Shown here in pieces: positions 1 through 64,000 of a DNA stretch of 64,000 bases (position 1 is its first letter; each line of letters starts with the position of its first letter). The stretch is from positions 62,001 through 126,000 of the forward strand of contig JAQGBZ010000172.1 of assembly GCA_034687125.1 (NCBI GenBank). The letters are read 5' to 3'. The DNA is from Neelides folsomi (taxonomy: Eukaryota > Arthropoda > Collembola > Neelipleona > Neelidae). Both the position numbers and the translations under genes were made by a program. Below the pieces are notes generated by a model. That model saw nothing but the letters and a program-made list of their open reading frames with translations, was not told the origin of the DNA and ran no database searches.

Positions 1-3000
1 TTTTTATTTCACAGCATTTAAAAAATAATAAAAACTGCAGTGTAATTGAGAAAGATAGATTGCCTTTTAAAAAAAGTGTTCCAGTCAGTTAGTGAGTTTT
101 GGTGAGTCAAAGTGAAGAAAAGGAAAGTGAACAGTTGAGAAAGCTTTCAGCAAAAAAGTCCTTTAGATGAAAATGAGGGGTGAAAAGTAGCGAGGCGGTG
201 GAATATGAAGAGATGAAAACCGACAAGTGAACTCACACCATGGCTCGTGCCGGACGGCTTTTTAACTCAACCTCCTTCTCACATCGAGAATCATCCGATT
301 ATTCAACTCTCTCCATTTCAAGTGCAGTATATTATATTGCCTTATGATCTCTTCATTTCTCCCCATTTTTCTCTACGCCTGGGAGTTTTTCCAGATCAGC
401 CCGAATGAAATATGATCTCCCGTTATCTAAATATACTTTTGTCACCTATTCCCCTGAACCTTATTAAGAAGATAGAACTGTATAAAAGGTAAATTGGAAA
501 AGTGAAGAATCCTGTTCTTTCCTTCTTAAGCCTTTTATCTCCCGGATGAATCTCAACCAGAGGAGAAGAAGGAGCCGCAAAGGAAGTTAAAATTGCACAT
601 TAATATATTGTCGGATTCCATTTTTGCCACACCCTCGTGAGAGCATAATTCATCAAACCAGAGAAGATATATTATTACAGGGCAAATAAGAGTCGTAAAG
701 ATGAAATGGAAATAAGAAATGAAGGCGAGTCCTCCTCCTCCGAGCTCCTTATTTATACAGGGAGGGTAAACGAAATGGCAGCGGATCTTTGAATGATCCC
801 ACAATGTGAGCATTAAAGTGAAAGCTATGTCTTTCTTCCTCATATGCGAGATGAACCCTTCCCAATATTCATATAATAACATGTAATAAAACACGGAGAG
901 ATGTTTGAGCATCCTTCCCGCGGTATTTCATACTTATAACTAATACCCGGGTTGGGCCGTGTGTGTGGGTGAGTCTGGCTGTGCCTGTGTGTGTTGGAAC
1001 TCGGGCTGTCAGTCCTTTTTGGCCTTCATCCAAACCAAAACACGAGACTGGATGGGTTCGGATGGGAGAGAGGGAAAAAGAAAGAAATAAGGATTTTTCC
1101 TTTTGCTTACGACGCCGCCCTGTCCCTCTCATTCAGTTACTTTGGAGAGGAACAGGGGCTCTTCACCTACGTGAGCATTTTCTTTCCCTAATGTGCCGCC
1201 AATGGATGCCAAAAGAAATCCAAAGTCACCAGCAGGGCTTCCCTATTGCGAATTCTACATTCCCCTATGAGGGTCTCCTCCTCCACGTCAACTTTTATGT
1301 GGATGTAAATTGTGGATGGATGGGAGAATCCTCAGCGGGTTTTCCTTCCATCCCACCGGAGAACTCTTTCCCACATGTCCTCATCTTTGAAGGAGCTCAT
1401 CTTAGAAGTTCATCTCGAAAGATGCATACACATACATACCATAAATATACCATAAATATGGTATACCATATATTGATGCAATATATTAGTACTTACACAA
1501 TATACATTTATACCATTTCGGAAGAACATCTCGGAAGAAGCACATGGAGTATTTATGCAAGGCTCACAGCCCTCAACCGCACAATGACACTTCTTCCTTT
1601 TTGTCCATAAGGAGGGTTAAACTCAAAATAAGTATGGGGGAAAGAGTTAGAACAGGAAGAAGGTTGCAGGAAACGCACCAACCCCTCCACTATCGACAGA
1701 AACATCCGAGGGCAAATAACTCCTTGAGTAGATGGCTGGATTAATTTGTCTCTTCAACTCCGCAGTTTGTCTGTCAAGAGCTGAAGTCTTGATTTTGAGA
1801 TTGGAGCCGTGTGAAGTGACGTGATATTAGAAGGAGAAGGTCCAATGTTATCAAGCACCTGCTCCTTCTCATCTCTCAAACGAGAGCGTGAGGCATTTCA
1901 ACCATTCTACCATGGTTTTAATTGCATGCCAGTCCCGGCATTTCTCTTCCTTATCTTAAATGCTACTTTCTTTCCTTTTAAGAGTAACTACCAACTATGT
2001 CGGAATACGATATATTCAAACGACGATACTGATATTATACAAAAGTATAGTACAATATATGCAAGAATGTAAGCATATATTTAAGATCAGAATCAAATCC
2101 AATAAAATGAAATACTTATACGAACAAATACTTACAGATATAAAGGAATATGATACATAAATATCTTTCATGTAAAACGATATCACTTATACTGGTAGTT
2201 GTTATCGTCAGTACTCGTTTGACAAATATACCTTAAACATAAATATAGCCCCCATACCATTCGTACTTATACTCAAAATGAATAAATACAAATTCCAAAA
2301 ACGTAAATATTTGGAATTGTCAGTTTAAGTGGACACATGAAATATTGTAGCTCAAAAGTAAAGACGCAATTTTATTGCAATCTTTCAACAATTAGATCTT
2401 ATTATAAGGTAATTTTCGCATTGAAATAAAAATATACAAAAACTTTTACAACTCCATTAAAGTGAATAACAGACAGAATTAAACTTTGCACACTTCAACA
2501 AATATTATCCATTTTACTATGTAAATACTGTAAGTATTATGAAGAATGGCATGGGATGAATTGGCAATTAACTTTAATTCTTATGGTCCAAACTTTGTGC
2601 CAAGTTGAGAGTGAGTGAGTGGCATAATGAGAAGGGAAATTAGTAAATTAGGTTCCTTTGAACGGAAGTGAAAAGACTTCGTAGGTGGTAACTCTCTTTG
2701 ACTCCTAACCCAAACCCAAACCACAAATTTGGCAAATGATTCAACGTGTATACTGACAACTGTCTTACTTTTATTTATGCCTCCTAATTCATAACCCCCT
2801 TGCTAAAAAGATCCATCACATCTTTCAAAATAAATAAATTTATGCATGTGCAAAGATCATCTTTATCGTAACTCATATGGTAAAAGAATAAAGTCTCTTC
2901 TGGATAACTTCAGTCGATAAATGGAAATATCTCCTTAAATTAAAGTTATTATACAAACTGCCAATTCTTCCGTATATCTAAACATGTGCAAGATTCACCT

Positions 3001-6000
3001 TCACCTCACAACTTCCTGGTCTTGAGCATAAAGTTAAAAAAATATTGCCTTTACTATATTCCATTTTTGACCCCATAGGGCGAATGCGAGAGTATTCTAA
3101 CCAAAGGTTCAAAAGTCAGGAAAGAATCTTCAAGATCTGCAAAGTTCCTGACTTTATGATCTTGTGAGAAGCATAATGGGTGAGTGAGCAGCGAAGTGGA
3201 AAAGTAAAAGGAGTGTACATAAACACCCCGATTTTCGATCTCTATAACTCTCAAAGTGAACACAAACAAAGACATTCGGGAAGATTTTCACTCCTCTTTC
3301 CCCATTTAATGAAGAAGAGGGCCAAATAGGGGAAATTAGCACCTTTAAAAGGATTGAAAAACCTCTAGGGCCTTTCTTCTCTGTTAATGTGCGTTTCCTA
3401 TTATGCCTAACATGGTGGTCCTTTTCATATAATAAAGACCTCACGTGCAAGTAACTCATTCACTCAATTTACTTTCCAGGGGAAATTGTCATAAAGGAGT
3501 TTCTCCCCTCTTAATTAAAACAAAGTGCCTTGATTTAAACATGCTTGGAGGAAGACGGAACAAATTTCCTTAGAACCTCCTTCCTTCCTATTCCTTGAGG
3601 ATTAAAATGGCCCTTTTTATTCTTCTCATTTTCTTACGAACCTCTTTCTCTCTTTATATCAATTCAGTCCAAATTGCAAACTACGACTCATCTAAACAAA
3701 TTGACTCAATCTTGAGGGTTTTTAAATAGGAATTTTCACTATTCTACGTTCTTAACTATACACTCTCAAATTGACTTCGGTAGGAATCGATTCGCTAGAT
3801 TGAATTTTGAGGAATTTTCTAAAACATCGGTAATTGATTGTCAATATATAATTCTCCAGTCTTTTAATTTTAAAAAAGTTTAAATATTTAATAATTAGTT
3901 AATAAATACAGATAGTTTATGTGGCTATCTTCTCCGTTAAAAAAATGCGAGATAAGGATATTTTAGTAAAACAATAGAAGGAAAGAATATTTCGTATAAC
4001 AAGCTAATATCAGAAGAACCAGTTTCAAGTTTCTTCATAATATAATTTTGCTTTTTAATTTACTAACAGAAGTTTTATATTTCATATAATATCAATATGT
4101 TATAAACTCATAAAAGTGAATGATCAATAATGATCAACGATATAATGGATACATTGGATCTTGGAAAGAGCGTATATTAAACTCTACTTAAAATTCAACA
4201 GCGCCAAATTTCAATTAAAAAGTGAGGGGACGGAAAAGAAAGTCTCCATATATCGATTTCCAAAATTGTGAAAAAATCATAGCTTTAAAATCTAATAGAA
4301 CCGGGGAATAATTTCCAAATGAATGTTCACTCGGTTCAATATCCAGTCTGATGTGCATTATAAACCGCGAATTCTCAATCCGACCATCCGCCCCGACTTT
4401 CAATGAGCTTCCCCGTTTTCACTCTCTCCCAAGCTTATCAAACTGGTTGTGCATATAAGTAATGCATATCCAATCCATCCATTTGCATATGCATGGTGGG
4501 AGGTCGAAACTGGTGAAGTTCGGCGGAGCTTGTGAAAGGACGCGTGTTGGGAGATGGAAGGACTTTTAGTGGTTCCTTTCTTCCACTTTTTTCGCCTTTT
4601 CCAAAGCTTTTGCTCTCAAATGAAAAGTCTCTTCATTCAAACTGATGCATATGAGGCTTATATTAATACACGAGAGAATAAGCGGAGAGCGGAATAAGCC
4701 TTCGACGGGCATTAAACCATCCTCCCCCCAATTTCAATTCAAAATCCAAATCCAGGCCTGATTCTTAAATTATGAACCAACTTCCTCCGAGGTCCATTAT
4801 TGGGAATCTCTTCCTTCTACTCTTCCCTTCCTCCATGCATAAGTAATCAACGAGGAACTGGGAATCAGATTTTCTATACATATTTAAGATAAATCATACA
4901 TTTTCCCTTTTTCTCGATCATACAATGTCAATACTGATAAAGTTAGTGATGAAAAATCCTCTGGCAAGGAAAGTTCCAAACATTAATTCAATCCCTAATT
5001 TTTAGTGCCTATTCAAATGAATCTTTGAAAAAATCTCAAATAAGATTACCAAAACTCTTGAATTTCAATCAAAAATTTTGATGAGTAATTATTAATGCCC
5101 ATACCTTACAGAATCTCTAATGTATATCTAATTTATTCATTACTCCAATGTAGTTATATACTGAATAGTGAAACAATACATGTATCTGTATTTATGTAGT
5201 ACATTAGTTATGTTTAAGTATAAAGAACATAACTAATGGTAAGGTTAGGTAGGTGGGTGTAAATTGAAAATGTTTCCAGACTATATTAAAGTGAAATCCC
5301 CACTTGTAAACTACTAAATTACTAAATATAAACTTCCTTAAATATTCAACAAATTCGTAAAGCGGTTTGGAATTACATTAATATTAACTCTTCATAAATT
5401 AAAAGAAACTATGCACTTTACATAAGAGATACGCTTCAATGTATAACCCTTACATAAGTACATACAATGTGCCTAATCTCAAAGATATTACAATATTTAT
5501 AATAAGTTGGAGTTGGCGTTGGAGTAGGAAAAGATAATAAGATGAGTAGATGCGGAATGTGATACAATAGGGATGAGTGTAGTTGAGAATATAATAGATA
5601 ATTAAAGTTTCCATTCAAAAATGCCCCAAACCCAAGGAATTATACTTTCTGCATTCATACATAGTTGAGCGAGAAGATGAGATTAACTTCACCGTCTCGT
5701 GGGCTCAAAGTAAAAGTAAAATTTCCATTCAATTTCCTCGTCGGTTCCACTTCCCGTCCCAATTTGTTTGACTAGGGAATAATTGAAGGGAAATGAGCCC
5801 GGGTCTTTCCGTGGAATCCCGGGGTAAATTTATTTCAATTGTAAATGCTGGATTTTACAATCATCCTTACTTCCCTTAATTAAAAATTGACTTTTAATTT
5901 CTTGGAAAAAGAGAGGAAGGAAGAAGAAGAGAGGATGGATGTCAGCTTGGGCAATCTCCGAAGCTTGAAGAAAAGTCGAGGGCCTTCTCATCCTTCCACG

Positions 6001-9000
6001 TGAGCGGTTCGTTTCTCCCCTAATTAATTTGGAACTTGATAAATATGCCTCCCATTCTTCCTACCCCGCCCGTCGACAAAGATTCAAGCGGTCGGAAACT
6101 TTTATCTCTCATTTCATTTTCTCAATTGAGACTTCTCTTCCCTATGGATGGATGAGTGGAAACTTCAAACGGACAGAGAGCTTAAACTCCTCTTCCAAAT
6201 AGTGAGAAAACTCCTTCCGCTCTCGCCTACACATTTGACTGACAAAGTTATGGGAGTGGAATTGAAAACTTTTGAATTCCTATTCCATCAAGAACTCTCC
6301 CATTTGACCTCATCCCAAGCTCCAGTATATACCACACGTAGATGTGTATACAGTGCTAATGTATTCTCATAACTTCCCAAATTCCCGCACGAGTAAAAAC
6401 TTCTATTATTATCAACCAGTTAGTTTGTCTATACATTCTCTATTATGCCCTATACTATTTCCTATATTATGCCCTCTAATCTAGATATTATATTATCTAG
6501 TTACTATATTATGTTTGTATGTGTAGGTTATATCATTCTATCTATCTTGAACATTTATAACTATAATTCGACAGTGGAATAGAGTGAGGTGAGGAGGAAG
6601 AGAAAGCAATCAGCGCCTCGCCCTATAATTTCCTTTCTCCCTAACACGGATTTGCATTTCATTGTCTATGGAGAAAATCCGCGTTGGCAATTTAAGTCGC
6701 CTGATTTTTACATCTAACCTTCAAACCCATATAAATATCCTTACAACCCTGCAATACTTTTCTTGTACCTTACATACATACTCGTGATATGGTAAGATGG
6801 GAATAGGGAAAAAAAAGCCTTGGCCCTCGTTTTTATCTCAGGTTCCAATTTGAGAGTTCGGGGTTTAAGTGCTCTGGGTGATTTAGAAGTTTAAATTACA
6901 TCACCCTTTTAATGTAAAATGTAAATTACGATGAGTAGGTGTCTTGTTCCCACTTCAATGTTAGACCCACCCGATACAAATTCCAAATTATTTTTATCAT
7001 TTAATGAATCTTCCTCACTCGGTTCAGAATACTTTAGGAATAAATGTTCCATTTAACCTTTTTAATCCAGACTGGCATTAAGTAGATACTTTTTCAAACT
7101 ACTGAAACTACTCAATAGTTCACTTTAAAGGTATACTCAATAAATCATAAAAAGTTCAGTTTGAACATTAAAATGGCCTAGTCTAAAAATATGCTCGAAA
7201 GGAGCTAAAGGGAATTGAGGCATTACGAGAAATGATTAATAATTGAACTGATACGATCTGTATATCTGCATTAATGTTGGACTTTTAACTATAGGCAAAC
7301 CAAGTTTGACAAATTGATCAAAATTATGAACGCTTGTTTTGCATTGACATTAATTTTTAATTCCTGTTCTCTTTCAGTCTAAATTTAAATCTTTTAATTT
7401 TCGACTTAACAGTGGGAAATGAGTTTCTTATCCTTATATATTATCTATTGTTCTGTAGACCACCCAAGTTGACTTTTTAGACTTGAGTGAGTGTAGGCAA
7501 TATCAGTATACTCAAGTCCAAATACAAATATTTCAATAAAGTGAGTCGCCAAACTCATAAAAGGCGAGTTTTCCCAAATTTCAACTAGTTTTTTAACATT
7601 GAAGCGCAAAAAAGCGCAAAAAGATCTTATGCAATATTATACACTTGATAGTGTTCTATTTGGGAAAAATATTTTTGGCGGCGGGACCAGCGGGAACATG
7701 GTCCATTTGATTAACATGGGATATTTGTGACGTCACCAGGACTCATTTCCCACTGTGGACTTGTTGAAATATTTAACATGATTTTAATGCAAGAATTGAA
7801 TAAAAATTTTATAGAAATGAACTCACATTCAATGAATTAATGAACCATTAATTAATTATTATTAAAGTTATTATTTATAACTTCCGTCAGATTAAAGATA
7901 ATATTTCAATCGCCTCTTAATAATTAAAGCAATTTACATATTCTGCCTTTTATATTAACTGTCGTTAATTGGCATTCATAAATTCATAAACACGATGATT
8001 TATCAGTTTATCCAATAAAAGCAATTTACTTGAATTGATGTGAAAATCGACATTGTTTCCTTACTTTGCTACAATAATTGAATATATTTGGGGAAAGTTG
8101 GAAAGTTGGAAAAGATAAAAAGGCGTTTTATGAGTTTAAAAGTGAGAATGGGAATTTTTATTCACCTGTCTCGAATCCGCCGGCTATTGTGAAGAACGCA
8201 GAAAAAAGGCAAAGGCCAAGGGAAACGATGGTCGTAAGGGTCATTATGGCTGATTTTCTTCTAGCACGGGCAAGTTGGAAAGTTAAATGTGAACCATTGA
8301 AGTTTGTCATGAATGATCTTCCCCACCCAACAAGCACTCACAATCCATCCAAAGTATACGGGGTTATGGGGATCAGAAGGCAATGAAGAACTTTCACCCC
8401 TCTTCAACTCTGGTCATTTGGCGGGAAGTTGAGAGAATTGGGAACTTGTCAGAAATGCTCAGTCTGTTTGGAACGTGAGGGTTAAGAAAATCGGAAGTCA
8501 CTTTGCATCCACCCCGGCCATCCCAATCTCATTGACATTGCAACTGTTGTGGAGCAGCGTCCGAGGTGAAGAGGAAGAAAAGCTGAGCATCCGGGATGAA
8601 AACGTCAGGTCTAATCGGTTCGTTACACCCGTTCTCCTACACGGATCATCCGATCCGCACAGGCGGATGCGTATTTACGAGGAGGAAAAAGACGACCCAG
8701 GAACAAATGTTGCCCCTCAACGAGATTATCCGGGTTAGGAGGAATCTACAACGGTTGGATTCTCAATCCACGACCTAAAGTATTTGTCTCTCAACAACTC
8801 TCATTCTATTTGGAAATACAGGGAGGGGAAAAGGTTTGTGGATCTCATCCGACCACTTCTATTTATAATTCACACGGCAGGATGGGGATTCTTTGCATAG
8901 TCGGTTTGATTCAACGGTGGGAAATTTATTTCAAATGCGTAAGGACGAGGAATTAGAAAGTCAAGTTCAAGGAAAACATCGAATCCCCATTAACATTCAA

Positions 9001-11850
9001 CCTGATTCTCACTATTCACTTTTAACCTGTTCTCGCCTTTCTTTGTCTCTTTCACTCCTACATTTTTTATACTAATTTATCCACAAGGTTGGAAATAGTT
9101 CTTGAAATCAAATTCCCAACTATTTGTATACTTGTTTCAACCCTAAGAATAAATCAGATATACTTCTGATTCTATAGCTTAAGTAAGCTTGGTATTTTCC
9201 TCCTGGTTTGCCAAGTTCAACTCTTGATCAAAATTACCGGCTTTGATGACAGAGGGAAATAATGAAGTACACTTTTGGAATTTAATTGTCACTAACAAAG
9301 TAAGAAGAACGAGAAGTGATGTTTCAATTAAATACACACTGCTCACTGTTCCCGATCCTTCCAAACCCTCCTTTTAATTAGTCGATGTGATGAGAAACAA
9401 TTAGCAGGAGAACAAATAGGGAGTCACGAACCAACGTGAGAAATTGTGATTGTGAAATCCAATTGTGTACAAATATTGTGAATTGAATATTTATTAAATT
9501 GTTAGAAGATTAAATTATTGATAAATATAATCCCATTTTGTATATAACTTTATGATGTAGTGTAAGGAGATTTGATTAGGAAACGTGTTGCTGACGCACT
9601 GTTTGCGGGTGATGGAGAAATACTTAGGAGAAATAGGAGAAAAGGAGAGAGGACCAAACTCCCATCCCGAGATCAAGTTGGCAAGTGGAGGAAGGAGCGT
9701 CTGGGCCGCGGGTCTTATATGAAATTCTATTCGGAGCAGAGTCACGGGGATGGAACAGGGCCTGTGCCTGGGTATATAACACCATCCATACACAAGACGG
9801 AGTCAAATCTCCTTAATGCTTCCCCACTCTCATTCTCTCTAGCTCACATTCATACAAGTAAGGAGATTGAGTACAATGCTCGGTGAGTGAAGAGATTTCA
9901 TGATGCCCTTCGACTCCCTAATGTACTCAAGACCCATTCGAGATCTCATGGAGTAGACAGAGACCTGAGGACCCGAATCCCAATCTCCCCAATATTCCCA
10001 ATCTCATTCTCAAAAAGGAGGAAGGAAAAGTCTGTCCGATGTCTTCCATATGTCGAACCCCGAACCGTCCCGACCCTTCACTCCTTCTTGTTATTGTTGT
10101 TCTGAGAACGGCACTTGGGCAAATGAAGGAGCAACCTGCCTCTCATCTCCTCACTTGCCACACACGCTCCTTTTTAACCCACTCACTTCAAGACTCTTTA
10201 TGAAGAATCTTTATGAACTCTTAGAGCACCCTCCAGCCCTCTCCAACCCATTCCTTCTTTGTTCAATAACCCTTTTAGGACGGTGGGGAGAAGTCAGGTC
10301 TATGTATGGAAACTGTTACTGTCGGCCGTATCGGAGCTTTTACGGAATAGAATTATTAATCGGCTTTTAATGCAACAACACTTTAAAACATTCACATTCA
10401 CATTGACATTGACCAAAACACCTCCAAGCATTAATTTTATGAATTTAAAATATTTAATATTTAGATTGAGGCTCTAATGCTTAATCAATCAAACTAAAAT
10501 CATACTCATTTTATAACATAAAAACAATCTGTGTGCCTTCATTGTTATTCATAAATTCATTAAAATTGGTTTATTAATGATAATTAGATTATTGATTTTA
10601 GAGCCTATACTTATATGGGTATAATTAATCATTAATATTTTGAACACTTAAATTGTTGATTCAAATGCCGAAACTAAAACTTATAAATCAGCCATACTTC
10701 TCTCATTTTCACACAATACCCAAAATTCATTTTTAATAAAAATCTAACTTATGTATATCTGTTAGCTGATTGTTGATGCAAATAAATGGTAAATTGTGAC
10801 TTAAAAGTAGTGACTTAAACCTTATGTCTAATGTGAAGCCGACATCAAACAAAGAAATTGATCTGAAAAGAGAAAATGAAAATGAGAAAATGAAAACGAG
10901 AAAATGAAATTAAAGTTCTAAAAATTGATTGATATAAACATTTTAAAGATATTGATTAATACAAACCTGTTAATCATATTGCCTTTACGAAGAAATGATG
11001 TTGTGATCATAATTAAATTTTAATTAAAGTTAATTAAATTCATGAAGGAAGAAAATGAAGAAATGGTAAACGGCAGAACAAAGAAAGTGGGGAAAGAGGT
11101 GCTGAAGCTAGTCGTTTGGTCTTCAGCAGCCGAATGAAAATATTTTCCTGCTTCTACTCCCATCTTTGAATGGACCACGTGAAGAAGAACCCATAGGGGT
11201 TTTCATTCACTCAATTGGCTCTAGATCTTTCCCGAGAACCGGCCACTTTAAAGGTACTTGATAATAATAATAAACATCATTAACATTTAACATGGGATAT
11301 TACATAATTAAGTGCATTTCTTTTCTCACTACCTTGAAGGACTCGCAGCAATTTCTTCTATAGTACCTGTTCATGACCGTAATGAGCTAAAGATTGTTGA
11401 TAAGTAAATTACTACGAACGAGGATACGACCGTGGATTACTCCTTGAATTACAAGTATGATTCTGTCTAATATCCCTTTACGTTTCTTTCTTTAAGTTCT
11501 TGATTTACTTAACGCTTTTAGTTTTAACTGTCTTAAGTTTTGGCTAATCCAGTTTATCCAGTTATATTTGAGATTGAATTATTCTAATTTCTAATTGTAA
11601 TAATAAGCATTAAATAGGCAATTGCTACTCAATGAGTCCAATTAGCTTAATTAGGAAGCTAAACACCAAATTAACACATTAGTTCTTTTTAACTGCTCTA
11701 CATTTATTGTCTGAATGTGAGTCTGAGGTTTTAATTTAGACGTAATCAATTTATTATATATCGTACATTCCATATATATCAAGTAAAGCAATGCATTTCT
11801 TTAATATTATATCAAGAATTTTTATTTAATATTTATATATTAATTTCAGA
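1..11850. other. Long gene-less stretch, no supported coding exon
   Basis: No coding exon can be supported in this 11.8-kb stretch. Open frames occur (for example 963-1610 plus, 8078-8386 plus, 9572-9886 plus), but their translations show no recognisable domain, are low in conserved-protein character and lack convincing splice partners. The sequence alternates between very AT-rich stretches and patches of higher GC content (about 700-1700, 5640-6300, 8160-8900, 9570-10340 and 29 kb elsewhere). Such patches could be regulatory or unannotated transcribed DNA of a distant gene, but that is inference. It contains one hAT-like inverted-repeat element (7410-7755), a 13-bp-arm hairpin (5202-5214 with 5226-5238) and a short purine-rich simple repeat around 10863-10910. 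Confidence 0.6.
7410..7755. mobile_element. hAT-like MITE candidate (346 bp)
   Basis: The two ends are perfect 15-bp inverted repeats, CAGTGGGAAATGAGT at 7410-7424 and its complement at 7741-7755. Ends beginning CAGTG are typical of hAT-superfamily elements. There is no coding capacity inside, so this would be a non-autonomous element. The expected 8-bp target-site duplication is not clean: only the imperfect pair gactta (left) and gacttg (right) is seen, so the insertion may be old or the boundaries may be off by a base or two. Confidence 0.55.
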
Positions 11851-13699
11851 ATGGCTGATAACGACAATTCAACCATTTCGCAAAATGGCCATAAAGACAA
11901 TGAACAGGATACTCAATCACAAGACTTAAACGATTCAAAAATCACACCCGAGGAAAAGGCTTCAGATTTAAAAGAACACGATGTTCTCGAAGAAGAAATC
12001 GTTGAAGCTGAGAAGATTAAAGATGCCATAGCTGAAGAAATGGCGGAAAACGACGGATGGTTGAAAATATTAGGAAATGACTCGCTTCTCAAAAAGGCAT
12101 TTAAATTAAACTATCATTGGATTACTGTTAGATTTGTGATATTTACAAAATAATAATAAAAACTTGGATTATTCATGAGCTTATATCATTTTCAGATTAA
12201 GAAAGAAGGTGAATTGAATAAAAGACCATTGCGAGGCGAAATTTGCACAGTTCGATTTGAAGGGAAATTAAAAATGAACGAAGAAGTTAAATTCGAAATA
12301 TCGGAAAAATACACTTTTCAACTCGGAGATGCAGAGGTAAAAATATTTTTATATTTTATAACGCTTTTATATTTAAACTTTGTTATCTATTAAATAATCA
12401 TTAATCAATTCATTTTAAGACTTATTATAAAAATCCTATACAAAAATATAAATTTTTATTTTAGGTAATTTCCGGACTTGATTTGTCTCTTCCTCTCATG
12501 TGCAAGGGAGAAATCTCAACTATACAAATTGCTCCTCGATTCGGTTATGGCCAAAAAGGTCTCCCTCCTCTCGTCCCTCCTGATTCTCACTTGATCTATG
12601 AAGTTGAACTCATAGACTTTGAAACGGAAAAAGAACTCGTTGAGCTTTCGGTCACAGAAAGAAAGGAAATCGGGAATCGAAAAAGAGAAAGAGGAAATTG
12701 GTGGTACGAAAGAGACGACACTTCAACAGCTGTACAATGCTATCGGCGAGCACTTGAGTTTTTAGATGACAGTGAAGGTGGAATTTCATATCCCAAAAAT
12801 GATGACCCTAATAAGGTAAAATTATAAATTGTAGCACTCATTTTAGATTTTAGAGAATTATTATTTCAGGTATTAATCAAACTCATTATATAACATCATT
12901 TTTAGTGCATTATTTAAGTAAATTCTTATGTTTTAATTACAGGACGCCCTTACAGCAGAGATTAAATCAATGTTCGCTGATCGTTTAAAAACATACAATA
13001 ATATGGCTGCCGCACAATTAAAATTAAAAGCTTACGACGCGGCTTTGAATTCAGTGGAAAATGTCTTGAGATGCGAACCGAAAAATGTGAAAGCACTTTT
13101 TAGAAAAGCAAAGGTAATCTTATCTCATTTTAATTAAAATGGCAGATATAATAATTTTATATAATGATTTAATTCCAATTATGAAATATTAAGTAATATA
13201 GTTATGATGGGTAATGGGTTATGATGAATCTTATGGTTAGTAGATTGTCCAATTATATGTTAATTTAAATTCTTTTTTATAGATTTTGGGAGAAAAGGGC
13301 GAAACAGAAGATTCAATTCGTATTTTAAAAGGGCTTATTGAACAAGAACCAAATAACAATGCTTTCCGAAAAGTAAGTTACTTAAATAATCCAGGAGAAT
13401 ATTTACCTTATAATTAATAAACAGCACAGTTATCTGCTTAATTAGGCTCAATTTATTGCTTTATTTATTAAACTTAAAATATCCTAAATTAGGAAATTCA
13501 AGCGCTCATGGTGCGTCGATCAAAGGAACGAGAAAGTGAAAAACAACTTTATCAAAGGATGTTTAAGAAAGATGAAGCTGTTGAGACGAAAGGAGAAACA
13601 AAGTCTGGAAATAAGAATCCCTTGTCACTTGGTTTGGTGGTCGGAGGAGTTTGCATTGCCCTTGCCGGAGTTATGGCATACAGATATCGTTTCATTTGA
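11851..13699 (+). CDS. FKBP8: FKBP8-like peptidyl-prolyl isomerase with TPR and C-terminal anchor
   Basis: Six exons: 11851-12096, 12196-12336, 12465-12815, 12943-13113, 13283-13372, 13493-13699 (401 aa, close to the roughly 410 aa of vertebrate FKBP8). The order is an acidic N-terminus with the family sequence DGWLKILGND, an FKBP domain (about residues 85-190, including LMCKGEIS and FGYGQKGLPPLVPP), a TPR region (about 210-330: WWYERDD.STAVQCYRRAL and later MAAAQLKLKAYDAALNSV), then a C-terminal hydrophobic anchor (LVVGGVCIALAGVMAY) followed by YRYRFI. Known family members sit in the outer mitochondrial membrane and ER as co-chaperones with roles in Bcl-2 control and mitophagy; the fly relative is called zonda. 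Several canonical FKBP active-site aromatics appear diverged, as is typical of FKBP8, so catalytic activity is uncertain. The exon 1 end is ambiguous: a GC donor after 12096 fits the family alignment, while a GT donor at 12126 would add ten residues in frame. Confidence 0.92.
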
Positions 13700-14797
13700 A
13701 TTTGCTCTTGGATCAAAAGTCTCAACGCTTTTGAATTGATTATTCATTCAATCAACTTTTAGTTTAGTTTTATCGTTAGCATTTGTCCTAGTTTATTTTT
13801 TTGATTTGTGTTATTCTATAAGTATAATTGGTATATGATTTATTGTAATTGATATATTACAATTAACACTTTTGACATTAACAATAATGTTAACTACAAT
13901 TTGTATTACCGATTTTTTGGGGTAATATTCAATAGGTATTTAATAATTGATTTCTTTTTTGTTAGAAAATTTAAGGTTAGGAGTTTAACGACCCTTGGTT
14001 GATTTTGGTATGTTATCCATTTAAAACTATTTCTTTATTTAATTCCTTTTTAATATATTCTTATATGATTCATGCATGCGTGTCATTTTGTTTAATAACA
14101 AACAAAAAATTTACACATGATGTATTTTTCCAGACATCAAATATATTCCATTTCACAAAATTTTTATAAAAACTAAAATACTATTTTAGTTCTATAATTT
14201 TTAAAATACAAAAAGTAAAATGTCATTGATCGTTCTTTTTTCTAATTGAATTTTTCACTCTCGTTATTATTTCTTATATTTTAAAAACTTGAATTAGAAT
14301 TGAATTAGTTTTTTGATAATTTAAAATCCTAAAATATCTTAAAATAATAAATATTCAAAATCTGGGTTTAGGGTCAAATGTTAAAATGAAATGTCCAATT
14401 ACGTACCTTAACCCTAATTAATTCATCAATGTCTCTATTTTGGTTTTTAATAAAATAGCCAAAGAGTTATTGTGACGGTTTGATATATCGAATAAAGTCA
14501 ATTTTAGTAATATCGATTGTCTCTAATTTAAATCAGTGAGCACAAATCGTATACCTCACGTAGAAAATCGATTTATAAAATGAATGAGAAAATGCGATTC
14601 ATAAAATATATCCATTATTTATTCGTTTAGATTTGTTACATTTAAAATAATGAATTGATTTGAAAATTTGTCTTAAATATCAAACAACTCAACATTTTTA
14701 ACACTCCGGTTAATACAAGAAAAAAGTAATATATTTTAGTAATATTTACAATCAACAAACATCCCAATGATAAAATCTTAAATGTTTTACAATATGC
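13700..14797. other. Intergenic AT-rich DNA between convergent genes
   Basis: This is spacer DNA between the end of the FKBP8-like gene and the transposon that precedes the PRCC 3' end. It is very AT-rich, with no open frame of note and no recognisable RNA gene. The FKBP8 3' UTR must lie in its first few hundred bases, but I see no unambiguous canonical poly(A) signal close to the stop codon. Confidence 0.5.
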
Positions 14798-15165
14798 CAT
14801 TGGCCGGCATAACTCCGGAAGACTAACTCCAGGGGGCGTATTCTGAGCAGTGGTTACTTTTTAGGTTACTTTAAACTTTTAAGTTACCTAATTTTTACCA
14901 CCTCATTCAGAGGTTTTAACCTAAACCTAATAATTTGGGTTAGGGTATATTTTGGGTTACCTTAAAAAGTGAAATTGGTAGCGGCTAATTCTTCAATTTA
15001 TTTTTGTCGGAGTGGAGTGGAGTTACCTTCAATTTATTTTTGTCGGAGTGGAGTGGAGTTGGAGCTACCCTAAATTTATTTTGTCGGAGTGGAGTTGTAG
15101 TTACTTTTATTATCATTTCAAGGATTTCGATAACTCCACTCACTCCGGAGTTATTCTGGCCAATG
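14798..15165. mobile_element. Non-autonomous DNA transposon with 8-bp target duplication (368 bp)
   Basis: The element begins CATTGGCCGGCATAACTCC and ends with the near-complement of this (GGAGTTATTCTGGCCAATG), giving imperfect terminal inverted repeats of about 22 bp. It is flanked by perfect 8-bp direct repeats, caatatgc at 14790-14797 and 15166-15173. This is a clear target-site duplication of the length made by hAT- and P-type elements. Inside are three tandem units built on TTTATTTTTGTCGGAGTGGA (starting about 14992, 15028 and 15070). These explain the repetitive open frames seen here on both strands; they are not genes. It lies in the spacer between the convergent FKBP8 and PRCC genes. 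Confidence 0.8.
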
Positions 15166-15322
15166 CAATATGCCGACAAATTTTAATATAATGGCTTACA
15201 TCAAAGAAATTAGAGTTCTTTAATTAAACGAAATTATAAAGAAGTTTTCTCACGCCAGTTAATTTCAATTTCTTCGTTATCTGATGTGAGTAGACAGACG
15301 TTAAAGATTACAAATCAAATAA

Positions 15323-17100
15323 TTAGAATCCGTATTTATTTTGAGTAAGCCTTTTGCTATGTCTATTCTGAGCCCATTGATTCTGAAGCTCTTGTTCTCG
15401 AGCTTTGGCTTCAAAGGCCAAATACGTGATTTGATGCTTCTTTTTAGTTAATCCTCCAGGTCCTCCCGTAATTGGCCGAGGTGGTACCAGCGACTATAAA
15501 TAAAATTAAAATTTTTATAATCAATACCAATAAAATTTCACAAATTATAATCTAAAAAATAATAGTATTACCCTAATTTATGATAATCAACGAAATATTA
15601 ACTTACAGTGTCAGTAATAGTTTTAAGCATTTCGTGCGATTCAAGTCTTAATGAATCGGCTCTAACATCAATAAAGTTGACATTTTCTTGTTTTGCTCTT
15701 TTGTTCTTTCCCTTCTGAACAAATTTCATCTACAAGGAATTTAAAATTATTATAAAAGTTTAATCATTAAGATTTAAGAAATGGGATTATAAAGGACTGA
15801 ATAGGTAATTAAATAATTAACGAAACTTACCACTTCTTCCGGAATCATTGATATTGGATTTTCTTCTTCATAATCAATTGGTTTACTAACAGGTTGAATT
15901 TGTGGTTGTGAACCTTCAACCGGAGGAGGAGGAAGTTTAAACGTGTTGTAATCAGCCTCACTCAACTCATCCGCTTTGGAAGTGAAGGAAAAGAAATCTT
16001 CGCCTTCATCATCTGACGAGTCTGAGTCTTTACGAACAGGAGGCTTAGCACTTCTTGACACAACAACAACATTTGCTTCTTGTTTCATATACTTTGCTCT
16101 GATTTCGTCCATTCTGGTCGGAGCTGTTCTTTTCCCTGAAATTGTTTGGGACACAACATGGGGGATGAGTTGTCGTTTCGGCTTCAGTTTGGCCTTTTCC
16201 TGAAAGTCGATTTCTTCTCTTGGGATGGTCTGAGGGCCAATTTCCTCATCTGGCTCAAAGGAATCTTCTTCATAGTCTGTTGGTTCTAAAGGTTTAGGAA
16301 CAACGATCGGGGCCACATGAGCTGATGAAGAAGCGGATGGTGTGATCTTGAGGAACGACACTTCATTTGATGAGGTTGGTCCACCTGATTTTCCGAGTCT
16401 TTTTGGTTCAGGTAAAATGGCAAATAAGCCGGATCCTTTCTAAAAATTTAAACAAAATATTAAAACATTGATAATTGATTATAGTTGTAACGATGTATTG
16501 TTTCGCATAATCTGTGCAACGAATGCTAAAGTTCTAAAGTAAATTTATTAATTAAATAATCAAGCATATAGGTAATAATTTAATAATTTACTTTTGAAGG
16601 GGCAATCTTCCTTTTCGGCAATTCATCATCTTCAATCTCTTTGTTTAACTATTAATAAAAATCAATTAGAATAATGTAACAAAGACATGTAAATGTATTA
16701 ATTATAATTATAAATTATCATTATAAATAATGATTACCATTATAAATACTATAATTAATTATAATTATAGTATTTATAAGATTATAAAAAGGACAATGAA
16801 GAGTAAACTTACATTCTTGAGCGATGGGATTCCAATTCTCGTAACGCCTTTAACTCTCGTTGCCGTAATGTTAGAAAAAGAAGATGGAATTTCTTTTTGA
16901 GGATCATCATCAGTTTGCAAGATCTCTTCTTCTGAAAACGCTTTTGGTTTGGGTTTTGGAAGTGCAGTGAAGAGATTACTCGAAGATTCAGAACCACTCA
17001 CAATATTTTGATTTTGAGAGACTCCTGAATTGGAAGAAGTTGGTTCTTCGTCACTGCTGTCACCTTCGTCACTGCTCCCTCCATATGCCACCAACGACAT
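15323..17100 (-). CDS. PRCC: PRCC-family proline-rich nuclear (mitotic/splicing) protein
   Basis: Five exons on the minus strand: 17100-16813, 16648-16592, 16439-15831, 15729-15607, 15493-15323 (415 aa). The N-terminus MSLVAYGGSSDEGDSSDEE is the family signature. The middle is rich in Pro, Ser, Glu and Asp (PKPLEPTDYEED, KLPPPPVEG). The C-terminal exon carries the strongly conserved block KKHQITYLAFEAKAREQEL followed by a terminal TQNKYGF, matching the end of human PRCC (human papillary renal cell carcinoma-associated protein). Known family members are nuclear, associate with splicing factors and interact with the checkpoint protein MAD2B. There is no transmembrane segment or catalytic domain. 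The start is the only ATG that gives the signature N-terminus. The gene is divergent from bL34m, with coding starts 335 bp apart. Confidence 0.93.
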
Positions 17101-17435
17101 TTTATTACAATTGTTACAATAATTAAAAAGAAAACTGTTCCAAGAAAGGACGATTGAATAAATATTCTAAATCTGTGATCTGTAATTATAAGATTGTTAA
17201 AATGAATTAAATGAAATGAAAGTTTCTTTTCGAATCTTGAAGTTTGCCGTAAAGCTCTCGTGAAATAGAATCCACCACACTGACTTTGATCAGCTCAATA
17301 AGCACAACATTTTCATCTTCGCCAGCGGCTAGTAAATTTTCTTTTAAAGTAAACCCTTTAACATTTAATCATAATTAATTAAAAATTAAGAAACTTAGTC
17401 CGGTTTCATTAGCCTATTGAGGTTACACAAGCAAG
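17101..17435. promoter_or_regulatory. Shared head-to-head promoter region of PRCC and bL34m
   Basis: These 335 bp separate the start codons of two divergently transcribed housekeeping genes, so both promoters and 5' UTRs must lie here. A GC-richer core (about 17230-17335) sits between AT-rich flanks. I see no clear TATA box positioned for either gene. Assignment as a bidirectional promoter is inferred from the geometry. Confidence 0.6.
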
Positions 17436-17951
17436 ATGCAAGCTTTCAAAAGCTTGTTAAATACGAGGTAAGTTTCAAGATATATTTTAAAACTAGAAAT
17501 TGATATAAAATTATTTACATTTAGAGTTAAAGGATTTAATGAAATCATTACTAAAAGATTGCTAATTTATTTATTCACGAGTTATAATTTTTAACTGGTT
17601 TATAATTACTTTAGCGTATTATGTCCGATGGTTCTCTCTGCTACAAAAACAAAATCTTTATTATCATCATTATGCGGAACAAGATTATTTTCAATCGCTG
17701 CTAATCAAGTTTTAACATCAAAACCTCTCGTATCGGGAATTGAAAATAGAAGAGGACTTTTAGAACCAGAATCAACGACAATGACAACAGTTCGGACCAA
17801 GAAGGGCTATGGTGTGAGGAATTATTGGCCTCGTCCAAGAGAACTTTACAGAATCAATCGCCACGGATGGAACGCCTTCATGGCTAGTCCTACTAAAAGG
17901 CGTATTATAATGAAAAAAATTCTAAAAGGTCGTTGGTACATGACTCATTAA
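17436..17951 (+). CDS. mRpL34: Mitochondrial large-subunit ribosomal protein bL34m
   Basis: Two exons, 17436-17467 and 17615-17951, encode 122 aa. Exon 1 (MQAFKSLLNT) joins in frame to exon 2 through GT-AG sites. The N-terminal about 55 residues are Ser/Lys/Arg-rich with few acids, as expected of a mitochondrial targeting peptide. The C-terminal about 45 residues (PRPRELYRINRHGWNAFMAS, then TKRRIIMKKILKGR) match the bL34 fold: a short, very basic rRNA-binding protein with the HGW/F...R.....GR..L..R..KGR pattern. An internal ATG at 17628 opens exon 2, but use of the upstream exon gives a longer, more plausible leader. It would act in the mitoribosome large subunit. An AATAAA poly(A) signal is present at 18040-18045. 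Confidence 0.85.
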
Positions 17952-18740
17952 AGGCTTAAACTTCCCATTAATTCTTAGCTCGATTAAAATAATTTAAATA
18001 GAAAATTAGAATTTTTATAAATATTCCTCTAATATTGTCAATAAACTAAAGTTATAAATACTTGTCTGTAAACCGGAGTCGATTGAGAGCTTCATTAGTC
18101 ATTAAATAAAAATTTTGAAAAGTTAATTGTAGTTTTATTTAATCATTAATTTTATTAATCGTTTTAATTTTTAAAATCATTTTGAATCATCATCATTATT
18201 TTCATTATTCATCATTACTTTAGGGCATTGAGATACATTAAAGCAGATTGATGCTATATCTCGCTATTATTATATATATATTCAAGTTAAAGCGTGGATG
18301 GTTTTGGTTTTGATTGTGTGAATTTGTGCAGAAAAGAGAAGAACCACGAGAAGAAGGCAACGGAAAATCCACCCAATTTCTTCCGTTGATTTTAATTGTT
18401 TTAACAAGGTTTGTAAAGATTTGGCATTATTACGTAAAACTTAAGATCCAACAGATCCATTATCATTCTTATCGACATTCATCAAAAGACCAATACGTTT
18501 TATATGATATCAAGTTTAAGCATGTTATATTTTTTGTTAATATTTTATAACTTGCGTGCGTGTTCCATGTGCGTTTTTATCGATTGACGAAAATAAGTTA
18601 ATGGGCAAACTCTGATGCCGTTAACCTAACCTTAATAATTTATTTGTTTCCTCTACGTTCTGGAGATGGATTAATATTTATCTTATTTAACTAATCCTAT
18701 TTTTTTATTATAGAGTTTTCAAACACATAATACATCCATA
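17952..18740. other. Spacer between bL34m and RRP1
   Basis: This 789-bp spacer separates two genes on the same strand. It holds the bL34m 3' UTR (AATAAA near 18040) and presumably the RRP1 promoter. An open frame at 18314-18550 has no recognisable features. The sequence just before the RRP1 start (18700-18740) is AT-rich, with a possible 5' UTR intron acceptor (tattatag at 18706-18713), so RRP1 may have a non-coding first exon. Confidence 0.45.
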
Positions 18741-21569
18741 ATGGAGACAAGTGGGAATGAAAAAGAGCAAAATGAAAATGACGAGATTCTTTGTGGACTC
18801 AGCAAGGCGGAATTGAACCTGATTCATCGCCTTGCTGGAAATGACCCAAAAGTTCGGAAAGAAACGATGCGCAAACTTAAAAAATGGTTAAGAGTTTTGG
18901 CCTTCAAATCTCCTGACAAAATTGGAGGTAACAAAATTTTATCGTGATCATCTTTAATTACTGAAATCATTAAGTTGTTTAATCGAGTGATTAAAAATGG
19001 ATTGATTTAAAATTGAATTTCTATTGATTTTCAGATTGCAAAGAAGAACTTGGAGGAAATTTCATGCGAGTTTGGAAGGCTCTTTTCTATTGTATGTGGC
19101 ACGCTGATAAACCCCTTCCACAGGTATTTACGTTTTATGTGATATTGGATTATAAGATTGCAAAATTCATTCAATTAAAGTTTTAATTTAGACTAGGAAG
19201 ATCATGCCATGATTTCTTTCTCGTTTTTAATCAAAACTTTTTTTCGTTTCATTGCGGTTAATAATTTTATTACTTTAATCATATTTATGTAAAGTTTTAA
19301 ATTATTTTATAATAGTGTAAATTTTCTAATTTCAGGAGCAACTTGCCACCAGCATTAGCAATTTGTTGGAAGTTTTCAAAGAAAAGCCCCATAGCTTGAT
19401 GCTCTTCATTGAATGGTTTTTCTTGACCATTGCTCGCGAGTGGTCTTGGATTGACAAATTCCGATTGGACAAATTTATGATGGTACTTAATATTTATTAA
19501 CTTAAATACCTTGGCTTAGAAATTTATCATGAAGAAGTTATTATTATTAGTTAGTGTGAGACAAGAATTATGCATAAACAGGATGAACAATAAAACTATC
19601 TTATTTAATCAGCAATTTAAAATTACATGATTTATTGTAAATAGATGATTCGGCGATTTTTGAGAAAAATTTTCATGGAGCTCTCTGAGCAGAATTTCAA
19701 AGTGGACCTGATCGACCAATTCAATAAAATCCTTTCTAATTATCTCTTCAACCATCACCCGAATGCCTCGTGTCAGAAGACTAGGGCCAAAGTGCGCTCG
19801 GATATGCCGATGTCTCCCCTTGGGTTCCAAATTCACATCATTGATATTTACTTGGAAGAGTTGGCCAAAGTGGCTGGGGATGATTTGAGCAGCAAACAGC
19901 TCTTTCGATTCCTCTCGCCCTTCATCAATGAAATGGCGATGAACAATGATGAGAGACTCGTTGGAGAAATTAAAGAAAGAATTTTCCACCATTTGATGAG
20001 GCAAAGCGAAGCGGCTCTTGATTATGAAGACAAATTGATTGAAAAGAAAATGGAAAAGGTAAATATCAATTTGTTTACATTTTATTGATACGTTTCATAT
20101 TATAGATCATTTCTATCTGTTAATAAAATAATTATTTATTTATTATAAGACTTTAAATAATTGTTTAATAGGCTGGAATGGTTTTTGTTGAAAATGGACA
20201 TGCCGAAGAGGAGGAAGACATGGAATTGGATGAAATGGCCGTAGATGAACCAAAAGATCCAAGGGCTGGTGCAATGGACGTTGTTTTACCACAGTTAAAT
20301 GTTGATTTTGCACAACTTGCAACTATTCTCATGAATTCCACAAGAACCAAATCAGCGTTGACCCGAAACAAACCTTTATTATTCTCATTGGCTCGAAAGT
20401 ACTCAATTAACTTTGGATTCAAAATATTTAATATTATCACAATTCTGATAAATTTGAATTTAAATCAACAATACAATATTTTTCTATAATTTCAAATAGA
20501 AGCAAAGATAAAAGTTTTCATTTTTTGTACAGGTGTGAGGAAATTGCTAAAGGAAAATATCCAATGGAAGCTCCAGATGATGACGATTTGACCGGGAAAC
20601 CAATTAAGAAGAAAGATGTGAACCAAGCATTGGAAAATCTTCTCGTAACACAACCAGAAAAGGCCATCAGAAAGACCAAAAAACAACGGAAACGTGAAAG
20701 GAAGAATTTACTCAATGCAAATCGCGACAGTTTCACTAGTGAAGAGGATGAAGGAAATTCTCAATATTTGAACGACGACGATCTTCTTGATCATGTTACT
20801 GACAATTATATGAGCTATCTGGAAGAAGCCGTTGGAGGGGACGAAGCCGAAGAAGAGGAAGAAATACAAATTGAGAAAGATTCCGATGAGAAAATCGAAT
20901 CAAATGGCTTCAATTATGAAGAAGAAGACCCTGCAATAAATGAAATAGATTTGACCGAATCAGATGATGATGACCTTGATAAAAATGATGATGTTTCACC
21001 TGCTACCAATCATCATGATAGCGTTATTTTGATTAGACGTAAAAAGAAGCCCAAAGCTAAAAGTCCGAAAATGGATAAAAATACTAAAGACACACTGAAG
21101 AAAATTAAAAAGAATTCATTGAAGAAATCGATGAGCCCCAAGAATTCCCCTCTTACAATTCCGAAAACTAAGAGTTTGTTGTCACCTAAAACTCCTAAGA
21201 CTCCGGGTAGAAATGGAATTGGATCTGGGAGTGGGAGTGGGCTGAAGAAAAGAGTTAGTTTTGTACTTGCCCGAAATCTTGAACATGGTAAATTCATAAA
21301 AAAATATAATTCCATAATTTTCAAGAACTTATAACAAAATTTAAATAATTTAGTTTAATATTAGTTAATGTAGTATTATAGTTATTGTAAGAATAATGTA
21401 AATTATATTATTTTTTATAGAACATGCTGATTACCAACAATCGATTGTTAGAAGCCCAGCATCCCCTTTTGAAGCACTTCAGAAAACTCCTAAGTTTGGA
21501 CTATTAAAGCAGCGGACGAAATCCAAATTGGCAGAAATGTTTAACATGCCAAGGAAGAGGTTGATTTGA
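18741..21569 (+). CDS. RRP1: Ribosomal RNA processing protein 1 (RRP1/Nop52 family)
   Basis: Seven exons: 18741-18927, 19035-19123, 19336-19482, 19645-20058, 20172-20398, 20533-21287, 21421-21569 (655 aa). The N-terminal Nop52 domain starts with the family sequence LIHRLAGNDPKVRKETMRKL and continues through VWKALFYCMWHADKPLPQ, FIEWFFLTIAREWSWIDK and the segment containing FRLDKFMM. A second conserved part follows in exon 4 (GFQIHIIDIYLEEL). The C-terminal half is acidic then lysine/serine-rich low complexity, typical of nucleolar proteins. It ends with the conserved short block RVSFVLARNLEHEHADYQ plus SPASPFEALQKTPKFGLLK. Known members act in the nucleolus in 27S/ITS1 pre-rRNA processing for the 60S subunit. 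All splice phases close. Confidence 0.92.
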
Positions 21570-23191
21570 GAATTTCTCAATTTTATGGCTGTTTGGTATT
21601 TATTTATGAATTAATCGATAATATATTAATAAATTAAATTTAATTTCTATTTAAGAATTGTTTAGTTTTTTAACATATTTTTTCTTTTAATATTATGCCA
21701 TTGAATTGAATTTTGACACAATCGCATTTAGATAATAATATTTGTTTCGACAATTTTATTATAAAGATATTCTTTTGTTATTCTCGACAACTATTCCCGT
21801 TAATAAAACTTTTCAATCATTTATATTATACTTGAAATAACAAATTAGCATGTTTTTTATGATGAACAACAAAATTTAACTCGAATTTATATAACGTTTT
21901 TCTTGATGAAATTGATATTGAATTTACAAATTTAAAATTCTAATAATGCGTTTATTTATTAAATTTAATAAATGCCCACCAATTGTTATTTTATTTCTCT
22001 TAACATTTTATTCAAAATTGATGAAATTCCTAATGTTAATAAATAATATACCATATTTTTTAATATCAGTGTTATTATATTAATTTATAAGATAATCTTA
22101 TGAATATCTTAAAAGATTTTATTTGCAATAATAAATTTCGAAATTAATATTCTAAATTATAATGTTACAATTTTTAATAATGAAAGTACCTTCATAGCAA
22201 AAACTCTCGAAATATATTACCCGTAGTGCATTATAATATATACTACCTAAACTATGAAATAATGATATAATATTTATTATATCTTTAATTACTTACTTAT
22301 TACAAATATGTACCATATTAAATACTACATACTCTCCAGACGCCGAACCAATGCAGTTCCCGGATTTTAGAATTTGAATAAGATTATTAAAATTTTAATC
22401 TATAACAATTAAAAATATGTAACTCTAATTCAAATTCAAAACCCGCGAAATGCATTGGCTCAGCGTCTGGAGAGTAAGTATGAATCTTATGTATTCTCCT
22501 AGTTTCAATGTGTCTTATATTCTGATGTGTCTTAAATGAATTTATGTATAAACGATAATAAAAATTATTGTATCTTTAATTGCGTTATGTTTTGGTTTTG
22601 TTTTGCAAACTTTGCATTCATTATTTCACTCGTTCGCACATTTTTCATCAATTCACATACAATTGACAAAGAGATAGTCACCTACTTAAGTTACAAGATA
22701 TACCGATAATACATACAATTTTGTCTTGTTTGTACTATTATGCATTGATTAAAGTACAGATAAACTCTCAAGTTCATAATTAATTGCTCCATAATTAAAG
22801 TAGGATTAATTACAAGTTGTAGAAACTTATGCGATCAACACGTAATGTCATGATAATATTCAATTACGATATGAATCTACAGTTTAACATTGTCAGATGT
22901 CTGTTTTAATTTTTCTTACAAGTTTCACCGCCCAAGTTCACAGTTTTACACAAGTAAATAATGTCAATATAATACCTAAGTACATAGTTAAGAACGATTA
23001 ATACTACGAATAGTAAACTTTAATACATAGTGAGTATAGCCAGACACATCTTTCATACATAGAATTTAGAATCAGAGATGAAGAGATCCCTTGAGAATGG
23101 GAGAAGAAAGCTTCCGAAGCGTAAAATCACAAGGCGTTGAACTCCCATATAACAATGAGACACATAGCGCTAGTTTCATTGTCGAAGTCAT
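21570..23191. other. AT-rich spacer with one MITE
   Basis: This 1.6-kb stretch lies between RRP1 and the galactosyltransferase. It holds the RRP1 3' UTR, one inverted-repeat element (22332-22474) and the presumed promoter of the next gene. No coding exon is supported. The last about 120 bases before 23192 are less AT-rich and may be 5' UTR. Confidence 0.5.
22332..22474. mobile_element. Small MITE with TA target duplication (143 bp)
   Basis: The ends are inverted repeats of roughly 30 bp with a few mismatches: left CTCTCCAGACGCCGAACC..., right complement CTCTCCAGACGCTGAGCC.... The similarity extends inward through an AATTTGAAT motif. The element is flanked by the dinucleotide TA on both sides (22330-22331 and 22475-22476), as made by Tc1/mariner-type transposases. 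The 143-bp length leaves no coding room. Confidence 0.75.
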
Positions 23192-24879
23192 TTGAGCATC
23201 CCGAAAGTCACACAGACAGCGGCGTTGATGGACTTCAGAGATCCTCAGAACAATTGTGAGACCCAGACGAACAGAACTCGAAAGAAGAAGGGAAATGAGT
23301 TGAACATCGGACCTTCGTCTTCTTCTTTCATGGAGTTCATTAAGACCACAATGTGCAAAGTGAGAATAAAAACAAAGCGGCTCATTTGCAATTTAAAGAG
23401 CAAAAAATTGACTTTTGGTTCGCTATTCCTATTAATATTTACTTATTCAGTCTTCTCCAGTCCAAGTTACAGTTTCGTGAAGGCTCTTTCCAATAGTAAA
23501 AAGTTTGGTGATGAACGTGGGAATTTGAGTGAATTGTTGAAATTGGAGAATGGGGATGGTTCGATTGGCGGGGGTAAGAAGATCCTGTGTTATATCCTTT
23601 TGAGTCCGAAAAGAGTAAAGGTTGGACGGATCATTAAGCAGACTTGGGGATCCATGTGTGATAAACTCATCTTTTATGGGAAGTTTAACAATAGTGACCT
23701 TCCAGTGAGATTCATCGATGCTCGAGAAGGATACAGATATTTATGGGGGAAAACAAAAGCAGCTCTAAATGATCTCTATATTAATTTCAATGTATGGGTT
23801 ACACAAGAAGATTTACACAAGATTTCATATAAATATATACCTATAATATAAAATATTAACATAATAAAAAATATATTTTATCGGTTACATACATAAATGC
23901 AATAATGTGATAATCTTAACTTTAGGATTTTGACTGGTTTTTGAAAGCAGACGACGATACTTTTGTCATTGTTGAGAATTTGAGAAATTTTGTGTCTAAT
24001 TTGGATTCTGAACTTCCTATTTGGTTTGGATATAAGTTGAAGCATAAAAGAATGAAGAAAGTAAACATTTTATCAATCGGTCAATCATTAATGAAATAAT
24101 TTCCTATCAATAATAAATCATAATAATAATAATACTTAACTGTTACTGTTTTATTGGTTATTCGATTTTTATAGGAGATTGGAAAAATGAATGAAATTGG
24201 TTTAATTTTGATTTAAGGGATACATGTCTGGAGGAGCCGGATATGTATTTAGCAAAGAATCACTAACAAGAGTTGTCGAGTTATTCAACGAAGAAAATGC
24301 TGCTGAAGATAATGACGGCCAAAAATGCGATATAGGAAATGAAAGAGGAATTGAAGATTTAGAATTAGGTTCAATATACTGGCTTCTTCATATCTATAAA
24401 GTTGAATTACAAATTGGGAATTTTAAAATATTATTTTAATATTGTAAATGGAAACTTTCAGGGAAATGTTTTTACGAAGCTGGTGTTAAAAGCATTGATA
24501 CTTTTGATTCGGAAGGACGTGAGCGATTCCTTCCACTTCCAATTACACATCTAATTAATGATGAAATTCCATTTCTTCACTGGATTTGGAGACAAGCGTG
24601 GAGTCCAATTCATACCGTAAACCAACAACAAAATTACTTATGATTTAATTAATTAACCACATTTTTATGCATTTAACTTTTAAGTAACGTATAATATAAT
24701 ATTTTATGAAAATGGTGATATTTTAATTTTAGGGATTACAATGCTGCAGCCCTGATCTCATCACAATGCATCAAGTTCCACCCCATGAGATGAAAACAAT
24801 ATATTATTTTTTATACAATGTTAGGAACGAAACAAGGAATAACCTCAATATTTTCATAAATAATCATCTAAAAGAATAA
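23192..24879 (+). CDS. C1GALT1-like beta-1,3-galactosyltransferase (core 1 synthase family)
   Basis: Five exons: 23192-23791, 23926-24060, 24218-24368, 24462-24616, 24733-24879 (395 aa). A cytosolic N-terminus is followed by a single signal-anchor segment (about residues 74-91, [18 protein letters not shown]), giving type II Golgi topology. The catalytic domain begins [20 protein letters not shown] with TWG. It carries the DDD metal/UDP-sugar motif in [15 protein letters not shown] and the family blocks [25 protein letters not shown] and a CCS-containing C-terminal segment. Family enzymes transfer galactose from UDP-Gal to GalNAc-Ser/Thr to form T antigen (core 1 O-glycans). The EDLELG block stands where C1GALT1 has EDV.LG, so substrate identity is uncertain; arthropods have several paralogues. 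It converges on NDUFS4, and an AATAAA overlaps its own stop codon (24875-24880). Confidence 0.87.
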
Positions 24880-25032
24880 ATCACTGAAAAACTTTTTAAC
24901 GATTTATTGATATATCGGATATTGACAATAATTTACAGAATAATAACCATTATGTGCATGCGACATTTTCTCTACTATGAATCTTGAATGGGAGGAATAT
25001 TTTTGATGGGGAATTTGATTAGACACACGAGG

Positions 25033-26004
25033 TTATTTAGTGGAAACCCGGGTATTTTTGTTCCAGGAAAAGTTTGCTCCGTAGGTCTTGGGCTTCGGTT
25101 TCTTATCGACTGGTTCTTCCACATAACACGGCCAACCCATCTTTTGACAAAATGTAACCGCATCTTCAGATTTGGTGAAATCAACATTCATATTTGACAG
25201 GGGATCTCCACTATAATTCATAATTTTAATTAATTTCAAATATTTATATAAAAATGTATTTAAACAATTTATTCTTTAGTTTTAGTAAATAGGAAAATGT
25301 CGCAATATTATTAATTAAAATTTCGTTAAGTTTAAATGATAAATGAACAGGTAATGGAAAGACGGTAACTCATCACAAATTCAAGAAAAGAAAACTCACG
25401 TTGACGTCCATCCCATAAGAGGATTTTCCCATCGTTCTCTCGTTTCAAATTCCATTGTCCATTTATGAGTGTTGCTCGTTCCAGATTGCATGGCGTTCTT
25501 GGATGGCTTAAAAATTCGCACTCTCCTTGTATAAGTATGCTCTTCAGGTATTCCAGTGACAGGAGTAAGGTCATCCTAATTTAAAATATTAATAATTAAT
25601 CATGATAATTTCATTATAAAATTTATATTGATCTAGATTTAAAATTAACTTACAACTGAAGTAGTAACGGTGATGGTTCCCTTAAGAGCTTTCTCATTCG
25701 CCAATTCCGCTTTGGTCTTTAAGCTTTGTTTCGTATCAAGTCTTTTAGTATCTTTGCTCTCCGAAATCTTCTGAACTCCTGAATCCGCGTATCGAGCTGA
25801 AGCAGTATATATGGATTTCCTATACAATTAAACAACAAAAATTAAATTTTAACCCACATTGCAAAATTCGCAAAATTCGTAACTCCGTAAGTATTTATGA
25901 GCAAGATTAAATAAAATGTAATTTAAAGACTTAACGTACTGTGGAACATATAAACTCGTTCTTAAGACTTTTATCCCCTGTCTCATTAGATTTTGTGAAG
26001 CCAT
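25033..26004 (-). CDS. NDUFS4: NADH dehydrogenase iron-sulfur protein 4, mitochondrial (complex I, NDUFS4)
   Basis: Four exons on the minus strand: 26004-25940, 25819-25654, 25575-25400, 25210-25033 (194 aa). The N-terminal part ([20 protein letters not shown]..) is basic and amphipathic, consistent with a mitochondrial transit peptide. Exon 3 encodes the diagnostic ETC_C1_NDUFS4 block: [36 protein letters not shown] and GWTST. Exon 4 encodes [22 protein letters not shown] and the family-typical C-terminus [18 protein letters not shown]. It is an accessory subunit of the peripheral arm of complex I, needed for its assembly and stability. An in-frame ATG lies further upstream at 26055, but the start at 26004 gives the normal leader length. 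Confidence 0.94.
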
Positions 26005-29000
26005 TTTGTAAATGGCAATTAAATATTTAACGTTTTTTTGAAAATCAGAGGTCAAGATTGAGATTTTTGTCTGCTTTCAAATTATTCAGGGTTATAGACA
26101 GGCTTTAGTGTATGGCTCATTTCAATTATGCACATTTTGTTCGAGGCATTATGAGACTTTGAATTAACTTCCAAACTCAATAGAGCAAACAAACCAAGAT
26201 TCTTGGAGCTTCATTAATCTTTAATGGTTTATTAAATATTTTAGCACTCTTTGATATGTGTATATATGTTAATTCAGATTCAATACAAAGAACATTACTT
26301 TCCGCTCTATTAGATGATATAAAATGGTTATAAAACTCGAGTATTTTTACACAAATCTATCACAGTTCACGAATTCATTCATAGTTTTTTAGAATAGTTT
26401 TTACGTAATTATTTGCGTATGGATAATTGATTAATGAATGAATGAATTCTTTAACATTAAATCATTACTCATTAAATAAAATATGTTCACAGAATAATTA
26501 CATAAAAACCTTGTTAAACTCCACACATAAAAGCCATAAAAGATTTGAAATGCCGGAGTTGTTTGTATAAAGGGTCATTTGATCAAGAATCTATTGATCT
26601 CTACATTTTTGAGACTATCGGCATCCTTTGAGTCTCTTTGGTCTTACATATCAATGGTTTATTACTGGTTCAAGCATCTTGAAAGAAATTGAATCTGATC
26701 AAATCTTATCAATTGCTATTTTATTCGCTTTACACTTAATCAATTCATTCCAGTAGCAAATAAGATATGATAAAAAAGAAATATGATATAATTTAATTTA
26801 ATATATATATTTAATATACTTATATTAGTATTTGTAGTGCCCAGACTATTTAATTTAATAAATTACATTAAACTTCATATTTTTCATATCAAACGTCTCA
26901 AACTTCATAATCATAAGACGGACCCTTGCGAAAAACAAAAATTCAAAACAGAATTTCGCAATGCTGACGTTAAAAACAATAATAAAGCTTTATTTGGAAA
27001 AGCTATGAAATAGTTTACAAAACTATTTATTCATCGTAACTTGAAGGAAAATATGCTAAAAATTTAGCATTCGTGAATCATCATAAGTCGCGTGTTTGTG
27101 TTTATACTTACTTAAAAACATTTTCATTTATCACATTTATCTCCAATTTGCCGATGTTCCAAATAAATAGTTCCATTAAAGTAATGTAGTTAAATAATGT
27201 ATGGAAGCAATGTATTGAAATATTGATGGATTTGTATATTCCATTTATCAGTTACTTAAATTTGCATAAAACATTCTCTTGATAAATTATTTAAATTGGG
27301 ACTTGTTTTCGGATGCTAAACTGCTTTAAATGATTCATAGACTTGGGATTTAAAAATCCTTAAACAAAGACCGACATTGGCTAATAAATAATATAAAGAA
27401 AAATCCAATGTTTAACTTCCCATGCTAAATGTCAAGTGCAAGTTTTATTGTATGCATATGCATTTAAGTAATGCAGCAATGTTCCTGTCTAATTATGCAT
27501 TATATTTATTTACCACTCATTTTCTTGACATGAGCTTACATAAAACTTACATATAAATACATGTATGCTGGATGTATTCTTTAGTTCAAGATTTAATAAA
27601 AAGTCGTGGTAGGGTTCTTCTATGCATTGTGATGGAATTCCATTATTTATTGCGGTTATTGCCACTTGCACTTGTAATCATAATGTTCAAAATACCCCCA
27701 TGCATTCTCTCCCTTATCTTTACGTCCCATCACCATCATGGTGTATATTTTGTAGTATTATCCCATTATCCGTGAACATTGGAGAAGATGGAGGTCTTAA
27801 GCACATCTTGATGTATCATTCATTCAATAACCTTTACGTATAAAAAGAATTTGTTTGAACTCTTCCTCACGACTCCTTATAACGAAATTAGCCAAGAAGG
27901 TGTGAAAATCTGCGTTGGAGGTTCTTATCCTTTGGAGTTCGTTGGCCAACCAGATTGAAAAACTGATCCGCCAATGTTGGTGTAATAAATGAGTGTATGG
28001 AAAAGCGCATGGATATTCTGGAAATCAATGCGCACAGATAAACCCTTGACATTCCATGAACCAAAAGGAACATATTTACTTACATGGACTCATTGAGTAA
28101 CCATTCAAACATTTCATGATGACATTTAAATATTTATCAATGAATTAAAGAACTTTTTAATCAATGGCCTGTTTTTTCGATTTTTTACATATTCAGCATT
28201 TGATTGAACCAGTTAAAGTTGTATGAAAATGAACCATTTAAATAATTAATAGTCAGTAGCACATTTATTTATTCATTTATTTAAAGAGAAAAATAAATAA
28301 AGTATACTTTTGTTTAATCTGATATTTAAATATATAAAATTTTATTATAATATAAAATCTTAAATTTATTGATCGAATTGTAATATTTATACTATATAAT
28401 TATATTTATGTAAATAAACGATTAGTTAATTGATAATTTAAATGATCCTTATATTCTACATCAAATGGGCTTTTATGGAAGTTTGACATTCCTTCAAAAT
28501 AAGTTTTTTTAAGTTTTGCAAAGAACATTTTTAGCACTTTGCAAATATTCACTTTCAGTTCTATAGTAAGCTAATAACAACGGAATGGTTTATGAATATT
28601 TAAGCATGTTGTGTATTCTGAGGCCCTTTTCCTTCTACATACATATATTTATGTAGGTGCGTGTATTATAGGTATGTGTAGTATTTCTGTTATATGTACG
28701 AGTATCGTATGTGTGTAATGGTGGTCGGTGGGAGCAACGAAGGAGCAAAGCAGCAAGCCTTGAAAATCACTTGTTATGTAACCACCCACATGCCTCTTCC
28801 CTCATGATGAACATGAGCATTAACACACTCGAGCATATTTTATGCGTGTAAGGAGTCTTTTTACGAGTTTCGGTGTTTCTCTTCTATGGATCTCCCTTAA
28901 ACTCCTGTGCCTCCTACTGGAACTGGAAATGTGAGTCTGCTAATGTTGGTGTTCAATTCCCCTTCCCTCAGAGTCTGCGATGCTGCGAAGGAGATCTCAT

Positions 29001-31103
29001 GGAGGTGTGGAGTGAACACACTCACACTCAGTTTCCAGTCTATGCTTTCCTCTTACTGCCTCCGGACGTTCCTCCACTTCATGGTCAATTTTGGGAGTAT
29101 TGAAGTGTTCCTTTTCACTGCTCCACTTTAGTCCATTTAGTAAATGAGACAAGTGACCCAAATCCCATCACTTTCCCGTACACTTTCCTTGTGGAATAAA
29201 AGTTCAAACTTGAACTTGAATTGTCAATCGAGCCGCGTGATGATAACGAGGGAGGGATTTGAATCTCTCCGCCTGCTCCATGTCCCAAGTCAATAACATT
29301 TCCCCTTAAACAACTTAAACTTCCTTGGATCGTAATTTTACATGGTCCCGCCTAGGCTTCTGTGTCACTTCCCCTGAAGAGGGAATTTACTAGGCCAAAG
29401 ATCAGATGACCAACTTAACATTCCTTTCTCCTTCGTTTTGTTCCTCTTTCTTTTGACATGTGGGGAGATGAATAGAATTGGACGAATTGAGTTCTCCTCA
29501 TTTTCCTCTCCCTCGACATGACCGCGAACTCCCCCGTGTTGAGTAGGTGAACAATGTTGGCGAAGGAATGAGGGTCGTAAATTACACTTGTAATTAACTC
29601 ACCTTTTTTTCCTCTCTCGGACTCCTATACAACAAGGAGCAAAGCTGAAGAAGGTTTTCTGCCGAGTAAGCGTTGACTTATAAAAGGAGAGCAAAGTGAC
29701 CCTGAGAGAAATCTCCCATTCAATTTGACTTTCACATCATTTCCCATGTGCTATTTTTGTAGGTTAATAATTAGGCTCTCATTGTGCTAAGGATATCTAT
29801 GCCCTACTGTACGTCCACACCAACATAATCAACAACCATCCCTTCTGAGATTTCACCGCACTTCTCGTCCAACTCTCTCGGCCTTTCTTGGCCTTCAGCT
29901 CAATCTTCAAACAAATTCAATACAACAAATCCTATACTTATATTAAATACATAAGATCAAAGTGCAGTTCTCAAACTCCCCCAAATACCAATCTGGAAAT
30001 TACAAATTCTCAGAATTCTTCTCATAGAAATTCTCCGACTGAGAAGTAAGAAGACAGTTAATCTGAGTTAATTATTATAATTTATATAAACATTCCAGAC
30101 CCTTTTGAGCTCAATAAGACCCCTTATATAAAAAGAGCGCCGTGAGTTTGGAAGCTCAGCAGAAAAAGAGTGATAATCTTTTTTATCAAATTTTTAGTCA
30201 TTTGATAATTCTCAGGGCCGTGTGGTAAAATATTTAGTAATTATGTACTCGTATTAAGTTATTAAAGATAGAATTTTAGTTATTTACGCTTCAAGTGAGT
30301 TGTGAGTTTGGGGGATCGGTTCTGTGAAAAATAAAAGCTGTAAAATCGACTCGTTCCCTCTTTTCCCTCCTCACTCACTCAAAACTTGTGAATGGAAAGG
30401 ACGAGTCGTTAGAATTGATTGTATTGACAATTTGACATTTATTACTTTTCTTTGAACCATTTGAAAGCATTCCTTTGAGCTTCTATTTAACTACCTATAG
30501 TATTGTACACACATAAAGTAGTTACTTTATTTACTTTAATATTTATGCATTCAACTGCTCGAGTTTGGAATTTATACCAAGCATTTATGATTCGTTAACA
30601 AGTTCCTATTTCTTACTTACCCTTCAACTAGAAATCGAATCAATTAAACAAGTTTTTTCCTCCGCATAAAATTTCCTGTGTAAACCTATTACTAATACAT
30701 ATTCTAATATACCAATACTTTAAACCCCCAACCACTAAATACCTTTAATTGCGCCTTTGTTGAACTATTGAAGACGAGCTTACCATTACCAATTCCACCA
30801 CGAGGGAATATCGACATTAAGGCCCATTTTCCTATTTGTGTGCTAATCACGGAGAAAGCTGAGGTTGAGATCGAGAAAGTACGTTAAAAAACTCCTTTCA
30901 TTTTATTGATTCTATTAATTGGACCTTTATTTAAAAGTAGGAGCAAAATATTTGCATAATAATAAAACTTATTAAAACTTGTGCAGCTTCCCCCCTTGTG
31001 CTTTGTATGTTTTGTTCGAAGTCAATGCGTCGACGAATGTGAGAGTTAATGTGAACATAAATTATTAAAAATTCATAAGAAAAGGGTGTATGTAATATAT
31101 TTA
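26005..31103. other. Intergenic region with no supported gene
   Basis: Five kilobases without a coding exon I can support. Most is strongly AT-rich. Two GC-richer islands (about 28700-29700 and 30100-30420) contain open frames (28873-29103, 28907-29131) whose products look random. No tRNA, rRNA or recognisable transposon ends were seen. The GC-richer parts could be distal regulatory DNA of the SLC46 gene downstream or of NDUFS4; this is inference only. Confidence 0.5.
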
Positions 31104-31757
31104 CATATACTAATACAATATACTATTGGTATACAGTATATGAATTTATGAATTGTATGAGTATTTTACTATCGCGCAGTTTTGACTAAAATCTTCAAGT
31201 TACATTTAATATTCGTTTCATCCCTTCCGACGTCGTTTATCGATAAGAACACAACAACTCACGTGGGAAAAGATCTCTTTGGGTAGTTAAAGGGTTGTTG
31301 AAAGGAGGAGTTGAGGAATAAAAATAATCGGGCGAGAGAAGTGGAAGTTGGTAATAAAACGCCGCAGCCGTTCCTCGGGCTCTCACAGTGCTTCATTGTG
31401 TCTCATTGACATTGAACTTCTCCCTTACTACTCCAGAGACCCATTTCACTTGAAGAAAAGATTGAGGGCATAAGAAAAAGACATAGAAAAAGACCGTCTG
31501 GGAAGATGAGCTCTCCGCCCACCTTCTTCATCTGCTAGGTCTCGTGAGAAGATTTTGAGACTCCTCGACGGATGTGAGAACAATTAAAGTCCTGACCCAC
31601 CGTTCTTCAATTCTCGACCAAAAGAGATAAAGATGACGAAATGCAATTTTTCACTCCTCCGCAAGTCGCTGTCGGAAATCACGGTCGAACCAGTTCTGTT
31701 CCTCTACATGCTATCAACTTTCTCACAATACGCTCTCTTCCAAGATTTAGTCTATTC
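31104..31757. repeat. Source copy of a 654-bp duplicated block (SLC46 upstream region and exon 1)
   Basis: This block is repeated in the same orientation at 38408-39065. Read base by base, the two copies match except for a 4-base insertion (ataa) in the second copy after the shared ttggtatac. The block includes about 530 bp upstream of the SLC46 start codon and the first 125 bases of its coding exon. It ends 12 bases before the splice donor. This copy is contiguous with the rest of the transporter, so it is taken as the original. Confidence 0.95.
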
Positions 31758-34700
31758 AAAAGTCTGCAGGTGAAAAAATTAATCATTTTTTTATATTTTA
31801 TACATGTCCAATATACGAGAAACTTAGATGTACGGATACATACCTGTATGTATATATCCGTACATCTAAGTTTCTTCAACTACTGATATTCCTTCTTTGC
31901 TACTTTATAATTTCCTCTATTGAATCTTACTTGAAATAAACTTTATTTCCCATAAAAGACTTTTTATATAATTATCTACTCTATATAATTATCTACACTC
32001 TAGTATGCAGATATAAAATATAATTATGTAAAGACAAATTGAATGACAACTTTGAATACTAATTGTCAATTGAATTGAAATTTACATTAAATTTTATTTA
32101 AAGACTGGATGTATGGATTTGTATGAACAATTTACATAAGTAGAGATTTCAATGCTTTTACTACATCATTAAATTAATACATGTTCATAAGTCCATCACA
32201 AAATAAACAGAAATATCTGTACTAACATAAATAAAAGTTAATTTGTGAATATTAAGATAAAAAATATAATTTTGACTTGGGTATTTAAATTTTTTAAAGC
32301 TTTCAATATTAAGAGGAATGTGAAGAATCATTTTTAAGATTTTAAGACAAAGTAATTTGCAGAAGATATTTAATGTTGGTACTTAAACCCATGCCATGCA
32401 TGTCCAGTAAATTTGCTCTCCTACAACTTTTCAGATGAAGCCAACAGATGCGTATAAAATAGTAGCTAATAAAATTCGTAAAACCACATCCTATGTTTCA
32501 TGCATTCCATATCTCATACATATTATTTATGTAGGAACAAAACCATCTTATTACAATTTGATTCGTACACCTGCACATGGAAAATTTAAGTCCAGGAGAT
32601 TCCAAATACCAAATACATTACGTAAAGTACAGATATGTATATATTTTTTATGTATATCCCGAAACCATAAGAAATATCTCCATACAATGTGTGTTTATTC
32701 AAATATTGTTTCCCAATTCTCTAATTACGTTTTTCATTTTATATGACATACAAGTATAGTACAGTATAGTACATATTAAGGTGAAATGGAGTGAACAGTT
32801 TTTTGAGGATTGGGTGTATAATATAAAAGCATTGGCTATGGAGTCTAGACATGGTATGATATGGGTATAGGGCGGATTTTCTCTTCTACTTCCACTTACA
32901 TATAACTAATGTTACATTACTTACTACAAGTATTAGTTATATTGTGGTTAAAACCGCATGAGTTTTTGTTGGTGTGGTCGGAAACGCTGGTGGAGGAGTC
33001 GAAGGGTTGTTGAAGTAAACATTATGTCCAATTAATTCAAGGTCGAGCTACGACGCAAGCATCTGTGATAATCTTTACCTACCTGACCATCACCATGAAC
33101 TTGACATTGTCCAAGGCTGGTCTTCATACTGGATCCTCGTTTCTACAATCTGTCTCACCGTACCCTCCATCTTCACCAGCATCTATCTTGGGAGTTGGAG
33201 GTTCGTTTTCATTAACATTTACATATATTGAGAATATTAAATTAACTATAATTAAATTAATTTAATTATAAGTGTTGAGGATTTTTAATTGCTGGTTTAT
33301 TCTAATTTTTAATTATTAGTTAATTCTAATTAATGACTTCGTGTTTCAGTGATAAATTCGGGCGAAAATGGCCAGTTGTGATTCCTCCATTGGGCGGAGT
33401 TCTCTCTTGCCTTGTCTACATTGTAATTTCCTTCGAGACTCAAGCTCCAGTTGGATGGATTTGCCTTGCTTCTTTTCTATCGGGGATTACTGGAGGATTC
33501 GCGTCTTGCATTATGTGAGTTTTAACATTTTGTTAAAATTTAAAATATTAAAGCAACTAAAAATATCTTACTTTGAACTTTAACACTTTTAACAATTGTT
33601 TTAATCTAAATCCCCAATAAAGAATTGAGTAAACATTCTCACTATTTGTCCAATTCCTCAACATTGTTTTTAATGATACAGTAGATACTGATACAGTATT
33701 TTATGTTTATATTATGATATTATTGATAAACTTTTAGTATTTATAACATGTAACAATAAGTAATACAATACAATATTAAATATGTTATGTACAAGTGTAA
33801 GGAAAAACAAGTGTAAATATTTAAAAATATTTTAAAAAATTGTTATTAAACTCTGAAGGTCTTCCATGACATACGTGGCTTCGATCAGCTCCGAAGCTAA
33901 CAGAACCACAAGGATCTCGAGATTAGAAGCCATGATATTCCTAGGAGGTATTTGCCCAACATCTATTAATAATAAGAAAAAACAAATAATATTACATCTG
34001 ACAATATTGTAACAATGATACAATATTTTTTATATGTATGGTATATTTATGTGCTATCTGTATATGTAGAGTATACTTATACAGTAATTTGTATATTCTA
34101 AGATAATCTGTTAATATTTGGTTGTAATTGTTCAGGGACAATGGGGCCGTTCATCAGTGGTTCAATGGTTGAACTCACAGGGCATGGTTATGCCTTTTTC
34201 TTCCAAATGATCTGTTACTCTCTCGCGTTCCTCTACGCAGTTTTCATGATCGATGACATTCAAGATGTTTCCGTCTCTTCCACTCCAACTCCTTCCATTG
34301 ACAGTTGCGAACAAGAAAGTCGGGACAAAGTTGCTGAGCAAATCAAAGGACTCTTAACTGACTTAACTGCTTCAATTGAACAAGATGAAAAAGAGTCCCT
34401 CAAATCCTCAACCAAATCAACCCGTCCAAGTCTCAATGGCCATGATGAGTCTTTGGACGACGAGACGAGGAATATTATATTGTCAAATAGGCGTTCGGAT
34501 GATAATAACGACAATTGCTGTACACGTCTTTTTGGTTCGCAACATTTCATCGATGCTGTGAAAACGGTTTTTAAAAGACGGGATGGAAATAAACGAGTTT
34601 ATATTATTCTGGTCATCTTGGCTCAGTTTATTATAATGATGATGACTGCAGGTAGGAATTTTAATTTCCCTTAATATGACCTTAATGCAATTACAGATAT

Positions 34701-36360
34701 TAAATACACTGCAATACTTAATATCTGGAATTAAATGTACTACTATTTTATATGCGTGGTACTCCTATATTAAAATATTATACCTAGTATAAAACTTGAG
34801 TAGTTGGTATACCTATACATACCCCTACTTGAATTTTCAAGGATGATTTTTAATTCCGTTAGATTGTGAGTATGATTCATTAAAATATTGGAAATTTTAT
34901 TAATCTTACTTATAAGTTACATGAATTATAAGGATTATTGATTTATGATGTTAATTTTTTAATTTAATTATTTGAAGGTGAACTCGACGTTGCGTATTAT
35001 TTTGCCAAAGATAAACCACTCATGTGGACCCATCAAATGTATTCCTATTATTTTGGGCTCAAATATGGAATTGGAGCTTTAGTCCTTATCATTGGAATGT
35101 CACAGTTCCAAAGGATGACTTCTTCAGATGCCACAATTTGCATTATTGGATTGATTTCCAGAATAATTGCACTTGTGGCGTATGGATTGAGCTTAAATAC
35201 TACAATGGCTTTTATTGGTAACTACTAATTATGATTCTAGCTTTTTACTATTTCATAAATGGTTTAATTCTTTTTTTGTTATATGATTTATATGTTTAAT
35301 TGAAGATTTTCTATTTAATTGACAGTTCCGGTGCTTGGGGCTTTCAGTTTCTTTTCCATTCCTGCTACCAGAGCTTTGCTCTCAAAACTTGTATCTCCTA
35401 CAGAACATGGTAAATTGATGATTTAACAATACTTAAAGAATAGGAAATTAATTAAATAAAAGCGATGTATTTAAAATAATTAATAATGGTTAATTTTTTC
35501 AGGCAAAATGTTCTCATTCGTCGCTATAATGGAAGATGTTTGTACGATGACAGCTTCAGTTGTATTCAATAGCGTCTACCCATTGACGCGATCTTTCTTC
35601 CATGGATTCGTATTTGAGTTTGCTGCAGGACTCCTTCTAATTCCGCTAGGGATCATGTGGTAACAATTTAATAGAAATTAACTAAATTCATTTAATAATC
35701 CAACTTTCAATTTTAATTTAAAATGAAAGTCAGTAGGTTAACCATTAGATAAAAAAGATTATTTTTATTGATGGCTAAATATGCATTGTATTTACATTGT
35801 GTGCATATTATTTGTGACAATGTTCATAATGATAATGTTCTGTATATATTGCTAAATATTATTATGATAAATTTTATAATAATATAATAAACCTAATAAT
35901 TACAAAAATACTGATATGATGAATAATATTATTATCAGTGCACTTGAAGTGTATTTTCTTAAATTGTATTGAAAATAATGAGTTGCAAATTTCCAAGTAC
36001 GTTTATCGTATGACAATCACATTTCAATTTCAATTGGTTGATTGATTGCTTTAAACATTCATTAAATTGATAAAAATGAAAACAATCATATTGTCAATGT
36101 TCACGAATAAATGCCCAAATAATTATTTTTTCCTGGAAAAATAATCAATTTAGCAAAAATGATTAGATATGTCAATTTAAATGTATAACGAGTTATCAGA
36201 CAACACCCATTTATGATAATTGTTATAAATAATAAGGACCAAATAATGATGATGATAAAAATGATTATTTTTAATTTTCAGGATAGTGAAATCCAATCTG
36301 AAGATTGGAAAACAATGCGAATCAAGCGAAAGTGTCCCATCGGAAGAAAGAATCCTATAG
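31633..36360 (+). CDS. SLC46-family major facilitator transporter (proton-coupled folate transporter-like)
   Basis: Nine exons: 31633-31769, 33042-33200, 33350-33514, 33859-33947, 34136-34651, 34978-35217, 35326-35409, 35503-35659, 36282-36360 (541 aa). Exon 1 holds the first membrane helix (EPVLFLYMLSTF) and a VYSKVC segment typical of SLC46. The first extracellular loop is in exon 2, and the MFS motif A is LGSWSDKFGRK (exon 2/3 junction). Exon 4 gives ASISSEANRTTRISRLEAM, matching the conserved D/SISS..NRT.RIS..E of SLC46. A long, Ser/Asp-rich cytoplasmic loop follows helix 6 (exon 5). Exons 6-8 hold helices 7-12 with SIPATRALLSKLVSPTEHGK. Known members move folates, antifolates or immune muropeptides using a proton gradient; the substrate here cannot be told. 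The last exon ends in a short Ser/Glu tail, and the in-frame stop at 36358 is only reached after splicing. Confidence 0.9.
31819..31874. repeat. Perfect 20-bp-arm inverted repeat in SLC46 intron 1
   Basis: GAAACTTAGATGTACGGATA at 31819-31838 is the exact complement of 31855-31874, with a 16-bp spacer that itself holds a small catac/gtatg palindrome. It lies 50 bp after the exon 1 splice donor. It could fold into a stable hairpin in the pre-mRNA. There is no flanking direct repeat that would make it an obvious transposon. Confidence 0.85.
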
Positions 36361-38219
36361 CGTTTATTGACCAAATGAGGAGTTTTCATTCCGAAGTTCT
36401 TTCATTTTTAAACTTATTCACCTGTAATTAAAGAAGAGCAATTGATGTGCTCAGGGCAAATGAAACAAAAGCTCTCTTCTTATGATGCCAACAATCTTGT
36501 TATGATTTCTAATGTATTAAGGTTTTAAAACTGAGATAATCTTACTGACTGACAATTTGTAATGAAATGATGTAAAACCATTCCATTATTCTTAAATACA
36601 TACTATTTATACTAAATAAACTCCAAATTGAAATTGAAGGACCAATTTCCAAACTTTGGTTTATATTAATAATTGAGAATAATTGAGATTTTGAATTCGA
36701 TTTAAAATATAAATGAAAAATTACTTTTATTACAATACAAAGAATACAAAGTTGAGAACAAATGTCAAATGTCAAATGGTCAAATGGCTAATAAAATAAT
36801 AAAAGTTTTCTACTTAAAATAAAATTATCAACTTTTCCCAACAATGTATATGAAATTATTTCTTTAAAAACTTGACTGACATAAAGCGAATTTATAAGTT
36901 GATTATAAAATGTCTGCGTGAACTTTTTACATTCTTCCTAACTAGTTAATAAATGTGTTAAACAATCTAGTTTCAAATGTAGATATTTTATAGTAATGTA
37001 TTGTAAATTACTTAAACTATTGAATATCTTACATTATTGTGTTTGCATATTTCTAAGATTGAAAAGGGTTATAATTAAATCTCAAAAAAGTATGTGATGG
37101 AAAAAACAATGTAATGCTAAATTCAAAATTGCGCTGAATATTTGATAAGTAGGATTTGCTCATTTTGTGGAGTTTGCAATTTTGTGTTTAAGGGTTCTTA
37201 TTCAAATGTGCATTGACTTGTTTTAACAATAAGTCGACCAATGGCAAACTAACTAATAGTAATTAATTAAAGATACTTAATAGCAATGTTAATTTGGGAA
37301 GTATTAATATACGGATTAGTGTATGATATATTCAATATATGATATTTATAATTAAATGATTGATTTATTAAAAATTAATTTGTTACTATTATACACTTTA
37401 CGAAGAGTTAATTTAATTTAATAAATAGTGAATAATGCAATGTAACATCAATTATAATTATAATTGATTGTCGAATTGATTATAGCATGATATGATAAAT
37501 TAAAATATGCAATAATTAAATTAATAATTTAATAGTGATTTTGTGATTTGTAAAATTACAGTATAAGGCCTCCATGCAATCAACTATTTAAATAAATCTT
37601 CAGATGTTATTTAAAATATAAGAATTGTAAGCATTTGCACACAAATAAGCGTACGAGTACAAGTTATTGGCATTAATGTTAAATAGTGAATAAAATATTG
37701 TTACTTAATTACTTACTCCATTTACCTATAGTTTATAGTATTAATCCCAAATTTCAATTTTACCTAATATTGATAATATATAACTTATTGTTTATTAATT
37801 TGATAGTCTTTAATCGTTTTTGTATAATATGATATAATTTATCATTGTTACATCTAATTGATTTTCTATGAGGTGTTTCAGTTTAATGATTATTTAACAT
37901 AGGTATACCTAGAGTACTTTTATTGTGTAACCCTACTTTAAGATTTTCAGATATGCAAATATTTTTTCATTATAATTTAATATATTTATTCACAAAATAT
38001 CAAAAATTAAATGAATAAAAATAGTGTTAACATTTAAAGCAATGGTATAATTCTTATCATGTAATTCACATTATTTTTATTACTTTTCATTTACAATTAT
38101 TTGTTAAATACTGGAATATAAACAATATACAAATATAGTAATCAATTATCATTATCATTAATATAAATGCACATATTGTATACTCTTCATTTCTGCCTTA
38201 AAAAATATTCAAATTGGTC
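36361..38219. other. AT-rich spacer after the SLC46 gene
   Basis: No coding exon is supported over 1.86 kb. The first part presumably holds the SLC46 3' UTR. The rest is very AT-rich (repeated aattaatt and ataatt runs around 37260-37560) and leads into the zinc-finger relic. No structural RNA or transposon end was recognised. Confidence 0.5.
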
Positions 38220-39351
38220 ACATTTTCTTTAATGTGACTTCTCAAGTGAGTGTTAAATTTACTTTAAATTTACATGAATATTTGCATAACATGCAATTAT
38301 ATGATTTTTCTCCTGTGTGAGTTCTCATGTGGAGTCTTAAAGTTTCTTTATTTCCGGATGAATATTTGCACATTTTACACCTGAATGGTTTTTCTTATGT
38401 ATGAGTTCATATACTAATACAATATACTATTGGTATACATAAAGTATATGAATTTATGAATTGTATGAGTATTTTACTATCGCGCAGTTTTGACTAAAAT
38501 CTTCAAGTTACATTTAATATTCGTTTCATCCCTTCCGACGTCGTTTATCGATAAGAACACAACAACTCACGTGGGAAAAGATCTCTTTGGGTAGTTAAAG
38601 GGTTGTTGAAAGGAGGAGTTGAGGAATAAAAATAATCGGGCGAGAGAAGTGGAAGTTGGTAATAAAACGCCGCAGCCGTTCCTCGGGCTCTCACAGTGCT
38701 TCATTGTGTCTCATTGACATTGAACTTCTCCCTTACTACTCCAGAGACCCATTTCACTTGAAGAAAAGATTGAGGGCATAAGAAAAAGACATAGAAAAAG
38801 ACCGTCTGGGAAGATGAGCTCTCCGCCCACCTTCTTCATCTGCTAGGTCTCGTGAGAAGATTTTGAGACTCCTCGACGGATGTGAGAACAATTAAAGTCC
38901 TGACCCACCGTTCTTCAATTCTCGACCAAAAGAGATAAAGATGACGAAATGCAATTTTTCACTCCTCCGCAAGTCGCTGTCGGAAATCACGGTCGAACCA
39001 GTTCTGTTCCTCTACATGCTATCAACTTTCTCACAATACGCTCTCTTCCAAGATTTAGTCTATTCCCAGATTTAGTCTATTAAGATATATATTTTAGTCT
39101 ATTAAATGTCCTATTTGTCTACATGAATATTTGCATAATCTGCACTTGTATGGTTTTTCTCCAGTATGAATTCTCAAGTGATTATTTAAACGATCCTTCC
39201 TTCCGCTTGAAAATTCGTATATTTGGCACTTGTATGGTTTTTCTTTTATATGAGCTCTAATATGATCATCTAAACTACCTTTTGATTTAAAGTACTTTTG
39301 ACAAAATAGACACGTTTTTATCATTTTATTATATGTAAGAGTCGTTTTCAA
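38220..39351 (-). pseudogene. C2H2 zinc-finger pseudogene split by a promoter/exon duplication
   Basis: Reading from 39351 downwards: a first finger (CLFC...H..AH), a second whose second cysteine is Tyr (CQIY), and a third (CRLCKYSCRQIGHLID) that stops one residue before its first zinc-binding His. On the far side of a 0.7-kb insert, the frame resumes at 38407 with RTHT, then a stop codon replaces the Gly of the TGEKP linker. Finger 4 (CKMC...LRLHMRTH, TGEKSYNC) follows, then finger 5 (CMLC...) which lacks both His and ends in stops near 38246. The gene is therefore dead, by the insert and by point changes. The fingers resemble the relic at 61598-61946, pointing to one local family. What was lost is presumably a small DNA-binding protein of five or more fingers. 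Confidence 0.85.
38408..39065. repeat. Inserted copy of SLC46 promoter and truncated exon 1
   Basis: This 658-bp copy matches 31104-31757 base for base except for 4 extra bases near its left end. It carries the SLC46 ATG (38941) and 41 complete codons plus the first bases of a Ser codon, but not the splice donor. The reading frame runs on into the junction and stops at 39073-39075, so the copy could encode only a 44-residue peptide. The right junction shows repeated TTTAGTCTATT motifs at 39055-39065, 39071-39081 and 39093-39103. The near-identity implies a very recent duplication. Confidence 0.95.
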
Positions 39352-42300
39352 AAATATTAAAATTTAAATTCTTCTCTCTGTAAGGTTACAACAAACTTAC
39401 TTTTATCTACTACTTTAGAGTATATGGCATTAATATATATTTATTTAAATACAATATAAATAATATACTTTAACATAAATGTACACAGTGTTAAATACTT
39501 ACAAAAATACTTTTCTTCGTAAGCTTTAAATGCCTTTTTCTATTTGTGAACGAGAAATGGAAAAAAATGCATTTTAAAGTTCCTCAATTTAAAACAAAAA
39601 TATATAAAATAATTCTTTTAAGCCCTCAAGGGTAAAAATAAATAATAATATAATTGGTAAAGTAAATAGTTACATTACAGTATGTACAACCTGTGCATTA
39701 AAGCTTTATTTGAAAGATAAAAGCGCAATTAATTCATTGTAGTCTTTTGTTTGTTTACAAAGGAGCTCTGAATAATAAAGTTTTCACAGCATTAATACTC
39801 CTCTCAAAGTTCAAACAATCAATACATGAGCAAAAATATGTGGACTGGATTGTGTATAAAAAGGCTTTTACCTCAAAGGGCGTCATTCTGTCAGTTATTA
39901 TAAAGGACCTGACAAGAAAGAAATATCAAATCTTTCTTTGATGCTTTAAGTAATTTTCTAACAAACTTTCATGTTTGCATTCATGCGTTCGGGAGAGAGA
40001 TTTTACCCATTTTCTCCTTTAAGAGATCTTTGGATTCCAACGATGGATTTTATTTACATTAAACATGAACAGAAATGGTGGGCGGTGAAAATTTTGCAAT
40101 TGGAACTTTTTCGCATTTTCTTGATGACCTTTCACAACCAATTCACTGAGAATATTTCATAAGACTTTCGAAATCACACAGCTTTTGTTATTTCTGGGTT
40201 CAAATTTTGGAACTTTGCAAGATGCATCAGTAATAAATTAACCTGAGTTAAATGGTTCTGGCAATTTTAACACTTTAGTCTTCTGTAGTTTAATAATAAT
40301 AATAATTTACTCTATTTTTTCATGAGAAATTAAGAAATCTAAAATATTTTAATGCGAGGGTTTAAATGAACTATTGGATCTTTTGATTTTTTAAGATTTT
40401 ATTCAGAGTTGAGAGGATTTATCCTTTGGAATGTGGAGCTTGTCAAATAATTGGAATAGGCATTTTGTGATTTTGTCAAAGTAAATAATAATCATACCTA
40501 AGTAATAAGTATAGGTAATGTAAATAGTATTATAATGTTTATATACATATATGAATACATTTTCAAGAATGAGTTATGAAATATTTATACATACATGTAT
40601 ATAGGTAATATTGTGATGTGATTCATATGCTTAATAATACCCATATCGGTATTTATTGGATATTTTTTGACGATGGATTCTTGATGTGAATTGACTTTGC
40701 GTCAATCTCGTCAAATATAATTTCCAATAATAACCCAAACTTTTTTATTCGCTTGGACTGATTTTTTAAAGAAAAATCTCATCAATTCCAAATAATTCAA
40801 TTTCCTGTACTCACCCGCTCACTCAATTTTTTTTATAAATCATTCAATTTATCCAAAAGTTCAGACGCACACTACATACAAGTATGGTATATCTGTATTA
40901 TTTATTATTTTTATGTTCACACTCTTCAACTCTTCACAATCGTACTTACATATTTGTATATATACTATGTATATCAAATTATGTGTTTAAGAGATGTTAA
41001 ATTGTGCTATGTAAAATGTAAGTAAAGTTAATGGAAAATAAAAAATTGAAAATAAATTGAAAAATTCATCCTGAAAAATATTTACGGATAAAATCTCATT
41101 AAAATAAAATTAGATTAAATTGCACTCAATCGATTCAAGTCCTGAGGACAAATATTTTTAAGTACTCCTATGTATGTATGTATATACAGGTTATAATAAT
41201 TGATAATAATTGATAATATTAATAATTGTTAAAGATAAACTTGAAACAAAACTTAAAACGTGCACAAAATAATTTACTTGCATGAAATTAATTCTTAATT
41301 CGCCCTAGAAAAATTCTCATGAAATAAATTGGATAATTTCACATCCATTAGGGAATCTTAAGAAAAAGCTTTTTCACTAAAAATAAATGAGATTTAAACA
41401 TTTAATGCAATTAAGAGAAAGTTCATTTCATGCGAGGAAAAAGTTTTAAAGGAAAAGTATAAGTTGACGCTCCAAATTTTTATTAGATTTCTAAACTGGA
41501 GAGGCCAATGGACACCGTTGGTACATTACATGAGTATTTAAAGAATACATACCTTGTATAGTATCTGTATGTACATACATTCAAAGGTTCACGGCATATC
41601 TAATTGGTTAGAAACAACTACTAAATAATATAACATAGTTTCTATGTATAAGACAAACATGGGCATTTTCAACTATCTACTATACTTACCTGAACACATA
41701 TAAAATAATAAATATGTATTTGATTCTATAGTTGAAATCAAGAGCTATAATTCTAGGATGAGAGAAAAGTTAACCAAAGCATGTATATCCACTAATAGTA
41801 GTATAGATAACTGTAACAATCTTATATCAAATATATAGTATTTGTACAACACCATATAACATAGATTAAAGTGGAACCAACGACACCGAGAATGCATTAG
41901 GAAAGTCCTCAAATATACAATAAAGTTCAAATGGACTTGCTAAACCTTGGGTTTCAAAGTTGGTCTCCGCCTATGGAGAAAATTGTTCAAGGTTTAAGTA
42001 TTTTTTTAAACCAATCTTCTTTTTGGAAAGATTGGGAAACCAAATCCATCCAAACCAATGATTTCACTTTCCAAAAGTTTAAACCTTTTCTTTGGTTCTT
42101 TACTTTTCCCACATTTTAGTGTTTATATATTGAATTGGTTAGTTTCGCTTCACTTGTCATTTAAGAGGAAGGATGTAAACTTTATAACTTATATTATAAG
42201 AGGAATTTATTGTAACAAAATTACTTTCATCTCATCCTTTCAACATGAATCTTTTTTTATTGTTTTATGAGAGAAATCGAAAAAAATGAATGCATAAATG

Positions 42301-42713
42301 CAATCTCTTTTAAATAGATAATTTTCTATAATATCTGTTCATGTGTATGTACTGTAGATATTAAAATATGTAGTTAAAGTTAGTTAAATATAAAAACAAA
42401 TAATAAAGTTAACAATGAATGAACGAGATTTGAAAAAACACATAACGTTAACTTATCTCGCGTCCGTTAATTAAGATTAAACTTTATTTTTGTAATTGGA
42501 AATCTGTTGATAATTGTATTGCTGAATATTGTTATCAAAATATAAAACATGTAAAAAGATTTGAAATACCATGTTGAATGTATTTTGATAATTGTGTAAA
42601 TTGTCCCGACGCCTGATGACAAATCTTTTGTGGTTGGTTTCAATTTGGAGAGCGAAAATAATATTCATTGCTTTTCCAATAATCGATTACTTCAAATCAT
42701 TTGAATAGACACA
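39352..42713. other. Spacer with no supported gene
   Basis: The 3.4 kb between the zinc-finger relic and the chitinase shows only short open frames (39747-39941, 39971-40162, 41931-42270) with no recognisable domain. The sequence is AT-rich, with scattered tatgta-type runs. The part just upstream of 42714 is presumably the chitinase promoter. No RNA gene was recognised. Confidence 0.5.
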
Positions 42714-45700
42714 ATGATTTCCAACAGGATAATAAATCTTTGTCTCTTGGCATTCATTCTTATTCAAATTAACGTTAACTGGGCACAAAATAATGATTTG
42801 GGGGAAGAAAAACTTCAAGCTCAACCTGCCAATGAAAAAGTCATCATGTGCTATTGGGCTACTTGGGCTTTTTACAAAAATGGTAAATACTATTTTAAAA
42901 TGTTAAATTGTAATATGAAATATATAATTGAAGGTTATATTAAATAAATAATTAATATCTATTCAATCTTTATTTGTGTTAAAAACAAAATTTCAGATTA
43001 TGCCAATTTTGACATAAGGAATTTTGATCCATTTCTTTGCACACATATCATTTATTCATTCGCTGAATTATCTCCAAGAACCTGGAGATTTGCTTGCTTT
43101 GATATAAATTTAGATTTGTTGGCCGAAGATATTAACGTCAGTTGTAACGAAAACAAATCAACAGATGGACGACACGGTGTATTTCTTAATTTATCCTAAA
43201 CAATATAATACATTATAATACAAATATGATATTAACTAAACACATCAAAATACAGGAATGCTTTTTAATACGATGAAATGGCGAAAAGATAATAACCCAA
43301 ATTTGAAACTATTGATGGCCTTTGGTGGATGGGATCAAGGATCGGAAAGATATTCTTTGATGGCAAGAGATCCCAATAAAAGAAGGATTTTCATTTCGAG
43401 CTTGATTCAATTTCTTAAAGAATATGAAGGATTTGACGGAATTGACATTGATTGGGAATATCCCACTCAGAGGTATTTGAATTTAATTATAATGTAAAAG
43501 TCCAATACCATACTCTCGTATTTAATGTTAGATTGAGTTCATAATAAATCTGATATATTATTTATATAGGTATATTTGATTTAATAATTGGAAAGAATTC
43601 AAATTTTTGCTCTATTTTAAAATTAGAGAAGGCGCAATACCCGAAGATAGGGAGAATTTTTCATTATTTGTGAAGGTATATTTTTTCCTTTCTTTATCCT
43701 ATGACTTATTGCGTATTTAAATCTCAGTAATACCTGTAATTAAAATATTACATTAAAAATTCACTTATATTTACTCTTCAAATTTGGTTATTACTTATAA
43801 GTGCATTATTCGATAATTATATCAAATTCTGAGTGCGCCAAGTGGGGAGCGGGTACCGGGGAGAGGGGAGCAACTTACTGGGTAAGGAGACTGGAAAGCA
43901 AAAATAAATTGTTTTATTGGGGCAGATTACAAAAATAAAGATCCATTACGGATTGCGGATTAGCGGATTACCATAAGCCCATTACCATTACTATTCCTAG
44001 GCTTTAAATTAAAGCGTTGGGCATTAACTTTGATATTTAGAATATTATTTTTGTCAATTAAATCTGAAATTTCAATGTCAACTCTGAAGTATATGGACAG
44101 AAGACAACTGAAAACTTGCACCATCAAACAGACTGTGCAGGCCTTTGACCAAACTCTTGGTCCAAGTACGGACAAGTTATTCTTCCTCTTTTATCCTTAT
44201 AACTTTTAAACATTTTCTTCCCTAAAACAATATTTCTTTTCCCTTTAAGAAATTAAAAAATAATATTTCATACAGCTCTAATAGATCTTGATATAGGATT
44301 TTTAACTAACGATAATCTACCGAAGTTAAAAAATGTTCAAGAAGTTTGGACTTGATGAAAATGATGTGGAAAAAATTAGAATTTTACTTTAAAATAAATT
44401 GAGCTCAATTTTAAACATTCTATCCGGCGGATTCTATTCTCAACCTATACTCGCCACCCTTCTCCCCTCTGGCCCCCTATGTTGCTACCCACTTGCTACC
44501 CACTCTGCTACCCGCTCCCCACCCGGGGAGCAAACTGGGCCGGGTGGGGAATTACCGAACTCAGATCAAATTGTTAATGCTTAGGAGCTTCGAGAAGCGA
44601 TGACAAAAGCTGAAACAACGAAGAAATATATTTTGTCTTCAGCTATTGGAACTGGAAAATACATGGTGGAAACAGCTTATGATATACCAGAAATTTCAAA
44701 GTAAGGAAATTTGAAAGCTTAACGAAAAACATTAAAAAACATGAGTTCGGTTTGCTGATTACATAAACTTATTTTATTTACCTTACGTATTAAATACTTT
44801 ATTTTCCCAAACTCATTACAGACATTTGGATTACCTCAATCTGATGCTTTACGATCTTAAAGTAATTTGTAAAAATAAACATTGCTATAGAATTAATACA
44901 CACTTTTAACGTGTATTTATTTAACTTAATTTTTCGTTTACATATTTAAACAGAAGTTAATTGAGTTTGTAATTAATACAGATGTATATAGCTGGAGTAT
45001 CCACACAGATTGGGCACCATTCTCCTCTTTATCCAAAGAAATGGGAATCTGAGGATGATAAAGCTTTGACTATCGTATGATGCAATAAATGCGCTTTTAG
45101 GATTATTTTATTAATAATGCTATTTTTAATTTAATATAAACTTTTTATATATAAAAAATTATACTAATATTTGAATTTAATCAAAATTGCAGAAAGAGAC
45201 AATTGAACATTTTCTCAGTTTGGGAGCTCCAAAGGAAAAGTTAGTCATGGGTAATGAAATTTTAATAAAAATGAGATAAAATATTCTTTATATCCTTTTA
45301 TCTTATCCTTCATATTATAACAATGATTTTAATTTACAAATTTTTTTTAATTTTTAGGGGTTCCAGCTTATGGGAAAACATATCAAATGTTTAACCGTTC
45401 TCAACATAATTTTTATGATGAAGCCAGAGGACCCGGACAGCCATTCAAATATTCAGCTGTATGCATAATAATTAATTAATTAAAAGTTTTGATTTTTCTT
45501 GATTAATTTTACGTTTCTTAAATAATTTAGCAACCAGGAACCATTACTTATTATGAGGTAATTATACCACTTTACCTTAACTTTCATAAATTCACAATAA
45601 ATATATCAATGATATAATATTGCATACCTATACTCTATTTATAAATAACGTATTGTTTTTAAAGATATGCGGAGAACTGGAACAAACTTCAAGCTCAACA

Positions 45701-46311
45701 GTCAGTTATGATTTTGATTACGAATATTACTCAGCTTTTGGTAAAATTAAAAATCATTTTAAACATTTAATTAAAATACCAATTTTGGCATGTTTAAATT
45801 AAATATTATTTTTTTAGCTTATAACGACGGATTATGGATTGGATATGATGATGAATTTAGCATTGCTGGAAAGGTAATTTGAAATTATGTCAAACTTATC
45901 AAAATACCTTAATTAATTATTTATGAAAGATTAAAATTATTAATAAAATTTAATAGGTCGATTTTATGAAAGAAAAAGATCTCGCTGGAATGATGGTATG
46001 ATTGATTGATTACTCACTAAAAATAACTATTAAAAATTACAAATATACCTGTAGATTATATTACTTGTATTACCTTAATATAGAGTAACAGAATGATATA
46101 TGAATTATCGTAATTTAAAAACTTTATTCTCACTAAGGTCTGGACTATTGATTTTGACGATTTCACTAATAAATGCGGGGGATGGTATAAAAGTCCAATC
46201 ACTTCCGCTATAAGAAATCGACTTTCTTTCCACTATGGATCCATGCACCCCGCAACACCTGTCAAAAATGAAGATTTTGGAAATGCTGATTCTGATGAAA
46301 ATTTAATTTAA
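42714..46311 (+). CDS. Glycoside hydrolase family 18 chitinase, secreted, no chitin-binding domain
   Basis: Fourteen exons: 42714-42882, 42997-43176, 43256-43472, 43627-43675, 44585-44700, 44822-44861, 44982-45074, 45193-45250, 45358-45458, 45531-45557, 45665-45740, 45818-45873, 45957-45995, 46138-46311 (464 aa). An N-terminal signal peptide (IINLCLLAFILIQINVNWAQ) precedes the GH18 barrel: VIMCYWATWAFYKNG, the strand KLLMAFGGWDQGS, and the catalytic motif FDGIDIDWEYP with the general acid Glu in place. The conserved MxYD strand reads LMLYDLK, slightly diverged. Later come GHHSPLYP, VPAYGKTY, YYEIC, WIGYDDE and MVWTIDFDDF. Enzymes of this family cut beta-1,4-GlcNAc chains in cuticle or gut lining turnover, or in digestion and immunity. 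The C-terminus is short with no CBM14 domain. Catalytic competence is likely but not certain. Intron 4 holds a transposon. Confidence 0.9.
43829..44564. mobile_element. Non-autonomous DNA transposon in chitinase intron 4 (736 bp)
   Basis: Perfect 8-bp direct repeats, atcaaatt, flank the element at 43821-43828 and 44565-44572. Its ends are short inverted repeats beginning CTGAGT. Both terminal regions are strikingly GC-rich for this window and share GTGGGGAGCGGGTA in inverted orientation (left end about 43841-43854). The right end also has tandem GCTACCC units. An open frame on the minus strand (43960-44175, 71 codons) may be a remnant of a transposase but is not recognisable. An 8-bp duplication fits hAT- or P-superfamily elements. 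It sits inside the intron with its right end 12 bases before the exon 5 acceptor. Confidence 0.8.
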
Positions 46312-47475
46312 ATTATTAAATTGATAAACTTTATTTGCGCACCAATCATTTTAAAACTTTTAATCAACTCGGATATTGTGTATGACAGTCGTTTACTACC
46401 CATATTTACGATTCAAATACATATCAAAGCAGATCTCATCTTCCGAGTATGTAAAATTTACATGACTCACATCATATAAATCATAGATGTGCTCATTCCA
46501 CCGTTCATTATACATTTCCATTTTAATAGCCAAATTAATTTGTAATTTACTTATTTTATTGCGCATTGCTTTTGATAAATAAATAATAAATAAAATATCA
46601 TTTTGACTTATTATGTAAGAGATAATAAAATGCTTTCGATTGCATTCATTGAAGTTTGAAGTCAATAATTAAATATTCATATTCTCACATGATCACGGTA
46701 TTTATCATTATCCATTCTTCCCATATCCATCCAATCTCAAGCTAATCATATCAAATCCATATTGCACATCGCATAAACCATCCATATATTCTTTCCAGTT
46801 CTTTGATCCAGATCACCAGTTAAAGTTTTACTTTGACCATCAAAGTGAAAAAGAATGCATTAGAGAAATTAGTACATTTTGTTCTTCCATATATCAATAG
46901 CATGCATTCTGGAAATTCTGGATGATTTTATTATTTAGCGTTATGTACAATTATTATTTTTATTAACTTATTACGTTCTAATGGTATTTTATGGAACTTT
47001 TATTTATCTTTGATAGCATTAGTACATACTTTGTATAAGGTGTAGTCTTATAGTGCATAATAAATTATTGGAGAAAGTATAATAATGTTTAGAGCAAAGT
47101 ATAAAAGTATTATTGTGGCAGTGAAACTTGAATGATGTGAGTGTTTTGGCCATTTCTAGGAAATTATTGTTTTATAAGCCCGAAATTCCATTAACCAATT
47201 GGAATTGCAATTTTAAACATAAACTTTTCCATAATGCGTTCCTAAATTTTCCTCAACAAAACTTTTGCTCATATTAAATTTGAGAATTTCGGTTCTTTGA
47301 CATGTTTGACATCCAATTGTAGATATTTAAAATTTTGCAATTTCACTAATTGTAAGCTTTCAAATTCCATTTGTTAATCAAACTTGATTTATCAAAGGAA
47401 AATCAATGAAGCTGTACATACAATCAAAAGAGGAAACACGAAATAACTACTTGTATAAAATGCATGTAAAAGATA
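46312..47475. other. Spacer downstream of the chitinase
   Basis: The region is AT-rich and lacks a supported gene. A minus-strand open frame at 46396-46665 encodes 89 residues with no recognisable motif. The chitinase 3' UTR must lie at its left end. Confidence 0.45.
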
Positions 47476-47853
47476 TTAGAGAGGTTCCTTTTTCAGGATT
47501 GTAGAAAATCTGATTGTATGTACAGCTAATGTACATACAACAGCGTACAGCGTACAGAAATGCTAATGACGTCATTTCATGACGTCATTAGCATTTCTAC
47601 AATACAAAACTTTAATATTCTAAACATAACCCTTTCCCGGATTGTGATTGTAGTTTAAATTTCCCACTCAGATATCATCAATTATCATTTCACAGAGAGA
47701 ACGATTTTCATAAAGTAATTCTTTCGCGCGAAAAATACAATCACAATCACAATCTCAAAAAATGAACCTCAGATTTTACAATCCGAAATTGTAGCTCAGA
47801 TTGTAGCTACAGTCACAATCAGAATCAGAATTCTAAAAAAGGAACCTCCCTAA
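47476..47853. mobile_element. Palindromic MITE with TA target duplication (378 bp)
   Basis: The element begins TTAGAGAGGTTCCTTTTT and ends with the complement TTAGGGAGGTTCCTTTTT (one mismatch). The dinucleotide TA flanks both sides (47474-47475, 47854-47855). This fits a Tc1/mariner-type non-autonomous element. Repeated short GATTGT/ACAATC motifs are scattered in inverted orientation through both halves (for example cacaatcacaatc at 47741-47753). At its left-centre lies a 19-bp-arm perfect palindrome (47556-47598). There is no coding capacity. Confidence 0.8.
47556..47598. repeat. Perfect 19-bp-arm palindrome carrying two TGACGTCA sites
   Basis: AGAAATGCTAATGACGTCA (47556-47574) is mirrored exactly at 47580-47598 with a 5-bp spacer. 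Each arm contains TGACGTCA, the consensus cAMP-response/ATF-CREB element. It lies inside the MITE at 47476-47853, so the motif may be part of the element's own structure rather than a host promoter. Confidence 0.85.
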
Positions 47854-47855
47854 TA

Positions 47856-50800
47856 GGGAGGTTAAATATACATTGTAAATTGTAGTGCATAAATAAATAA
47901 TTTAATTTATACATGACTTAAATTATTAGAACCCCGTGGCTATAATTTAATTTTGTAGTTGAATAGGTGGTTAATATCACTAATGTTATATGATTGCCCA
48001 TAATTACATAATTACATCAAATATTAATGGAATTATTTCAATGAATTATTAGATTCCTCTTTACATAATATGGTCGGCTTAAGGCAGTAACATATGCTAT
48101 CCAAATTGAATATGTTGTTAATTATATTACATAATACCAATTTGTTTATGTATGCAACCCCATATTTATTAATTATATAAAACCTTACTCAAAATAATTA
48201 ATAAATGGGGATAACATTAGGAATTTTATGGTGAAAGTGTGGCAATAAATTTTATCGCTTTGGGGTTTTTATGTCGTATTTTTCCTTCCAACGGCAGGGC
48301 AAATAAGGTTTAAAAGCAAGGTATGAAAAGGGAAAGTATTTAGATAGAAATGGACTTTGAAGCGATAAATATGTGAAAGTGATCGAGAAAAGAGAAAAGA
48401 TTCTTTCAGGCTGCTTCAACATCAAGAAATAAATAAAATCTTATGTGATTGGCCAAGTTTGGAAAAGTTCAAAGAAATTTTTCCAGAAAAAGTTTATTAA
48501 ATCCTCAAATCCATGTATGAGTAAAAATGCAGATGAGCACAGAGAATATTATCAAACAAATAATCCTATTCATCAGGAAATATTAGAAACACTCTTTGTA
48601 TACAATAAGTATTATTTCCTTTGTTATTATATTTTGATTGGCTTGTTTCATTCAGTTTATCTTCAATAAAACTAAGAGGATAGATATAATACGCATATAA
48701 ATAATATTAGATATCTGATATATATATATATACTTATAATGTATTTACTAAAATACAATCTGTAATCGTATATTAGGTATTAAGTATACCTAATTCAAAT
48801 GTAGGACGGACAGGACGATAAAAATTATATCAATTTCCCTTGCATTATATATTAATAAATTACACAATAGTATAAAATACTAAAATGTGTACCCATTATT
48901 CATGTTCACTGTAGGTGCGTAGAGTATAGGTATACTATATACTAAAAATGCAACTCTGTACAAATACTTTAATGTTGAATATTTACATATTTTTTAACTT
49001 AGGCATTCATAAAGTTGTGTCAAGTCTTATTTTTTGAATTTCTTTATCTAAAGTTTTCTTCAAAGGTTTTTTAAAAAATATTCCAGTCTGGATATGACTC
49101 TCAATTTGAATGTTTGTTTGAGGGTTCTTAACATTTTCATTTCACATTCATATGAGATCTCTTAGGTAGTCTTTTTGCTACGCAATGCAAAACCCCCTTT
49201 TATTTACTTTACCAAAAAGTTACAATTTTCAGAAAGTATTGAATGAATGCAAACAAAAGAGAAATTATAATAATTTTCAAGAGATGGAAAAAGAAAGAAT
49301 GATTTTTATGACTCCGTTCACTCAAAAGACTATTGCACGGTTGCACCGAACTCATCATTTTCCAATGGAGTTTCTTCCTTGCATAGTCCGAACGCTTTTG
49401 ATCAATGGATGGATGGAAAGTCGTTTCTTGCATGGAGTTATCTCAAAAAACACTCAGTTTCACCCAGACTTCGGTTCGGTTCACTTGTGCTCCTCTCTCA
49501 AACTTTCCACTTCCATTTACGCTTTTGCGGTGCTATTCAGGACAATAATTCAAGTGAGTGAAGCTTAATAGAATTGGACAAAATAATACTTTTACGAACC
49601 AATATTTATTCACGTCACGGATTAATAAAAATACACGATATAATATTTGTACAGTTAACTGGCCGATATAAAAATATATTTGTTGTGATATTTATTGCTG
49701 AAAAAAATATATACTATTAAATAATTTATATTACAAATATATTCAGTTTCAGAATTGCTACTTTAACTTATAATTTTAACTTTCCACCTGGATAAAAAGG
49801 TAATTTTTTGTTAATATTCCCAATTAATTATGTAACACTATACATACCATGCATAATTAATTTATAGGTATTTGTATTAATAAGAATAATCTTTTAATTT
49901 GATAATTGGTAAATTTGGGCTGAAATTATCTTTGCAAGCTTACAAATATTTGCTTACTCTTTACAATCCACAATGCCTTGAAATTAAATTCCGATTGATG
50001 GATTGATTCATAATTACAAACGATAACCTTGAATAACTTGCGTTGTAAAAATCCAATTCATAGATATTTTAAGTTAAACAAGAATTGTTTGTTTTTTGAT
50101 AAGACATTATCAATTGCCAATAGAATAATCGAATTGATTTGATCATTTAAATGTATTGAGTATATTGATCAAGGTATTTGCACGATTATAGCTTAAGTGT
50201 TAGGTTATCTAAAATAACACACCAGTTATTCACAATAAAAACTACAATCTTTTTAAATTCAAAATCTTTTATAATTATAGTAAGTAAAATTCTATATCTA
50301 TGTATAATCATTAATTCAAATTAACGTGATTTAATACCAAAACATCAGATTTAAATTTTCCTGGATTGCTGCTGCTAACTTATAAAGTTGTCAGTTTGTC
50401 TGTTTTTAATTTTGATCGATTACTTAATCAAAATTTATTATTGTTTATTTAGTTATCAAAAGTTCAGCATTAGAAAAATCAAAAATCAAAAAATTTTTTT
50501 CATAGTCAATTAACTCATTTATATTAGTATTTGATTAGCTAACGTTAGCACAATGGAGTAGATAATTAGCAAAGAAATCTAAAAGAATCTTTTGTATGTA
50601 TAAAGTGGGTGTGAGTGGAGAGAAAATTCTTTATAAATATTTCTAGAAATAATAATTTTTCAATTCGTTCGTTCAATCAACCATGCCCTTAGACTTCATG
50701 AAAAGATCTTGAATCATTAAAAATATACTCCTATAATATATAAGGTTGAGTAGCCATCCTTTGTCTGGGAGTAAAAAAGGGGAGTGGGAGGAGAAGAATA

Positions 50801-51929
50801 TCAATTAGTACGCTCAAGGTTCGCTAATTGCTCTTTTCTGCTTCCGAAGCAGAGTAGATCTTTTATCTAGTGCAATCCAGACCCACATTTAGGAATCCTC
50901 ATTTTTTACTTGTGCAAATAAACGAATGTTAAACGAGTGGTGAAAGACGAAACGCATTGAATATACAGTCTCTACTATTTTTACATTCTTATATATTACA
51001 TAAATATGTAATATAGGAGAAATATAATACTATGTGTACGTAGACATAGACGTCAACGAAATCTGTCATCTGCTTTTAAATATGATCTAATTACAGGTAT
51101 TAATAGTTATGATGGTTTGATTTCAACAAGTAGTTTATTTTAAGTACAGGTATTATTCTCTTATAAATTTTAAATTAGTATGGTACATTTAGATAGGCAT
51201 TCACAATTACTTCATGTTATAGTTAGTTATTTTGAAGACATTAAGTTTTTCATTTATAAACTTTTTCTTGTGGAATTAGCTCTGAATAAATTATAACTCT
51301 TCTAATACAATTGTAGACTTTTAGATGTAGCTTCAAAAGACTTAAAAAGCATTAACTTCAAAACAAATTCACGAAAGAAATCCTTCAAAATTCAATTAAA
51401 CTTCTTACAACTACTAACATGTTAAATTCATGAATTGTTAATTTTTACTTTTCGGATTATTTTATTTAATATTTTTTATTAACATACAGTATTCATTATT
51501 ATAGAAAGCAACATATGGCGCACACTGTACAATAAGTACTCTATATACTCTACATAAGCACATACAAATAATATTGGTATATTTTATTGTATAGTACATT
51601 CTATAGTATAGTACATATATTTGTATATTTATATAATTTGTTTTTTTACTTTATATTCTTAAGAACGAATGGTTTTCTCGACCTTTTAGAAAGCAAATCC
51701 ATGAACTGGTGGTTATGTGGGTGTGGTTAATTACATAGGAACCCTGCTGGCCCAACCTTATTTCGTTCAATTTGTAAGTGAGGGATGGGAGCTTACGGAT
51801 GAACTGCTCAAAAGATCACCTCTTTTTCTCTCTTCCATCTTTGCGAAGATGAGAAGGGCGGTTTGGTGAATAGGAACAAAAAGGTCCGTCGCTGCCCACT
51901 GGAGTGAGGAAATTGGAAATTGGAGCGAA
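47856..51929. other. Spacer upstream of the AKH-type receptor, no supported gene
   Basis: Four kilobases without a supported gene. The longest open frame (49185-49568, plus, 127 codons) shows no recognisable domain. A short hairpin TCTGCTTCcGAAGCAGA lies near 50838-50854. The sequence directly upstream of 51930 is less AT-rich and is presumably receptor promoter and 5' UTR. Confidence 0.45.
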
Positions 51930-54900
51930 ATGAAGACTCCCGGGGGACAACGGGGGTATTCGATAACTGCCGGGGAACCGGAATCACCACAATGGGAATT
52001 TCTAAATGTCTCCAGAGAAGAGACTCATTTCAACGAAACCTTTCTTCCCTCCGACATGAAGTTCAACGACGGTGAGATTCGCACTTTCACTCGCCAAATA
52101 AACCAAAATGAAATAAACCCATGGGGCTCAATGTAATGAGATCATGGGGCCCTTCCCGACAATTATTTTAAAATTCAATTCCTTTCTTCAATAATTGTTT
52201 CTTTTAGGACATGTCGTGGCAATTGTGGCTTATTCCCTTCTCATGATTGTCTCTGCTATTGGAAATGTTTCAGTGCTTTCGATCATCCTGAGGTTCGAAA
52301 AGTTCAAATGTGTCTTTATGTTCATTTCTCATTAAGGTCATTAGTTTCCCTTTAAGAGTGTCTAATTACTAATTTGAGGTAGAATTCACCAATTCTTGGT
52401 ATAAACTTTATTGATCCAATTTGGTCTTATTAAGCAATTACTGAATTGGTAGAAGTCCGGAGAATTGATCTAATTTGTAATTTATGAAGTACTAATTAGA
52501 TTTAAACTCGCTGGGTAAGGTCGAACTTATTCAGTATTGGTTCAGTCCAATTTGAGAAAGGTTCCTTTGTCTACAACGACATTGAACTCATTCGAATTCA
52601 AATTGCGTAACGTAACAAGTAACACATTTTGGCATTTTGTACATCTGTTGTGCAAATATGAAATTGCACTATAAATTAGAGTTAATTTATTTTCTCTGCT
52701 TTCTCATTTACGTCAATGTCTTCAATACAATTTTAAGGCAATCTATCACAAAATCACAATGTATTGTAAGGTTGTTAGTTTATGTAAAATATACACAAGT
52801 GGGAAATGTTTTTACAATGTGAGGAAACCCTTGTAAGATTGACAGATTTGTACTTTTGAACTTTTAACTTTAATAATAACTTTGTTTCTTTTCTCATGTT
52901 TGACTTGTACAACTGCCAAGATGTTTGATCAAGGTTAACTCATATTACTTTACATTTTACGCACCAAAACATTAATTTTAATGAAAGTGTAAATACACAA
53001 AACCAAAGTATGCTAAAATTACAAAAGACGCAAAACATGAAAACATTATACATAATATACCTACCAGTGGTATTTATGAAATTCATATTTACAGCCACAA
53101 AAGTTTTCTTTTCAAAGTTTTGGAAAAAGTATTCAAGTATTATTTTGAATAAATAATTTTAAGAAAAGATTACTTAAGAAAACTTTCTCTTGAGTATTGT
53201 AATTTTAGTGTAAACAAAGAAAATACATTAGCGTAGTTTTAATTAAAATGTTCTATTTTAAATATCTACATACGTAATATCATAAAAAATATTTATAATT
53301 TAATAAAAATAAAATTTTTTTAAATTATTTATTATGATTTAGTTGATAAAATGCTTCAAAAGTATGTTGATGGTTAAATTAAAGAAAGTATGTAAATGGT
53401 TTCAGGCTAAGAATGAAAGGAAGATTGAGCCGAGTGAATCTTTTTCTCCTCCATTTATCTGTGGCAGATTTGCTCGTCACATTTCTATTGATGCCGCTCG
53501 AGGTAACGAAATTTTTCCACATGATTCATTTTTACGTGGAAATCAAAATCATAACGTTTATTTAAACTTACCATTCGGGTTTTCTTTTCTGAATAAATAA
53601 TAATATGATGCCTGCCTGAAGTATATAAATTTTATAATAATACAAATGACATTTTGAAAAGAGCATTCCGCTCTTCATTTTTATTATTATTATAGATATG
53701 ACTTTACATGTTTTCAAATTCAAACCTAACATTTTAATACAGAGAAAATATTCCTCTATTAACCATTGTTATTTTTGACTTTATGATGAATTTGATGAAC
53801 ATTAATGATAAACCATACTATGTAATTATTTCTTTGTTATTTTATAGATTGGCTGGAACGCCACTGTAAGTTGGAGAGCTGGAGATTTGTCCTGCAGACT
53901 TCTGTCTTTCTTCCGAACCTTCGGACTTTTCCTCTCGGGTTTCATCCTCGTGTGTATAAGTTTGGACCGATACTTTGCCCTATGCAAACCTATGTATATC
54001 TCTGAGGCGAACCGACGAGGACGAAATATGCTCTACGCGTCCTGGATAGGAAGCTTCGTCTGTAGTTTTCCCCAGGTCCTTCTAATTGATGATCTCAAGC
54101 TTCACCCTTTTCATGCTAAATCCCACTATTTATTTTCTTCTCCTCTACTTCCTTCAATGCTAAAACTTTTTTACATTTCCAATTATAACTCCTTAAACTA
54201 ACAATCCAAAGTTTGCCCAAATGGGTTTTCCGCTCATTAATGATGAATTAATGAAAAGTTGGAAACGTCGAGTTTGGATTGGAATACTATAATTCCTGTT
54301 AATGATACGAGTAAAGAACAACGGTTAAAGGATGATTAATGATTTTACCATTATGTGGAAACGACAATTTTATTTGTAAACTTTTACTCATTTGATTGAT
54401 GATAAACATGAGATGGGCAATTATTAAGTTTAAGATTACATAAATCTTTTTATATTAAAATGCATCTTATGTTAATTTATGAAATCATTTTCCATTGACA
54501 AAATTAAAATTTTATCTATTTATTTAGGTAGAAGAGATAAACTCTTTTAGATGGGTCTATTTCACAGTCTTTTACATATTTTAAATTATCGGAAATACTC
54601 ATTTAAATAAATTCTCAATGCAGATAAGTATCATCTATTTTACAGTCCAAATCTTAGCATTTAATAAATAATTTTGTTTGATCATTTTAAATGATTTCCA
54701 CTTCCACTTGTTGAGTTAATCATGAAAGCTCCCATAATTAAACTTTATATGGAGCTGTAAATATAATAACGTGCTTTTAGCATAAGTTAAATTGGTTTCT
54801 ATCGAATTAAAATTTAAAATTTTTTAATTTTTAACCTTTTAGATTTCATTAAAATCTTGAAAATATTTTTCTCAAATATTTTTACTGTTATTATAATCAA

Positions 54901-57900
54901 TTAAATTGATTTTATTTAAAATATTAATAGTAATTTATACAAAGTGAAGCAAATTATTGTCAAGATTATAAAACGTTTAACTCAAACAGCTATCTAGCAT
55001 ACTCTTAAGTACACGGCGTGATTGGTAATTGGTAGGAAATGAAACGATGTTAAAAATTATTGTTTGAGTTCTATAATGGCGGTACCTTCAGCACCAGCAC
55101 AAAATGTTCTCAACTTAGGAATAAGTTGGAATCGCTGTGCTGGAGGTGCAGTGGGCCACTGCACATCCCTGTGCTACGATACTACACAATTCTTACTGTC
55201 ATTTCTCTCTATTTAATTTTTAAATATTGTATTCATGTTACAATATAAGGAAGGAAGAGTATGTACTTACTATATTCCAATCCCTATAGTTAAACAATTA
55301 AATCCATGTTATAAGAAATTTCATTCTAATATTTAAAAATTAATTATCGAATTTGATAATAAAGGGTTAAAAGTAGCGCTGGCGCTTTAAAAGTTTCTCA
55401 AAAATCAACAAACTTCTAAGCACGTTATTATATTTACAGCTCCATATGCATTTATTATAGTAAGTAATTAAAAATTAAATTAATTGCAAGCTTCAATTTC
55501 TGCATCTGTTTTATTGCAATTTCGGAGAGATCAAAGAGAGATTATGTAATCCCGAAGGCAATGTCTGGAAAGTTGGGATTAATAAGATATTGAAATTGAA
55601 TGACTCAATTCTAATTAACCTTTAGCTTTCTCCATCAACCTTTCAATTTAACTAACATTTAGACCTCCAGCCCAAGCACTACTTAATTTTAGAATCCTCT
55701 GCTCGCATAACATTCAGACTAAATACTATAATTTTCATCACTTCTATTTATTTTCTTAACCGTTCCTTTCAAGCACATTTTTACAGTAAAAACCACTAAA
55801 AGGTAATTTTTAAAATGTAAAGTTAAATATTTATATTATTGTAGGCACTCATCTTTCATGTCGAGAAACATCCACATTTTACCTGGTTCGAGCAATGCGG
55901 TAAGTAATATCTACAGTGCAGTAATTCAATTATGATTTATGTAATCCTCTTAAATAAGATTTTATGAATAATGACAGAAATCTTATTAAATTCATTTTAT
56001 ACAAATAATTAGAGTCTACGAATCAAATTATTCATTTTACATTTGATTTGCGTCTAAGAATTATAAAAAAAATTTGTAAGGTTTATGGATTTCGTGAAAA
56101 CTTGTTTGATATAACGTGTTTTATGTTATAGTTATAAACCTATCTGGATTTAAGCCCCGCTTAAGCATTATACAAAACCCAAATCTCCTTAAATTAAATT
56201 TTGGTTCAATAATTTAGATTTTCAATGGATTATATCATTTTGATTAAATTCAAAATTATCTTTTGCATTAACTTACCAATATATTTTACCGAATGTGAAA
56301 TGAGTGTATGTATATGAGATTATGATTTACTGTTAGGCTGATATGTTGTATAGGTATACATTCATGGTTGTAATTATATCAGGATTTGTACATATATTTG
56401 GTGTAAATACTATAGATTTGTAATACTTACAACTTACTTATTCAGGAATTGTATTTTTCTATTTCTATTACAAAGTTTATGTTAATCATTTCCAAATTGA
56501 TTTATTTCAGTAACATTCAATTCCTTCCGAGATGAATACGACGAACTTGGTTACTTCATATTCGGCTTTGTCTTCTACTATGCATTTCCGCTCACTGTCA
56601 TTTTATTTTCATACTCTTCAATTCTAATTGAATTGTATAGAATTAATCGTCTTGTCAGATCAGGTAATTTTAAATATCTGAATCAATCTATCATTATGAA
56701 TTATAAATACAAGTGCATATTATGAGCAGGCTTAAACCTCTATTTGTACACATTTATGATATACCTAAATTGATCTGTTTTGTATTGGATATGGTATATG
56801 GACATTGTCTGAACTCATATATGTAATGTCATACTAATTCTCTCTAGGGGAGGATATTAGACGATCGAACCTGAATGCTCTCGGACGAGCAAAGATTCGG
56901 ACTCTCAAAATGTCAGTAGCAATCGTAGTGACATTTTTTCTCTGTTGGACTCCATATAACATCATGTCACTTTGGTACGTCCTTTTTAAACATGTTATAA
57001 AATATCTGACTCAAAGGAGATTAGATACCTTTTGGATTCATTGGACATTTATTTTATAATATTTTCACTAATATTTAATTATACGTATGCCATTTTTTAC
57101 TTTCTCCTGCCCTTTAATAAACTATCAGACATCCTGACATTTCATTATTCATAGTAAAGTCTAATATTTTTTGTAAACAAAGGAAAACTTATACAAGATG
57201 AAAATATTTTTAGCATGGTTGATATTGAGCCTCTTTTTGGGTTCAATGTGCCCGTTTTTGTATCCAGGATCGAGACCCTGACCGATCGCATTACTCTTTT
57301 ACTCCCACTCTTTGAAATATAAAACTTCCGATGTACAAATACACAAGTACTATGTATGTAACTTATAATGTTAGAAAATATGCATCATGGATTACAAAAT
57401 TAGGTAATACCTAATTAGAAATATGACATTAAATACAGTGTTTTTATAACGTTACCCGTTACCTTTTATAAAATATTTACCAAGCATTTTTATGCAACTA
57501 CTTCATCGTCAACTAATTATTTAATTGTACGTAAAAGATTTTCTTTAAAACTTTAAAATATTAACTACGGCTGTAAGTTGTCATCTGTAAGTGTTCCTTT
57601 TTAAATTAATATTTATGATCTAAACTTTAAGGTATCACATTGACAAAGCGTCTGCATCTCAAGTCGACCCTCGGATTCAAAAAGGATTGTTTTTCTTCGC
57701 CTCCACAAATTCAAGTTTCAATCCAATGGTCTATGGATTTTTTCATATCAAGTCTAAAGCTTTATCGACCACAACCCGTGGGAACAATGTACAAATTGAT
57801 AAAGATCGGTAAAGATTAAATTTTCAGTTCATTCAGTATTTTGGCAATTTTTGGGGTCTAAAGGCTTAAAAACCTAACTGATATCTACAGACGCTTTCTT

Positions 57901-59627
57901 TAGCTTAAAGGGCTTAAATTTTATATGAAGCTTTTAAAATTAACCGATTACATTCCCACTTTCATATATCCACTCTTATATGTAATCAGCATATCAGTAT
58001 TTGTATGTATATGAAGTCACATCTCATATATTTGTAATACAGTAAGTGGTAAATAATGTATAATAATACTATATTTCCACGTAGCAATATTGTTATATGA
58101 ATTACCATATGTTGTAATAATAATCGTTCTCACTGTAAATATCGTAATATGATAGTTAATCTATAATATAATGCTTTTTACATCCGCCTCTATAATAATA
58201 AAAATAGCTTCCTCAAAATACAAATCAATACCAATGTAAAAGTAAAAGCGTATCAAACCTTTCCAATAACTGACAACGAATGACGCCTATCATGCGCTCA
58301 ATGTGTAACCACAATATTTGTAATATACCTCAATCTTCTTTTCCCTCATTTATTAATTCGCTCCTTCGTCTAATTGTAGGTTTGTATTGTTTTCCCCTAT
58401 AGCCAATTTTTTATTGAACCGAAGAAAGCAAACAGTCTTCAAGAGACTCCCAATGTTTCTAAAAATTGGAAAGGCCTTGATAAAAATGCATTTGTCTAAG
58501 TAAATAAAAATGTATCAGGCGAGTACTATACATTACATATTATGGATAAAACATTCCAATTACTAAACGCATGGTTTTTTCTATACAGTTATTCTAAAAA
58601 GTACATAAAAATCTTAATTAAAAAGCTATATAAATTCATGAGATCTCTTGATACAACCTAAATATTATTATTTAATTTTAGTTCAATCATTGACCAGAAA
58701 ATTGAATTTAACCTCAAAACCCCCAATTCATTCAAAATAAGTAATTGACTTTCGATCATCCTTCATATTTAATCATGATTTTAAAGAGCCAAGATTGTCA
58801 ATTTTAATAAGATGATTTTAATAAGCAATTTCGCTCTAATACAATTTATGACTCTTTTTCCCATTTATAATTAATTAATTAATTCTCATTCCCCTTCATT
58901 GGCATTTCCCTCATCATTTATTTTTCATGTTTTCATTTAGGAGCTGAAACTGAACCTAAAACCTCAGTTCCAACATAGCCCAGATTCTATATCATTTCGA
59001 TTAATTATGTATTTCAGGGAAGACTTCAAAGTTCGAGTTCGTTGGCGTCCACGAGAATGTTTTTGCGGAACGAATTCCAGCACGATGAATTCCTCATCCG
59101 CCACTAATATGCGTCTAAGGCCTATGTACGAATTTAATGGCGGAGCTCATCATCTCTATCTCCAAAGTGGTCATCAACTTCAACATCATCGTCGTCAGCC
59201 GGAACAACTCCACCGGGGCCCAAGTTATTATAAGAGGAATCAAAATGTGCGGAAGTGTTTGGCACTCCATGGGAATCTTCACCAATATGAAACCTTTCCC
59301 CTTCAGCCAATAACTTCTAAGCGAGTTTACACAGGAGGGGAATACATTAATGAGAGAGACTTAATAACTTCATCTTCAGCTCCCACTCATCGCCTCGAGT
59401 CCAACCTTAGTCTTCAAGACTCAAATATGGTAATGAAGGGAACATTGAAAGTCTCTCCGACTGAAGAGGCTTCAATTTCACCCAATACAGAAACGACGTT
59501 TGTAAAGAAGGAAATTGATGGAAGTTCAAAGCATCTTGGATCTCCGAATTCCAACAGCGACGTCTTTGAGAACTGCGAAGGAGAAGATGAGTTCGAGCCC
59601 AGTAAGCATTTATTCCCAAGGATTTGA
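51930..59627 (+). CDS. AKHR: Adipokinetic hormone receptor-type GPCR (GnRH receptor superfamily)
   Basis: Nine exons: 51930-52071, 52208-52292, 53406-53502, 53848-54075, 55845-55899, 56511-56663, 56848-56974, 57632-57808, 59018-59627 (557 aa). The N-terminus has two N-glycosylation sites (NVS, NET). TM1 is IVAYSLLMIVSAIGN and TM2 LHLSVADLLVTFLLMPLE (Asp2.50). After TM2 comes IGWNATVSWRAGDLSCR. TM3 ends in DRY (ISLDRYFALCKP). Extracellular loop 2 reads FHVEKHPHFTWFEQC, as in AKH receptors. TM6 is FFLCWTPYNIMSLWY preceded by ALGRAKIRTLKM, and TM7 ends NPMVYGFF. The ligand would be an AKH- or ACP-like peptide; corazonin receptor is less likely from the ECL2 and TM2 sequence. In arthropods AKH signalling through such receptors mobilises fat and carbohydrate stores. 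The intracellular tail is long, His/Gln- and Ser-rich. An alternative last exon may lie at 58403-58499. Confidence 0.88.
54747..55447. mobile_element. Inverted-repeat element in AKHR intron 4 (701 bp)
   Basis: A 30-bp segment at 54747-54776 (starting ATATGGAGCTGTAAATATAA) is the exact complement of 55418-55447. The enclosed 641 bp has no transposase; it includes a less AT-rich patch (about 55070-55200) with an imperfect GCTGGAGGTGC/AGTGGGCCACTGCAC hairpin. No clear target-site duplication is seen, although the ends lie close to TA dinucleotides. It is most simply a non-autonomous DNA transposon, but the exact boundaries are unsure. Confidence 0.7.
58403..58499 (+). CDS. Candidate alternative terminal exon of the AKH-type receptor
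   Basis: A strong acceptor (tgttttcccctatag) at 58388-58402 opens a frame that continues exactly in the phase left by exon 8 (ending with two bases of a codon at 57808). It encodes R-QFFIEPKKANSLQETPN and a further 14 residues before a TAA at 58497-58499. Use of this exon would give a 386-residue receptor with a 32-residue tail instead of the 203-residue tail from the 59018 exon. It is predicted from reading frame and splice signal alone. A 97-base open frame can occur by chance, so confidence is limited. Confidence 0.4.
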
Positions 59628-61597
59628 CACATGCTAAAAAGAGACAGCGAGTCTCGGTCTTCTTCAACATTTTACTCATGCAATTGCAATCCCGACTGTG
59701 AAGGATCTCAGAACAATTCTCCCTTTTTAACCTCGAAACAAAATGTTTAATTCGGCTTTAATCCTCTATTTTTCTACATTTCAAATTCAGCACGTTTCTC
59801 TTTGAGCCTTTCCTTTTAAGTATGTCAATAAAGTACTCTACATTGTGCTATTACATTTACTACTGATATATCTTTTATAATACTCCACAGTAAGTACAAA
59901 TAGATTCTTAGAATATGGCATTGTACACATATTGTAGTATATGTTGAGTAGATACCTATAGTATATATACGAGTTAGATACGTAGAAAATAATGAATCGA
60001 AATAGAAAGTCACCACATAGAAAATACCAAAATGTGAGTTTTCACCAAGCATTAGCTTTATTAAAATTTTGTCATGATATCGCGTCCTTTCAAAATGGGA
60101 AAATGTACGAATATTTGAATTTATATTAAGCATGCATAAACTATCAGTTCAATTGGTATAAATCATATTATATTGTGAAGTTCTTTCAAGAAACAAAAGC
60201 TTAACTAACCATTAGTTTAATGGGAAGCTTTGAAGCTTACCATGTTATGAAATCCATAAATATTTTATTCTAGATGTATCGATGAATACTATTAAATGTA
60301 TATGGTATTCATTGGGATTATTCTTGTGATGTTTTTGTTATGTTTTGAATCTTTTAGAAATATTCAAATTGTTATTTAAAATATTGCCAATTATCATAAA
60401 AGGTCTAAATCAAATACAAAGAAAAACACAATTAAAATATATTATATAAATACAAATGGCATAGTATACAAATAATATAGAGTATATTAGAAGTTACATA
60501 ATTAAATTAAAATGCTTGTTATAATAAGTGTTTTCTGTGGATTAATTCCAATTAATTATTACAGATCTACTATTCATACTATAACGTTTGTATTAATTAT
60601 TCACAATGTTATACCTCAGAGAATGAAAAATAAATTACATTTGATATGGAATTGGTTCACAGCTTAAGCAGTTTTACATCCAAGAGACCATTTTTTATAA
60701 GGACAGGATACGTCCATTTGCGAATTGGCTAATGTCGCTGTCTGAGTCCATCATTCCGCCCATTGCCGATCTTTCTCTTTAAGGTACTTTGCTGTGAAGT
60801 CTCGACTTCATCGATCTCAAGGGAATCGTTCAATTTTCCCTAAATTGACACAAATTTCCCCGATGTCAGTTATTTTTAAATAAAAAACTATGACTCGATT
60901 CGGCGATTTTAATTATTTAGTGATTTTATTTATAGGATTCTACAAATGGCTTGTAATAAAGTCTTTAAAGTTAACTAACTTTGAACTTTGGACATTGAAT
61001 AAAGTACAAAAAGATTTTACTTTCAACTACAGATTTTATCTGATATTGAGATAATATTGGCACAGACTTAAAACCCAATTACCTTTTATTTGCTCACATA
61101 AGATGAAATAAATCCCTGTGTTTAATAAAAGTTACTTATCGATTAAAACTTTCAAATTTCGTATTTTTAGATATTAATTTTAGATATTTAAAATAAGAGA
61201 TCCTACATACTCTAAGTTCAATAAACTAATATGAACTAATATAAATATAACTATATATCTACATTGTATTTATATTATTTTTTTGACAAATAATATTTAC
61301 CTTAGCTAGTTGTTTAAATCTGATAAATATTTTAGAAAATTAAATAATATTATATATAAGTCCCAATTAATAGCTTGTTTTCCATTATACATATTTTGTT
61401 TCTTAATGTTTCTTAATATATTTTATATCTGTAATATTGTATATGTTAGATATAATATTACCTACTCGATATTGAAATTCAAATAAGGTACGTTGAGCGG
61501 AACAAAATTTTTCATATAATATAATTAGGTTTAAGGAATTTAAAATTAAAGATAATTTTTTGTGGATTGATAATATTTGTTTTTGTATTTAATAAAA
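59628..61597. other. Spacer between the receptor and the zinc-finger relic
   Basis: Two kilobases that include the receptor's 3' UTR at the left. No coding exon is supported. A less AT-rich patch at about 60660-60860 could be read as a short minus-strand exon (a 22-residue peptide beginning MGGMMDSDSD at 60752 downward), but no splice partner was found. The rest is AT-rich. Confidence 0.45.
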
Positions 61598-61946
61598 ATG
61601 GGGAATAAATGTTTATTTTGTAATAAGAGCTTTAAATCAACCTATAGTTTTGAAACCCATATAATTGCTCACATAGGAGAAAAAATATATTATAAATGAA
61701 AAATATGTAAATTTCATTCGGAAAGAAAGATCAATAATTTAACAATCACATTAGAACTCACACAGCGGAAAAACTGATATATTGTGTAAAATCTGTAAAT
61801 ATTCATGCGGACATAAGGGAAATTTATACCATCAAATGAGAATTCACACAGGAGAAAAACCTTATAAGTGCAAAATTTGTAATTGTTCATTTGGACGGAA
61901 TGCGCATCTAGACCAACACATTAGAACTCACACCCGAGAAAAATAA
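61598..61946 (+). pseudogene. C2H2 zinc-finger pseudogene
   Basis: The relic begins with an ATG followed by one intact finger (CLFCNKSFKSTYSFETHIIA with H). A stop codon then falls in finger 2 just after YYK, followed by frameshifts through the third linker. Two fingers resume in another frame: CKICKYSCGHKGNLYHQMRI with H, then CKICNCSFGRNAHLDQHIRT with HTREK and a stop at 61944-61946. It shares the opening CLFC finger, the AHI.EK linker and the CKYSC pattern with the relic at 38220-39351, so both probably come from one expanded zinc-finger family. No intact parent copy lies in this window. Confidence 0.8.
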
Positions 61947-62733
61947 TATTTTCAAATGTGATTCATTTAAGATGAAGTTTATAGCCTTAAAATTATAATT
62001 ACAGATACCTATGTTAACCGAAAATGTGTTGAATAGCATTAATCCTTAATATACCGATATATTACCTTTCATATTAATACATACAGACCTAATAGTTCCA
62101 AAAGCAGAAAATTAAACTTTAATATGTAGTCTGATAGTCTGTTTACACACCAGATTGTTTTAAGTTTTATACATATAAAATTTTGTTTTTGGTTAATGTT
62201 GGTTTTGCTCAAAGATTTGAACGAAATAAAGAAATTCTATTTAATATCAATAATATATGTTCTTATTTTTTCTTATCAGCAATTTGGTTATTTGGGGTTA
62301 ATTAATTAACGAAACATTTTTATTAAAAACGGCTATCATTTTGTTCTTTTGGTTGGCCCAGATTTTAAGTCAAGGTTTCATGTGGGTAAATTGTATTTTT
62401 GAACCCTCCCGATGACAAAGGTTTGAATTTTATGAATATAGATTTTATTATTATTTTATGTGATGTTTAAATATAAAGGCCGTGTTACATTGCATTCTTT
62501 ACATGTTGTAAAGTAAGCAAAAGATTTTTCCTAATTTATAAAATTAATATCCTATTTATTTAATTGCAATAATGAAAAGATTTTTTGGATTTTTTAACCA
62601 AAAATATTTATTTTTGGATTTAACCATTTTTAAATCTACCAATTTATCTTTCGAATCTCAATTAAATGAATTAAATAAGATAAAGCTTTCACGGTTAAAA
62701 CTCAATTAATTGCATCCCATTGTTTACATTTGC
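61947..62733. other. Spacer, no gene seen
   Basis: About 790 bp of AT-rich DNA between the zinc-finger relic and the stop codon of the minus-strand gene. It presumably carries that gene's 3' UTR. No repeat, RNA gene or open frame of note was seen. Confidence 0.45.
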
Positions 62734-63722
62734 TCAGAAAATAAAACCAAGTGCTGTCTTTGTAATTGATAGCAAATCTTTTGTTGAGAGGTTCGAAAGG
62801 TTGAGATCGATTTGATGAACTTCCTCATCCTCCATAAGCTCATTGTCCAGGTCGAAGGAGGCGATTGAGGACGCCGAGCTCCCACTCGTTGAATTACCTT
62901 CCTCTGTGTACATTTCACTCACGGTTTCAATTAATTCCCCATATTCATGCCCAAATTCTCCCCTCCTCTCCCATGTATCAATCCCATCCTTGTCTTTTTT
63001 CCTCTTCGATGCCAAAAAACCTGAAGATCCGGAAGATGTACTGAAAGTAATCTCTGTCCAATTCTCTTCATTCACATTATCGCATTTGTAAAATTCATCA
63101 CTGGGGGAATGAATGGGACAAGTTTCTTTTTCGCTTTCTTCTTCGCTTCGGTTAAACCCTTCACGTCCACGATCTTCATTATTGAATCCCATTGGGGCAT
63201 TGTACAAACGGTCTGAGAATCTTCTGGTGAAGCTTCCCGGGTTGTGAAAAGAAGAAGAGGAATCTTCGATTTTCTCTCTCTCGTTACATCGCAGAAACTC
63301 ATTTTCACAATTTAAGTTCTCATCAAAAAGCATTTCAGGAATTCCTTGTTCCATCGTGTTATTTTCTCGAGAAGTTCCAGAAAAGTTGTTGAAAGAATTC
63401 CCATTCTTCTCTGCTTGGGACATATTTTCATTGTCACTTGAAGTCCAATGAGTTTCGAATCCTTCGCCTAATGAATCTGAAGATGAACCTTTATTCATAT
63501 TCAGGATGTTCACAATGAAAATAAAACTTTTCGTTTGTTGGATTTATCCATTTGAATAAATATTCTCATTTCGTTTTTGTTATATGTTTTGGTTCATATT
63601 ACAAACTTACTCGTTTCATTTTCATCTTCATCCAAATCAGTTTCCTCGCTTATATTTGCAAAATCTTCCCATAAAGTAGAATTTATTTGCATTGGAATTA
63701 AAGTTTTTCGTGAAACTTGTCC
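62734..63722 (-). CDS. Unrecognised acidic Ser/Glu/Asn-rich protein, 3' part of gene
   Basis: Two exons on the minus strand, 63722-63611 and 63488-62734, join in frame. The donor is GTAAGT at 63610 and the acceptor aataaag at 63489. The first visible exon (GQVSRKTLIPMQINSTLWED.. DLDEDENET) opens after an acceptor at 63723, so the gene continues upstream, probably beyond 64000. The combined 288 residues are hydrophilic, rich in Ser, Glu, Asp and Asn. They hold one basic patch (ASKRKKDKDG) that could be a nuclear localisation signal, and a C-terminal segment with possible helices (QIDLNLSNLSTKDLLSITKT). No domain, signal peptide or membrane helix is seen. I do not recognise the family. A disordered regulatory or nuclear protein is the plainest reading. 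Confidence 0.6.
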
Positions 63723-64000
63723 CTTAAAATCAAAGAAATTTGTCAACTTTTTTAATATTTTAAACCTTAGTTTCAATCAGAGACTAACAAGTACAATACA
63801 CGTATAGGTATTTATAATAATACACTACCATATATCATTGGTTGTATCGTAACAAAAGGGACTTGGCATATTCATCGGGGTTTTAAATGGTAATAAAATA
63901 TTCAAAGAATTCTTGATGAGGATGGGATATGTTTTTGAAACGGAAGAACGCTGTCTGACAACGTGACGACTGAGAATCACTTTGAATTCGGTCTTCCATG

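Follow-up and report, generated by a model that had tools for sequence, protein, structure and literature searches.

A break in a decayed zinc-finger stretch of the springtail Neelides folsomi was probably patched with sequence copied from the front of the gene SLC46, 7.3 kb away, the end of the new strand being joined via short homology. The window, that is, the whole 64,000-base stretch that we analysed (bases 62001-126000 of contig C172, without any N), carries the copied block at 38408-39065 on the plus strand. Its 658 bases reproduce the source block at 31104-31757, also on the plus strand; as delimited by BLASTN, the source consists of the 529 bases upstream of the SLC46 ATG and of coding exon 1 as far as its base 125. 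In the BLASTN alignment 654 of 658 columns are identical, with no mismatches and a single 4-base gap that sits 31 bases inside the left end and corresponds to four extra bases in the copy near 38439-38442, while identity runs to both ends. The original prediction had described a repeat broken only by a 4-base indel, which proved exact to the base, and the orientation and spacing that it gave for the second copy hold as well, the two blocks lying in the same orientation, 7.3 kb apart, on the same contig. By eye, a small AT-rich inverted repeat is visible whose loop contains the four extra bases of the copy.

No third copy of the block was found in a DNA search of the whole assembly (75.1 Mb in 840 contigs), made with a tool that skips simple repeats and very common words. 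The block pair is also the sole repeat family reported in the 64-kb window (exact seed 20, length at least 80) and, within a set of 306,465 bases from this genome, the sole pair that reaches both 300 bases and 90% identity; the set comprises C172 except 60001-62000, C1:1-130000 and C2:20001-70000, makes up 0.4% of the genome and yields no genome-wide rate. Shorter pairs, of at least 100 bases at 90% identity or more, numbered only two in that set, one of 266 bases and inverted and the other a 128-base palindrome (90.6%); the inverted pair lies at C1:31366-32001, with 98.5% identity and arms 104 bases apart. The idea that the block belongs to an older repeat family was rejected, being at odds with its presence at two places only in the assembly. 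Elsewhere in the window, 44037-44565 is a dispersed repeat, probably a transposable element, with eight places in the assembly (itself included) that match at least 470 bases of it with identities of 71-100%, besides a few shorter fragments.

The source gene was modelled with nine coding exons, from 31633 to 36360 on the plus strand, encoding 541 residues; the model is the longest among six open splice combinations, with exon ranges set by eye. Coding exon 1, placed with the gene model and the relatives, spans 31633-31769 with its donor GT next, at 31770, and is followed by exons 2 to 9 at 33042-33200, 33350-33514, 33859-33947, 34136-34651, 34978-35217, 35326-35409, 35503-35659 and 36282-36360. 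The predicted protein matches the Pfam family MFS_1 (E 9.5e-29) and, among solved structures, has the proton-coupled folate transporter PCFT (7bc6, E 6.6e-37) as its sole match at E of 0.001 or below. The best of 98 protein matches come from the springtails Allacma fusca, Orchesella cincta, Orchesella dallaii and Folsomia candida, the best local alignment with Allacma covering 42% of the query at 72% identity. These matches identify the gene as a putative SLC46 member, proton-coupled folate transporter-like. Its 5' region contains two short upstream frames, at 31506 and 31572, one of 10 codons and the other an ATG followed by an immediate stop. Intron 1 contains a 58-base inverted repeat that is 90% self-complementary, at 31818-31875 (C172:93818-93875), 61 bases beyond the point where the source block ends on the right; a hairpin here might bear on the point where copying stopped.

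The direction of copying can be read from the right-hand end of the block. Exon 1 of the source continues into DLVYSKVC, a stretch that is the same in five of the six relatives compared (Folsomia has DLVYMRSC), whereas the second copy breaks off exactly where the source reads on in this way, and interrupts a zinc finger. Since the source exon continues as it does in the relatives, 31104-31757 is the original and 38408-39065 the copy, in agreement with the direction first proposed, from SLC46 into the relic. The number of codons carried along was also given correctly: from the ATG at 38941 to 39065 there are 125 bases, or 41 whole codons plus two bases.

Both flanks of the copy read as C2H2 fingers on the minus strand. 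To the right of the insert, the relic at 39094-39363 holds three fingers, the second without a cysteine and the third breaking off after ...CRLCKYSCRQIGHLID. To the left, at 38242-38407, it reads THT*EKPFRCKMCKYSS..., with a stop in the linker (THT*EKPF) and a frame change in the last finger. The opposite-strand zinc-finger relic said to host the copy is thus real and decayed. While this surrounding sequence is damaged, the insert shows no defect other than the 4-base difference, as expected if it arrived recently in a relic that is older. The family to which the relic belongs has 180 matches listed in the assembly. One type of zinc-finger gene has undergone expansion in this genome, contigs C108 and C172 carrying many of the matches, and an 84-base tandem array at window 61668-61943 also reads as C2H2 fingers.

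An uninterrupted paralogue was considered as a stand-in for the empty site and rejected, the nearest zinc-finger match elsewhere being 62% alike in protein, too far for this use; the target was therefore reconstructed from finger spacing. A regular expression selected 41 distinct fingers, with those of the window counted in; the spacing C-x12-H is found in 37 of them and H-x3-H in 40. The right flank runs KYSCRQIGHLID, twelve residues that lead up to the expected histidine position, and the left flank keeps THT together with the last base of the preceding residue. Between the flanks, 8 bases are missing or hidden in bases shared with the insert, or 15 if GTCTATT came from the insert alone. On this spacing, and for a pre-insertion sequence reconstructed in one assembly, the loss of target would come to about 8 bases or fewer, 15 at the outside, which implies that the break was sealed with very little loss.

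At the left join, the T at 38407 is the last base at which target and source differ, and agreement begins with the C at 38408. Comparison of the flanks together with finger spacing leaves CATAT at 38408-38412 (plus strand) as possibly common to the insert and the lost target, so microhomology at this junction may amount to anything from 0 to about 5 bases. The right join is more elaborate, and carries a feature that was absent from the original prediction. Here the insert end ...CCAAGATTTAGTCTATTC is followed by CCAGATTTAGTCTATT AAGATATATATTTTAGTCTATT and then by AAATGTCC..., which is finger sequence again. The 38 bases of filler, at 39066-39103 on the plus strand, contain AGATTTAGTCTATT once and TTTAGTCTATT twice more, as copies of the insert end, meaning that the last 11 to 14 bases of the insert recur two further times before the target resumes. 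A run of 14 bases in the filler matches the insert end exactly, and 9-mers of that end cover 25 of the filler's 38 bases. Such coverage was reached in none of 5000 shuffles, whose longest match was 11 bases. As a second control, 5000 random 38-mers were drawn from the window, 144 of them being skipped as near the block; only 12 of the remaining 4856 have any 9-mer in common with the insert end, with a longest match of 10. Moreover, the only occurrences of AGTCTATT in the window are the one at the source and three at the right junction, and Tandem Repeats Finder detects a repeat unit of 17 bases at 39042-39081. This scar points to break repair with repeated re-priming.

The same junctions bear on whether the second copy could have arisen in library preparation or assembly, for example as a whole-genome-amplification chimera of a tiny specimen. 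Single-specimen springtail genomes have been made after whole-genome amplification, according to the available text of PMC8138834, which makes no mention of chimeras, and copies that are identical save for one 4-base gap are what such an artefact could leave. A simple chimera has one junction, however, while here there are two, and both lead back into the same finger, of which little or nothing is missing; the junctions have between 0 and about 7 bases in common, too few for an overlap misjoin, and the 4-base gap marks the copies as separate sequences in the assembly. We consider an artefact improbable, although it is the least improbable of the rival origins that we weighed.

The joins also lack the marks of mobile elements. 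No target-site duplication is present, the longest strings common to the two flanks being 4 and 5 bases and lying away from the junctions; no terminal inverted repeat was detected (7 of 30 positions match); and no poly(A) tract was seen in the junction sequence. A LINE-mediated retrocopy was rejected in the absence of both a poly(A) tract and a target-site duplication, and a cut-and-paste or rolling-circle transposon in the absence of terminal repeats and of multiple copies with common ends, Helitron-type ends having been judged by eye. Capture by a Pack-TIR, Helitron or similar transposon deserves mention in that elements of this kind copy gene fronts, as described in the available portion of PMC8277862, but besides lacking the repeats and the duplication, the block occurs at only two places in the assembly, and zinc-finger sequence is recognisable on either side until a few bases from its ends, which makes capture extremely unlikely. 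The claim that the block is not a transposon is accordingly upheld.

An insert copied from RNA, as a reverse-transcribed patch, has somewhat more in its favour: the available account of human templated insertions reports a threefold fall with reverse-transcriptase inhibitors (PMC5110952), and the block crosses no intron. A start 529 bases before the ATG, in AT-rich sequence, would nevertheless require a very long 5' leader, and the joins show neither poly(A) nor target-site duplication. An RNA template is therefore less likely than a DNA template, and we regard it as improbable, slightly more so than an artefact.

With no substitution in 654 sites, the simpler reading of the alignment is that the copy is young, as had been proposed. 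By hand estimate, the upper 95% bound for 0 changes in 654 sites is about 3 changes, or 0.46% between the copies, and with a mutation rate that we take to be 3e-9 per site and generation the age would be below about 0.8 million generations. An older duplication kept alike by interlocus gene conversion could also account for such likeness, given that same-orientation copies 7.3 kb apart could convert and that identity reaches both ends. Against this, there is no mosaic of diverged and identical tracts, and identity resumes on the outer side of the sole difference, 31 bases from one end, so that conversion is not needed; we judge this origin quite unlikely, a little below the RNA template. For springtail palindromes, where gene conversion has been discussed, a wide range of Ks values and no support for concerted evolution are described in the part of the study available (PMC5490193).

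Returning to the repair of a break, we propose that a double-strand break or collapsed fork arose in the already decaying zinc-finger stretch, and that repair then copied 654 bases from the SLC46 locus, 7.3 kb off and in the same orientation. Copying would have begun some 529 bases before the SLC46 start codon and extended into exon 1, after which the new strand would have left its template and its end (…TTTAGTCTATT) would have been joined across the break through short homology. Two extra rounds of annealing and copying of the strand's own end could then have produced the 38-base filler. The enzyme would be polymerase theta, in end joining of aborted synthesis-dependent repair, or the event may have been microhomology-mediated template switching at a fork; these leave the same marks, and one scar cannot tell them apart. 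Contig C240 carries POLQ, in which helicase, HTH_61, POLQ_helical and polymerase portions are all represented, and the best protein match of this gene is from Allacma fusca (53%). The available text of PMC8654963 explains patchwork insertions of C. elegans, in which several identical stretches occur, by primer and template switching repeatedly during theta joining, and attributes tandem duplications to homologous repair that was aborted and then completed by theta joining.

The copy is a clean case of a known kind of event, a partial gene duplication combined with a class 2 templated insertion whose scar is unusually legible, and it needs no new category. The class 2 templated sequence insertions (TSIPs) of Onozawa and Aplan, as set out in the available portion of PMC5110952, likewise consist of unique sequence copied from an intact donor, with no target-site duplication or poly(A) and with a small loss together with microhomology or filler. 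In our case the block was copied from elsewhere with the donor intact, there is no target-site duplication of at least 5 bases at both junctions and no poly(A), and the added bases are those of the 38-base filler, whereas the microhomology and microdeletion come from finger spacing. The differences from that class are that the donor lies only 7.3 kb off on the same contig, a borderline case for a class with distant donors, that the filler consists of iterations of the end of the insert, and that TSIPs were described in the human genome. The theta-joining patchwork insertions of C. elegans helq-1 mutants share the repeated identical junction stretches, and the duplications in those mutants are read as end joining of aborted homologous repair, as proposed here (PMC8654963, in the part available); what we describe is a displaced copy instead of a tandem duplication or deletion, and polymerase theta is a candidate enzyme for it. 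Partial gene duplications with recruitment, in the available text of Katju (PMC3449122), resemble the present case in that the 5' flank and first exon are copied and the end of the frame comes from the new place, but here 41 codons are kept in a frame of 44, with no sign of a working gene, and although that frame ends in the filler, the recruitment is minimal in the strict sense, the filler being derived from the insert end. Among the literature matches listed, nothing close was found on promoter duplication, and the search returned no paper on SLC46 with Collembola and none on HELQ with springtail.

In a more far-reaching reading, a lineage without HELQ would keep making patchwork copies and regularly seed gene fronts into new places, the present copy being a newborn unit that drives antisense RNA over the zinc-finger gene and encodes a 44-residue, one-helix peptide. 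Domains of the PF20470 and PF21099 type (HTH_61 and POLQ_helical) are, we believe, common to HELQ and POLQ. The assembly yielded a single match to PF20470 and four to PF21099, every one of them next to the polymerase domain on C240; prokaryotes served as control genomes in the profile search, which left PF21099 without a positive control. A POLQ-helicase query found, besides POLQ on C240, only a two-cassette helicase on C252; on C75, two polymerase-A matches were too weak to pass the cut-off. No separate HELQ was seen in the assembly with these two profiles or the POLQ-helicase query. No second templated copy of this kind was present in the 306 kb compared, which counts against a habit of the lineage, and we hold the whole reading to be very unlikely.

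What the copy could do at present appears limited. Its open frame, at 38941-39075 on the plus strand, has 44 codons (MTKCNFSLLRKSLSEITVEPVLFLYMLSTFSQYALFQDLVYSQI, the last residues coming from the filler) and then a stop, and shows no Pfam match above the cut-off. The block ends 12 bases before the splice donor of exon 1, no GTRAGT donor follows it in 38701-41000, and the first AATAAA past the copy is at 39637. A functional gene was rejected on the length of the frame, the missing donor and the position of this AATAAA. No Rfam match was found in the window at gathering scores. The copied upstream sequence does bring putative promoter elements, TATCGATA and CACGTG at 38542-38571 on the plus strand (source positions 31238 and 31260, offset 7308), and the 529 bases also hold AATAAAA about 30 bases before TCACAGT; TATCGATA, CACGTG, AATAAAA and TCACAGT would be a possible DRE, E-box, TATA-like element and initiator, respectively. 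The copied block is an unproven candidate promoter for the antisense or chimeric transcript suggested in the original prediction. Most likely, to judge from its sequence, the copy is without function at present and would at best give rise to a short unspliced RNA across the relic.

In this springtail, then, a gene front with its putative promoter appears to have been caught soon after copying, when the joins were not yet blurred by mutation, and the repeated filler would show how the repair was completed. Transcription of the copy would make it a fresh example of a promoter arriving over another gene; if it is silent, it would be a well-preserved repair scar, of possible use as a control case when templated insertions are called in the genomes of small invertebrates.
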